In this document: piece after piece, positions 1 through 64,000 of the stretch
How the letters are laid out: each line of letters starts with the position of its first letter
How positions within the stretch are numbered: the stretch's first letter is position 1
Source: Neelides folsomi
Taxonomy: Eukaryota > Arthropoda > Collembola > Neelipleona > Neelidae
Reading direction: 5' to 3'
DNA: 64,000 bases
NCBI GenBank assembly: GCA_034687125.1
Contig: JAQGBZ010000099.1
Coordinates: forward strand, 1 to 64,000
Notes under the pieces: model-generated
What the model saw: the letters and a program-made list of their open reading frames with translations, nothing else
Database searches by the model: none
Told to the model about the DNA's origin: nothing
Translations under genes and position numbers: made by a program

Positions 1-105
1 AATATATAAGCATTACCATTGCCAAATCTTAGAAAAATTGGTTAAAGATTAAAAGAGATACGAGCCGATTAAAAAAAGAAAGATACTTATGGCCCTTCCT
101 GTATT
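1..105. mobile_element. Right end of a mariner-like non-autonomous element
   Basis: The sequence from the GCCAAAT motif to TTCCTGTA aligns with 3450-3543, sharing the GCCAAAT...TTGGTTAA...GATTAAAA.AGATAC core and a terminal AAAAGAAAG...CCTGTA. It is cut by the window edge, so its left end is unseen. The terminus belongs to the TIR type found at 3135, 46334, 47961 and 58500. Confidence 0.55.
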
Positions 106-1228
106 ACTACAATTTACAAAATATTGTAAGAATTTTATTCCAATATTAGCTCGACTTAAACTGACAATGAGCTTGTAAAATTTCAACATAATTTTTGAGC
201 CATTTAACATTATCCAATGAGCCGAGGTACTTTAGATATTATTCGCCTATTCGTATCTTAATTGTACATAGAAAAAATTTACCTTGCATCTTACTGAGTT
301 AGTTGTATTAATTAATTAAGTATTATTATAATTATCAATAATTATCATATAAAGAAAGAGATTTGGAAGAACAATTAAACTTTTATACAAAAATTAGAAA
401 GTCATGTATAAAATTAGAAATTCTCTCAAACTTGGTATTTAGTTGAAATATTTACATTCGAACTAACTATGTTTAATTATAATAATAATAATAATCTTTT
501 AAATGAAAATGAGTTACAACATGTAAAAAGAAAACCTTAAAATTATTTTCTAGAACCCATATCAAATATTCTTGAATGTAATTTTTAAATGCCGTTAGAT
601 TGACATTTTGCTTCTTCACTTTTTTACAAACTTCATTATTAACTAAACTGCTTAAACTTTAATTCTTATTTTAAATTGCGTTAAATTAATAATTATATTT
701 CTTTTGTAATCTTCTATGATCTTTTCTCTTTGGGTTGAATGAATATTCTTGTGGGTTTAAAAAATCCCCTTCTTCTTCTTATTCTTCCCATCCACAGTCC
801 TGAAGAAAATAACAAGAGAATAAAATATAAAGTTAGTTGAACAATTAAAACAAATATATTTCTATTAATTACTTTAATTTAAACATCATTACTTTATAAT
901 TACACATTAGATTATAATACAAGAAAAACTATTAATTATTTTGAACGTTAGTTAAGTTCATTATATTAAGAAATTGAGATTCTTTTCTTATACTTAAAAA
1001 TACCAAACCACTCTAAATAATACTAAAGTCATTTCATGTTACATTACATATATTTATATAAATATAGCTCTCATAATATAATAATTGGTTATAATTAAAT
1101 ATTTAGTTTTCGTGATTGTGGAATGTGATTCGTCATTTCTGTAATACACACCATTAATATTAACTTAACTAATTAATTCATAACATAATGGCAAGTTATG
1201 ATTAATATTAATAAAATCGGGCAGAGTT

Positions 1229-1445
1229 TCATGACTGTGCACACTCTTGGCCTCTGAATGTGGAATTTCTTTGTTGTTTGGGCATGGATTTGCTTCTTTT
1301 AACTGCCTTTGAACTTTTGTCAGTTCTGAGGGTCAGAGGGTCGTGAGGAATATTCGTTGGATCTCCCAAAGTCATCGAAGCAGAAGGAGGATTGACAAAA
1401 GCCCCCAACTCCTTATTCCCCCCTTTGTCCTTCTTTTTACAAGCT
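1229..1445 (-). CDS. Possible further 3' exon (septin or unknown gene)
   Basis: This island is richer in GC than its surroundings. It has an acceptor (CGAATCTAG) ending at 1446 and an open frame of 71 codons to a TGA at 1229. The protein is Lys/Ser/Pro-rich, starting ACKKKDKGGNKELG and including SKSMPKQQRNS. Its phase also fits the septin donor at 3701, so it could be a second alternative end of that gene. It could equally be the last exon of another gene, or noncoding. No poly(A) signal was seen close downstream. Confidence 0.3.
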
Positions 1446-2509
1446 CTAGATTCGGCAAAACGAAAAAAGCAGAAAAACAAAATAAATTTAACAACATCAA
1501 TTCTTTGTACAAATTACAATCTACAATATCTCCAACAAAAAATTATACAAATTGACAGAACCATTATATACAACAGGATTAGTAAAATACCATATAAGAC
1601 ACATATACGACAAGTCATAAATACCTACCAATAAACAATGAACTATAATGATTTTAATTAATAACTATTTGAAATACTTAGGTTGAAATATGAAATACAT
1701 AAATACCTTTATGTACAAAACAATGATTAATCTTCAATTATAAGATTAGATATATCTTGTATGGTTAGTTTAAATTCAATAGTAATAACAAAAATGCGAG
1801 GCCTTAGTGCATGCATTTTATAAAATAACCTTTAACATATAAAGTAAAAGCAATCTAATGGCAAAAAGTAAAGAATTTGAAAATGCCAAAGCGTATTATA
1901 AGTATAAGCATTATTCATATCGACAACTAGATATCAAATATTGATATTTTGTATAAAGACTCAAGTATTAAGTTATCATATTTGAAATAGGCTATTTGGG
2001 AAAAGTTCATGATGTTATAAAGAACAATGAAAAGATAATTAATCCCCTGGGAATTTCTTTGGTCGAAGTTGTATAGGTATTTGATATATAATCTATATTA
2101 CAATCTCCATACTTTATATTAAAGTCAAAAGTTTTCATAATGCTTTCCTCTCTTTCCAAATTATTAAAATATTTGTTATTAAACTTGCGCAATAAGAAGT
2201 ATATTTGAGATCAATTTATTCTTCAAAATCAACGATGATCTTTAAACGAAATTGGATAGAGAATTGAAAAGCTAAACATCACTAAATGATCGATTTGCGT
2301 TCTTTACTTAAATCCAGAGTACTTAATGTTAGATTAACTATCTATGATAAATTAAAATTTTATCTAAATTGTAATTATTACTAAACTAATATAAATTACG
2401 ATTTTACAATGCAATGCATTCCATCAACTCCAATCCAAGCTTAATTAATCTAAACAAATTATAGCAAAATTATTTTAATTCCCAAGCGAGGGAAGCGAAG
2501 GAGGAAAAT

Positions 2510-2645
2510 TCAAAGTTCCTCTTCACAAGCACTTTCGGCCCATTCCTGCAAATCTTCCAGGTCCAAACTGGGAAGCGTCCTGTAGCTAAAATTTTTATCT
2601 CCACTCAAACGATTCTTACTATTCGGCTCTATCATCTTTGAAACT
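2510..2645 (-). CDS. Candidate alternative last exon of the septin gene
   Basis: The septin exon ending at 3701 is followed by a strong donor (GTAAGT) that overlaps the read-through stop. An acceptor TTTCTCAG ends at 2646. Splicing there keeps phase (GA|A) and adds about 44 residues, beginning [12 protein letters not shown] and ending ESACEEEL. The acidic end [11 protein letters not shown] follows a basic stretch. An ATTAAA variant poly(A) signal lies at 2479-2474 on the minus strand, about 30 nt past the stop. The intron of about 1.05 kb holds two inverted-repeat elements. I do not recognise the tail in other septins, so this remains a prediction from splice signals and phase. Confidence 0.5.
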
Positions 2646-5600
2646 CTGAGAAAGACAAGAGGTTTTAAAAAGACAATATAAACCAATATACAATTCAATA
2701 TTAGCTATTTGAAGCAATTATATTGATTAAGATAAAAGATCTTAATTTGAACCATTGACCATTAAGAATCACAATCCACAACCCGACACAGATAAGTGCT
2801 TTTACTGCAGTCGATGCTCAAAGCTAATACAAATACAGGCAAAATCTCCTATCCGAATGATTAAAAAAAGTCTAATTGCAGACTCCTTTTTTAATTGGAC
2901 ATAATATCCAAATTACCTTAAATAAATATTATGTATAGCTTAACGATGTTTAAAAATTTTAAATTTTAACGATGTTTGTTGCGCTTTACCTGCGCATATT
3001 ATAAACAAACTAAATCAAGTTAAAATAATATCCACTTTATCATTCTGAAAGGAACGATTCGTCTCAGGATTTAGTTTGTTATAACATGCAAGGGTAAAAC
3101 GCAACAAATTTGGACATTTTACGGTCACGTTGTACCTTAATGTGCTTTCTTTTTTTAATGGACAATCACCTTAAAATGGTCAAAGGTAAAAATCTGCATT
3201 TTGTCCGATGAGTGGGGAATATAATAAACTGCTATGCAGCCAAATATAAACCGGAATGGTCAACCTGTTAATAAACGACAGCTACTTTTCTTTGAGAAAA
3301 CGCGATTTTCTTCTAAATTGAGTTCCGGTTGCTATGTGCAAACGATCATTTGAGGCAGTAAAACGTCGTTTTTGCTACGCTGCATTGAAGCGAATGGAGC
3401 TCAAGTTGGGAAATTTAGTTCATGAATAATAAATTATATGATATATAAAGAATGGTGTAGCCAAATTTCATGAACTTTGGTTAATGATTAAAAAAGATAC
3501 AGTTCATTAAATAAAAAGAAAGCACATTAAGGAATGCCCTGTATATTCGTTTAAACTTTATTTTGTTACTATTTGATAGTATCTATCTTTAATTCACTTA
3601 TTTTTACTTTAACTCGAGATTAAATTTCATTAATTGTATTAAATGACTATGTGTAAAATTGTATTTAATGATCTTAATAATAATTTAAATTTTTACTTAC
3701 TCTTTTGAGAGTGCTTCCAAGCTTTTTCTTCTTAGCTCTTCAAAAGTCATTCCATTTTGTTGTTCCCATTGAGTTTTCTCCATCTCAAATTGGTTTCTTT
3801 TGTCATTGACGTCTTTTTGAAGTTTCTCAAGGGATTTTTTCATTTGATCTTCTCGTCGATGAAGCTTTAAAGATTAAAAATGTTTATGATTAAAATTATT
3901 TATTTTATGTATTACCATTTGAACCAATGATATATTATTCATAATTGTTAATTATCCTTACGTCAGATTCTGAATCAACAAGTCGTTGGTTTCTCTCTTT
4001 AACTTTCATTTCAAAAACTTGTTCCATTTCAGCTTCCATCTTCTTCATTTTGGATTCGTGGTTTTTCTTTTCGTCCTCCATTTGAGCCAATGGATTCCTT
4101 AAATAATAAATTCAATTAAAATCCACAACGATAAATCTATTAACCTACTAAACTCACTCATATCTTAAAAATTTAACATTTATTAGGAATCATATAAAGC
4201 TCTTTATAATCTAATCCTTAGAAAAATGTCTATTCGATTATCAACAACATGCCCTCAGGGATGAAAAAAATATTATTTTAAATATCTAATTGATATATAG
4301 AGTGAGTTTATGTAGAGGAAACAAACATTCAAAATGATCAAAAATGTATTCTTTTAAGATCCCTTCAATATCCTTCAAGCACAGTAAACCCACAAGCATG
4401 GTCGTTTCAAATATTTAAAGATATAGCAAGGTATAAGAAATTATTGCTTAAAATTATAACAGTTCTTTTAAATACTTATTTATCTAACATACTTTTAATT
4501 TTAAAGGTACAATACATTTGGAATAAGTTTATTAAAGGAGCCTAATTAGTAAAAATTATATTTCTAATATAAAATCTAAATTTCGTCTGTTGATCCAAAT
4601 TCCAAATATGTATACATAGATAGGTATAAAATAATCAATAAACCAATAAATATATTATGTCGACAAATAGAATAATAATTAGTAATTAGCTATAAAATAA
4701 TTAAAAATTCCTGAAAATAACAAATCAATTATTGGATTAACTAAATATATACTGTTATTACACTGATTGTGAATTTGTTAAACTTAAAGCAATAAAAATT
4801 AGGTAGTAAGTTAATATATAGTGTAGAATACTTAATCAACTTATTTTTAAACAAAGAGGTTATTTACAGAATAATTAATTAATTAATTATTACGCATTTG
4901 CAATACCATTCAAAGAAGGTTGAAGGTGACGTTCGAAGTTACATGCCCAGAATTAAAAAAGACTTTACAAATAAAATAATCATTCCATATATAAAAAGAG
5001 GGAACTTAAAATCATCACTTCACATCAGAGAAAGATGCAAAAAGAACATTTATTGAAAAAATTAGAAAATAAGGTCCATCGGGGGATCAAGCCGAACAAA
5101 GGGAGATTAAAATGGAAATTCCCGAAAGCCCATCAAGTCAAAAAGGGCTAATAAATACATAAAGACTTTTATCTCTAGCGCAATGAAAGAGAAAAAAGTT
5201 AATTTGTTCCGTCTGATGTGCATACTTACCAGATAGTTATAAAACAATTAGGAACTCCAGGAGACTGAGCACTACGTGAGAGAGAATGTCATATATATAT
5301 ATATATATACATCATTTTGTAGAGAACCCATACACCATTTTAAAGAAATTTTTATATATTTTCTGTCACATCATTTCACAGAATTGCCACACGTTGAAAG
5401 AGTGCTTATTAGTCAAACTTCTTATTTAAGCTCATTAGTAAAAATAGTAATAGTGTAATTTAGTATTAAAAGAAGAAAATTGGATGTAAGATATTATTAG
5501 TAATAATATTGTTAAAAATAATGATGTTAAAATACGGAGTGAAAGAGCTCACTTGTCAATTCCTTTGACTGGTTTTCCATCTGGACCCAATCCGGCCAAT

Positions 5601-8600
5601 TTCCTGCATCTGAAGTTCTCATAATGAACATTATTCGTCACGTCTTTCAGATCTTGCAGATGTGTTCGGACCACCATATTTCGCAAGGCCACAAAATCGC
5701 AATGTTCCAAATTCTCAACTAAAAACAAAAATATTTTTAAAATTAATTATTATTTATTATTATTACTAATATTTTAAAAATTAGCACCATTTAAATAGAT
5801 AGTCAAAATTGCAGCAGATTATCAATAAAGTGAGCAAAAGTTTTAAGATAAAAAGAATATGCCAATCTTACCAACAACAGTTCCCCAAGGATATTTTCTT
5901 CCCCGAACTTTCTTCCCATCAACTTCCACTACAGTGTTTGAACCAACGACTGCGAAAGGTACACGTTCCCTCATCAGTTTATTGACTTTATTCTCCTCTT
6001 CTTCATCACAGTCGGGGAACTCATAGATCTTGATCTTATTCTGCGCTATTTCATTTAGGACCTACAAAAAACCAAAAAAAGCAAATTGTATATTTTTCTT
6101 CTTTCCTTCCCCTTCAGGAATCCCGGGAAGACCAAGTAAAACGGAAACGACTTTTATTTCCAAAGAAATCATAAAGGAAATTGATTTTAAAATTCTAACC
6201 TGCTTCTTGAAATGAGCGACTTCTTCCGGGGTCATTGTGTCTGCCTTGGCTAAGACTGGAATGATATTGACTTTATCATGGAGTTTCTTCATCAGTTCCA
6301 CATCGAGCGGTTTGAGTCCGTGGCCCGAGGGAGCAATGAAATAAAGGCAACAATGGACGCGGCTATCCATCATCATCTTACGATTCACTCGCGATTCCGC
6401 ATTCAAGTAGTTTTCATATTGGTTTTCAATGTATTCCATCACTGGTTGCCAGCTACAATAAGCAAATAATATTTTGTTATGTATATAATATAAATAATGT
6501 ATAGGTACTTATGTATATTTCATGCAAGCATATAATAATAATAATAATAATAGATAAATCCATTCTCAAGCTGAATGACAAATCGTATGATTAATTTCAT
6601 TTTTTTTGATCTTGTAATAAATAGATTACTCTTACCAATTACTGTTGTCTACAGCATCCCCAAAGCCAGGAGTGTCAACAATAGTCAGAGTCAAATTAAC
6701 TCCATTTTCTTTGAGTAAAACTTTGCTGGTTTCAACCTTAATTTGAAAAATATTCAATTAAAAAACCTTTAAAACAACAAATAAATAAATAATAAGCAAC
6801 AATAAGCTATAAAATGTAATCTTAAATTATTTAAACTTACTTGAACGGTCTTTTTTATTCGTTGTGAAGGGCCTGGATATTCGGCCGAATAAATGTCAGC
6901 CAAAAACATGGAATTGATTAAGGTTGACTTTCCTAGTCCAGATTCACCTATAAAAATAATTAACATTTGAATTTTATGTATTATTCATAACGCCTATAAT
7001 TATAATTTCACTATCATTTTCCACCTTTATTTTTTTTCCTGTTTACAAATCTAACTCGAACTTATCACAGTTCATTAATTTACATATTAAATTCTAAAGA
7101 AGAATTGGACTAGAACAGTCGATAATCATACATTAAATTAACTTCTATTACTAATAAGGTATTAAAATAGTTAAAATACTATGTACTATACATATAAGTT
7201 CGTATTTAAGAAATACACAAAAATATAAACTATATGAGAACTCTGGTAAAAGAGCTATCCAATATTAATAAATTAACCTATTCATAATACCCATTTTCAT
7301 TCAGCTCAAATGTCAAGATCCAACCGAGCGAGAAAAATAATTCGACAAGGAGGGCGAGGTCTCAAACAAGCCGAACGATTCCTGCAAATGCTCAGAGAAA
7401 CCCTTGTCGAATTTACGATCCAAATTCTCAGACCTCATTGAGCAATGAAGGGAGAAAAGGGCAAATCGTGACATTTCCTTAATCCTAACGAACACAAACC
7501 AGTAAAGGTCACCAGTACCAAATTCCATAACACTTCATTCTAAATGTCCTAAGTATCCTAAAGTCCTAAGCCCTACTTCATTAGTCAATTTGGGAAAACC
7601 ATGAGAAAAATCACAAAGCTCTGGAAGCTCCAAAAGTGATGAATTGAATTTGTCAGGAAAGAATTTAAAGAATGAAAGTAATTTAAGATTTTCTTACCAA
7701 CGACCATCAGAGTGAAGTCAAATCCTTTTTTCACAGCTTTCCTGTAAACTTGGTTAGGGAGATTTGCAAATCCAACATATCCGTCAAGTTCTTTCTTCTT
7801 CTTGTCCTTCTCTTTCAGTTTTTCCTTCGACTCCTTTTCCTTGTTGTCCTCAATGTTGTTCATGATGAGGTTTGGATTCGGAGTTCGGTGAGATTCAACT
7901 TTCATCGCCTCGCTCTTCTGCCCAACAGAGAGGGACGGTGGAACTGCGGAGCCAGAGTTGATCGTTGTGACAAGGGCTGGTGCAGGAGACGACTCATTTT
8001 TGAAAAACAACTCCCGTTTATTCTGCAACTGAAAATAAAAAAATTCACTCAATATAACCTTTCATATTTATAGATATACCATACATTATGTATTAATAAT
8101 ATATCCTACTCTCTTCCACATCTGCTGGTAAGAGCGGTAAAAGAAACTTCCTGTTCCTTTACACCCTTATTCCTATTTTTATTCCTCTTTGAAAGATAAT
8201 CAACTCATTTTCCCATCCGAACCATAGAGAATATTAGAGAGAATAATGACAAGATCCTCAGTCAAACTTCCTTTATAACTCCTAATTAATTATTTTTACA
8301 TAGAGCAATGACATACAAATGATAGTTACTAAAACTAAACTGGAAATGTTTTTGAAATTAAGGCTGCTATATAAAGCTACCAATAACATTCAACTATACA
8401 AAACCCAGAGAATTGGTCTTGAAGGCTAAATCACTAAAATCCCCCTAAGGTTAATATAACTATACTCCTCGTCAAAATATAAATCAATTTTATTGACATT
8501 TACAAATTAAATCCTCTTCTTCAATCTCCAAACCCATTTACAAGTTCTGGGTCTTAAATATAAAAAAACGTAAATAAAAAGGAAATCTGAAAAGATTTAA

Positions 8601-11600
8601 TGTTCCCATTCCCATTCAATCTTTCTCATAAGTTAAAAAAGGAGAATGCCAGAATCTCCAGAGTCTGTCAAGTATACAAAATTCAAGATATGGTACATAA
8701 AAGTTCATAATAAACACAACATTATGCATGGTACTTTCATACATCCCTATTTTACATTGCAACTCTGGAGTAATGAACAGAACCATTATGGTGAGTATAT
8801 TTCCATCTCCAGAGTTTTTCTCCATACATATTAGTAATACTGACTCTCAAGACATGTGGAGACTCACAGGGCGGATTATTCTGTCAAGTAATCTCCCGAG
8901 TTCTTCTCCGAACGAAGAAGGTATATTCAAAGGTATATTCAAAGACGTGGGAGGGGAACTCTATCGTTTATTCATCTCTCCACTCATTGAAGACAAACAA
9001 AGAAGGAGGTGTGAGAGGAATGAAATTAAGGAGAGAGTAAATCTCTCGCTCCACAATTCACTATTTATAACCAATATACTAAAACTAACCTTCCAATGCC
9101 TTCAAAAGGACTTATAACAAAACACTTAAGACTTTATAACACTTATAAACCCTCTTCAAATATTATGCAACTGTACATACATAATATATACAACTGTACA
9201 TATCCTCAAATTTCCACGACCCATTAGGGCCTTAAACCTCCGGGTCTCTCACATTCATTCAAACAAAAAAAGTTGAGGAGGGACCCTTTACAAATTTCAA
9301 CATGAGTCGGTAAAGAATCTTATCTTATCCTCCCTATTAAATTCAAATTATTAATGATGTCTCGACTCACATCACGACTTAAATTTAATTTTGTAAACTT
9401 CAAGTCTTCCTTAACTTCTCCATAGCCTTCAATGTTAATTTAACAATTTATAGGTAAAGTGAAGGTACGAGCTTACCCAAACTCTAAAAAGACTTCTTGA
9501 GGACTATTAAGGGGATAAAGAAAAAGTCACACAATCTTCTCCATCTCTTTCCTTCACCCTCCTCCTTCTCTCCCATTACAACTCATTTAACATTTTTCAC
9601 CCTCATTTGAGTATAGAGTCACACAGAGAGTCTCCCCCGACTTTGGAGACAAAATACCTAAACGTCAAATCAATCCTTCTCACTGACTCTCCTTACTTTA
9701 CGGAATAGAAAAATACAATCCATCCTCTCATCTTTCTCACTACAAAAACCGACTCCACAAGACTTGAATAGATAAAAGAAGAATTCCAAGGTGTCAAAGA
9801 AAATATATAAACTACACTAACTATATATATATATATATATAATATGTATGAAATAAACTATGGCGTTATTATACAAAGAAGAGTCCTCAACCTCAGGTTC
9901 CATTTAGCACGTCACATTAACCAGATCGGTGGACCAAAGAGAAGAATTCGCTTCTTATTCTCAATTCGCTTCTTATTCTCAATTCCTCTTCACTCCTTCT
10001 CCCAAATCACACTGACTCCTTTTCCCCTCTTTTATTTTCTTCTCCTTTTCTTCTCTTATCCAAAGCATTACAATACTAGTAATAATACTTACTACATACA
10101 TAAATATACTGTCGAGTTCCGTATTGAATCACCATATAATTCAAAATATTTAAACCAATTCGACACGATCAACAATAGTTTATTGAAAAAAAGTCTTCCG
10201 AATCTAATCCGCCTCCCTCGACACGCATACTTGACTAAATGTAAAGACTCCCCTATGCAACCATCGTAGCTTCGTAGCCCGAGCAAAAAAGTACTCGGAG
10301 AATATTATGAAACTTTACAAAACTATTTACTATCTTTAATCTCGACTTTGCGACATGAGCTTTAACTTTTTAGTGCTAAAGTTTTTCACTCATGCCTGAG
10401 AAGGGAATTCATTAAATAGATATAGATAAAGCACATTGAAAAATGAGATGAGTGTAAAGTTCACAAAATATCCATTTTCAACAGAAAAAATGTTGTTAAA
10501 AATAGATCTAAAGTATTCCAAAGTTCTCAATTTCCCAATATCAATCGACGAATAAAAATGATGTCAATCACAAAAAGAAGATGGGTCATGGAATAAATGA
10601 AGTAATGGATTAGAAATTAATTCCAAGTGAAATGCGAGAGACAAGTAAACAAGTAAAATAAAACTTTCGAACGAATGAAAAGGAAAGGAGATCAGTTTTA
10701 ATAAAGTAGGCTACATCAACTACACTACATTAAATACAATAAATAACAAGCTGAAGAAGAATAAATAATTGCCCATAAAGTGAAATAAATGATTAGGACT
10801 CAATATAAGACAGTGAAATCAAGTTCTTCATTTTCTCGTTAGACAAGTAAAATAAAGTTAAATTAAGTAAATACAGAACATACATAGTCGAATCACATGT
10901 ATCATGTATCATATCATATGAATCATATGATAAGTGTAAAGGCTTGTTATCAAGTCGATGATCACCACTCCCTTCTTTTAAATACACTCATGGTTAATTA
11001 CTTTTCCCTCAACACATTCATAGCAGTTTAGGAACATTTCACACTCTCAATATTTCCATATCCTTGAGTATCTTAATTAAAGAAAAGAACCCCAATCATC
11101 TATAAGGGTCAGCGGGAAAAAGAATTCATGTAGGAAAAAATAACCCTAAACTGTAATCAGACATCATAAATCTCAATGTGGAAGATGAAAGATGCATTCT
11201 TGAGAGTTCAATTGAGCGTGGGGGCTGAAAAGCTTAATAAGAATAAATGTTATTTAAAGGAGAAGTTGAACATGAATAACGAACACTCATGTTTCTCTCT
11301 CCTGTTGTGAATAATTTAACTCAATTTAAAAAGGAGAGACATATAAGATTGAAACCGACTCGAACAAGGTGCCAGAGAGAAGAAAAAAAGAGCGGATGAA
11401 TGCGCCGAAGGACAAATAAGGAAATATTCCTGACACATCATTAAAAAGCACCGGCTACGATCAAACCATCTTCGATTCAAACAGAAAATCCGAATAAAAA
11501 ACAGAATACAATTCTTTCTATTATATTAAAATCAATTTTAAAATTCAATGAAAAATGTTCCTTTGTATTTGAAAAATGGAAAATGTTCAAACTACAAATA

Positions 11601-12833
11601 CAAATATTTTTAATAAATATAAATCCAATATTTTAAATATTATAAAAATTATTTTAGCAAAGATTACATTTAGTGAAAAAGTTTGAAAGAATTTTAAAAT
11701 GTACATATTATATGTATTAAAAAATGTTAACAAATTTTGACTTACATTTTTAACTAGCGGATGATTAAAATAATCCATAATGTATCACAAACACACTCAA
11801 ATTAAAAACCACCTCATGATCTCTAAAACTTAATGGGATTAAAACAATGAAACTAAAAAGTTCACACCTGAAGAATTCTTTCACGATCCAAAAGTAGAAA
11901 TGAAGACAAGAAAGATTTTAAGAAAGAATCGGCAAGTTTAATCAAATCTCACTTTTCCTCTCAAGAACCTGAGAACTCGTTTGAAGATCAAACTTTCAGT
12001 CCACACCTTAAGTTCGTAAGAAGTAGGTAAGTAAATGAACATTCAAGTCAAGTCCATTCCCCATTTAGCTAAACAACCATTCAACTCACACAACTACTTT
12101 TCGAAAAATGAAACTTTATAAAGTGAATCGCCAAATCACCAATAATCTACCTTTTGTGCATTTCAAAGCAAGGTCTAATGCAATTGCCAACTCGGTCGCA
12201 GAGCTCGTGACACGTCATGAAGTATCCAATGACTAACGAGTCTCAATTCTCAAATACTCAATGTGCACATAAAAGTACAAAGTTACTCTGTCTGTGGTTT
12301 ATACGATAAATGTAAAAAAGAGCAAGTGCGTTCAAAGTAAAAGGGGTTGATAATAAAAAAAGGTTTTTTTGTGGTTTACTTACAGCTTGATCTCCGGCTC
12401 CATTAGTATGATCATACAATTTTTGTCTTTGTGCTAAGCGGTCAAGACTGGCCAAGCGATAGTTTCCAGCAGAGGAATTGTAAGAGCTCAGGGATCCATT
12501 TGCAGTTGTTCCACCTCCAAGACTCGTCCCATTACTTCCCGTCCCCGTCACTGCCCCATTGGATCCATTTGTTGTTGTCGAACCATTTGTCGTCGTCGAA
12601 CTTCCATTCGTTGTCGTGGTCGAATTATATCTCCCAGAAAGAGAACTACTCTTCCGATTACTTTCATCCCATCTTCCTTTATCAAGTGTTGACAAATATG
12701 ACGATCTTCCAGAAGCCAAACTTGACCCGCTTCCAGAAGTGTAAAGAAGTGATGAGGCCGTGCTAGCCGAAGCACTCGCCAAGTTCACCGGTTGTGGTTG
12801 AGAGGTAATAGGGTTCGACGCTTGGCTGCTCAT
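2510..12833 (-). CDS. pnut: Septin of the Peanut/septin-7 type
   Basis: GTP-binding septin, expected to assemble into hetero-oligomeric filaments at the cell cortex and cytokinetic ring. Coding exons read from the minus strand: 12833-12384, 8028-7698, 6947-6841, 6736-6636, 6452-6200, 6061-5872, 5718-5553, 4097-3962, 3864-3701, then either read-through to a TAA at 3699-3697 (633 aa) or splicing to 2645-2510 (677 aa). All phases close. Residues 1-255 are a long Ser/Thr/Asn-rich, then Lys/Glu-rich, extension. The P-loop GESGLGKS is near residue 260 and is split by an intron. DTPGFGD (G3) lies near 320 and AKAD (G4) near 397. The septin unique element (GRKYPWG ... [19 protein letters not shown]) follows, then a C-terminal coiled coil ([19 protein letters not shown]). 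Line-by-line similarity to remembered fly Peanut and vertebrate SEPT7 makes the family certain. The start is the ATG at 12833. Confidence 0.93.
2974..3110. mobile_element. Palindromic mini-element (MITE-like)
   Basis: Two imperfect inverted arms of about 42 bp face each other around a short centre. The left arm begins TTTGTTGCGCTTTACC and continues to ACAAACTAAATC. The right arm, read in reverse complement, begins TTTGTTGCGTTTTACC and reaches the same ACAAACTAAATC. It has no coding capacity. It lies in the last septin intron, just outside the element at 3135-3543, so nested insertion is possible. Confidence 0.6.
3135..3543. mobile_element. Non-autonomous TIR element in the septin last intron
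   Basis: Inverted ends share CCTTAATGTGCTTTCTTTTT followed by TTTAATG, with the right end extending to the terminal ATGCCCTGTA. The interior of about 400 bp has no meaningful frame. The right half is homologous to 1-105, so at least two members are present. The TIR resembles mariner/Tc1-type ends, but no transposase is seen. Confidence 0.6.
3557..3562 (-). promoter_or_regulatory. Possible poly(A) signal for the short septin form
   Basis: AATAAA on the minus strand, about 135 nt after the read-through stop at 3697. It would fit a transcript ending without use of the 2510-2645 exon. Confidence 0.3.
4098..5552 (-). other. Septin intron (1455 nt)
   Basis: AT-rich intron between the exon ending with the septin unique element and the coiled-coil exon. 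It holds an AT dinucleotide run near 5288-5309. I see no conserved RNA structure or frame. Confidence 0.7.
6948..7697 (-). other. Septin intron (750 nt)
   Basis: Intron that interrupts the P-loop codon GG|T. A frame at 7313-7528 is short and has no recognisable protein character. Confidence 0.7.
8029..12383 (-). other. Septin first intron (4355 nt)
   Basis: Long intron separating the N-terminal exon (residues 1-150) from the rest. It contains CT-rich and AG-rich tracts, a 20-bp direct duplication near 9948-9987 and an AT run at about 9822-9841. Large first introns often carry enhancers, but I cannot identify one here. Frames such as 9844-10269 have low-complexity translations and no splice support. 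Confidence 0.6.
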
Positions 12834-15082
12834 CTTGTTTGGCTATAGGAGAGAGCCGCTGATCAATAAACTCTCAGCAATGAAAATATTCGCCGAACTC
12901 TTCCCCACACGAACAAACTCAAACTCACTCAGAGCTCAGTCAGAACTCAGTCAGTCAATTCTCCAGCAATCTCAAAGTTTCAGTCACTTTGGGAAAATTC
13001 TTCTTTCTTCTTCTCCACACAAATTCACTCACTCAACTCAAAACTAGATGGAAAAAAGCAAAAGCAGGGTATGAGAAAAAACACAGCGACTCCACACACA
13101 ATATCAAATGATCTATCAGAGACTCAATTCAGTCTGAGTCAAGTCAGAGAGAACGAGACGACAGTCAGGACAAGTTTAAGGGAGAGATGTTTTGTTATGA
13201 TTCTTTTAATGTGATCTTTCAGGATATTGGGATTGGGAAAGGGGTGAGTTGTGGTCTTTATGTTCGACCCTCCCAGCTGGGATTTTCACAGTCTGCCTTC
13301 CCGTGCCAGAGGTCGGGAGCGGAGTGTTCCTTGGGTCAATTCAAGGGGATAAAGTTTGTGTGAGGGTGGGAGGCGGGCGAGTGGGCTCTCCCACTTCGGA
13401 CGGAGGGTGCGAGAGACCGGCGTTGACAACGCGCCGCTCAACTCCACACAACCCAACCTCCCCAACTCATCCCAATCCCAGGAAAAACACTCTGGAAATC
13501 TCTCTGCCCTCCCTTGACTCCCTTCCTTCCTTAGGAGAGATTCTAACATTCAGATATCCTATTCCTATCCTTTTCCTATTTCAAAACATCACCCCTCCTC
13601 ACCCTTAAAATCTCCCCATTTGACTAATTGAATTTAACCATTTCCTACTAATTTAAGTAAAAGTACAGAATCAGACAGAATATTAATTAAATACATATTA
13701 GATATTTGTATTAATTTGGGTAAATATACATGGTTCAAAGACCAAAGTAGAACTTAACCCGAATACTCAGAATCAATTGAGGGGAAGATGAAAAATCCCT
13801 TCAGGCACCTCTATTAGTTATTGGTTCAACTCTTGCAACCAAAGGTCGGATTCCTTCTATTGTTAGATGTAACATGAGATTGCGGAGGGTGAATTATGAA
13901 TTGAAAAGGACTACTTTGACTCTTAACTAGACACAACATTAATAATATACCTTATACATATTTTTTAATACTTAGGTACATAGATAAATATCATATTGTA
14001 AATAATATATTTATAATAGTTAAAACATTTTGTGACCATGAATGGATGATGATTTTCTATCCTTGTTTTTTATCCATTGGTATTATAGTGGAAATCTCTT
14101 TTGCCTTTTCCTCCCCCTCAGCTTTGTTGGATCAATCAAATTGAGAAAACCACAACATCATTCCACAATTTCGTATTCCAAGTAGAAAAAGACGAGAACC
14201 GCAGAGTAATAATATTTTTCACTGTCGGCTCTCATCAAATACATAAGATAAAGATACTCCCTATCCAACTACATAATAATATACAGAATCTGTTAGTATT
14301 ACCATCCATCTGCTCAACCCTCAACTTGTATGCAAATATTCAGCCATTAATATTTTATACATTATAAAAATAAGGTTTTATATTTTGTGTTATGAAGCAA
14401 AGCATGCACAGCATTTGAAGCCAAAGCTCGTAAAGTCGTAAACTTTTCTTCTTCCCATCTTGCACCAAATCTAATAAAACTCGAAATTTCTCCCTTCACT
14501 TTAAACCCCAGTAAAGTAAAGTAATATTGTTAACTTATTAGAGCCAATTATTCAACCACATTACTCCTAATTGTCCTAATGAACACGAATAAATTGTAGA
14601 TAACAACCTTCCAGCAAACATCAAAATAAGACCATAAAAATTTTATGCTCTTTGATGGGGAAGCGGGTAAAATTGATCTAATTAAATAACGAGAATGTTA
14701 TTCAATTACGTTATTGAATCTCTTTTAACCTAGTTAGATATTTAGAGAATATTTTCATTTAGAATATTAGATGAAGTTTTGAAAAGATTTTGAAGTGTAG
14801 GCGTGAAAGTAAAAGTCATGTAAGATAAATATTATAGGAAGGAAATGTATTTGAAGTTGACGGAACTCACGACCCTCAAAATCTCAACTGAAGGATTCCA
14901 AGTGGCTCTTTTATAAAGGAAGTTGATGAGGACCGGGTTCTAAATATCCTTCTAAATATATGACTCCAAATCCTCTCACCCCCACCATCCTCCCAGACAG
15001 ACACATTAATAGTTGAGAGATCCGGCGAGGCAGCGATTACTTCACAACTGAGACTTACTTATAAAAGTATTATTCTGTATTG

Positions 15083-15198
15083 CATACATTTTGTACTATA
15101 CATTTAGTATTATACATTTTGTACTATACATTTAGTATTATACATTTTGTACTATACATTTAGTATAATACATTTAGTACTATACATTTAGTATACAT
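15083..15198. repeat. Tandem repeat, 28-bp unit
   Basis: About four copies, the last ones partial, of a unit of the form TACATTTTGTACTATACATT followed by TAGTATTA. The unit is itself built from two similar halves (TACATTT.GTACTA / TACATTTAGTATTA). Confidence 0.85.
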
Positions 15199-16265
15199 GC
15201 TCTCAAATCTCAACGTCAGTCAAATGATTAAACCGATGTTCATAAAAGCTCCGCAAGTTGAGTTATATTTATTAAAATATTCTCTACAGCTCTGTCTTAT
15301 TTGAATAACGATTTCATTCCGATTTATAGCGGAAAATGTGAAGAGAATGAGAATGCTTATAAGCGCCCTACTTAAACTTGAATCAATTCAAGTCACAAGC
15401 AGGGTACAAAAAAGCATTTGTATTCACATGTACGAACATCAGTACGAAAGGAATTGAAAGAAATAAAGATTAAATTCATCGCCACATCAAAGACAAAATG
15501 TTCATTCATTCATTTCATAACTAATTTAAACTAAAGGTCTTTGGGTGCTAATTATAAAATATTCCATGCAAGAACATGCAGAAACATTTCCTCTACTGCA
15601 CATTATTAATAACGAATTCTAGCATTGGAGGAATGAAGGCTGACCAAGAGTAAAAATTAAAATGATCAATGTGACAAAAACCTTCGATATTGTCAATACT
15701 GTACAAGGATAAACAAATCGCGAATAACCACAAATTATTCACCAAGATTTGCATTATCATTATACATACCCTTATTAGCTAATTTACGTTTATGCACCTC
15801 TAAAATTATTGAAACTTATGTGTAGGGCTATTAAGATTAAATCCGAATGGATAAAATCATGAAGGAATTGTACATGAATTTGTACGGCAAATTCTAAATT
15901 AGTATTATAATAAAAATGATACTTGTTAAAAAGTTTTCTTACAGCGGGAGATTGTCGGTATGGTTGAGGTCCGGGTCGTAATGACGAAATGTCTAAATAA
16001 GGAAAACATCATGAATTAGGAAATTGGTTGCTAAATATGATACATGTATTTAAATTATATAATTAAGTATATTTTATATCGTTTGGATATTTTATAAATC
16101 AGAAATTAATGACAATTACATCTTATGACAAAATATCGTCAAAATTTAAACAGGGATTTTAATTGATGTGAAAATGTCAAAAGTCAACGCTGTCATTTCA
16201 TTTTAAATTGAAATGGTTAATTTAAACGTAAATTAATAAATTTAATGAATGGTGAAGCGTAGACG

Positions 16266-16276
16266 TTGGCGCCAAA
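16266..16276. promoter_or_regulatory. E2F-like palindromic site
   Basis: TTGGCGCCAAA fits the E2F consensus TTTSSCGC on the minus strand. It stands in otherwise AT-rich DNA about 800 bp upstream of the Megf8 start. A match this short could be chance. Confidence 0.25.
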
Positions 16277-16978
16277 GTGGCTCAACTCCATCAGCGTTGA
16301 CTTGAAAAGAAATGACCGGATATTGGATCTAATTACAATTAAACTTCTTCTCACCTGTTCGTTGCATCTTGAGAGTCACTTTAATTGGCACAGACGAAGT
16401 TAAAGTTGGCTAAAGTGAATTAAATTGACTTTTGTTCCTCCTTGATGATTCCTCTTCCTCCGCCCACTTGTCGTTAGGAATCGAATCCCCCTTCAGGTCG
16501 CAGGTTTTAGTCTCCCAATCCCCAAAATCGATACTTTGCATCCATCCAATAGACTTTATAGGAGAAGAAAGAAAAAACAATTCTTCTATTTATTATTGAT
16601 CGACATTTAACATTAACTCTGTTTAATTTACTTTAATTACCGGTGACTTTACTTCCCATTTACTCAATTTGTTAAAGATGGTAAGTCTAATTATAATTAT
16701 CAATTATATTGTGTAACTCAGAATGACGTTCTATTGTGTAAAAATTACAAGACATTTAATATTATTTTAAAATTAGTTTCAATTTATTTACAATAAATTT
16801 TATTTAATTTTTATAATAATTATATTTAATTATAATTTAATTTTATAACAATATTACTTGTTGATGTCTGTTAAAGCCAAATTAAGTATATATCTTATCA
16901 ATGTCTTTTTACATGATGTCCATCATAGCATAGCGATTTATTTATTTTACTACATTTATAATGTATCTTATTTTTTAG

Positions 16979-17023
16979 ATGTCTTTAACCATCGTACGTT
17001 TAAGACCATCGAGGAAATGTTGA
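16979..17023 (+). CDS. Upstream ORF in the Megf8 5' leader
   Basis: A donor GTAAGT at 16681 follows an ATG (16678-16680). An acceptor TTTTTTAG ends at 16978 and the next bases are ATG. Either ATG opens a short frame (MSLTIVRLRPSRKC, stop at 17021-17023) that closes 51 nt before the main start at 17075. It may damp translation of Megf8. The leader intron 16681-16978 is inferred from splice signals only. Confidence 0.35.
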   Translation: MSLTIVRLRPSRKC

Positions 17024-17074
17024 GGGACAGATCCAGAAAATGTAGTAATGTGAGGTGAAGAGCAAAATTGAACC

Positions 17075-20000
17075 ATGACCTTAGAAGATGAAGAGAATGC
17101 TCGAAACAGGACGAGGAAGTTAGGTCTTCCAGTTCTCCTCATCTTTCTCATTTTGTCCATCATCTCCAAAGCTTACACTTCTTGGGAACCTCAGGAAGAC
17201 GACTACGCTTCTTGTAATCGATCCAGACAAATATTAGAAAATTCATTGTGGGGGTTCATCACCGATGGACCTTCCAATTACACACACGATTCTCATTGTG
17301 AATGGCTTATAAAAGGTATGAATTTTCTGATTAATTTAGTTAATTTAATTAATTAATTACATATTTCCATTTCATTATTTTAATTTGATAAATTTCATGA
17401 AAGCCATAATAATTATTTTTTATTTTTAATAGCTCCTATAGGCCAATACATCACTCTTCGAGTCAATAAAGTGCGGACAGAATGTTCTTACGACTATCTT
17501 TTTATATTTGATGGCGATTCGTACTTAAAAAATACATCACTTTTGGCTTCGATGAGCGGCGGGGCTCATCCAAGCAATGTTACTTTTATTGCTCGTTCCG
17601 GAAATGTAATTAATCAATATTTAAACCTAATCATTATTTCATTATCATTATTTCATTATCATCGTCAGTATTTTTAATAAGGTTCATTCCTTACGATCAT
17701 TTTTACTTTTTTCTTACTACGATTAATTAACATTTACATTTTATAAAGAACTAACTTTAACTTTTTTTAAGATTTTTCTGGACTTACATTTAATGATTTT
17801 TATATGAATTTTTCATTTACCTTTAGATGCTGATTCTGTTGTATTCTGATACAAATTACGCACTTGAGGGTTTTACAGCTGAATATCACATATCGCCATG
17901 TCCTCTTAATTGTTCCAATTCCGGCTCTTGCGTTTCGAATCCTGAAGGAAATCTCGCCCATTGTGAATGTTCCGAAGGTCGTAAAGGAGAAGGATGTCAT
18001 CTTGTCGAAGGAGGGAAAGAATTAACGGTAGAAAGTCAGCTTATTGGAAATTACGCTCTTTCCCCTTCAGAATCCATTGAATTAATCGGACACTCAGCGG
18101 TTGAAATCGAAGGGCAAGTTTTCATCTTCGGGGGTTTCAATCTCAACGTTTATCTCTCATCTCTCAAAATCATTTCCTTCAACCCCGTCCAAGTAAAGAA
18201 AATCCTTACGCGAGATTCCCTCAAAATCATCACCAGAAGTGACGAAGAAAATCAAGACATTACAAACGAAGGAGATCTCGCCCCAATTGATAAAACTAGC
18301 TTTAAGAAACAAGATCTTTCCCATGTTTGGCCAGAAGGTCGCTACGGCCATGCTTCAGCTCCATACCGCCAAGGGTTTTTTATCCATGGGGGAAAAAGTG
18401 CCAAGAAGATTTCTAACCATCTCTACTATTTCAATGCAACGCGTCTCACTTGGACCAGATTTAAAAATTCTTCCCTCCCGCATTTGATGTACCACTCGAT
18501 GACCATGGTTCCATCGGGACATATTTACGTCTACGGGGGTGGAACTTCCTCAGGGGATTTTTCCTCAAAACTTTATGTCTTCTCCGGGGATTCTCCTTCA
18601 AATTGGACCGAGGTTGTAAGTCATTGTTGTGGGAAACCTCAACATCGGGCAATTCTGGGTCATACGATGAGCTACTGGGAGAAGAAGAATTCCCTTCTGA
18701 TATTCGGCGGGCTTGGGCCGGACAACGGCCGATTTTCTCGTCTGTCACATCAAATGTGGCTCTTTAATTTGGAATCTCTCACATGGTTCCAAGTGGATTA
18801 TCCTAGAAATAATGCAATAATGGCTGAAGGATCAGCTCGGGCTTTTCACACGGCTCATATCTTCCACGAGTACCTGTGGATTGTTGGCGGATATACTCAC
18901 ATTCATAACAAGGACGAGTCCTGCTATTCCAGCCATCTCCTCAGTTATAATTTAGAATGTCAAGTATTTTTACATGAAAGTGATTTAAGCCAAGGAGTTT
19001 TTGGCCATCAGAGCATTTTACGCGGAGATGAAATTTTCATTTTTGGAGGTTACAGAGGATTTCTTTCTTCTCGAGTGGAAAAGGTTAAGGTTTGGACATG
19101 CAAATCTCATGCAGAACGATGGGATTGTGCAAGTGACCCTTCTTGCGGTTGGTGTCCGGCTGATGAAAAATGCTATGAGAAAATCCCTGGAAGCAAATCT
19201 TGCACGACGAATCTCCAATCAGCTCCTTGTGCCGGGATGTGTCCTTTAATGACCAGCTGTCAAACCTGTGTGAGTATTTCTCCATCCAGCTCTTGTTTTT
19301 GGTGCGAACAACTTAATAAATGCATCGGATCGACTGAATTCCAAAACGCGTGTTCGAGCGGAGCCCTGAAGAGAAATTATTCTGAATGTGTTACCAACAC
19401 CAAAGGTCAACGTGGAGTGACCCTGTTTGAATATAAACATCCTTTTAATTTCTCTAATCCGGACTTGGTCCTAAGAGTTAATGGAACCGTAATTCACCTA
19501 CCGAGAGATTTGTCTTCATTGGAATCCGGACCTTCGACCTTTGCCCTTAAAGGATTCATCAAAGGAGCGAGTCATCCCCACAAGCTTGAACTTTGTGCAA
19601 CCAAAGCTGAGACGAATTTCTCTATGAGAGATTCAATCAATACGCTTGAAAGCATTGGGGAAGAAATTCACGAACAGATCCGATGGTCAGACACACAAAC
19701 TTGCTTAAATTTAACTTGGCCAACCGGAGTTCAAGTTATGATCTCACCCGATTCCAAATTCATATTTGAAATGTCTGCGGTCAATAAGGAAACGCCAATC
19801 ACTGGGATTGAACAACCCCAGAAGGGGGGAAGCTTTGTGAGTTTACATCAACAATTTATGCAAACTGTTCGGGCAATTCTTCAACCAAATCTTTTACCTT
19901 ATTTGACCGATGGGAAGAAATGTTCTACAGAAACAAATTGTTTGGCTTGCGTGGGAGATTCTGCTTGTCTTTGGAGCGAAAATAAATGCAAATCAAGATT

Positions 20001-23000
20001 TTCATTAGGAGAAAATCATCTTAATTCTTCGACTGAAGCCGTGATTGAGAGCCGAGACTGCGTGGTTTGTAATGACATGTCTTCGTGTACCGAATGTCTT
20101 CAAAGGGACGAATGCGAATGGTGGGAAGAGGAAATTACTTGTGCTAGGAGAGGAAGAATTCCAACAGCGACGAGAGACAAAGGTTTATGTCCGCCTGATT
20201 GCCATCTTAGAACAAATTGCTCATCTTGTTTGACCATGGCTGGAAAATGTGTATGGTGCGAAGAAAAACGGTAATTTTTAGTTTTATATTAATACTAATA
20301 ACGATTGCTAATTACTAATTAGGTTTAATGTTTAATTAACTACTTTATTAATTTGTTATTTTAAATTGATTTTTATTTATTTGCAGAGAATGTTTTGTCT
20401 TCTCTGTCTACACAAGTTTTTACCAATATGGTCAATGTGTTCAATGGATCGACAAACCTCAACAGTGCCAAAGGTGTGAAAAGCAACCGTCTTGTAACGA
20501 ATGTATTAAAAATCTCGGTTGCGGTTGGAGCTACGATGACACAGGAGGATTTTGCACTGAAGGAGATTTCTCTGGATCTTACCTTGAAATTGAAGAACTT
20601 CTTAAACAGTCAAATGCTCTTTCTCCTGAAAAGACCAATAGAACTTGGGCGTATGCTGATTGTCCTGATGTTAATGAATGTGAATTGAATATTACGAAAC
20701 TTTGTCACGAAAATGCAACTTGTGTCAATACACCTGGATCATATAAATGCCTCTGCCAGCAAGGTAAATTATATTTAATTCCTTTAAAATGGAAATTATT
20801 TTATACATAATTATACGTAATTTAATTTTAATTGTGTATGTAATTTTGTTAATTATTACTTTTATACTATTTTATATTTATAGGGTTTACCGGTGATGGA
20901 CGAGATTCATGTGAAAAGACTTGTTGGGAGCCTTGTGTGCACGGAACATGTTCTTCTGATTACATTTGTGAATGCAATTTAGGGTAAATAAGAAAATTAA
21001 CGATAATTTATTTATTTAACGAGTTTCAAATTAATAGTGATTTTTAGGTATTAGTATTTAAAGAAATAGATTAATGGGTATTATTATAAAATCAATTATT
21101 ATTTTTCTAGATGGACAGGTGTTGATTGTTCCATTGATTGCGGTTGCAACAATCATTCTTCATGTGAAACTGGAATTTGTGATGAATGTCAAGAAAGAAC
21201 AATGGGAGAACATTGCCAAATTTGCACCTCTGGAAGTTTCGGCGATGCAACAGATTCTAAAATCGGATGTAATCAATGCAACTGTAATGGACATGGAGAT
21301 GAATCTTTCGGTCTTTGTGATTCAACAACAGGAATTTGTTTCTGTCTTAATAATACAATCGGCCCATTGTGCTCAGAATGCATGGAAGGATATTACGGTG
21401 ACCCGATCGATGGCCGACCTTGTTACCGAAAATGCGGAGGTCGAGTTCTTGAACAAATCTCAGGATCCCCAAAAGGATATTTCGGATCACAAATTCCATT
21501 CTCAAAGGATCCCAAAGCTCTTCAACATTGTCTATGGGCCATTTCTGCCCCCAAAGACGGAGACAAACGCCATATTTTAATTCATATCGAACCTGGGTTT
21601 CAAGTTCCTTGTAGTCAAAATGTAATTAACATTTACAGCGGATTTCCTACATTTGGAAGAGGAAGAGATCCGCAATTGGTGGCTTCTGTCTGTCTCCAAG
21701 GTGGAACTTGCAATGGCGGCGGTTCTTGTAACGACGGTGGAAATTGTAACAGCGGGATTGAAGAGGAAGAAGACGGCCGTGGAGTTTTTGTAGTTGTTGA
21801 AGGAGATTTAGCAGTTATTTTATTACAAAATGTTTCTCCACGAGCCTTTGGATTCAACGCTTCCTTCCAAGTTGTTCCAGGAAGTCCGATGGGACATCGA
21901 GTTGACACGTCGACTTCGTTCCATCCTTTGAAAGTGTCAAAATTGTATGAAGGGAATTCGGTCCATTCGAGATTTGGTCATTCGCTTCATGTGGACGAAT
22001 GGAATGTTTGGATTTATGGCGGATATTCGCTGTCACTTGGACCCTTGGATGATATTCGGCAATTTAGTCGAACTATGGCTAAATGGGTTCCTGTAACTAT
22101 TACAGTTGATGATCATAGGTAACTTATTAAATTATTAACTTTACTTTAATCTAATTGAGATTTTATATTAATTGGGATTAATTTCATATTAAGTTAATTA
22201 TTAAATTTTAGAAATTCCAGTCAAAGTGTTGCAGCTCCCCCGGCAAGATATTTCCATGCAGGTGTTCTCGGCCAAAATGGTTTAATTTTCATTCATGGGG
22301 GAATTTCCCAAAGTGGAAGTTTCATGTCCGATACTTGGAAATTCGACACACGTGGTTCTCGATGGCGTCGCTTACAACAAAACGGTCCTGTACTTGCCGG
22401 CCACACTTTAAATATCCGTGGGAATGAAGAATTAATAATCATTGGGGGTTTCAATCCCCAGACCGGATTTTCCAATTCAATTTGGGTCCTCAATTTGAAA
22501 GAAGACGGCGGTTGGAGTGAGCGGAACACAACGGGAGCTTCGCCCATTGGGATTTATGGACATTCTTCAGCGTTCCATAAGAAAACCGACAGCCTTTACG
22601 TGTTTGGAGGAATTTTACATGAAGTGAATTGTGTGGACGTGTCGGGGAAATTATTTTCATTACATTGGCCAAGCAAACGCTGGTCAGTTCTTCCTCCCAC
22701 TGAAGACAATCAAATTCTCAAACTCCCTTCAAGACGTCTTTTCCATTCTTCGGTGACCTCTGATGAATATATGGTGATTGTTGGGGGCGGTCGAAGCCCA
22801 AGTTTGTTGGCATATTCTTATGCTTGCAATCTTTGGTCGACTCTTGGAGATATTCGCGAATTGAACCTCCGTGGCGGAGCTTCGTCCCTTTGGGGAAATG
22901 AATTGCTTTTCCAAGGTGGATGGTCGAAAGGAAGGACAATTGAATCATTGTGGAAAATTCCACTTCCCAGAGACATCTGCTCAATACAGACTTCATCCGA

Positions 23001-26000
23001 GGGATGTAAAGCAACACTTGGATGTTCATATTGTTCATCGAATAACAATCACAGTCAGCAATGTTACACTTCCGATTTGGAGATGCCAAGCCAATGTTCA
23101 GAAGGAGCGAGCAATATTAATTTTTGGAAAGGAACAGTTTGCAATAAAGAATGGATGGATGCGAGGAATTGCAATACTTACAATTCTTGTTTTGAATGTC
23201 TGGCTTCTTGGCCGTCTTTTCCATCTTCTAAACCTGTAAGTAAAATAATTATTATTGCCATTTTATTAATATCTGTAATTATTCATTAATGAAATTGAAT
23301 TAGGTAATTATACTTAAATTAAGTGTAATTAGTAATTAATAATTTTTTATTTAAAGTGATTTTAATGTATTTTTAATTAGGCTTGTCAATGGTGTATCAA
23401 TTGCCAAGTTGGTCGCTGTGTCTCTGCAGGCAAAAATTGTGCTGAAGACATTCCCAATTCTCCTTGTAACATTGCACAAACGAGAAATATCAGTGATGGG
23501 GATGCGTCCCATTGTCAAGAACGTGTTTGTCCTGCGAGCGAATGTGAGAAATGTACAACACTTGGGAAATGCATTTGGACTCGTCAAGTTCTTCGAACAA
23601 GTAATTGATAATTTAAACAAAAATAAGGATTAGTACCTAACTTTTAATTACATTGGGTTAATATTTAATATTAATGATTTTTATATTTTAGATGATTGGA
23701 GTACAAAAGTTCATTCTCAGCCAGTTTATGCATGGAATTGTGTTCGAATGTCGATTTTAGACAACGTTTCCTTCACTGTTGTTTCAACTCCTCCTGCTGA
23801 ATGTCCAAAACCTTGCAGTTCATTTACAAATTGCGAAGAATGTTTAGGAAGCCCCGGTTCAGAAGGATTGTTCCACGAATGCCAATGGAGTACATTACTC
23901 GGAAAATGTATTTCACCTGCTCATAAATGGCTACTTTGTTTTGGAGGTGTTTGTGGACTTGTTCTTAAAGGCGGAGATCCAGGAATTTGTCCGAAACCTT
24001 GCACAGTTTACAAATCTTGTTCAACCTGTCTTGAAATTCCATCATGCGGGTAATTACAATTATTATGTTACAATTATTTGTAATACATTTTATTTCATTT
24101 ACATCTAGCATTGATTTAATATACTAAATGCTTATCAGGTATCTAAAATATAATTAATTTTAATTTAATTTAAAAAAGTTAAATTAAAATTTCCAGATGG
24201 TGTGGAAAAGAAGGAAGCAACGGAGAAGGAATTTGCTCCCTCGGAGATTCAATTGGAAGCGAAGAAAGAAACGACACGAATTGCGCTCCACTCAATTGGA
24301 ATTATTTAACATGTCCAGAAGAAAATGAATGTACGAATGGTCACCACACATGCGATCCTGATTCTGAAGTTTGTATCGATTTGTCTGAAGGCTTCCGATG
24401 TGAATGTCGTGAAGGATATGAACGTGAAGGAGAGTCTTGTACTCCAATTTGTAATCAGGGTTGTGAACATGGTACATGTGTAGCTCCTAATAACTGTACG
24501 TGCCATTTTGGATTCGTTGGGACCAATTGCACACATGAATGTCAATGCAATGGGCATTCGATGTGTGCAGGAATTGACCAACTCGATGTTTGTCTCAATT
24601 GTCAGAATAATACAATGGGGCCGAATTGTAGCCAATGTAAGCCGATGTTTGTTGGGAATGCGAGCAACAGCGGGACTTGTGTTTCTTGTTCGGAATATTG
24701 CAACGGCCATTCGGATGTTTGTTTGGAAGAGAAACATTACAACAAATGGTGTAACAACAGCGGGAGTTTGGATGAAACTTTTTTGAGAAAAATTCAGCTT
24801 GATGTTAAAACTGGACCTGTCAATGATGCTTTTTGTTGTGGTTGTAAAAATTATACAACTGGAGAAAAGTGCCATAGTTGTCATCCTGGATTCTTCCGCG
24901 GGACGGAAGACAAAAGGCTCAGTTGCAGGAAATGCGAATGTCATGGGCATGGAGATTCCTGTGATTCAACTTTTGGACATAATTGCGAATGTAATAATAA
25001 TACTGAGAGCGAACATTGCACAGTTAGCTCTGGAAAGGTAAAATGATTAAAATTAATTAGTCAATTAGTTCACAGTTTTAATAAGCAATTTAGTTTTACT
25101 ATTTAATTGACAATTTAATTATATTTTTTAATTGGCAATTATTTATACTTTTAGTGTTGGAAAGTTCAATGTGCAAAATGTCGAGAATATTTTTTTGGAA
25201 CTCCAACTCATGGACATCAATGTTATAGGCAAATGTTTGTTGAAACGGATTATTGTTTTGATCCTAAATCTCAAGGTAAAGATCCAAAAAATAATTAATT
25301 GATAAATGTAATTTTTATCTATTAATTACAAATCTTTCTTAATGTTAGTTAAACGAATGAATAACTGATTAACTGATTTTATATTTTATAGAATCTTGCA
25401 CAATGAAGCCTAAACCTCTCCTTTCTGGAAAAACTGTGTTTTTTGCTGTTCAACCAAAATTTATGAACGTAAATATTCGGATTCATCTTGATGTTACGCA
25501 CGGAGCTGTGAATGTTTATTTGAGTCCTAAAGAAGATACATTTGTGATTAAACAAGATGACAAGACTTCTTGGATGCATCATGTATTCAAGATATTTAAA
25601 TAATAAGATATAATTATGAAAATTCAAATTTAACGTTTTTGCAATTTATATCAATTTATTTATACAAATTACTTGCAATTTTTCAACGTCTTTTTGAATT
25701 TTAGATTTCCTTTGACCAGAAATACAGCATTGGAGAAGGAAACCCTTATAAAGAAGAAAAGAGTGATCCGAAATTCAACAACATTTCAATTGATGAAGAG
25801 AGCAATGGATTATTAAATATGAAATCCAATCTTAATACCAAGTTGTTGTTAATTGAGGAAGAAGCTGCTGGTTTCGCCACCCATGTGACTGTTGTTGATC
25901 CAAAAACAGTTCTTCTAGTCAAAAATTTGCGAAATCGGCTTGTAGTCACACTCCCTCAAGTAAAATTACTAAATTACACAATTAGTCGAATTACAATCAA

Positions 26001-26925
26001 TTATACTTTAATTTAAATGCTAATCCTAATTGTCATTTTTTGTGCATTAAAAGGATAACCATGATTTAAGACTGACACGATTTTATGTTGTCCTTGTTGG
26101 GTAAGCTATATATTTATCTTAAAGATTCTAGATCTTTTTTAATCTAAATCTTAATTAGTATTAACTCACTTTACTTTAATGATTAACGAATGTAAAATTT
26201 TAATTCCAGTGTTGGTGATGTTTCACAAGGATCTGTATTCTTTCGACAAGATCAACTTCACATTGATCTTTTTGTCTTCTTTTCTGTATTCTTTTCTGCG
26301 TTTTTCCTTTTTCTTGCCGCATGTGGAATAGCATGGAAAGTTAAACAAAATGTAAGTTTACAAATTATATTACAACAATAATAATAAATACCCAATAACA
26401 TTATTTTAATAACATTCATCAAATAATCATCCGATTTTAATTGTAAGATGGACGTTGTTCGTGCACGTCATCGACATGTTGCAGAAATGATGTCTATGGC
26501 TAAACGCCCTTTCGCTCTTTGGACCATTATATTAGAACCTGAACATACGAGTCCTCTTTATGAAGTTTATAACCAATGTCGAAAAACCTGCAGAAAGGTA
26601 ATTTCAATTAGTAGATATGTACTAATAATTGTATGTTTAAATAATTTAACAATGATAACATCATTTAACTCATTTTGTTAAATATGATTAAACAATCTTG
26701 TTAACTATTCTAATAATTAAAATGGAAATAATTTTTGGATCTTAGGGCTGCATCTGTATTCGACCATTGGCTATCGAAGTAACTTCAGAAGGATCTGCTG
26801 CAGTTTACACCATGGTGGTTTCATTACCTGGAGCATCTGTAGCCCCTTTGAGCCTTTGTCTTGCATCAACTCTTGCTTCCTCCCGGTCTCATCCGCCACT
26901 TCATATGAGGAGACGGAGAAATTAA
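17075..26925 (+). CDS. Megf8: Megf8, multiple EGF-like-domains protein 8
   Basis: Large type I membrane protein of 2623 aa. In vertebrates MEGF8 attenuates Hedgehog signalling and is needed for left-right patterning. Exons: 17075-17315, 17433-17605, 17827-20270, 20387-20763, 20884-20983, 21111-22118, 22212-23235, 23381-23600, 23692-24049, 24197-25037, 25155-25275, 25392-25582, 25705-25959, 26054-26100, 26210-26351, 26448-26597, 26746-26925; phases close throughout. Order: signal segment (residues 14-34), CUB, EGF, first kelch propeller (repeated GG with W/Y), several Cys-rich PSI repeats, calcium-binding EGF (DVNECELN), laminin-type EGFs, second CUB, second kelch propeller, more PSI and laminin EGFs, one TM helix (about 2483-2506, LFVFFSVFFSAFFLFLAACG) and a 115-residue tail. 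The two propellers and second CUB distinguish it from attractin, which has one set. The length is close to human MEGF8. Confidence 0.95.
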
Positions 26926-27089
26926 ATCAGCTTTTGCTTATTGATCTTCACTTGTTAAATAACTTAAATATTAACGTTGTCTGTAGTTTAGTTTCACTTT
27001 TGTATTCAGAGATAAACAATTATCGCAAGTGTTTCGAATCACTCAAAAATCACAATTACTTATCTTACTTAATTACTTATTCCGAATTG

Positions 27090-27095
27090 AATAAA
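27090..27095 (+). promoter_or_regulatory. Probable Megf8 poly(A) signal
   Basis: AATAAA 165 nt after the Megf8 stop and 280 nt before the NDUFB6 start, in the only intergenic space between the two genes (26926-27375). Nothing else was recognised there. Confidence 0.5.
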
Positions 27096-27375
27096 ACTTT
27101 ATTGACAAATTGATAATTGTTTTAAGTGCTCAATACATTATTTAATTAAGATTAAGATTAATTTCATATTCACATAAGCATGGATTTCTATTTTCTCAAC
27201 TTTCCCTATTTCTAACCATGATGCTAAAGAGTGCATTGAGGATATTATCATGTGTATTTCTTCCATGATATTTTCGCGAGAAGATTAAATTGGCTGAGGC
27301 TTAAAGCCTTTAATTAAAGACCTAATTACTTCAAATCTAATTATTATAACAATTGCAACTTTATAATAAATTAAA

Positions 27376-28269
27376 ATGGGGGAAAACGAAGCACCGATTA
27401 AATATGTTTCGTCGACTTCAGCGGGAGTTAAGCCGATGTCCATTGTGGGAAGATTCCATAATGAAAGAGAAAGGTAAATTATTTAATTTATAAGTATATT
27501 AAACCCATGCTCAAATTAACAGAATTAACTAAATTAACTTTATTTAATTAGGCTTGCTGGTGGTATGACCGATGCTGATCGTGCATGGAGGAAAAAATGG
27601 CTCGCTGATCAACATCTTAGTCCGAGAGAACCAGTTGGGATTGACGCTTATTCGAAAGATTTATTAAACCCTTTCCGACGAGCAATGCGATTTCCTCTTG
27701 ATTTCATCTTTGGCAAGATTGTGGCAAAAGCTACTGTAATTCATTACAATTTAATTATTCGTTACAATTTATAATAAATTCTATTATATTTAAACTACAA
27801 TAATCAAATCTTAAAGTAGCTCATTTTAATAATTTATAATTTATTTTTAAAGGGAGCCGAAGCAGCTCATGTTTTTCGAGTCTATACTGGAAAGTTTTTG
27901 ATTGGAGTTGCATTCTGTTACTGTACATTTTACTACTTCAAATATAATACGAACGTGAGTTATATAATTGCAATCTTACTAATTATTAATATTTTAATTA
28001 TAATAAAATAATAGCATTTAATATATAATATTATAATGTTACATTTAATTTAATTATTTAACGATGTATGAAGTTAAGAACTTAATTGATTTTGATTATT
28101 TTAGACCTGGGAAAGTCGTTCAGGCTGGAGAGTTTACGAATCGCGTGATGCCGTGTTTCCTTGCGATGAAGGTTATCCTGTCGGACCAAAAGAAAGAAAA
28201 AGTGAAGAATTTGCTGAAAGAGGATTCAACAAATCAATCTGGGGAAAGAAATATTACAAGACAGAATAA
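27376..28269 (+). CDS. NDUFB6: NADH dehydrogenase 1 beta subcomplex subunit 6
   Basis: Accessory subunit of mitochondrial complex I, in the inner-membrane arm. Exons 27376-27473, 27552-27735, 27853-27954 and 28105-28269 give 182 aa, longer than the roughly 128 aa human protein. The family signature is KKWLADQHLSPREPV (human RRWLKDQELSPREPV). A single TM helix (FLIGVAFCYCTFYYF) follows, then a short C-terminal region ending KKYYKTE. There is no obvious presequence, as expected for this subunit. An AATAAA lies at 28359-28364. It is on the same strand as Megf8, 450 bp downstream, but has its own good start context (AAAATGG). Confidence 0.92.
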
Positions 28270-29244
28270 TCATCCCCAGTTTAATCATTTCAAAATTAGT
28301 CGTTCAATTGTTAATATAAATATTGTATAATAGTGTTAAATGGATAAATAATTATTGTAATAAATTAATGAATTTAAACTGCCAAACTATTAAAAATGAA
28401 TTATTCCACATAAATCAACATCAGATGAATTTCACAATCTAATAGAAGAATCTCCCATTTAAAAATAGGCCATATATTAAACTGCAATAATTTAAACTGG
28501 TTTTGCAATAATTTGAATGAGTTTTAGTAATAAAATAAATTTATAAGTTTTCAATATTTATATTTATTTCCCGTAATAGTAAGATCATCATTATATGATC
28601 ATTATAATGATACTTCTTCCTCAAAGTCACACACTTGAGGCAATATTTCACAATAATAATTACTTTCTATAATATACTTAAATTGTAACAATAGAGTAGT
28701 CGTCTGTTTCTTCAATTTTTATTTCTCCATTTTCTGTATTTTTATTTCCTCTCCATTTCTAGAGGCCATATATAATAATATGCCTTTGCCATCATGTAGC
28801 ATGTGTGTATATTATTTATATATTATCAATTATAGATTTGAGGGACAATAATAATTAACAAGTAAATAGTAATTAATAACATTACTTCTACGTAAGTTTA
28901 TTTAGGTATGTGTAGTAGTTAGTCGGCTTCCACATTTTTCTACTCTAAACAACAACTCTCCCCCCAAACTTCGGAGCAATTCGAGTTTCTTCCACCAATT
29001 GTAAACTCTACGAATTCCAAATTTCTTATTTACTCGGTTTCTTCTCCAAGACGGCTTTCTCTAAATTCATTCAATTCGACACTACCATATTCACACGGAA
29101 GAAGATTCAGTTCCCCCACTTGTTTCCACCCCAGCCCTAAAAAAGACAAAAAAAGATAACGATTACAACTACTATCAATACTACCATATTTATTTAAAAA
29201 AATTAAAATTTAACTAAAATTAAACTTTTTAATTTTTATCTCAA
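28270..29244. other. Convergent 3' region of NDUFB6 and mask
   Basis: The two genes end towards each other. It contains the NDUFB6 poly(A) signal at 28359-28364 and a minus-strand AATAAA at 29194-29189, about 50 nt after the mask stop. No frame or RNA gene was recognised. Confidence 0.65.
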
Positions 29245-32200
29245 TTATTGATCCCAATTATCTTTAATTATGTTCAATACCATGGAATGTTTCTCTTCCA
29301 TGATGAGGTGGCTGTCCCAGGAATTGCTTCCCCCTTGTTGATCCATTTTAGGTAAATGCTGTTCCATGTGTTCAAAGGACTGGTAAGGATACATGTTCCC
29401 TCCGGTTCCAGCCATGTGCAGCATTGGACCTCCGTTCATTACTTGTCTTTGACCATCATACAGCTAAATTTAAAAAAATTACATTTTAATTTTAAAAATG
29501 TGCACTTTAATTGTAATTAAGTTAAATAATTAAAAATGTACAATTTAATATAAAATGAAATGAAATTTATTGTAATTTAATATAAAATAAACCTGTTGGA
29601 AGTCAATAAGATTTCTTGGTTCAATTTCCTCCATGAACCTTCGCCCAAGGAAATTTCTCGAGTCTCGATCTCGAGGCCCATGAGGATTCTGTTGACCTAA
29701 ATGGGCCGGAGGAGCAGACTGAGGTGGAAATCCTTGAGAATTCCCCGTTGATCCATAAAGGTTCATCCAAGTTTGAGGTGGCGGTTGGCCATGATGAGGA
29801 CCAGGAGGATTCCCAGGAATTGGAGGTGGAAGTTGTTGGGCCGTTGAGTCCAACTCTAAACCAGAGAAACTTGACATGTTTCCAATGCTTCCTCCAGTAC
29901 CAGAACTTCCACTTGTGTTCTTCCAGGCTCTTTCTCCACCAATAGGCCGAGGGAAACGACGGTCTTCTTTACTCTCAACACCATACCCTGAACATAATTA
30001 AAAAATCGTTAAAAATTAAGAAACCATAAAAAATTCAATTTATTTATTCTACAATTTATTTCAATTTAAACCTTAAAATATTTATTTTTAAAGACAATTA
30101 TAAATTCCGGTAATAATAATTAATTAATTAATGTGAGCAAACGCAGGTTCAATATAAAACTATTCATATTGAGGTTTTAGTAAGCTCGTTTAATCTTACA
30201 CACAAAAAACGCCAATTACGCTATGAACTATTCGTATTGGAGCTGGGGTGTGTAAAACCCATGAAATTGTCAACAACTTGTAGTTATATTATAAAAATAA
30301 ATTTAAATTTAATTTAAATTAAATTTACTTTGATTGTCCTGAAGTGGTGTTGGTGCATCAATGTTGGATAAAATTCCTTGAGGATCAATACCCTGACCAG
30401 GACCAAGGTTGGCTAATTGAAAGTCAATGAGGCCTTCATTGGGTTGACCATAGGAATTCCATGACTGGGTCGTTGAAACTGCCGGTCGTCCCAATCTTTG
30501 TTGAGGAAATTGATTAGGGGTTTTGAACTGATGAATCTGTTGGTGGTTCATTCCCCCACAGAATGCATTCCCCTTGAAGCTTGGAGCTCGAGGGTTTAAT
30601 CGTGAAAACGATGCATTTGGTGGTCCTCCTGGACTTCCACTATAAACACAAACACAATAAGAATTAAATTAAATTAATATAATTAATCATTAACTATTAA
30701 CTATTAATTAAATAATTAACCATTCATTAAATTATTAATTTAGATTTAACAAGATTAATTTTAATAAAAATCTGAAAATATGATTTAAGAATTATTACGT
30801 GTTATTATAAAGAAGCTGGCTGTTTCCAGACTCTTGAAGGCTTTGTTGAGAGTAAACAGAAGGGAAATTATGGTTGTTCCCAACACGGTTTAAATTATAT
30901 GAATTCCCAGCCGGCGGTACTTGCTGTTGCTGTTGGTGTTGTTGCTGTTGTTGTTGGTGATGATGCTGGAGTTGTTGGAAATGTGTGAGGTTAGCATCAA
31001 GTCCAAAGTTACCAGGAACTCCACTTCCACCGCTTCCATGATGACTCTGAAGAAGAGGTTGTTGTTGTTGCTGCTGCTGCTGTACTTGTTGTTGTTGCTG
31101 CATGCGAAGTATTGGAGAACTCATCGTTGTATTTCCACGATACCCTGGAGCCTTTGAAGCGTCAGCCTAGATTAAGTAAATAAATAAGTTTTAGATTAAG
31201 ATAATAAATAAGTTTTACAACCCAAAAAGATTATCTTTCTAAAGGAGCAATGAAATCAATTCAAATTAAATCTTAAATAGATAAAAACACAAACACGTAG
31301 TTTGACCGTTTGACCTACTTAAAGTAATATTAATAAACATGAGATTTTTAATAAATCAACTACTTCAGTCTGAACCTCAGACATCGAACGATCGAACATA
31401 CAAAATTAATAATTAATAATGTAAAATAATCACTAAATTGTAATGTAAGTTAAATGAGTTTAATGTTAGCAAACGCAGGTTCAATATGAAACTATTCATA
31501 TTGAGGTTTTAGTAAGCTCTTTTAATTTTACACGCAAAAAACGCCAATATTGATATGATATAACTAATATTGGAGCTGGGGCGTGTAATAGTCCTTTCTT
31601 ATCATATCTAATAACTTTAACTTCATAGTTAAATATTCAATATTATAAAAGACTAACTTAGTTAGCTTTTAATTAGACTAACGTTGATTTCCTATTTATT
31701 CTAATCAGATTTTTTTACTCTAATTAAAAGCTAACTAAAATCGTAACATCAGCAATGTAAATTAAGAGATAATATTCATTAAATATTAAATTACTCACTT
31801 TTGGAACATCCGACTCAATTGCATCAAGGAACTTGGACTGGTTGTGAGAAGGCCCAAGTCCATTTCCCAGTGACGGACCCAAAAATGAGGAATTCATTTG
31901 AGCCGTGGTGTTGATGGTTGAGGATGGAATTCCGGACGCAGCGACGGATGCAAAGTTCATTGCTCGAGAAGCACCGGACCCAACGACTCCAAGACCAAGG
32001 CCGTCTCCACTTCCAATTCCGCCTTCAAACCAATTTGATGTTGGTTTGCTAAACGTGTAATTGAAAGGAGAATATTCCATTGGAGTTGACCCTTCTCGTC
32101 TGAAAAATTTAAAATCATAATTAACTAATTAAGACTAATCTTAATCTTAATTCAATTAATTTAAGTATTCATTATGTATAAGTATTAAATAAGATTTTGT

Positions 32201-35200
32201 TTAAATCATTTATTAATTATTTACCCGCTGTCATTTGAAGGAAGAATCGTTGGTGTAGGTTGAGGTTGCGTGTTATTTGCAACAGTAGCCTTGACCTGAC
32301 CAGGTTGTTGATGTTGAGGGACGGTAACTCCAAATTTGTCTCTTGGAACGTTCATCTGTTGTTGATGTTGTTGCTGTTGTTGGTCAGGAATTCGTGATTG
32401 TTCAATTCCAACAGGAGAAAATCCTCCCACCGGTTTCCCAACAGCTTTCTGTAATGGAACAGGCCTTTCAGCAACTTTTTGATGATGCTGATGGAATCCA
32501 TGGGTCGACTGGCCATTATGCCCAGTTGGTGACATATTAGGTGTGATCACACGTGGAGGTGGACTTGGATCCTTATCAGGAACAGAAGAAGAAGAAGAAG
32601 AACATGGCGGTTTTTGATTCGTCTGGGCTGTTAATTTGGATGCAAAGCTTGGTCCAGAAGAAGGTGAATGCGGAGGTTGCGGAGGGACACTTGGAGTGAA
32701 AACAATACTTCGACCTTTCCCTCCTTTCAATAAATTAGAAATGGATGTGGCTGGTGAGGTCAAAGGTTCTTTTTTGAGTGGTGGTGAAGGTTGGGCAGGT
32801 TTGATCGTAAGTGGTGGAGGTGGAGATGATGAAGATTTAATTTGTTGTTGTTGTGGTGGTGAAGCTTTACTTCCTTTAACAATTCCAACTCCAATTAATG
32901 GTTTAATTGGACCATTTGGATGTGGTGGATCAATACATGGACTTTCAATACCAAATACAGTTGGTGTAATTGTAAATGGAATCGTAGTTGTTGTACGATT
33001 CAAGGAAGGAAGTAATTTTTTAACATCAAGATCAGGTTCATTCATAAGGGCTGTAATGAGATTATGAGCTTGTTTGGTAGCTTCAACTGTTCCTTTAATT
33101 TGAATGGTACGTTCAAGTTGAACTGCTCCTTTTTGTTGTTTTTCAACTTCAATATGAGCTCCAGTAGCTTCACGAATAGCATTAATATTACAACCCCCAC
33201 GTCCAATAACTCGAGAAATGACAGAGGAAGGAACATTAATCTTTTTAGATCTCGATGATGTGCAATTTCGTGTTACTTCTTTCCATCCTTCATCTTTTCT
33301 ACCATGCAAAACATTACTTTTCCCTCCGATGGCACCAGGTCCAGTTGGTGGACTTGTTTTAGGAGTTGGAGCTGTTGCACCGGTATTTGGAACGTGATTC
33401 TCAGAATGACCACCATGAGGTCGAATGTGTTGAGGATGAAGTGAAAGTCCCATTAATGGTTCTAAACCTCCTTCAGTTCCGCCTTTGCCTTTTACTCCTT
33501 TCAATCCGCTATAATTAAATAAACAAAATATTTAATTAGATATTCATAAATTACTTAATTAACTAAAAATTCAAATTATATTAATTCTAGAATTTATGTC
33601 AGCAAACGCAGGTTCAATGTGAAACTATTCATACTGAGGTTTTAGTAAGCTCATTTTAATTTTACACGCAAAAAACGCCAATATTGATATAATAATTCAT
33701 ATTGGAGCTGGGGCGTGTAATCAATATAAATCAATCAATTGAAAATCAATTGAAAACATTATCAAATCATAATCATAATTTAGCAAAAATAATGTAAAAA
33801 TTGTAAAAAATGTTAAAAAAATATTGACCTGCTAAAAATTGGTGGTGGATTTGTAGGTGGTGGATTGTTCCTTGGTGGTTGTTGGGTCATTGGTGGATTT
33901 TCATCCCTTTTAGTTCCCTTCGAACCTTTCACAGCCATTTCAACTTCTTTCAATTTCTCTTTAATGATTTCTTTATTGGTTGGCCCTTGTTGTTTCGTAT
34001 TATTGGTTACTAAGGCTTTTCCTCTCTCACTTCGATCATCTGATGGAGGTTCTTCTTGTTCACGATTTTCTTTTTGTCGCTTATTCTTTTTCTTTCGATT
34101 CTTTCCAGTCATACTAATTGGAGGAGTTTCAATAACAGCCAATGGTTCTTCAATTTCTACAACTTTAGGATGAAATCGTGCTTTGACTCCAAGTCGATCA
34201 GAAACATTGCTCCCTTGTTGAGGATTTTCAATTGGGAGTGGAGGAATTGGATCATCGGGTTCTTCTTCTTCAATTTCTTCATCTTCTTCGTCTTCATCAT
34301 GATTGACAGCTTGTTTTTTCTCTTGTTTCTTTTTCTTTTTCTTTTCACGTCGGCGGGCAGCAGCAAGACGTTTGGATTCTTCCCGACTTCGTTCAGTTTC
34401 AAGTTCTTCAAGGAGGATTGAAGCATTTTTGTTGGCCTCAAGGGCTTGTTTGTCCTTTGCTTGTTTAATATATTCAGCAGCTGTGTTTGACTTCTTTAAG
34501 AGTTCCACTTCTCCCGTGATAGTAATGAGGTAACGTGACATTTCAACATCTGATGGGAATTGTTGAACGTTTTTTACAATCCAACGGATGACCTTTACAT
34601 GACCTTTTCGGAACGCGGCCATGAGGCACGAGATTCTCCGGTTGTCCTGGGCATCAAGATCTGCCCCATGTCGATATAAACTTTGACTCACGTCCAAATG
34701 CCCTCCGTGTGCGGCGAGCCAAAGAGGTGTACATCCCTTCTTATTCCTCACGTCAACAATCGCACCCCTATTCAAAGAATTATTATTTATCAAATATGTA
34801 ATATAATATAATAATCAAGTCAAAAATAATATAATACAATAATCAAATGTAATGTAATATTAAACTGACAACTAATAAAACAAATAAAATATAAAAATAA
34901 TTCCAATAATTATATTATACACGGAACTACGCAATTTATAATAAACAATGAGTGTAATATTACATTCATTATAATTTCCTAAATAATAATTATTCAAAAA
35001 TAGTTTATTAAGGTTATTAACCTTGAGAGTAGGAGTTCGACGAAACGATAGTGGCCTTTGTCAGCGGCGATGGTGAGAGCAGTGTCACGAGTTGCTGGAA
35101 CTGGGGGAGCATTCACATCAGCCCCTTTGTCTAAAAGCACCTTCCCAACTTCCGTATATCCTCCATTGGCAGCCTCCATAAGAGGAGTTAACCCCGTCTG

Positions 35201-38200
35201 GTTAATTATAATTAAATTATTTCAAAACATGTTTATTACTCAATTCTCTATAAAAATGTTAAATCAATTACTCCTATTCAACTCAACTCAATTAAATTAA
35301 ATTAAATTAAATTCAACTGAATTCAATTCAATTCAAATTCAGCTCAATTCAATTCAATGAGAACAATAAAAGTTTAAATGTTTGCAAACGCAGGTTCAAT
35401 ATAAAACAATTCATATTGATGTTTTTAGTAAGCTCATTTAATTTTACACAAAAAAACGCCAATTACGTTATAAATATTCGTATTGGAGCTGGGATGTGTA
35501 ATAATAAAAATTAATGTAAAACAAACTAATAATTATAAAATTTCTGGATTACAAAATACAATTAAATTAAATTTAAAACATACCTTGGCGCGATGTTCGA
35601 GATTGGCCTTCCGTTCCAAAAGGAGTGAAACGACCTCTTGGCGTCCTTGGAAGCAAGCAAGGGTCAAAGCCGTATTCTTATTCGTTTCAATTTGGGCATT
35701 GATATCTGAGCCCATGTCAAGAAGGAGCTTCACAGCTGCTGTGTTCCCATTCATTGCAGCGAGCATAAGAGGAGAAATTCCAAGCTTCGATCCCGTTCGG
35801 GAATTTATTTCTGCTCCATGTTGAAGAAGCAATTTAATAATGTTGACATAACCTCCAGATGCAGCGAGACTCAATGGAGTGTAATCAGACACGTTGCGGT
35901 GTTCTTTGTTAGCTCCACGTTTGAGAAGAAGTTCGACAACCTAAGAGAGAGAAAAATGAATTATAAAATACTTAAAAACGAATAAAGTTAATTTTAAACG
36001 TTTTTAGATATTATAAAATATATACTGTATTATAAAATATATTGTACTATATTTTAAAATATATGATACCATACTATAAAATATATTATAAATCGTTTTA
36101 ATTTTAAAACTCACTTCATAGCGTCCTTTAGTACAAGCAAGGGATAAGGCTGTATCTTTTGTCCTTTCCGACTGAGCTTCAATTTCAGCTCCATGATTGA
36201 GAAGGAGTTCAACAACTTTGTCATGACCTCCATCAGCAGCCAATATAACTGGAGTGCACCCTTTTTTATCTCGATGTTCTATAAATTAATTTTATATTAA
36301 ATCATTTAACATAAAATTGACCCCATGACTTCAAAAACGTTAAAATTAAAAATTCATTCAAAAAACATCAAAAAATATAAAATCTCCAATGTGTGATGAT
36401 AATTACAGAATTAAAAAAAGTTCAATTACCAATCTGAGCCTTCCTTCCAATGAGGAACTCAACAACTTCATAATGTCCTGAAGCAGCGGCAATTGAGAGT
36501 GAAGTTTCTCCATTACTATCAGTTGCTGTATTCACATCAAGCGTCTTTGTTTTGTCAACACCAGAAAGATTGGTTTGAGTTGAGGCCACAGAATGATTCT
36601 GTTTGGTTGTAAGGCCAGCACCAGGCCCAGTTTGTGTTTGTTGGTTCGATTGTCGGACGGGGCCAAAAGGGCGGCTCCGTTTAACTTGAGCCTTCTTTGC
36701 TGGGACGGCTGTTGTGCCAACTGTTGATGGACGGGAGGCTGGTCCAGGTCCCGTAACTACAACCCCAACACCAGCAGCAATTGCACTTTTTGCTACATGT
36801 CCTCGGATGGCTGCAAGTTCCGCATCATTCGTTGGAGTGGATTTGCCGACCTTGGGTTTGGCTCCAGTAGGTCGAACAAGTCCAGCAGCCACAGCAGCAG
36901 CTGAAAATGATTCTGGCAATGGAGGTGGAAATGTGGACGGGTCCTTTTTTCCTTCGCCCTGCCCAGCCATGACATGATAGCCCTACAACCACAATTAAAT
37001 TATAATTATTAATCAAAATTCAACAAATTTAATTTAATTCAATAAATTGTAATATATTTAAAATTTTTAAAATTTTTAATAATTACTACTATTCATTTAT
37101 TGATTTAATTTACTACGATTCATTGATTGAGTATAAATAGAGACTAAAAACCCTAATTGGTGACGTAATAATTAATTCATCTATTAATTAAAGAAGTAAT
37201 GCTCATAGAATTAAGAATGTTAATACTACGTGTGTGTCTTGTATACAATTCTAGTGCTAATAAATTATTTATTTTATTTTTATATGAGAAAAAGACCGCA
37301 GATGAGTCTTCCTCATATAAAGTGAAAGAAAAGAAGGTGGTTACGGGAGTAGAGGGGGAGTAGCAGGCCGTCGTGGCGTTGATGATCATTTCATTTGGTT
37401 GATGGCCGTCGGGCCCACCAGACGCCTCGCCCTCATTAGCAACCACGACGGAGATCGTCGTTCCATTCGCAATTGACGCATTGTGAATATATGGTGACCC
37501 TTGTGACCCCCCAATCAGCTGCCCAAGGTCCAAGTTTTCCGTCTCGCCCTCGTCTCCAACAGCTGTTCCGATTAGAACATTGTTTTTTTATTTCTCCCCC
37601 TTCTCCCTTTTTTTGTGTTTTAACCTTTATTTTCTAATTAGAATTACATTTTGGTTTGAGGAACTGCTGATGCTGAGCAAAGATCTGGCTCAGTTGTTTA
37701 GGGTCGAGCTTGAAATGAGTTTGACCCGGAGGTTGACCTCGCACCTGTTGCACCTGCATTTGAAGAAGAGCCGAAGATGGTGGGAAAGACCCATCTCCAC
37801 CATTTGGACTTAATGGTGGTGGTGGTGGTGGAATTCCACTTTTACAACCCTCAGGTGGTGAGGACCCTTGTTGTTGAAGGAGTTGCTGTTGTTGTTGTTG
37901 TTGAAGTTGGGCCTGTTTCCTTGCACTAGGTTTGCTCGCCTTCGCCTTCGGTCTCTCACTGATAGCTGTGGATGCTGTGACCTGGGATGGGACAAGGGGC
38001 GGACCGCCACCTTTGACATGTTCCGAGTGGTTCTCGGGGTTTTTGACACAATCTGGGCAAAAGCCCTTACGTGCCATTTTCCCATCAGTTGGAATTGGAC
38101 CAGTTGGTTTCTTTCGCCCATCTCCACCACCGCCAGCCGGCTTCTCCCCTTTCTCGGATGAATCTCCGCTCGTCTCCGACTTCTGAGACCAGAAACCCTT

Positions 38201-41200
38201 AGCTTCCATTTTGCCAAAAACCCATGACCTAAACTCATGCCCTCAACTATATGTAGTTTAACTTTAAATGTATTTTAACTAATTATGTACCTTCAACCAT
38301 TTGTACAAAATTAAAAAGGTTTATTAAAAGAAAGGTTAAATGATGACATCTGAAGGACATCTGGATGACATGAGAGAGCTCAAGGTTAGATGATAATTAG
38401 GAACGGTATGATTAAGGAAAATTAACTTAATTAAGTAAATTAACTTAATTAATAATTATTAAATATTCCCTATTTTTTGTAAAATGGCTATGGCAAATGC
38501 AGTTAACTGAGGAAGTAGCAAAAGCTTTTTTGACACCTTTTTCCCTCCCCTTTTCAGTAAAATTAGTAAATTAAGATTAAAACGAACCAAAAACCCATTC
38601 ATGAAACTCAAACCAAAAACGTTCCATTTAAAGAACATTTATAAAAGAAACTGAAATATAAAATGCAATATAATATATATATATAAAAAGTATAAACGAA
38701 GAAACGGAACCTCATTACCAAATAAAATGCATATCACGTCACCAAAGACCAAACAAAATGGTTTTAGCTTTCAGCACTTGTAGGTAAATATATGTAATAG
38801 CAGTAGAACAAATTACAAGACATCACACGGATTACGTAATAATTCTTATTAAACTATGAAAGTAGCATTTAGGATGCGAAATAAATAAATTCTAATATTA
38901 TTTATAATTATTATAAGTTTCTCATTCAAAACACCTATCCTTTGTTTCAAATTATTATAGGCGTTAAATGTAAAAAAAGGCAAATCAGCTATTACTATAT
39001 TAATATTACTAATACTATACAAATTATATATATAAATATATAATTTGTACACATGTTTCTATACAAGGTTGAGAATCAAAATCTCATCTTGAGATTTAAA
39101 CTTATAAATATTTTGTATAAGTAATCATAAATTAATATAAAAAAAAGAATAAAGGAAAGAACTATAAGTTAAATCTAATTAAGATTTTTTATCTTCTAAT
39201 AATTTAATATTAATTATTAAATTTAATTATGTATGTTTGAAGATCCTGATGAGATCTAACTCACCGGTTGTTGAACAGGAGGAGAGTCCAGAGTTGATGT
39301 AGACCGGCTTTTCCGCAAAACGGATTTGGCTTGATTATTTTGACTAACACCTAAATTATATGAATAAAGCAGAGGTTAGTAAATGTGCAATGAATGAAGC
39401 AAATAAAAAAAGGTCAACATGACTGGTCAACCCAGGTCATCCCATGTCAACTCATGTCGTTTTATACCTGACTTGGACGAATCAGCAGGGTGTGTTCCCG
39501 GTTTGTGATTGAGCGGTGGTTTGCCAGGAGGAGATTTCACCTTCTCAACCGCCACTGTTCTTGGAGGAAAATCCAGGAGTGTCTTGATGACATTCGCATG
39601 ACCTCCCCTTGCCGCTTCAATAATCATCGTCGAATTATCTTTAAGCTTATGGTATAAATTTCCTCCGGCTGCAAGAAGGGCCTCAACGGCCGCTAAGTGT
39701 CCTCCAGCACAAGCAAGGCTCAATGGCGTATGGTCATTGTTAGTCGTTTCTCGATTCACTTCCGCTCCTTTGGTGATCAAATACTTGATGACTTCCAGGT
39801 GACCTCCTCGACAAGCTTTCATCAACGGAGATCGTCCTCCCTCGCTCACATGTTCCTTAAAAATTCATTTTTACAAGTTAGTTACTAATTTAATTAAATC
39901 CTCAAGCTCAAGTTCAATAATTAATTAAATTAGGCAATCAGCTGATTTTAAAACTGACAATAAAATGTAATTTAATAAAATTAACAATAAGGATCAAATC
40001 TGATTAATTAACAATAAAGATAAATGTTGGATTTAAAGTATTATAAAATTATTAAATAATGATTTTTAAACTTACAGGATCAGCTCCTTTGGAAATTAGA
40101 TGTTCGACGACTTCTGCATGGCCATTCTCACAAGCGTAGGAGAGGGCAGTGTCTTGAGATTGAGTCGTTCGATTGATGTCAGCATTCCGATCCAGGAGGT
40201 ACTTCACTACTTGGACATGACCTTCCTGAGCTGCCTCCATGAGAGGGGTTGAAGCTCCGAGCTCAATACTTGCCCCCACGCTGCAAAGAGTATCCACCAC
40301 TTCCAAAAACCCTCCACAGGCGGCGAGGGTCAGGGCAGTCTCGTGAGTCTCCTCAGTCTCCGCATTGATCTTCGCTCCGCTTGTAATGAGGGTCTGGACC
40401 ACTTTGAGATGACCTTCCCGGGCAGCTTCCATCAAAGGAGTATACCCCTCATCATTGACCTTTAATTAGTTAATTAAGATTGAATTATAATTGAATAATA
40501 ATTAAATTATATAAAAGAAGAAAACACTGTCTTCCCTCTATCTTTAACAAAGGAATAAATCCTGATATTTGTATGGGAAAATTCAAAAATTATTAATTTG
40601 AATAAAAATTATTTGCCGTATTCATCTTCATCTCATTTTCTCATTGTTGTAAAATAAAACTTGACGTTTCCCATTTAAAAAGTTTCAAATTATGAACTTG
40701 AATCTGAACAATTATAATTACCTTAATGGAATTGGAATTACCTTAAAGCAATTTTGGGCAATTTTCTAAATGTTGGGAGTTGGTACTTTGGGGGGAATTT
40801 CCTTTATATAATTTCAATATCAGTCAATATTGACTCAATATACCTCTTCGATATTTGCTCCACGTTCGATAAGAAGTTCAGCGAGTTCAACATGACCTCC
40901 ACAAGCAGCCAGGGTCAGAGGAGACTCGAAACTATCAGCCGGCATATTCACCTACAAAAGGAAGAAAAAAGGACCAGGTTGGAGATTGGAGTTCTTTTTT
41001 GGTATAAGAAGACGTCGACGAAGAGTCTTCACCTGAGCACCGGAGTCAAGGAGAAGACGAGCGACTTCCACATGTCCATCCATTGACGCTTCCATGAGGG
41101 CTGTGTGCATCTCATCCGTTTTGTGTTGCTGGAGAGGAGTTGTGACGTTAGGAGGATTCGGAGTTACTTCTTTCGTCCTCACCTGGTCAGCACCGGCTTC

Positions 41201-44152
41201 GAGGAGGAACCGGACCATCTCGAGATGACCTTTGTAGCACGCGACTGTGAGGGCCGACTCCTTGAACTCATTTGAATGAGTGTTGATCCCAGCTCCATGT
41301 TGAAGAAGAATCTAAATCATGATTCAACAAATATAAACACGATTGTTCTAATAAATATATAAACACGAATGTCTAATATACAGACTACATAATTTAAATA
41401 AAAATTAATCAATAATTAATTAATCAAAAATTAATCGTGAAATTTATAATTTAATTAATTGATTCAATTTTTTATACCCTAGCCACATTGACATGACCAG
41501 CAGAAGCAGCTTCCATAAGGGGAGTATGTCCATTCTCATTGTTGTCTTCAACTCGAGCTCCAGCTTTGAGGAGATCTTGGACGATCTCTTCATGTCCAGC
41601 AGCACAGGCATACATAAGTGGGCTGTTCCCTAATATTCCCATATAAACCCTTGCTGTTAGCAAAAATATTTCTCCCAAACTTCCCTTCATTTTTAGCAAG
41701 ATTCAGACTTTCAGACACTTGAGGAAAATTAATGATCAAACTAAAGAACCTTTGCGGGGACTTTAAAAATCTAAAGCACTGAAAAATATTTAAATAATAT
41801 GAACTGTAATGAACTGTAATTAACTAATGAAACTAATGATGAATGATAATGGTTAAAATTATTTAAAAATTCTTAAGTCTTTAACTAAAGTTCTTATAAA
41901 TCCTTAAAAACCAGCTAAACCCCCTTAAAGCCTAACCATTCTAACCATTATGGGAAAAAGCAATAATAAAAAGCAATGGATTTTAAATATCAATGATGAT
42001 TAAATATGAATGCCCCGCGTAGGTTCAGTTCCTCAAAGTCCCTGAAACCTTCTTTAGTACCTCCTGAAAATGATAGAAATAGATATACTTTAGATATAAA
42101 AACTAAGAATTAATAAAAAAAATATTTTTCAATTCTTACCACAGGCGGACTGGGCGTTGACATCCGCTCCATGACTCACGAGAAGACGAACAATTTCGAG
42201 ATGGCCTTGAGAAGCGGCGTCCATCAGAGGAGTCAAATCACCCTTACTGCCACGGTCATCAACATTCGCGCCCATTGCAAGCAACACCTAATGAATATTC
42301 AAATTATTCTTCCATTCACTAATCTCCATAATTGAAGAACTTGAAGATCATTGACTCATTGACATCCAATTCATCCAAGTCAGTCAATTCTAAGAAATTT
42401 AATTATTAAAATTTACCCTGGCTAGTTCGAAATATCCAGAGGAGCAGGCGAGGGCGAGAAGAGAATCACCTTCTTCCAATGAATCATTCCTTCCCTCCTC
42501 GATCGATTTCCTATAAAAAAGAGAAAATTCATAAATTAAAATTAAATAGACGAAATGATTGAAATTGATCTTAATTAAATAGGTAATTTAAGTTAGTTAA
42601 GTTAGTTTTATTTACCTCTGAGAATCTCTCATTCGATTAATAGCGGCTGAGGCTTCTCCAAGGGCTGACGAAACAGTCAAAGTAAGTTTACGAAGATTCT
42701 CCGGATCTGACATCAACTTCCCGTCCGTAAATCCTAGGCCAGTAGTTAAAGTATATAAAACACTGCATGTCCTCAGTTGTCCGATTTCTTCCCCGTGTGA
42801 AATTATTCTCATGAGCTCACCAGCCGCTTCGAAAAAGGCTTCTAAACGGGCTTGGGCATCGGGAGGAATTCCTTGAATACTCGCTGAGTCTCCGTCAGTC
42901 GGCAGAAGAAATCCTGGCGGTTCGTCGTCCTCGTCTTCTTCTTCATCGGACTCGTCACGTTCAATCGACTCGTCCGCCTCACCCTTTTGGTCAACAACCC
43001 GAGATATGAGCAAATTACCCATCACAGTTAAGGTTTAATTTAATTGGAAATTAAATTTTCAAACTCCAAAACTCACAAAACAATCCAAACAAATTGAAAC
43101 AAAGAATAAATCTATTTTCCTTTTTTGGCGAGAATGAACAAACTTAAATGTTACTATGGTACGTATTTGCTTTCTAGGCTTTATGTTTAATACGTATCTT
43201 TGTTATTGATTAAAGTTGCTTATAGAGCATTATATGATTAAGAGCCGACTCAAAGGTCAAAATTGCTTTTCAAATATTTTGCCAAACTATTTAAACCAAA
43301 CTTTTAAGTCCAATTTATGGTAGATGAAAATTCAGCACAAAAGCTGAAAGTAATTTCAATAGTTGAATAAAATTATTTATGAATATGTTCGACTCTATAA
43401 GATAATTTATGCAGGATATCAAATATAACTCAAAGCTGTTATCGGGGAATCCTCCTTAGTAGAATAATGTTCGCTTGGTCAAATGCTGAAAGAGCATAAT
43501 GTATTATATTATAATTGACCTGAACTTGTCCAAGATAATTAGCATGGCTTCGTCCACGTGGATTTAAAAAATAAAAAAATATGAAAAAGACACAAAAATG
43601 AAATATGCCAACATATGACTGGCTCTATTCGCCATTCTCCCTCTGATCAAACCCACCGTGTATAAATTCCACCAAGGAAAGAATGGAATGTAAATTCTGA
43701 TTAAAATAATAAATATAAAAATGATTAAATAAATGACAATTTACCACGTCATCATCTTCCTCTTCATCACTGGTGGAGTTGAGGTAAATAGGAGAATTGT
43801 ATGAGGACGAGGAGTTGTTGGCGGGCCCGGGGGGTTCCCCCGTGTCCTCTCCGGTGTCATGGTAGTCCCACCGGGGGTCACGGCCCTCCTCGTCCTCCTC
43901 ACCGTTCTCGTCCGACTCTTCGCCGCATTCCTCGCCGCCCTCGTCGAGGTCCTCTTCCTCGTCCACTTCAGGGGACGGGGAGGCGGGGGACGACGGCCCA
44001 TTGTTCTCCACGCTCTCGGTGGCCATGACCCGCTCCAAGGGCGGGACTCCGCCAGCCCCGTTCCCTCCTTTTTTCTTGGGGCGGGCGGCGGGGCGAGTTT
44101 CCTTGTCTCCGGCCGCGGTCGGGCCTTGGACCTTCGAGCTCATCTTCGACAT
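29245..44152 (-). CDS. mask: Mask/ANKHD1-ANKRD17 ankyrin-repeat and KH-domain protein
   Basis: Large scaffold of 2726 aa. Fly Mask is a Yorkie/YAP cofactor and receptor tyrosine kinase modifier. Exons: 44152-43745, 42983-42616, 42510-42417, 42287-42140, 41629-41478, 41311-41183, 41128-41033, 40951-40844, 40459-40076, 39855-39468, 39350-39265, 38182-37648, 37562-37345, 36982-36430, 36278-36115, 35940-35584, 35197-35022, 34767-33829, 33508-32225, 32099-31799, 31166-30799, 30639-30329, 29987-29593, 29463-29245; all phases close. Order: acidic N-terminus, about 14 ankyrin repeats (residues 270-735), a Pro/Gln-rich linker, about 10 more (1190-1520), a Lys/Glu-rich coiled region, one KH domain ([20 protein letters not shown], near 1870), and a Gln/Gly/Pro-rich tail with [19 protein letters not shown]. 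Human paralogues are about 2540-2600 aa and fly Mask is longer. Least sure are the starts of exons 2 and 12 (alternative AAG|GGTTTC at 38194) and the end of exon 13. Confidence 0.95.
30129..30257 (-). ncRNA. H/ACA snoRNA, mask intron copy 1
   Basis: In the intron 30328-29988, on the mask sense strand. The 5' hairpin is closed by TTACACAC/GTGTGTAA, with an upper stem CCAATACG/CGTAATTGG type. H box AGATTA. The 3' hairpin has the stem CAATATGAA/TTTATATTG. The ACA box is at 30134-30132, three bases from the end. Pocket-to-box spacing is 15 nt (5') and 14 nt (3'), the canonical geometry. The 5' pocket strands are CCCAGCT and CGTTTTTT; the 3' pocket strands are CTAAAAC and ACCTGCG. The outer stem differs from copies 2 and 3 by paired changes. 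Confidence 0.85.
31461..31589 (-). ncRNA. H/ACA snoRNA, mask intron copy 2
   Basis: In the intron 31798-31167. The outer 5' stem is TTACACGC/GCGTGTAA, the upper stem CCAATATT/AATATTGG, the H box AAATTA. The 3' hairpin CAATATGAA/TTCATATTG is perfect with a four-base loop TAGT. The ACA box is at 31466-31464. Both pockets are as in copy 1. This copy has the best pairing of the four and is the natural reference. Confidence 0.87.
33594..33721 (-). ncRNA. H/ACA snoRNA, mask intron copy 3
   Basis: In the intron 33828-33509, ending about 86 nt from the next exon. The outer stem TTACACGC/GCGTGTAA is as in copy 2. The upper 5' stem is CCAATAT/ATATTGG and the H box AAATTA. The 3' hairpin CAGTATGAA/TTCACATTG keeps pairing by one G-U and carries one mismatch. 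The ACA box is at 33599-33597. The guide pockets are unchanged. Confidence 0.85.
35276..35360. repeat. Low-complexity AATTM/AATTC tandem tract
   Basis: Short five-base units (AATTA, AACTC, AATTC) repeated with variation, within the mask intron that carries snoRNA copy 4. Confidence 0.7.
35376..35503 (-). ncRNA. H/ACA snoRNA, mask intron copy 4 (most diverged)
   Basis: In the intron 35583-35198. The outer stem shrinks to TTACACA/TGTGTAA, with the upper stem CCAATACG/CGTAATTGG and the H box AAATTA 14 nt from the pocket. The ACA box is at 35381-35379. The 5' guide pocket is intact. The left strand of the 3' pocket has one extra A (CTAAAAAC instead of CTAAAACC), and the lower 3' stem loses its AGC/GCT closure. 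Its 3' guide may be weakened. Confidence 0.75.
38183..39264 (-). other. Mask intron between the ankyrin blocks (1082 nt)
   Basis: Longest mask intron. Near its 3' end is an ATG at 38209-38207 in the context GCAAAATGG, in frame with exon 12. It could serve as the start of a shorter isoform if a promoter lies here. Otherwise it is AT-rich DNA with an AT run near 38670. Confidence 0.5.
41129..41182 (-). other. 54-nt, stop-free, phase-0 intron within a mask ankyrin repeat
   Basis: Begins GTGAGG, ends CTCTCCAG and contains a CTAAC branch-like motif 22 nt before the acceptor. Removing it joins GADQ to [13 protein letters not shown], the family's normal repeat sequence. Retaining it inserts 18 residues ([18 protein letters not shown]) without changing frame. 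Confidence 0.75.
41630..42139 (-). other. Mask intron (510 nt)
   Basis: AT-rich intron between ankyrin exons 4 and 5. No snoRNA-like paired structure comparable to the four H/ACA copies was found. Confidence 0.6.
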
Positions 44153-44650
44153 GCGTTTCCTCACCTAGGTTCAGGATCAGGTCGGGTCGTGACCCTCGTC
44201 TCTTCCAAATGGTCCCTCCGCTCTGGGTGACCCTTTGGCGGGGGCGGAGTGGCGGTCCTTGGGGGTCAACTCTCTCACGACGACGGCGGAATTTGAATCC
44301 CTCGAAGTTCAGTCAGCCATTCTGCCTTTTACTCTTCGGCTACGCAGAGGGTATGGGGTGGTAAGTGGGGAAACGTGGAGCAGATGAACACCACCCTTTG
44401 GGTCGCCTATACTTACACATGTAAATCAGATCCACGTTTTGTGAACCAGCCGTCCCTGCACGTTTACAACACGGGCCAAGATGGCTCTTCACCACCCGAC
44501 ACCTCCTCCCCCCTGGCGGCCATCCCCCCAACCCGCCCCGGCCCGCCTTTCCCTAACTAACCCTAACTTCCTCTCAAAAATAATTGCGGGTGCATTGAAC
44601 CCTGTCCATTCTCCTCCCTCGCCCCTCGGTCCTAACCACCCTGTATTAGG
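43760..44650 (-). promoter_or_regulatory. GC/CpG-rich start region of mask
   Basis: Exon 1 and the 500 bp upstream are strikingly GC- and CpG-rich compared with the AT-rich window. This is consistent with a mask promoter and 5' leader. ATGs at 44152 and 44143 are in the same frame; the more 5' one was chosen. The exact transcription start is not visible. Confidence 0.4.
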
Positions 44651-45606
44651 GCGAAGTTAATAAACGTTATGTTTATTAATGTTTATTAAACATCATTAAA
44701 TCACAGATTTAATACAGATCATATTACAATTCTTATAATATCATTTAAAAAGCCTTTAGTTGTAAAAATGGATGTATTTCATGGATGTCTTATGCGTGGA
44801 TGGAATATACCTATATGGATAATAAAGATGCTAAAGGCCAATTAACTCAATTCCGTACATGCTGCGTGAACTTTTAAATCCAACATTGCAATGGCATGCA
44901 AAGGATTCGCATTGCGAGGAAGATCTTCCACGCGGCGACGAGACTTGCGTAGACTTTAACACTTAATTATTTTATTATTCCTCCATTCACCACATTGCTT
45001 TCGACGACCGTTCTCAATCCACTTTAACCTCGAATTAGATAAATGCAAAAGATAGGAATAGAGGTAAATAAACAGAAGTTTATACACATTGTAAATATAA
45101 GAGAGCGTACATTTAAGATATAAGATGTAAATATAAGACGGATAAAGTTTGTTCAATTTATTGGCACTTACAAAATATTCAATATTTTGGTTAAATGAAG
45201 AACTCGATAAACATAGGTCTTCAGTCTCTTCAAGCTTACATGCATAAAATTTAGATTCCAATTAGTTAAAAAATAACGAGTTACCTTAATGGTTTTTATA
45301 GCATGCTTAAATCTTAACTCAAAGAGTTGTTATTTAATTATTAAAGTTAGGTGTACATGCTTATTAGTAAATAGTTTAATTAATCAAACATATATAAAAA
45401 GAGGATTTTTATTATTTAATTAAAAGTAAAATAGGTAAATATGATACAAATAATGCAAAAAACATATAAAGAGTGAAAGAAGAATGTTTTTCAACCAAAC
45501 CGTTCTTTGGAAAGTGTGGTTTAGATTTAGATAGCTTTAACTTTAGACCCATGTGGGAAGTCTGTTAAAAATAATTAGATTTTACCTTTATTGTCCTAAT
45601 AATATA
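44651..45606. other. Gap between the mask promoter and the mucin-cadherin 3' end
   Basis: AT-rich; it must contain the 3' UTR of the minus-strand gene ending at 45607. No other feature was recognised. Confidence 0.55.
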
Positions 45607-48600
45607 TTAAAGTTGAGCTGTTTCATCCTCATCATTTATCACAATTGCTTCTTCTTGGATTCGAACTCTTTTAACATAATCAGGATCGGGTTCGGGCAAA
45701 GGTTCCTCAATTGGTTGCTGAATTTCAATGTGTTCGGGTTCGAAGTTTGATTCGAACAATTCATTTTCAATTGCAATATTTGATTGAGAATGTTTAGAGT
45801 TGATGGAGTTAATTGTGTCAACGGGGTAGTCGGATTTGACTAATGATGATTTGTCACTCATGTGATCAATTGTAAAGGAGGATAAAATTTTAGATGGTTG
45901 TAAATTTCTCCAGAGGATCCATAAGTAAATTGATGCTCCAATGGCTCCCACTCCGATGATTGAAGTGACGATGACTCCGGCGACTAATCCTCCTAATAAC
46001 AATTCATGGTTAACTATTGGGTTTAATTTAAACAAATGATCATACCATTACTACATCCTTCGTCTTCGGACTCGTCGTCACAATCGCAAGCTAAATAAGC
46101 AACACATTATAATAAACAATTTTTGATGAAGAATATTTAAATAAATTAAAGTTCTTAAACTTACATGGCGGAGGAAAAGTCGGTGGTGGAGTTTGTGGTG
46201 GGCAATTCGGTGGCGGGCAAGTTGGCGGTGTTATAGGAGTTGTAGGTTCACTTGGGCAGATTGGACAAGTTGTACCTTTAAAAGGACAGTTTATATTTTA
46301 AATGTATTTACACTATATGTTTAATTAAATATTCAGGGTGGACCATAAGTTGCCTTCTTTTTTATACGATTATTTATTTATAAAAGAAAGCAATTTATGG
46401 CCCACCCTGTATACTTTGCTATTGCAGCTCACTTTCTTCACCAGTCTTTGTTGTATAAAATGATTTTAAAGTATTGTATTAAAGTAAAGTATTCAAATAT
46501 TACTGTATGCATGGTATAAAATATATACAATTAATATAGTATAAGAACATAGTTAAATTAAATAAGATTGGGAAAAAGTGATCGAGGTTTTAAAAATAAA
46601 CTTAATTTTGAAACCTTCTGGAGGGGTGGGACATGTTTTCGGTGGACAAGTCGGGGGAGGAGTCGGAGTTGTAAAATCGGTCGTTTGATCTATCGGATCT
46701 GTTTGACATGTAGAAGGAGGGCAAGTTGGTGTAGGGCATGTCATCTCACTCAATTCAGTCGTGGTTTCTGTCAAACAAAATACAAACAAATTGTAAGAAA
46801 ATCGATTGTCAATAATTCCTAAAGTCAATTAATGTCAAATATTTGAGCCCAAATATGTATGTAACCTTTATAACCCTTTACATTTAATTTTAATGAAGAT
46901 CAAGAACAATTTTTGGGCTAAAACTAAACGAAACAAGTTTGAATTATGTAAGTACTAAGTAATTGTATTGTACCAGTCGTTTGGGACGGTGTAGTTTCTG
47001 TTGATGGACAAATTGGACATTCTACCCCTGTTGTAGCTAAAATTTAAAAATCTATCATTATCTCTTATATCCATATCCCTTTCCTTGTCTTCTCTATTCT
47101 TTTAGAGAAATATAAGACAAGAATTCTAAATGTAAAAAACAAAATATTTACGTAAAATGAACTAACCAGTGGGACATTCAGTCGCCATTGTGCTCGTAGA
47201 GCATTCACATATTGGACACTCCGTCATTGAAGTTGAATAAAACTCTGATTATAAGATTCATTAACTTTACCAATTTATAAGGACTAACATCCAATATTTA
47301 TGACTTTACTAATTATTTTACATAGGTATACATATAATAAAGTGTGGCAATGATTTGGTGTGAATTACAAACTAAAAATGAAAAGGTTATTAGCTAACCT
47401 GTAGTGGTTTGAGTTGGACATTCTGTCACTACTTGAGTTGTACAGTCAGGGCATTCCGTTGGTAGTGTGGGACAAGAAAAGTATTCAGTAGTCGTTTCTA
47501 AGAAATTAATTAATCGAAATTAATATTTATACTAACAACCTAATCTTTATTTCAGTGGCATTTGATGTTTTAAAGAAAATTTTCCAATTTTACCAGTAGG
47601 GCAAACTGGGCAAGTTACTGAAGTCGGGCATGTGAATTGAGTAGTTGTCTCAGGTGTCTCAGGTGTTGTTGTCTGTTCGGTCGTAGTTGAATCTGTAATT
47701 GTACTGTCTGTAGTCTCTGTAGAAGTTGTACTTGGGATTGTCTCTGTAGTTGAAATTGTGGTTGTATAATCAATTGTCGTCGTCGTACCTTCATCAGTTG
47801 TTGTTGATTCAGAGGTTGATTCAGAAGTTGACGTCGTCTCAGTTATTGTCGAATCAGTTGAAATACTTTCATCGGTTGTTGTATCAGTAGTTAATTCAGT
47901 TGTTGTACTTAATTGAGGCACTATTCATAAATAAAGGTATCATGTATATCACATCAGTACACTGTATTGGGTGAGCCATAAGTTGCTTTCTTTTTTACTT
48001 ACATTTAGACAACTATATTAAAAAGAAAGCAACTTTCCATACAGTATGAACCATATATGAATTTAATCTAATATTACCTATAATTTTAAATCGAATAGGA
48101 AGACGTCTTGATCCTAAATCTGTGCTGGCTAATAAATCAGCTTTAACTTCAGTGTCTTGATCAAATTCCGTAAATTCAAATGTGAGCTGATTTGTTTGGT
48201 CGTTGTATTGAAGATAATCTTCATCATAATTTGTTAAGCTATAAGTTATAAGAAAATCAGGGTCCAAAGTTGAGGCTGTAATTGTTTCAATAAAATTGCC
48301 AATGTCTTCAAGATCAATTTCCCTTTCGAGTATACCATCGCCAAATGCTTCAAATTCGGGTTTTGAACTTCCGGTCAGAGTTACAGTAATGTCAATGAAA
48401 TCAGAACCACCGTTTTTAGTATCAGTTGAGATAATTCGAACTGTTTTACTTCCTTGGAATATTTTATCTATGTAGAGTTTAATGGAATGTTTAAATGGGC
48501 CAAATGAACTACTTTCGAACTCTTTTGTTGTATCAATTCTAAAATGTTCTTCATCGTCTACGGAAAATTCGGCTCCATCACCGTTGGAGGATTCGTAATC

Positions 48601-49160
48601 ATTATCAATCGCTGAAATGACCGAATCGAAATTGATTGGAACATTCTTATTCCAAGTGATCGGATAATCGAAATTGGTTTCAGTTGGTTCAAACTCGGGA
48701 TGTTTATTGTTCACATCCGAGATAATAATTGTATAACGGTAACTTTTACTTTCACTGCCTACGCATTTTGCCACAATGGTAAATTCTAAATCATTTTTTT
48801 TCTCATTCACTAAATACTTTGATAAAGCATCATTAAAGGAAAGTATGCTCTCTTGCCCTGGAATTGTTTCTACTAAAGTCAAAGGATCTTCTTTTGGGAC
48901 TTCGGAAAATTGAATTTCAATACTTTCAACAGATTCGTCGTAGGTCCTGAAAGTTATTGTCAATTTTTAAAAACTTTGTATTGTGCTAGTACAGGAAGTG
49001 TATTGTATATTGTATGTATTAATGGTTACCATATCTGGAACTCTCCAGTGGAATTATCATTTCTAAAATGTGGTAGACCGTCAGTTGCACCAATTAATTC
49101 ACAATTTTGAGCTATTGAGAATGGAATTAGTAAAAGAAGGAAATAAATTTGAAACTCCAT
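45607..49160 (-). CDS. Cadherin-like, mucin-stalk single-pass membrane protein
   Basis: Predicted 753-aa type I membrane protein; exact orthologue not recognised. Exons: 49160-49030, 48946-48078, 47920-47594, 47497-47399, 47244-47167, 47036-46974, 46767-46615, 46275-46165, 46090-46046, 45992-45607; phases close. A signal peptide (MEFQIYFLLLLIPFSIAQ) is followed by about 300 residues with cadherin-like strands and the calcium-linker-like motif DVNNKHPEF. Next are a Thr/Ser-rich mucin-like block of about 108 residues and a run of Cys-Pro-Thr cassettes (ECPDC, ECPIC, CPTPTC, CPPKTC). After an acidic SCDCDDESEDEG segment comes a TM helix (GLVAGVIVTSIIGVGAIGA) and a tail of about 100 residues rich in Glu and Pro. 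It probably acts as an apical or cuticle-facing adhesion protein with a glycosylated stalk; this is inference. Two short TIR elements sit in its introns. Confidence 0.8.
46334..46409. mobile_element. Short palindromic TIR element 1
   Basis: About 76 bp that is almost entirely an inverted repeat. It begins CAGGGTGGACCATAAGTTGC and ends with the matching CCACCCTG, around a short AT-rich centre. It lies in the intron between the 46275 and 46615 exons of the mucin-cadherin gene. Confidence 0.75.
47961..48045. mobile_element. Short palindromic TIR element 2
   Basis: Ends ACTGTATTGG... and ...CCATACAGT, with inner arms sharing AAGTTGCTTTCTTTTT. Same TIR family as 46334 and 58500. It lies in the intron between the cadherin-like and mucin exons. 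Confidence 0.7.
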
Positions 49161-50936
49161 TATTAGTATTTGACCAACTGTCAGAAATCAATTCACTTTT
49201 GTGTTTTATTCAACCATTTGATTATTATAGAAAAATGATGCGTTTAATTTTACAAAATATAACCAAATGAAATAATAGTTAATGTAGGTACGTTACATTC
49301 ACAGTTATAATTTAATAAAGTTGGAATGTGCAAGCAAAAAGTGTTCGTAAGAACCAAACGGATTCCGTCAATTCAATTAAATGGTATCAATGCCATTTAG
49401 CGTGTTAACTTGAACAAAATAAGTTTGTATGAGAATAATTAGGATAAAAAAATATAGATAATATTTAGTTAATAAAATACATTATCTCATTTCCTGATAA
49501 TGCGAGTGATCTAAAATGTGTGATTATTATTACATTTGTATTCCTAACATGGGTATTTTATGGCTATGAATCATATGAATACCTGTCATCCTACGTAATA
49601 TACAGTGAACTTTATAAAACAATATAATATTATTATGTAGTACAAGATTATAAGATCATCATTAAAATTTTTGAATTGTCAAAATATGCCTTCTATACTT
49701 CAAACCTTTAAATTAATAATAGCAATCGTGTTTAAATGTCGACTAATAAATCGACTATAAAATGTCTGAATAATCTACGATAAAATGTCTGAATAATCGA
49801 CGATAAAATGTCTGAATGCCAGTCGTTATCTAATCTCAAATTATATACCTTGGAACTTGTAATAATCTAAATAATGTGGATACCGTAGTATGTGGATATA
49901 TGTATGGGCGTTATAATATATTATTTACCTGTCTTGGGATAAATCCATTACATACGCAAACGGGCATATTATGGTACAAATGTGAGTATAATTTATTATA
50001 AAATTGTATTATGATATTAAAATATAATTAATATCTCTATTATATTTGTCATTACTTCATTATCATTAGTGAATGGTGATGCAAATAACGTTTCCTCTCA
50101 TGTTTGTATCTTGAGGGAATAAACAAGTTGTGATTCTTGGATGTTTGATGGCGTTGATTGTATTGCGACTTTCTATGAACCAACCAAAAGCAAAGCAAAA
50201 ACAGTCTTTGTTTCCCAACTCCTTAATTCCTATACAATTTACATATAGTTTTCATATTTATTAAGATATTTTATAAGATAAGATGTCAAGATATGATTTG
50301 ACTTTATAAATCAATTGATTCACTATTAATTCATTTAAAAAATCCAAAATATCTCATTTAAACTTTCTCTACTCAATTCTAAAAGGATTTCTCCATTTAA
50401 CTCCCAAACTTAAGCCCATCTTTTAATTATTTTAGCATCCATTGAATTGTACAGTAAATGGATTTAAAACATCATTTTAATAATCATAATTAAACTTTAT
50501 TTTAATTGTAATTATAAACTTTATTTGATAATCTTGAGCAAGGACTAAGAACATGTTTAGTATTAAGTTGGATTGTAAGCGCCAGCGTAATAAATTGGTG
50601 TGAGTCATATCTATGTCTCTATTAATTTATAATGAGGTAATTGAGCAGTGGATTAAGAAATTTGTATCAGCTTAAGTGGGGTTTTTATTAATTGGTCTTG
50701 ATTGTTTATATATGTGAAGGTAGGAGTTTGGTTGTTTGTTGAGGGTGGTGGTTGATGGCTGCGCATGGGGAGGGTTTTCCCCTTTGCTCCACGAGCTCTT
50801 CGTCTTTCCTCCTCAGTCTCTCGCCAGACCCAGAGTGACAAACACACACAGTTGACCTCCCGAACCTTAAAATCTTAAAGTGAGGAAAGTGGCCGTGAAG
50901 AAAGAAAGTTTTTCCCCGCCGTTCCCGCCAACCCAA
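49161..50936. other. Divergent region between the mucin-cadherin gene and noc
   Basis: 1.8 kb of mostly AT-rich DNA holding the starts of two divergent genes. It contains the 23-bp repeat at 49752-49820. A GC-richer segment from about 50740 leads into the noc 5' UTR. No other gene was seen. Confidence 0.55.
49752..49820. repeat. 23-bp tandem repeat, three copies
   Basis: Three adjoining units of the form CGACGATAAAATGTCTGAAT plus AAT, with one or two differences each. Confidence 0.85.
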
Positions 50937-52742
50937 ATGGTTGTTCTCGACGGTCAGAATATGTTAGGAGCCGGCCCTAACCAGTATCTTCAGCCGGATT
51001 ATTTATCCCCACTTCCAACCACCGTAAGTTTAATTATTAAATGTTTTCTTCTTCAAAATCTTTAAGATTTCGAGTCCCAATCTTCTTTTTTTGTCTTAAA
51101 TAAGTTTATAGAACAAAAGTTTTATAAGTTGTAATTTAAATTGGAGGAAACTCATAAAGCGGAACGTGAATTAGCTTAAAAAACAACAAAATTCATTGTT
51201 TTTGTACAAAGTTTTCCTTATGCGATCTTTTTTGTTTTTCTTTGAACGAAGGTTATTAATGCGATTAACAATAAAGTTAATTTGTTAAGGTTGATTTGAT
51301 TTATCTAAGTTGAGTGTTTTTATTATTTCTAGCTCGATGCAAAGAAAAGTCCACTGGCCCTTCTTGCTCAAACTTGCAGCCAAATCGGAGCTGATTCCCC
51401 CAATACCAAATCTCTCCTTCCTTCTTCCATTGGAGATTCAAACAAACGGAAGTCTTCAAGCAGCAGCGAAACTTCAAGTCTCACTTCCGACCAAGGGACC
51501 GTCCAACGTCCCAAAAGCAGTGGAAGTTCAAGTGGTTCAAAAGCAGGAAAATCCTCTCCAGCATTCAAACCCTACGAGACTTCCAAAACCTCGTCTTCTT
51601 CTACCAGGGATTCAACCCGAGAGGAAGAACCCAAAGCCAAAAGGCCGAAATCGGAGATCTCACCTCGGGAATCTCGAGAATCCCGAGATTCACGAGATTC
51701 TCGTGATAGCCGTGAAAGTCGCGATAGTCGAAATGACCGTGTCGATGTCGAGTCCACAAAAGTGTCCAGTGTCCCTGAACCTCCCATAGAAAAAGAAGAG
51801 TCAAATCATAAACGTGAAGGAAAAGTGTCACCCAAATCCTCTGCATCGGCTGTCATCGACCAAGGAGCGTCGCCAATCATTCGATCCGGACTTGAAGTTC
51901 TCCATGGGCATTTGACCGGGTCAAGCGGGAAAGATTTCGGAAAGAGTTTAGCGGGTTTGTCTGCTCTGGGTTACCCGACCGGATTCGACCCGTCGTCGCC
52001 CGCCCTCCGTCCACCTTTTTTCCCGCCCGCTCATCACTTCATGGGATATCCGCCGACTACCGGATCTCCTTATGTTGGCTACACCAGAGTGAAAACCCCG
52101 AGTGGGGCTGAGACGATCGTTCCTGTGTGCAAAGACCCGTATTGTACCGGATGTCAGTTGAGTGTCCCCGGGCTCATGTCGGCCTATTCGCCATTTCCTC
52201 AAAGTGCAAGTGGGGGAGTTTGCCCTGCTGGTTGTGTTCAGTGCGATCATCAAAAATTCCCATTTCCTTCTTCGCCCTTTCTTCCGCCACCTGGACTGGG
52301 CGGGATGGGAAGTTCGGCCGCTGCGGCCGCCGCCGCTTTGGCTTATCCGGGACTTCTTTCTCACCATCATGCGGCTCAACAACAAGCTGCGGTCGCGTCG
52401 GCCCAAAGACCTTTTGTTTGTAATTGGGTCGTTTCTGAGGGTTATTGCGGGAAACGATTCCCGTCTTCGGATGAACTTTTACAGCATTTGAGAAGTCACA
52501 CCGGGGCTGCTTCAGAAGCCGGGGGAATGCCATCACAAGCACAAGCACTTTATTCGTCGGCACTTCTCGGTTCCTCGGCTCTGCATCGGAATTATCCAAC
52601 ACCGCCTTTGAGTCCGCTGTCGGCTGCCAGATATCATCCATATGGGAAACCGCCACAGTCCCCGTTCCCGCCGTCTTTGGCTACTTATTATTCACCGTAT
52701 TCACTCTATGGACAAAGAATCGGCCCACCCGTCCACCCATAA
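50937..52742 (+). CDS. noc: Noc/Elbow NET-family zinc-finger protein
   Basis: Transcriptional co-repressor of the Noc/Nlz/Elbow (ZNF503/703) family, which patterns appendages, trachea and eye-head tissue in flies. Exons 50937-51023 and 51333-52742 encode 498 aa. The intron falls exactly before the conserved block LDAKKSPLALLAQTCSQIGA. Other marks are QYLQPDYLSPLPTT at the N-terminus, the Groucho-binding-like FKPY, a Buttonhead-like VCKDPYCTGC box, and a single atypical C2H2 finger (CNWVVSEGYCGKRF ... HLRSH). A Tyr/Pro-rich end closes with YGQRIGPPVHP. An Arg/Glu/Asp/Ser repeat occupies about 51663-51739. The start is the ATG in AAATGG at 50937. Elbow is a paralogue of the same family, so noc versus elB is not settled. 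Confidence 0.93.
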
Positions 52743-53898
52743 TTGAATACAATTAAATACAGTTAAATTGTAATCAATTACAAATTCTGATTAACAACCA
52801 AAGTTCTTAGTTTCCAATTCCCGCATTGAACAAAGTGTAAAGTTGTTCCCTGAACCACGAGATTTAATCAATTACAATAATTAGTTAAAGTGGGAATTAT
52901 TCAATTACATTATTTCCATAAAGTGCGACAAATTTTAAGATTTTAACTGTGAGGTTTTTAGCAATTCACGATCACGACCGACAACTCACATTAATATATA
53001 TCTAATATATATTATATATATACGATACAATTTAAGAAACTGTTCTTATAATGTTTGTAAGCTTATTTTATTATTAACTGAGAAAAAAGTTACTTATGTA
53101 AAAGTAAAGTGGATAAAAATGTGACGTATATAATACATACATAATATATGTAATATTTATTATGATTATGATAGATATTGTAGATTATGTTTTAAGCCTT
53201 CGCATTGTTCTCGTTTCTTGAAGGTTATTTTACTTTAATTATATAATCCATTAAACTACATACGTTATCATTATTTCAATCTAGGCCTATTAAATATTAT
53301 TTTTGAGATTTTATTTTATTCTTCGTTTTCATTATTTTATTGTTGTTGATTTTCTTCTTTCCTCGTGAAAAACAGGTCGTGAAATTTATATATTATATCT
53401 ATTACATAACTTATTAAATATATCAATTATTAATCCTTAGAAAGATTAAATATGCGAAATATCAATGAAGTAAGGAATATGGAACTTACGATGCGATTAA
53501 AATAAACGTGTACGGAATATAAGTGAAACTCTTGAGAGACGTATTTAATTTATTTAATTTATCATCTTCCTTTTCCCATCCTTCCATTTCAATGGACGAG
53601 TCAGATGTTAAATTTTGATTAATGAGAGGTCGTCGATGTCTATTTCTCATTTTATACACCGATGACAGTCGACAGGGGCCGACGATAATAATTGACATTT
53701 ACAATTACAAATTCGCTTCGGACAACACAACAGCAACAGCATGAACAAAATTCATGTTGTCAAAAGTCAAACTCCACCATGCACGTTGTTCCTTTAATTC
53801 TGATCAATCATTCAACGTCAAAAATCATACAATTCTCTTTATTATTCATTTAAAATAATATCAACTATAATATATATTTACTTTAATTATCATTAACT

Positions 53899-53939
53899 AC
53901 AGGAATTGGATATTCTATAATAGAATATCCAATTCCTGT
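53899..53939. repeat. Perfect 41-bp palindrome
   Basis: Two 20-bp arms (ACAGGAATTGGATATTCTAT and its exact reverse complement) flank a single A. It lies about 1.2 kb downstream of the noc stop and has no coding context. Confidence 0.9.
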
Positions 53940-54078
53940 TTGTTCCAATATATTAAATATTCTGAATTCATTCTTTAATAAACAATTATAGATAAATATC
54001 AAGTGGATTTAACAATATTTAAGTAGACACTTGATCGGACAATTCATTTTGGAATTTTACATCGTGCGAGACTTTCAT

Positions 54079-54170
54079 TCATAGGATTTTACATAGGATT
54101 TGACAAGATTTGACAAATTTTGACATGTGATTTAACACAGGATTTGACTTGGGATTTGCTACACGATTTG
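54079..54170. repeat. Degenerate GATTTGAC-type repeat
   Basis: Six or seven loose copies of an element like GGATTTGACA spaced about 10-20 bp apart. Confidence 0.5.
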
Positions 54171-57100
54171 TCTAATCACTATTCAGGAATTGATAATTCT
54201 CTGTCATTTGTTATAAATTATAAAAACAGAAGATGAAAGAATTAAAGAATGAATGAAAATGATATTATTGTTTAAATTGTTATTATTATTTTAGTAGATT
54301 CAACGAACAATGGGAAGAATGATTATATAATCTCCATTAAATAAACTTTTATGATTAGACGGGAATTAGTTATAAAGTGTTTATTTAACTTTCATGCTCG
54401 GGATTTAAAAGAGGCGAGGATGCATTAGAGAAATAATACAAATGTTACCAATATCAGAAGATAAATATTACATACAATATATTCCTTGAATAAAGTATTT
54501 AGTACTGTATGAAATTCATACTATGAATGTATAGTACATATATATTAATACTATGTTTTTAATGGTAGTTTGTCCATATGGGCAGTTGGTGGTTCTGGGC
54601 GGTAATGAGGATTAGTGGTATAGATTAAGGAGTAAATGGAGTGTCAGAGTGGGATGATAAATTGGGAGGATGATCCTTGGAATTGGAATTGGATCGATGG
54701 GGATGATGGATGGAGATTTTATCTTGTGAGATGGGCAATGGGAGGATGTCACTTCCCGACGCCTTCCCCTCTGACTCAATGAGTGTCAGGTGAGCGGGGC
54801 CGTAACTCATTTTTCCCGTCACCCTTCCCAGCCCGGATCCAAGACGTCTTCCATGCAGAGTCCAAAATGTTTGGACATAAATCAAGGCTTTGTGTGTGCC
54901 GCCGCCAAGCCGCCTTTGCCCCAGGGACCTTTACCGCCATTATTTATTTACCCTCCCCGTCCAGTCCCATTTACTTACCCCCCAAATATCCACAATTACT
55001 CCAAGAGATAATATACGACTCTCCTGACTCATCCTCCATATAAATATCCAAACATTGCCAACATCTTTTTCTCACTCAGATTTAGGATTTTATTTTCTTA
55101 ATGCTTTTTTCTATTTTATAAATTTTATTGATCATTTTGCGAATTTGTTTGACAAATTGGAATTTAATACGAATTAGATTGAGTTTATAAAATTTATGAT
55201 TAGATTTGGTTTAGAATTTAGATGTTAGTCTTTGTGTCCGTTCGTTTAAAACTCCATGAAATGAGGTTTGTGTAATAATGTATATTTATGGGGGAGTTTG
55301 ATCGTCGAACGAATTTCATAGAGCAAACAATTCATAGACTGAGTTTATCAACTGAGACAGGCGGAGTTTTGAAAATGAAAAAATCGTGCTTTTATTTCCA
55401 ATTTGTAGCTTAAGTGTGAAAAGGGGAAGAGTTAATTCCCTTATTTTCTCCCGCCTGGCGTTTATTTGTTGGGATTTGGCGGAGGATGAAGGTTGGAATT
55501 AAAGCGAGAGCCGTCAAGGCTTTCGGGGATTTATGTAGAAGCTGGCCGGGACCGAAGTTCCTCTGAGGGTTGAAGGGGAACGGATGCTCCTGAAAGGATG
55601 AGAAATCGTTGACATTATCGAGGATGACTCGGCCCTTTGGGAGTCTTTGAATTTTCAAGGGCCTTGTCCATTTCCTCCACTTTCAAATTACACCAAGATA
55701 CTTTACACTTTTATTTATAATCTCCATCGGATCTTTACGTGATATAATATACCATACACCATACACCATACCATATATTTACCATACAATCATACAGCAT
55801 ATCATATATCAATAGTAAACCATAAACCGAAACTCATATAAATTCTCCTTTGCCATGAAACTTATATTACATGTACAGTGTGTGTGTAATTTTTGTATTA
55901 TATTCGATCCTTGTTTATTCCATGAAATATCACGACATGATTAAATAGGTGAATCGAACATGGGCACCTGGGACGGACAGAATGAGTCGATGTGAAGTAT
56001 TCGATGACCTGAACGGATAAATGCGAAGTGGAAGTTGAAATATTAAATGAAGGGTCGTTCGTATCATAAATAATATTAAGATGAGAGTTGGAGATTGAAG
56101 ATTAATATTCGTTAAATGATCCATCTTTCTCCTTTTACGACCTCTGATGTAATTTGGAAAGGAATTAGACGTTATTGGGTAAGCATTTTAAATGCTGAAT
56201 TATGACGATGAGCAAAGTGATTATAGGTGAGATGAAGTCGTATAATAATCTCCTTCTGGGATACACCACACCATTAATGTTGGAAATGTAGTCGGTGCAT
56301 TTAACGATTAAAGTGGATGGAGATTCCATGAAGCGGATAGGAGGAATAAATGAGAGAGTGTAAAATTTTATAACCAGCTATTAAAGGCTATCATCTGTTT
56401 CCTCTCGAGACAATGACTTATTTCGCCCTTTAAATTGTAAAACAGGAATATGAGCCACCGATAATAAAGTCATATATCATACGGGAAATTCAAAGTTCAC
56501 CCTTCCCTGTTCGAATGCCTTATTCCTACATAGATTAAATAGTAGGAACGTGTGCGAAAATAAATTTCCGCAACTGCACAACCCGAACATCCTCCAAGTC
56601 CGAATTAAGTGAATTAATGGGCGAAAGATTAGAAACTCGAATTGAGTAACAAACACCTCATAGTTCAATTTAATCCTCCCTCCATATAAATAATAATATA
56701 AGTAGCTATACAATATTGTATGGTATATTATATCCTTCCAATAATAATAATATTCTTTATGAACTTCATCTCCCATTTTTAAAACATTTTTCTTAATTTT
56801 GAATCATTGAAAATCTTGAAAGCTTCGCGGCTTGTTGGGTCATGAATCATAAGAATGATGATGGTTGGAAATGAGACGGGTTTTACAGGTTATATATAAC
56901 ACTCAATTGTTTAATTGTCTCATAAAGAAGAAATAATTATAAAGTATAAGGTAAAAGTAATGAGAGTAAAGGAGAAACGCCGTGATTGGACGTGAGTGAG
57001 GGTCATAAACGTGGATGTGTTTATGAACGTAGTTGGACGCAGTATAATAATTAACCTCTTAGGAATCAAGGTAGGAATAAAAGTACGAAAAGTGCAGAGA

Positions 57101-58499
57101 GAGAGGATGTACATACATATATAGTATTCAGTATATAGTATTTAATATGTCGTATTTATTATATGTATGAGTACTATGGTCGTATAAAGCTTTTAAGTTT
57201 AATAGCAGAGTTGAGTAGTTTGGTAGTGGAGGGTCGCGTCATCTCTTTCGACTCGACTTGCGAGTCCATTAACTTTTATTTGGATTTGAAGGAGTTGTTG
57301 CTGCGGAAAATGTTCTTTATAATCCCATTAATTGGAGGTGAAGCTGAGAGACAAAAGGCGACTTTTTGCAACTTTTCTCACTCAGCCGCATTCTTCCGAC
57401 CGTTTCAAAATCCACCCAACCACTTTGCCTTCTTTTCCAAACTAATGCTCGTTTTCTCTCAAAAGTTATCTTGGAAATGAATACCCGATAAGAACATGAT
57501 ACGATTTGACTTTTATGCCTCCGTGAACTCTCTTATGCAAAAACCTGTCATCATCCATTTGCAATACAACCAAACCAAGTGCATCGAAATATACTTATCT
57601 CTATTATAGTTTATTAGCAAACTTGATTTTAATGGAATCGTAGCAATTATAAACCATTCTGTACAAATAATTCTTTTTAAGATCTCCGCTCAACACCTTT
57701 AACATTACCAAGTTAATGTAAAGATCACTCTTGTTACTTCTGTATTTAGCTTATATATAATTTATGGCTCTTTGTAGTTGTAGTTAGTAATTCACTAATA
57801 GGAAGATTATGGCGATTCAAATATTTCATATGGGAAATGTTGAGTAAATTATTAAATGTAGTAGTTATGTAGCCTTATATTAGCATAAGAAGTTAAAGAG
57901 AAAGATAATGATAAGGTATTAAAAGTGGAAGAAAGAAGGCTGTATGATAATTGGCAGAATTTAAATCCTAATCCTCTCTTGTGCATTACGTAGTTGGCTG
58001 TTGTCTTCTTCTTCAGATTAGATAATGGAGAAGAGCTGTCGGGTTTCCTCCTCCCACATTTGAGCTGAACTGACTCCTGTCCACATTTCATTCTTTCCTG
58101 GTAGCGTCGCGGATTAATTAATGGCCCGACGTGGGACTGGGCCCTCGTAAAGTGGAATGGCTAATGGCCCTCCTCGACTGATTTACTTCCTCAGCTCCCT
58201 CATAAATTGAGGTGTGGATTTGGAGAGGGACGAAGGTGAGTTCTCCCCTTTCATTCTCCCCATCATTATCCTGGGATGATTAATACTCCTCCTCCCTCCA
58301 CAACTCATCTCGGGCCACTTCTCCTCCCTCCTCATAAATTGAGAGGAAATTATTGGGAGTCGGGAAGAATCTCAAAGCCACCTACATTACTCACAAACCC
58401 ACGGAAAACCCCAATCTTCATATCTGTTGTTACCCATACACGGTTCCATGTTTTTCTCTCTGTAGTAGTTGAATTTCTTTGTATTAAAGATTCCATAAG

Positions 58500-58574
58500 C
58501 AGGGTGAGCAATAAGTTGCTTTCTTTTTTAAATAAACAATTGTATAAAAATCTAGCAACTTATGGCCCACCCTG
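58500..58574. mobile_element. Short palindromic TIR element 3
   Basis: 75 bp beginning CAGGGTGAGCAATAAGTTGC and ending with the complementary CAACTTATGGCCCACCCTG. Same TIR family as 46334 and 47961; no coding content. Confidence 0.75.
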
Positions 58575-59394
58575 TACATACATATTACAACACAGATCTG
58601 TATACAATACAAATTTGTATATACAGATTTGTACTACAGATTCTAGGTGTAAAAGATTCTTTGTATTTGAGATAAAGGTGATGTTATTATAAATGCTTGG
58701 GGATTTTCGTGCATCGTCTCGTCGGCATCGATAGCTTTCTAGATCAAGTCAGTTTTTAATAAATTAAGCCGGGTGGCCTGTGCGGGGGCGGAATTGAGAC
58801 ACTTAAACTCTTGTGAATAAAACATGAGCGAGAAGGAGATGAGATTGAAGGGGGAAATGTCACGTACGGCGGGTCTTTTTCTCCCTCGACAAACAAAAGG
58901 AGAAGGGCGGAAATGAGAGGTTCAGACCAAGGCGGCAAGTGAATATATTAAACCAAAGGGTTTTTAAATTGAATCGGCATTTCTGACGACACGCTCAAGT
59001 GGAGGTAAAAAGCGAAAAGACGGAGATCCAAACAGACCCAAATGGCCTGAGAGAAAACGTCCCCCTCATTATCGGAGAGAACCTCCATTGGGTTTATTAG
59101 TTGACCGGAATTAAATTGCCATAATTTAGGGGCGAGGGGACGCGAGTGTTATGAAATGATAATAAATCACTTCTTTCGTGAGGAATAGAAATAAATCCAG
59201 GAGAATGACACATTCAATAATGGGAACGGCGGCCGCTTAATCAATTCTTCACTCACCTTTTTTCCCTCCCCTCACTTCCACAAATCTCGCTCGGGAGAAG
59301 AATCAAAGGAATATTTTGGACTCAGTCTGTCTATTGAAATGAGAAGGAAAATTTAGAATTCTCATTCAAAATAGTTAACTATTATTTTTATAAC

Positions 59395-59490
59395 TACCTA
59401 TATGTTTTAATGTATTTTATATATTAGGTATTTGTATGTATTTGTATGAATTTTATATATTATGTTTTTGTATGTATTTGTATGCCTACA
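59395..59490. repeat. Tandem duplication, AT-rich
   Basis: Two copies of about 40 bp sharing TTTTATATATTA and TTTGTATGTATTTGTATG, directly beside the inverted-repeat element at 59497. Confidence 0.65.
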
Positions 59491-59496
59491 TACTCT

Positions 59497-59736
59497 CCCA
59501 GCCACGGATCTAGGCAGACGAAAATTTCCCTAAATTGACATCAAGTAACTGTTTTTTAAAGTTACATGGCAATTCACTTTAAAAAAACTTGCGTTATTTG
59601 ACAATTTTACCCTATTTTCTTACATTAAAATAAGTAAAATGCATTATATTTCAATAGATTTATCTTGTTTTCATGCATTTATAATGTTTTGTTTATCTGA
59701 GAAGAAATAAGGTAAATGCCAAGATCCGTGGCCGGG
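59497..59736. mobile_element. 240-bp element with 19-bp terminal inverted repeats
   Basis: The left end CCCAGCCACGGATCTAGGC and the reverse complement of the right end, CCCGGCCACGGATCTTGGC, match at 17 of 19 positions. The interior is AT-rich and noncoding. The TIR differs from the CAGGGTG family, so this is a second, unrelated class of mini-element. Confidence 0.65.
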
Positions 59737-62700
59737 ACAGTAACGATCGCCCTTATTTTATAAATTCTCTTTCATTCTCACACATTCTGAAATACAAAAT
59801 ATTGTATTTCAATTCTTTCACGTTTCAAATCAAGTACTGTTCGTGCACCTTTGGGTCGAGTGGCTCTGTCAGATCTTACAAAGAACTGTAATAAAATTCA
59901 CTGTTCCCAATTGAGGGCTTTGGGGGGGATGGAGAGTAAAAAGAAATAAAATTTAACAGACTTCTTTGTATGAATAATGAAAGTGCATCTTGGATGATTT
60001 GTACCACTCGTATATTACAACTTTTTCAAATTCTTTTATTGTATTAGAAGGTCGTGCGGATTTAAAGATATTTGATATTTTTCTCTCTCAATCCCACACA
60101 TCATCCGCACATATACCATACATACAGTCATACAGCCATACATCCTGATATATAAAGTTCACATAAATATTATACAGTTCTATGTAATATAGAGAAGTTT
60201 AGAGTTTGTATTTAAATCCATATGGTTTGAGGGTTCGAAGGAAGGATCTGTAATTTATGACTCAATATTGTGGAGAGGGTCGGCGGGATCGGCGGGGCCG
60301 TGAGGGTAAATGGATTTCACAAAAGGACCGGTGACACTTTTCTCCACTCACCCTGTGGTTCCTTCCTCGATTTATGGTGGGTCGGGGACTGAAAAGAAAA
60401 CCTCCATGTCTGACTTGTTTACCTTTGTGAATGTGGAATTATACAGATTGTTAATGGAGGTGATTGTTGAGTTCGTGGGTCCCCTGTCCTCATAAATAGC
60501 TCCACTCAATGTCCTCCTTGACACTGGATTATCACCCGTCCCCGGCCCCACAAAAGGAATCCCTCCCGGCCACGGCTCCATTCCCCATGTCAACATCCAC
60601 CCGATTCATTCCTCAAAGGATAACTCAAAAATTAGTGTCGGACGGGGCGAAGGCACGACAGCCGAAACAACTTTAATCTCTCTCTCGGACGGGGGGTCAA
60701 AGTTACCAGAGGCCCTCATTATCTCCGCACAAAAGAAGCTGTCCAAGAGAGACACTCCACGACCCGAGCTCTTTACAAACCTCTTCTTCATAACATCTCT
60801 TATCATCCATTTCCTCCTCAAACCGCAACGGAACCCTGTGAGATCAACTCCATGCTTCATATTATAATATACCACACTTTAGACACACCCTGTATATGGA
60901 CTCTAACAATATGTATGGTATATACCAATGGTACTAATGTTTCTTAATTAGATAAATTAGAGAGAGAGTCTTTTAGATAAGAATTAATATGCCCATTTAT
61001 TCATTCAGTTTTCCTTTTCAACAACTTACCTTTTTATCGCTCATCGTCTTATCTCGAAATGTAGAGGGTTATTTATGAACGATTAGCTACTTACATTTTT
61101 ACATATTATTTTTTTATCTAAATACTACTTAATACTTTGTATTTTATCTTTAATGCTTTTAATACAAGTGCTTGTTTATTTGAGTGTTTATTTAATAAAG
61201 CTCATAAAGATTTGTTTAATTTCTTATCTACAATATACCATATAAATATTACATGTGGTATTATATGTAATATTTAGTATAATGTAGTATGTACCATATA
61301 TGAATATATTTAATATATTTTAGCATAAGTATGAATAAAATTTAAGGATGAAAGTGATAAAAGGAATGGATGTTATGAAGTAATAATTTGGTCGTTATTT
61401 TATGTAATTCATTCTTATAGTTCTGTAGAATGATTGATGAGGAGGGTGAGTAGGAGGATCTTGTCGTAGAAGAGACCAAGGCCAACCATTGTTGCTACTG
61501 TCACTCCCAATGAATTGACAATGAGTGAGAAATGATTTCCTGGGCGAACAAAGGGAGTGACAACCAACCTCGTCATTAGCTCCCACCACCTTCTCCAGGA
61601 GGAGAAGAAAAAACCGTGACAGTTTTATACTTACAGACACACGGGGCTTCTCCTTTTCACCGCCGTCCAGGAGCACCAATAACAATAAATCTCTACCTGT
61701 GTCTCGTCCCCCTTCGATCGCAATTCTTTACTCAGGGTAGTCCGTCTGTCACTACTCAAGAGCTTTGGTCCTTTTATGCCCACCATGGTCGAAACTCTTC
61801 AGTTCCCAATACATCTGTTCTGTATACCTATATATATATATTACATATCACTTTAGTCCTTACATGTACATATATGAGAACACGTGGGATTAAAGTACAC
61901 CTATGGTATACATATCCTATACCATATGTACAGATATGTATGTTATACAAAGTCTATCTTATTTAAGCTATTTAGTTTGTATGTAGTTTGTATGGTATAT
62001 TAAATATATGGTATATTTTACACAGAAGGTCTTTTCCCACCTTCGTTTGAAATTCTCTGAAAGTTGTTGTTCGGTAAATCGTCTCAAGATTCATTAGTGG
62101 AATGGGATTTGGTGGTGATGTGGAAAATGAATTTAAGCTCTCTGTTTTTTCCTCTACTTAATTTGACAACTCGAGATCTTATCTCTGTAGACGAAGAGTT
62201 AAGGTAGATTTAAGAGTGACAGGTGAGGCTCATTTCCCTCTGGGACACATATTTGGTGACAAAGTTGGGAGAGAGCCGCCGTGTCCAGAATTTACGACCC
62301 TGCTAAAATGAAACCCTTAAACCTCTCTCAACAACTTTTTACGGACAGACTCCGACCACCCAATGGAAAGAACCAAAGTCGATTCTCAGCTTTCAACTTC
62401 TTTTTTATTCTGTGTGGGGCGGCTTCTTTTCGCCTTCGTCATTCCACTCGTCTGACGAGATTCGTCGGGCCAAAATAATAATGCTCATTCTAAATCACCC
62501 TCAGGAAGGTGAAGCCACACTTTTGCCAAACGAGACACTTCAACAACATCCACTTTGCCACGTACGATCCTTTATGTTCACAATGATGAAACGGTCAAAA
62601 GGCCGGGGTTTTAATGCCGCACATGGAACACTCAAAGAGTCTCTCCACTTGTATATATAAAATACAAATGTATATGAAATCCTATATATAAAATCGTGTA

Positions 62701-64000
62701 TGAAATTTTATATCTGTGAATAAAGTGTATATGAATTCATATATGAAATATATTAAATCCTACTTGAGGGGTTGTGAAATCTATTGGCTCTTAAAGAACA
62801 GAGGGCTACTCAGCCTGGAGAGTTAATCTCCAACGATAGAATTTTGTTGTAGAGTTTTGTAGAGTTAGCCATGGAGGGTGTTTGTTATTTAAAGTATATT
62901 TAAAAGGGTGGATCATATTTTAATGTGGATGTGGCTGAGTCCCAGCATGGTTCTTCTTCCTTCACACGCCATGCCCCTCAAATTGCCAATAAATAACCAG
63001 GGGCAGTTGGTTGAAGTGGAAGGTGTGGGGGATGAGAGATCTTTCCAACTGCACGCCGTCAAGGCGCCGGGGGATGAAGAAAATGAGGAGAATGAGTTGC
63101 TCATTCTCCAACCTTTATTTATCCAAAGAGGGGAGGTTGAGAATCCTTCGTGATTGAAGAGAAGAAAAAATAAATTGATGTGAGCCGACAAGTATTAAAT
63201 AATAATAAACCCTCACTGACTCAACGAGCTCTTCAAAACGACCCGCGTCTCGTCAATATCACCATACAAATAACTACACACAGCTCCTACGCTTTTTAAT
63301 AAGGAATTCATTAAAGATCTCTTTCATATCATACAGATCTTATTAAATTAAATATCTCTCACTTAAATATCTATCTTTAAAGATTCATATTCTAATTAAC
63401 CATTAAGCTTTCAATTTAAGAGCCAGGGAAGTTAAATTAGGTAAATTAACCAAGGTTGGATTAAATACATTATGATTAAATTACAGTAGGGTTTAATAGA
63501 TTTAAGATTTAATACAGTATGGTTTGTAAGTGGAGCGATTGAAACGGGAAAATTAAAAAAACGGGATTTCCTCATTAGCACTTGGAAGTGGTGAAGGTGC
63601 GTGGAATGAATTAGGTGGATTAATTATTTCATTAGAAGGAGGCGGAGTTAATTGAATCTTCTTCCCATTCAATTACGCCTCCTTGACTTGATCCAGAGGA
63701 AGGAGAAGCTGTGTAGTTGGGTTATGAAGTTCCATATCTGTACACAGACTGTGTATCAAGTATACAGTGTGTGTAGTAAAGAAGGAGCATTTGAATTCAT
63801 TGTAAAGAAGAAGCATTTTGTCCCGGCGGGGAGGGACGTGGAAGGGGAAGTGTGTTGGCGGGGAGTTGGGAGGAGGCGAAGAGGGCAAAGCCGGAGAAAT
63901 AAATTCCCGTCAACTAATCGGCCGCTGTCACGAGATAACATTTTCCAGGGCCGTTGGTTTGACAGGCGGTCTATCTAATGCAGAGACCCATGATAAATGG

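Follow-up and report, generated by a model that had tools for sequence, protein, structure and literature searches.

Probable box H/ACA snoRNA paralogues in four introns of a mask/ANKHD1-type gene of Neelides folsomi, with two predicted sites in LSU rRNA

The mask/ANKHD1-type gene of Neelides folsomi contains four copies of one guide RNA, each 127-129 nt long and one per intron, which we regard with high confidence as box H/ACA snoRNAs that were duplicated into sister introns and that target the LSU rRNA positions corresponding to yeast 25S 2944 and 2975. The copies were studied in a window of 64,000 nt (contig JAQGBZ010000099.1, positions 1 to 64,000). A sequence-only reading of this window had proposed that four mask introns each harbour one paralogous H/ACA snoRNA, and this identity is upheld by the fold, the boxes, the spacing, the invariant pockets and the two neighbouring LSU sites, with further support from the resemblance of three copies to the family ceN36-1, below its cut-off, and from the lack of any transposon-like spread in the genome searches. 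Duplication of snoRNAs between introns is in general already known from the literature; the contribution made here is a clear and testable group of guide-RNA paralogues with a single host gene, one dispersed relative and two assigned rRNA sites.

Copies and host introns

All four copies lie on the minus strand, which is the sense strand of the host, within introns that have GT/AG ends, and they share 83-93% pairwise identity. The earlier claim of four sense-strand copies of about 128 nt in four introns holds. The two open frames listed with them run from stop to stop and reach slightly into intron (at both ends for the ankyrin frame).

30129..30256, minus strand: probable H/ACA snoRNA copy c1, ending in ACA plus 3 nt; without ceN36-1 match
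31461..31589, minus strand: probable H/ACA snoRNA copy c2; ceN36-1 32.1 bits, under the cut-off of 48
33594..33721, minus strand: probable H/ACA snoRNA copy c3; ceN36-1 33.6 bits, under the cut-off
35376..35502, minus strand: probable H/ACA snoRNA copy c4, with weakened 3' hairpin; ceN36-1 31.5 bits, under the cut-off
29988..30328, minus strand: host intron of c1, 341 nt, GT/AG ends
31167..31798, minus strand: host intron of c2, 632 nt, GT/AG ends
33509..33828, minus strand: host intron of c3, 320 nt, GT/AG ends
35198..35583, minus strand: host intron of c4, 386 nt, GT/AG ends
33813..34814, minus strand: open frame around an ankyrin-repeat host exon (Pfam Ank, 1.5e-10)
32221..33531, minus strand: open frame around a KH-domain host exon (Pfam KH_1, 1.7e-16)

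When up to three mismatches were allowed, each of two core patterns gave four matches, all of them exact, for expectations of 0.13 and 0.08 from shuffling. A fifth, diverged copy, with a predicted RNA of about 124 nt, is present in an intron of RpS6 on another contig; it retains both boxes, with AAAGUA as its H box.

Fold, boxes and covariation

Box H/ACA snoRNAs have a hairpin-hinge-hairpin-tail fold, in which the H box (ANANNA) occupies the hinge, the ACA box lies three nucleotides from the 3' end, and 14-16 nt separate each pocket from the H or ACA box. The four copies, folded as stretches of 122-125 nt that end 3-5 nt short of the copy ends listed above, have z-scores of -4.4, -5.5, -3.5 and -3.3, and none of 200 shuffles was equally stable for any of them. 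The succession of hairpin, H box, hairpin and ACA had been claimed for each copy; it is found in the minimum-energy fold of c1-c3, whereas in c4 the upper 3' hairpin forms and the basal stem is absent from this fold; two A residues face each other in the basal stem of this 3' hairpin, and its pocket contains one additional A. The boxes of c1 are the following.

30191..30196, minus strand: H box AGAUUA of c1 (AAAUUA in c2-c4; pattern ANANNA)
30132..30134, minus strand: ACA box of c1

An ACA was found in all four copies and in the RpS6 copy, the 3' ends being those predicted from the DNA. Counted by hand on alignment columns, one pocket-to-box distance is 15 nt (c4 has 14) and the other 14 nt, which confirms the 14-15 nt reported earlier.

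Paired changes in the outer stem and in the upper 5' stem had also been put forward. Within the four copies just one stem pair is changed on both sides (A-U in two copies, G-C in the other two), and the covariation score was reached by 65 of 500 shuffles; this is too weak to prove the structure, and we used instead a count of the outer stem over five sequences. With the RpS6 copy added, all 38 of the 38 cells counted are paired and three pair positions are changed on both sides (the RpS6 stem register was set by hand and two gapped cells were omitted), a result reached by 4 of 2000 shuffles, which ignore the close kinship of four of the five sequences. It is the fifth copy that brings the covariation, which the four by themselves do not show at significance. 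In the upper 5' stem, re-pairing between copies does occur, through the shift of a 1-nt bulge rather than in fixed columns, and because of this shift a fixed-column count calls two pairs of that stem broken in two copies.

The RpS6 copy as a whole folds with a z-score of -1.9 (9 of 200 shuffles) and its 5' hairpin alone with -3.6 (1 of 200). Its 3' hairpin alone has an unremarkable fold (z -1.1, with 27 of 200 shuffles equally stable), and no single convincing target could be found for it with three assumed stem lengths. The covariance-model match to this copy (L036:1492-1584) is carried by the 5' hairpin and skips most of the 3' hairpin.

Guide pockets and their targets in rRNA

The guide segments of c1 are given below.

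30241..30247, minus strand: 5'-hairpin pocket, left guide CCCAGCU, identical in all four copies
30204..30211, minus strand: 5'-hairpin pocket, right guide CGUUUUUU, identical in all four copies
30174..30179, minus strand: 3'-hairpin pocket, left guide UAAAAC, with an extra A in c4
30144..30148, minus strand: 3'-hairpin pocket, right guide ACCUG, identical in all four copies

The guides, whose columns were picked once the target was already known, contain no varying column among 26, against 29 of 96 for the columns that belong to neither guides nor boxes (Fisher p 0.0005) and 12 of 57 in stems (p 0.015). One could also suppose that these are real snoRNAs that act locally on mask splicing or dosage, beside guiding rRNA or in its place: a single gene with four of them has more than guiding needs in principle, and the 3' guide hairpin of c4 is weakened. 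Conservation, however, falls on the guide pockets, the sequence carries no sign of a local role, and we judge such a role improbable.

The LSU rRNA of N. folsomi itself was searched for in its assembly and was not found, and the targets were therefore tested on the rRNA of other eukaryotes, where both pockets show bipartite pairing around an rRNA uridine, with LSU sites as the best. For the 5' pocket of all four copies, the best uridine in the LSU and SSU rRNA of L012 is that of GGGAACG[UG]AGCUGGG, with 7+8 pairs and a score of 34 that none of 400 shuffled pockets reached; a second, weaker LSU fit, GGGAGU[UU]GGCUGGGG, has 7+7 pairs and scores 26 or 27. For the 3' pocket, the best uridine is that of CAGGU[UA]GUUUUA, with 6+5 pairs (5+5 in c4) and a score of 25, which 12 of 400 shuffled pockets reached and which, taken alone, is a moderate match that requires a 1-nt spacer. 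The RpS6 copy has unchanged 5' guides, and its best 5' target site is the same as that of the four mask copies.

These sites were placed in yeast numbering by means of 14 modified residues of yeast (PMC8307265), all 14 letters of which match in L012, while L029 matches 13 of the 14, the next best register having 9 matching letters in both. The 5' pocket site then falls at 2944 and the 3' pocket site at 2975, 31 nt apart. When pocket pairs were shuffled, 876 of 1000 had a best LSU site for both pockets; the two sites lay within 100 nt of each other in 56 of these 876 and 31 nt apart in none. The sequence-only reading had named no target; judged by pairing, the predicted target that best fits the 5' pocket is the uridine of LSU rRNA that corresponds to yeast 25S Psi2944 (snR37), and the one that best fits the 3' pocket is the counterpart of Psi2975 (snR42). 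Each copy would very probably direct two LSU rRNA edits in the core of the ribosome, at sites near the peptidyl-transferase centre.

As we picture it, each copy would be transcribed with the mask/ANKHD1-type gene, released from the spliced intron and assembled with dyskerin, NOP10, NHP2 and GAR1; pseudouridylation would be guided at the Psi2944 equivalent by the 5' pocket and at the Psi2975 equivalent by the 3' pocket. The diverged RpS6 copy would still guide the first of these.

Copies elsewhere in the genome

At least four full copies and at least one diverged copy are present in the 75 Mb searched, counts that are lower bounds, and no transposon-like spread was seen in these searches, which very diverged copies would escape. 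The sequence-only reading had named box-less, transposon-like copies elsewhere as an observation that would tell against it; none appeared in the searches made, and the RpS6 relative has both boxes. Repeated copies of similar size in AT-rich introns might still suggest a short transposon family, unrelated to snoRNAs, that folds by chance. The small number of copies, the retention of the 5' guide and both boxes by the RpS6 relative, and the invariant guides that match two neighbouring known rRNA modification sites all speak against such a repeat, which we consider extremely unlikely and close to refuted. Because the related copy lies in a ribosomal-protein gene, the set looks like an ordinary case of guide-RNA duplication.

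A pattern built on the 3' hairpin matched c1-c3 alone; it says little, because its reversed control matched six places. A looser 5' pattern, the reversed control of which also matched once, gave one extra place (C141:98645-98699, L050) where the covariance model gives no match.

Known relatives

An Rfam scan of the 64-kb window found no family at its gathering score. Under permissive settings only, three of the four copies match RF01627 (ceN36-1, a nematode H/ACA snoRNA) with 31.5-33.6 bits against a gathering score of 48; c1 has no match to it at E up to 1, none of the ceN36-1 matches was among those listed in the permissive scan of the whole window, and for the RpS6 copy Rfam gives no H/ACA family at E up to 5. 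The ceN36-1 family gives full-length alignments with c2, c3 and c4 on the sense strand, its 5' pocket letters are near-identical to those of the copies, and its consensus pockets agree with them in both best LSU sites and in the order of these (for its 3' pocket, the best site scores 22 and the runner-up, an SSU site, 21). By contrast, its outer stem and most letters of its 3' hairpin are unlike those of the copies, and the four intronic copies are a feature of N. folsomi. The set also suggests that the ceN36-1 family has relatives beyond nematodes. Other permissive matches, all far under their cut-offs, were discarded: TtnuHACA23 in c2 (25.3 bits, cut-off 100), families of microRNAs and Y RNAs in the window, and C/D families antisense to the RpS6 copy.

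In yeast, according to an excerpt of PMC8307265, two separate RNAs guide 25S Psi2944 (snR37) and Psi2975 (snR42); the mask copies are predicted to address the same two uridines with one double-guide RNA, a comparison made by target only. Among vertebrate RNAs of the ACA10/SNORA82 type, the chicken H/ACA snoRNA GGgACA30 is listed, in an excerpt of PMC2653536, for 28S-3976, which is the snR37 site and so that of the 5' pocket of the copies; it differs in its further listed sites, 28S-1612 and 28S-3875, and is again likened to the copies by targets only. Paralogous snoRNAs that occupy different introns of one gene and keep their guides are described in excerpts of PMC2653536 and PMC3412847; the present case differs in having four copies, a mask-type host and N. 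folsomi as the organism. Among the titles listed for ceN36, snoRNAs of Drosophila introns, nematode snoRNAs, and ANKHD1 with snoRNA, none is about these copies.

Mode of duplication and possible division of labour

As to the direction and age of the duplication, we infer that one double-guide snoRNA would have been duplicated into sister introns, with selection holding its guides and boxes. The duplication had been called recent, a description left without support because the 70-nt intron flanks share no detectable similarity: in 12 comparisons there was no clear similarity beyond shuffles, and the closest was reached by 24 of 300.

The copies may alternatively be snoRNA retroposons, each of which reached its intron through a separate insertion of reverse-transcribed mature RNA and not through the copying of intron DNA. 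The detected homology does stop at the snoRNA edges, one relative lies in another gene on another contig, and retroposed snoRNAs are reported for human and platypus in an excerpt of PMC2653536. On the other hand, old duplications at the DNA level would look identical, the four mask copies have strand and host gene in common, and no target-site duplication rises above chance in any of them, shared words as long being found in 60 (c1, the best case), 457, 500 and 249 of 500 shuffles; the flanks are AT-rich, and short duplications or A-tails would therefore be invisible. We treat retroposition as possible but doubtful.

Returning to the copies as double-guide snoRNAs, we also considered that the Psi2944/Psi2975 double guide might be an old animal module, common to nematodes and N. 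folsomi, here at five loci whose copies split the work, which we think rather unlikely. If true, such splitting could adjust how far two sites of the peptidyl-transferase centre are modified. In this reading, the RpS6 copy and c4 both keep the 5' guide, and it is in their 3' hairpins that changes are found.

Four predicted H/ACA snoRNA copies in the introns of one gene

The four copies, which range in size from 127 to 129 nt, lie in a gene that we take to be mask/ANKHD1 from its layout of ankyrin repeats and a KH domain; of the five host-gene open frames submitted to Pfam, two matched ankyrin repeats, a third matched a KH domain, and the remaining two had no domain hit.

H/ACA snoRNA copies in the window
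30129-30256, minus strand, H/ACA snoRNA c1
31461-31589, minus strand, H/ACA snoRNA c2
33594-33721, minus strand, H/ACA snoRNA c3
35376-35502, minus strand, H/ACA snoRNA c4

Pairwise identity among the copies is 83-93%, the host gene is also on the minus strand, and each copy occupies a separate host intron with GT and AG ends. Two core patterns gave four matches each, all exact (0.13 and 0.08 expected). Coordinates, intron ends and exact matches thus agree with the sequence-only reading of four repeated copies in four separate sense-strand introns, and by sequence and structure tests these are predicted to be H/ACA snoRNAs with two predicted targets that can be named. Elsewhere in the window, on the plus strand, long open frames at 17827-25046 resemble by eye an attractin/MEGF8-type protein (EGF, kelch and PSI-like segments), and an open frame at 51333-52742 resembles by eye a noc/elbow-type zinc-finger protein.

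Fold, boxes and pairing

When stretches of 122-125 nt were folded (the last 3-5 nt left off), every copy was more stable than 200 of 200 shuffles, with z-scores of -4.4, -5.5, -3.5 and -3.3 for c1 to c4. Each has a hairpin, an H box (AGAUUA or AAAUUA), a second hairpin and then ACA plus three bases at the end; counted on the alignment, pocket-to-box spacing is 15 nt for the 5' hairpin (14 in c4) and 14 nt for the 3' hairpin, so that folds, boxes and counts together uphold the layout first proposed, with its 14-15 nt spacing. The 3' hairpin of c4 lacks its basal stem in the minimum-energy fold and has one extra A in its pocket. The proposal that the stem changes in pairs under selection survives in part: one pair does switch, being A-U in two copies and G-C in the other two, but the covariation score was reached by 65 of 500 shuffles and the four copies alone are therefore insufficient to prove selection on pairing. 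A covariance model of the copies also matches the antisense of all four weakly (21-30 bits; 30134-35507, plus strand), as expected of near-palindromic hairpins.

Predicted rRNA targets

As the LSU rRNA core was not found in the Neelides folsomi assembly (75.1 Mb, 840 contigs), eukaryotic rRNA from public contigs was used. An LSU pattern matched 28 loci (1 + 27), of which 14 carry the eukaryote-type letters UUUUACCC downstream; GGGAACGU is found upstream in 13 of these 14, the remaining locus, L018, being cut at that place. The other 14 loci look archaeal. Rfam assigned all three of the loci submitted, out of the 28, to LSU_rRNA_eukarya. Three eukaryotic LSU loci, L012 (PKCZ01000144.1, which also carries eukaryotic SSU), L029 (JAIUMW010000194.1) and L025 (JAMFSA010000192.1), are on contigs assigned to bacterial genome bins, probably through eukaryotic contamination. 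L016 (JAQUQL010000119.1), filed as Dehalococcoidales, is identical near the pattern to L009, from a Methanofastidiosum archaeon, and its contig is probably misbinned.

Pockets were scanned against the U's of L012 LSU and SSU, minus the last few at either end. In every copy the 5' pocket had its best site at GGGAACG[UG]AGCUGGG (7+8 pairs, score 34; runner-up GGGAGU[UU]GGCUGGGG, 26 or 27), a score matched by none of 400 shuffled pockets. The 3' pocket chose CAGGU[UA]GUUUUA, with 6+5 pairs and a score of 25 in c1-c3 and 5+5 pairs and 23 in c4 (next site 19 in both cases), and 12 of 400 shuffled pockets matched its score. The best sites in L029 LSU were identical. The two sites are 31 nt apart.

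When 14 residues known to be modified in yeast 25S (from a table in PMC8307265) were aligned with L012 LSU, a single register emerged with 14 of 14 letters in agreement (next best 9; 13 of 14 on L029), by which the 5'-pocket site is yeast Psi2944 (snR37) and the 3'-pocket site yeast Psi2975 (snR42), both being predicted targets scanned on the rRNA of other eukaryotes. Both residues belong to the peptidyl-transferase centre according to the same table, which gives them as conserved in human and as less than 85% modified in yeast. According to parts of PMC1766470, yeast lacking snR37 shows a weaker killer phenotype and reads stop codons more accurately, yeast lacking snR42 reads UAA and UGA more accurately, and frameshifting changes 1.2-fold or less in such losses.

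No guide column varies among the copies (0/26), against 29/96 columns outside guides and boxes (p 0.0005) and 12/57 stem columns alone (p 0.015), the guide columns having been picked with the targets already known and the extra base of c4 and a 1-nt spacer excluded. One of nine box columns varies.

A diverged relative in RpS6

A DNA search of the genome returned nothing beyond the four mask copies among the matches listed (counts are lower bounds). A 5'-hairpin pattern gave one additional site, C45:34859-34982 (L036:1494-1617, plus strand, in a locus of the same genome), in sense orientation within an RpS6 intron, with Ribosomal_S6e on either side; the best solved relatives are 6xu6 and 4v6w, which are Drosophila ribosomes. 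This site has the appearance of a diverged H/ACA snoRNA that keeps the mask-copy 5' guide. In the 3 kb locus the covariance model gives it 38 bits with an E of 3.3e-7, a score that rests on the 5' hairpin. That hairpin has a stable fold (z -3.6); over its entire length the copy has z -1.9, with 9 of 200 shuffles equally stable. Its 5' pocket matches that of the mask copies apart from being one base shorter per side, and its best LSU site is theirs too. The 3' hairpin differs from theirs and gave no clear rRNA target in the pocket scan. The outer stem, CACAGUC/GACUGUG, is unlike that of the mask copies; across the five sequences 38 of 38 cells are paired and three positions have changed on both sides, which 4 of 2000 shuffles equalled.

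Duplication history and known relatives

The intron flanks (70 nt) have no clear similarity above shuffles and no target-site duplication stands out around the copies, so homology stops at the snoRNA boundary. This gives no support to a recent duplication, as first suggested, and is compatible either with duplications old enough for the introns to have decayed or with the snoRNA alone having been copied. Parts of PMC2653536 and PMC3412847 describe snoRNA duplication within a host gene (cis) and into other genes (trans) in chicken, platypus and nematodes, and PMC3511168 describes drift of snoRNAs among broadly expressed host genes. Duplication within and between genes is thus already known, and the details added here are the copy number and the RpS6 relative.

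At gathering scores, Rfam had no match in the window. With permissive settings, the nematode H/ACA family ceN36-1 (RF01627, cut-off 48 bits) aligned over its full length with c2, c3 and c4 (32.1, 33.6 and 31.5 bits) and matched neither c1 nor the RpS6 copy; a permissive scan of the whole window listed none of the four copies. The consensus pockets of ceN36-1 pick two LSU sites identical to those chosen by the four copies, the second leading its nearest competitor, an SSU site, by a single point (22 against 21). These likenesses make the mask copies, which stand outside that Rfam family, relatives of ceN36-1 in predicted function and probably in descent.
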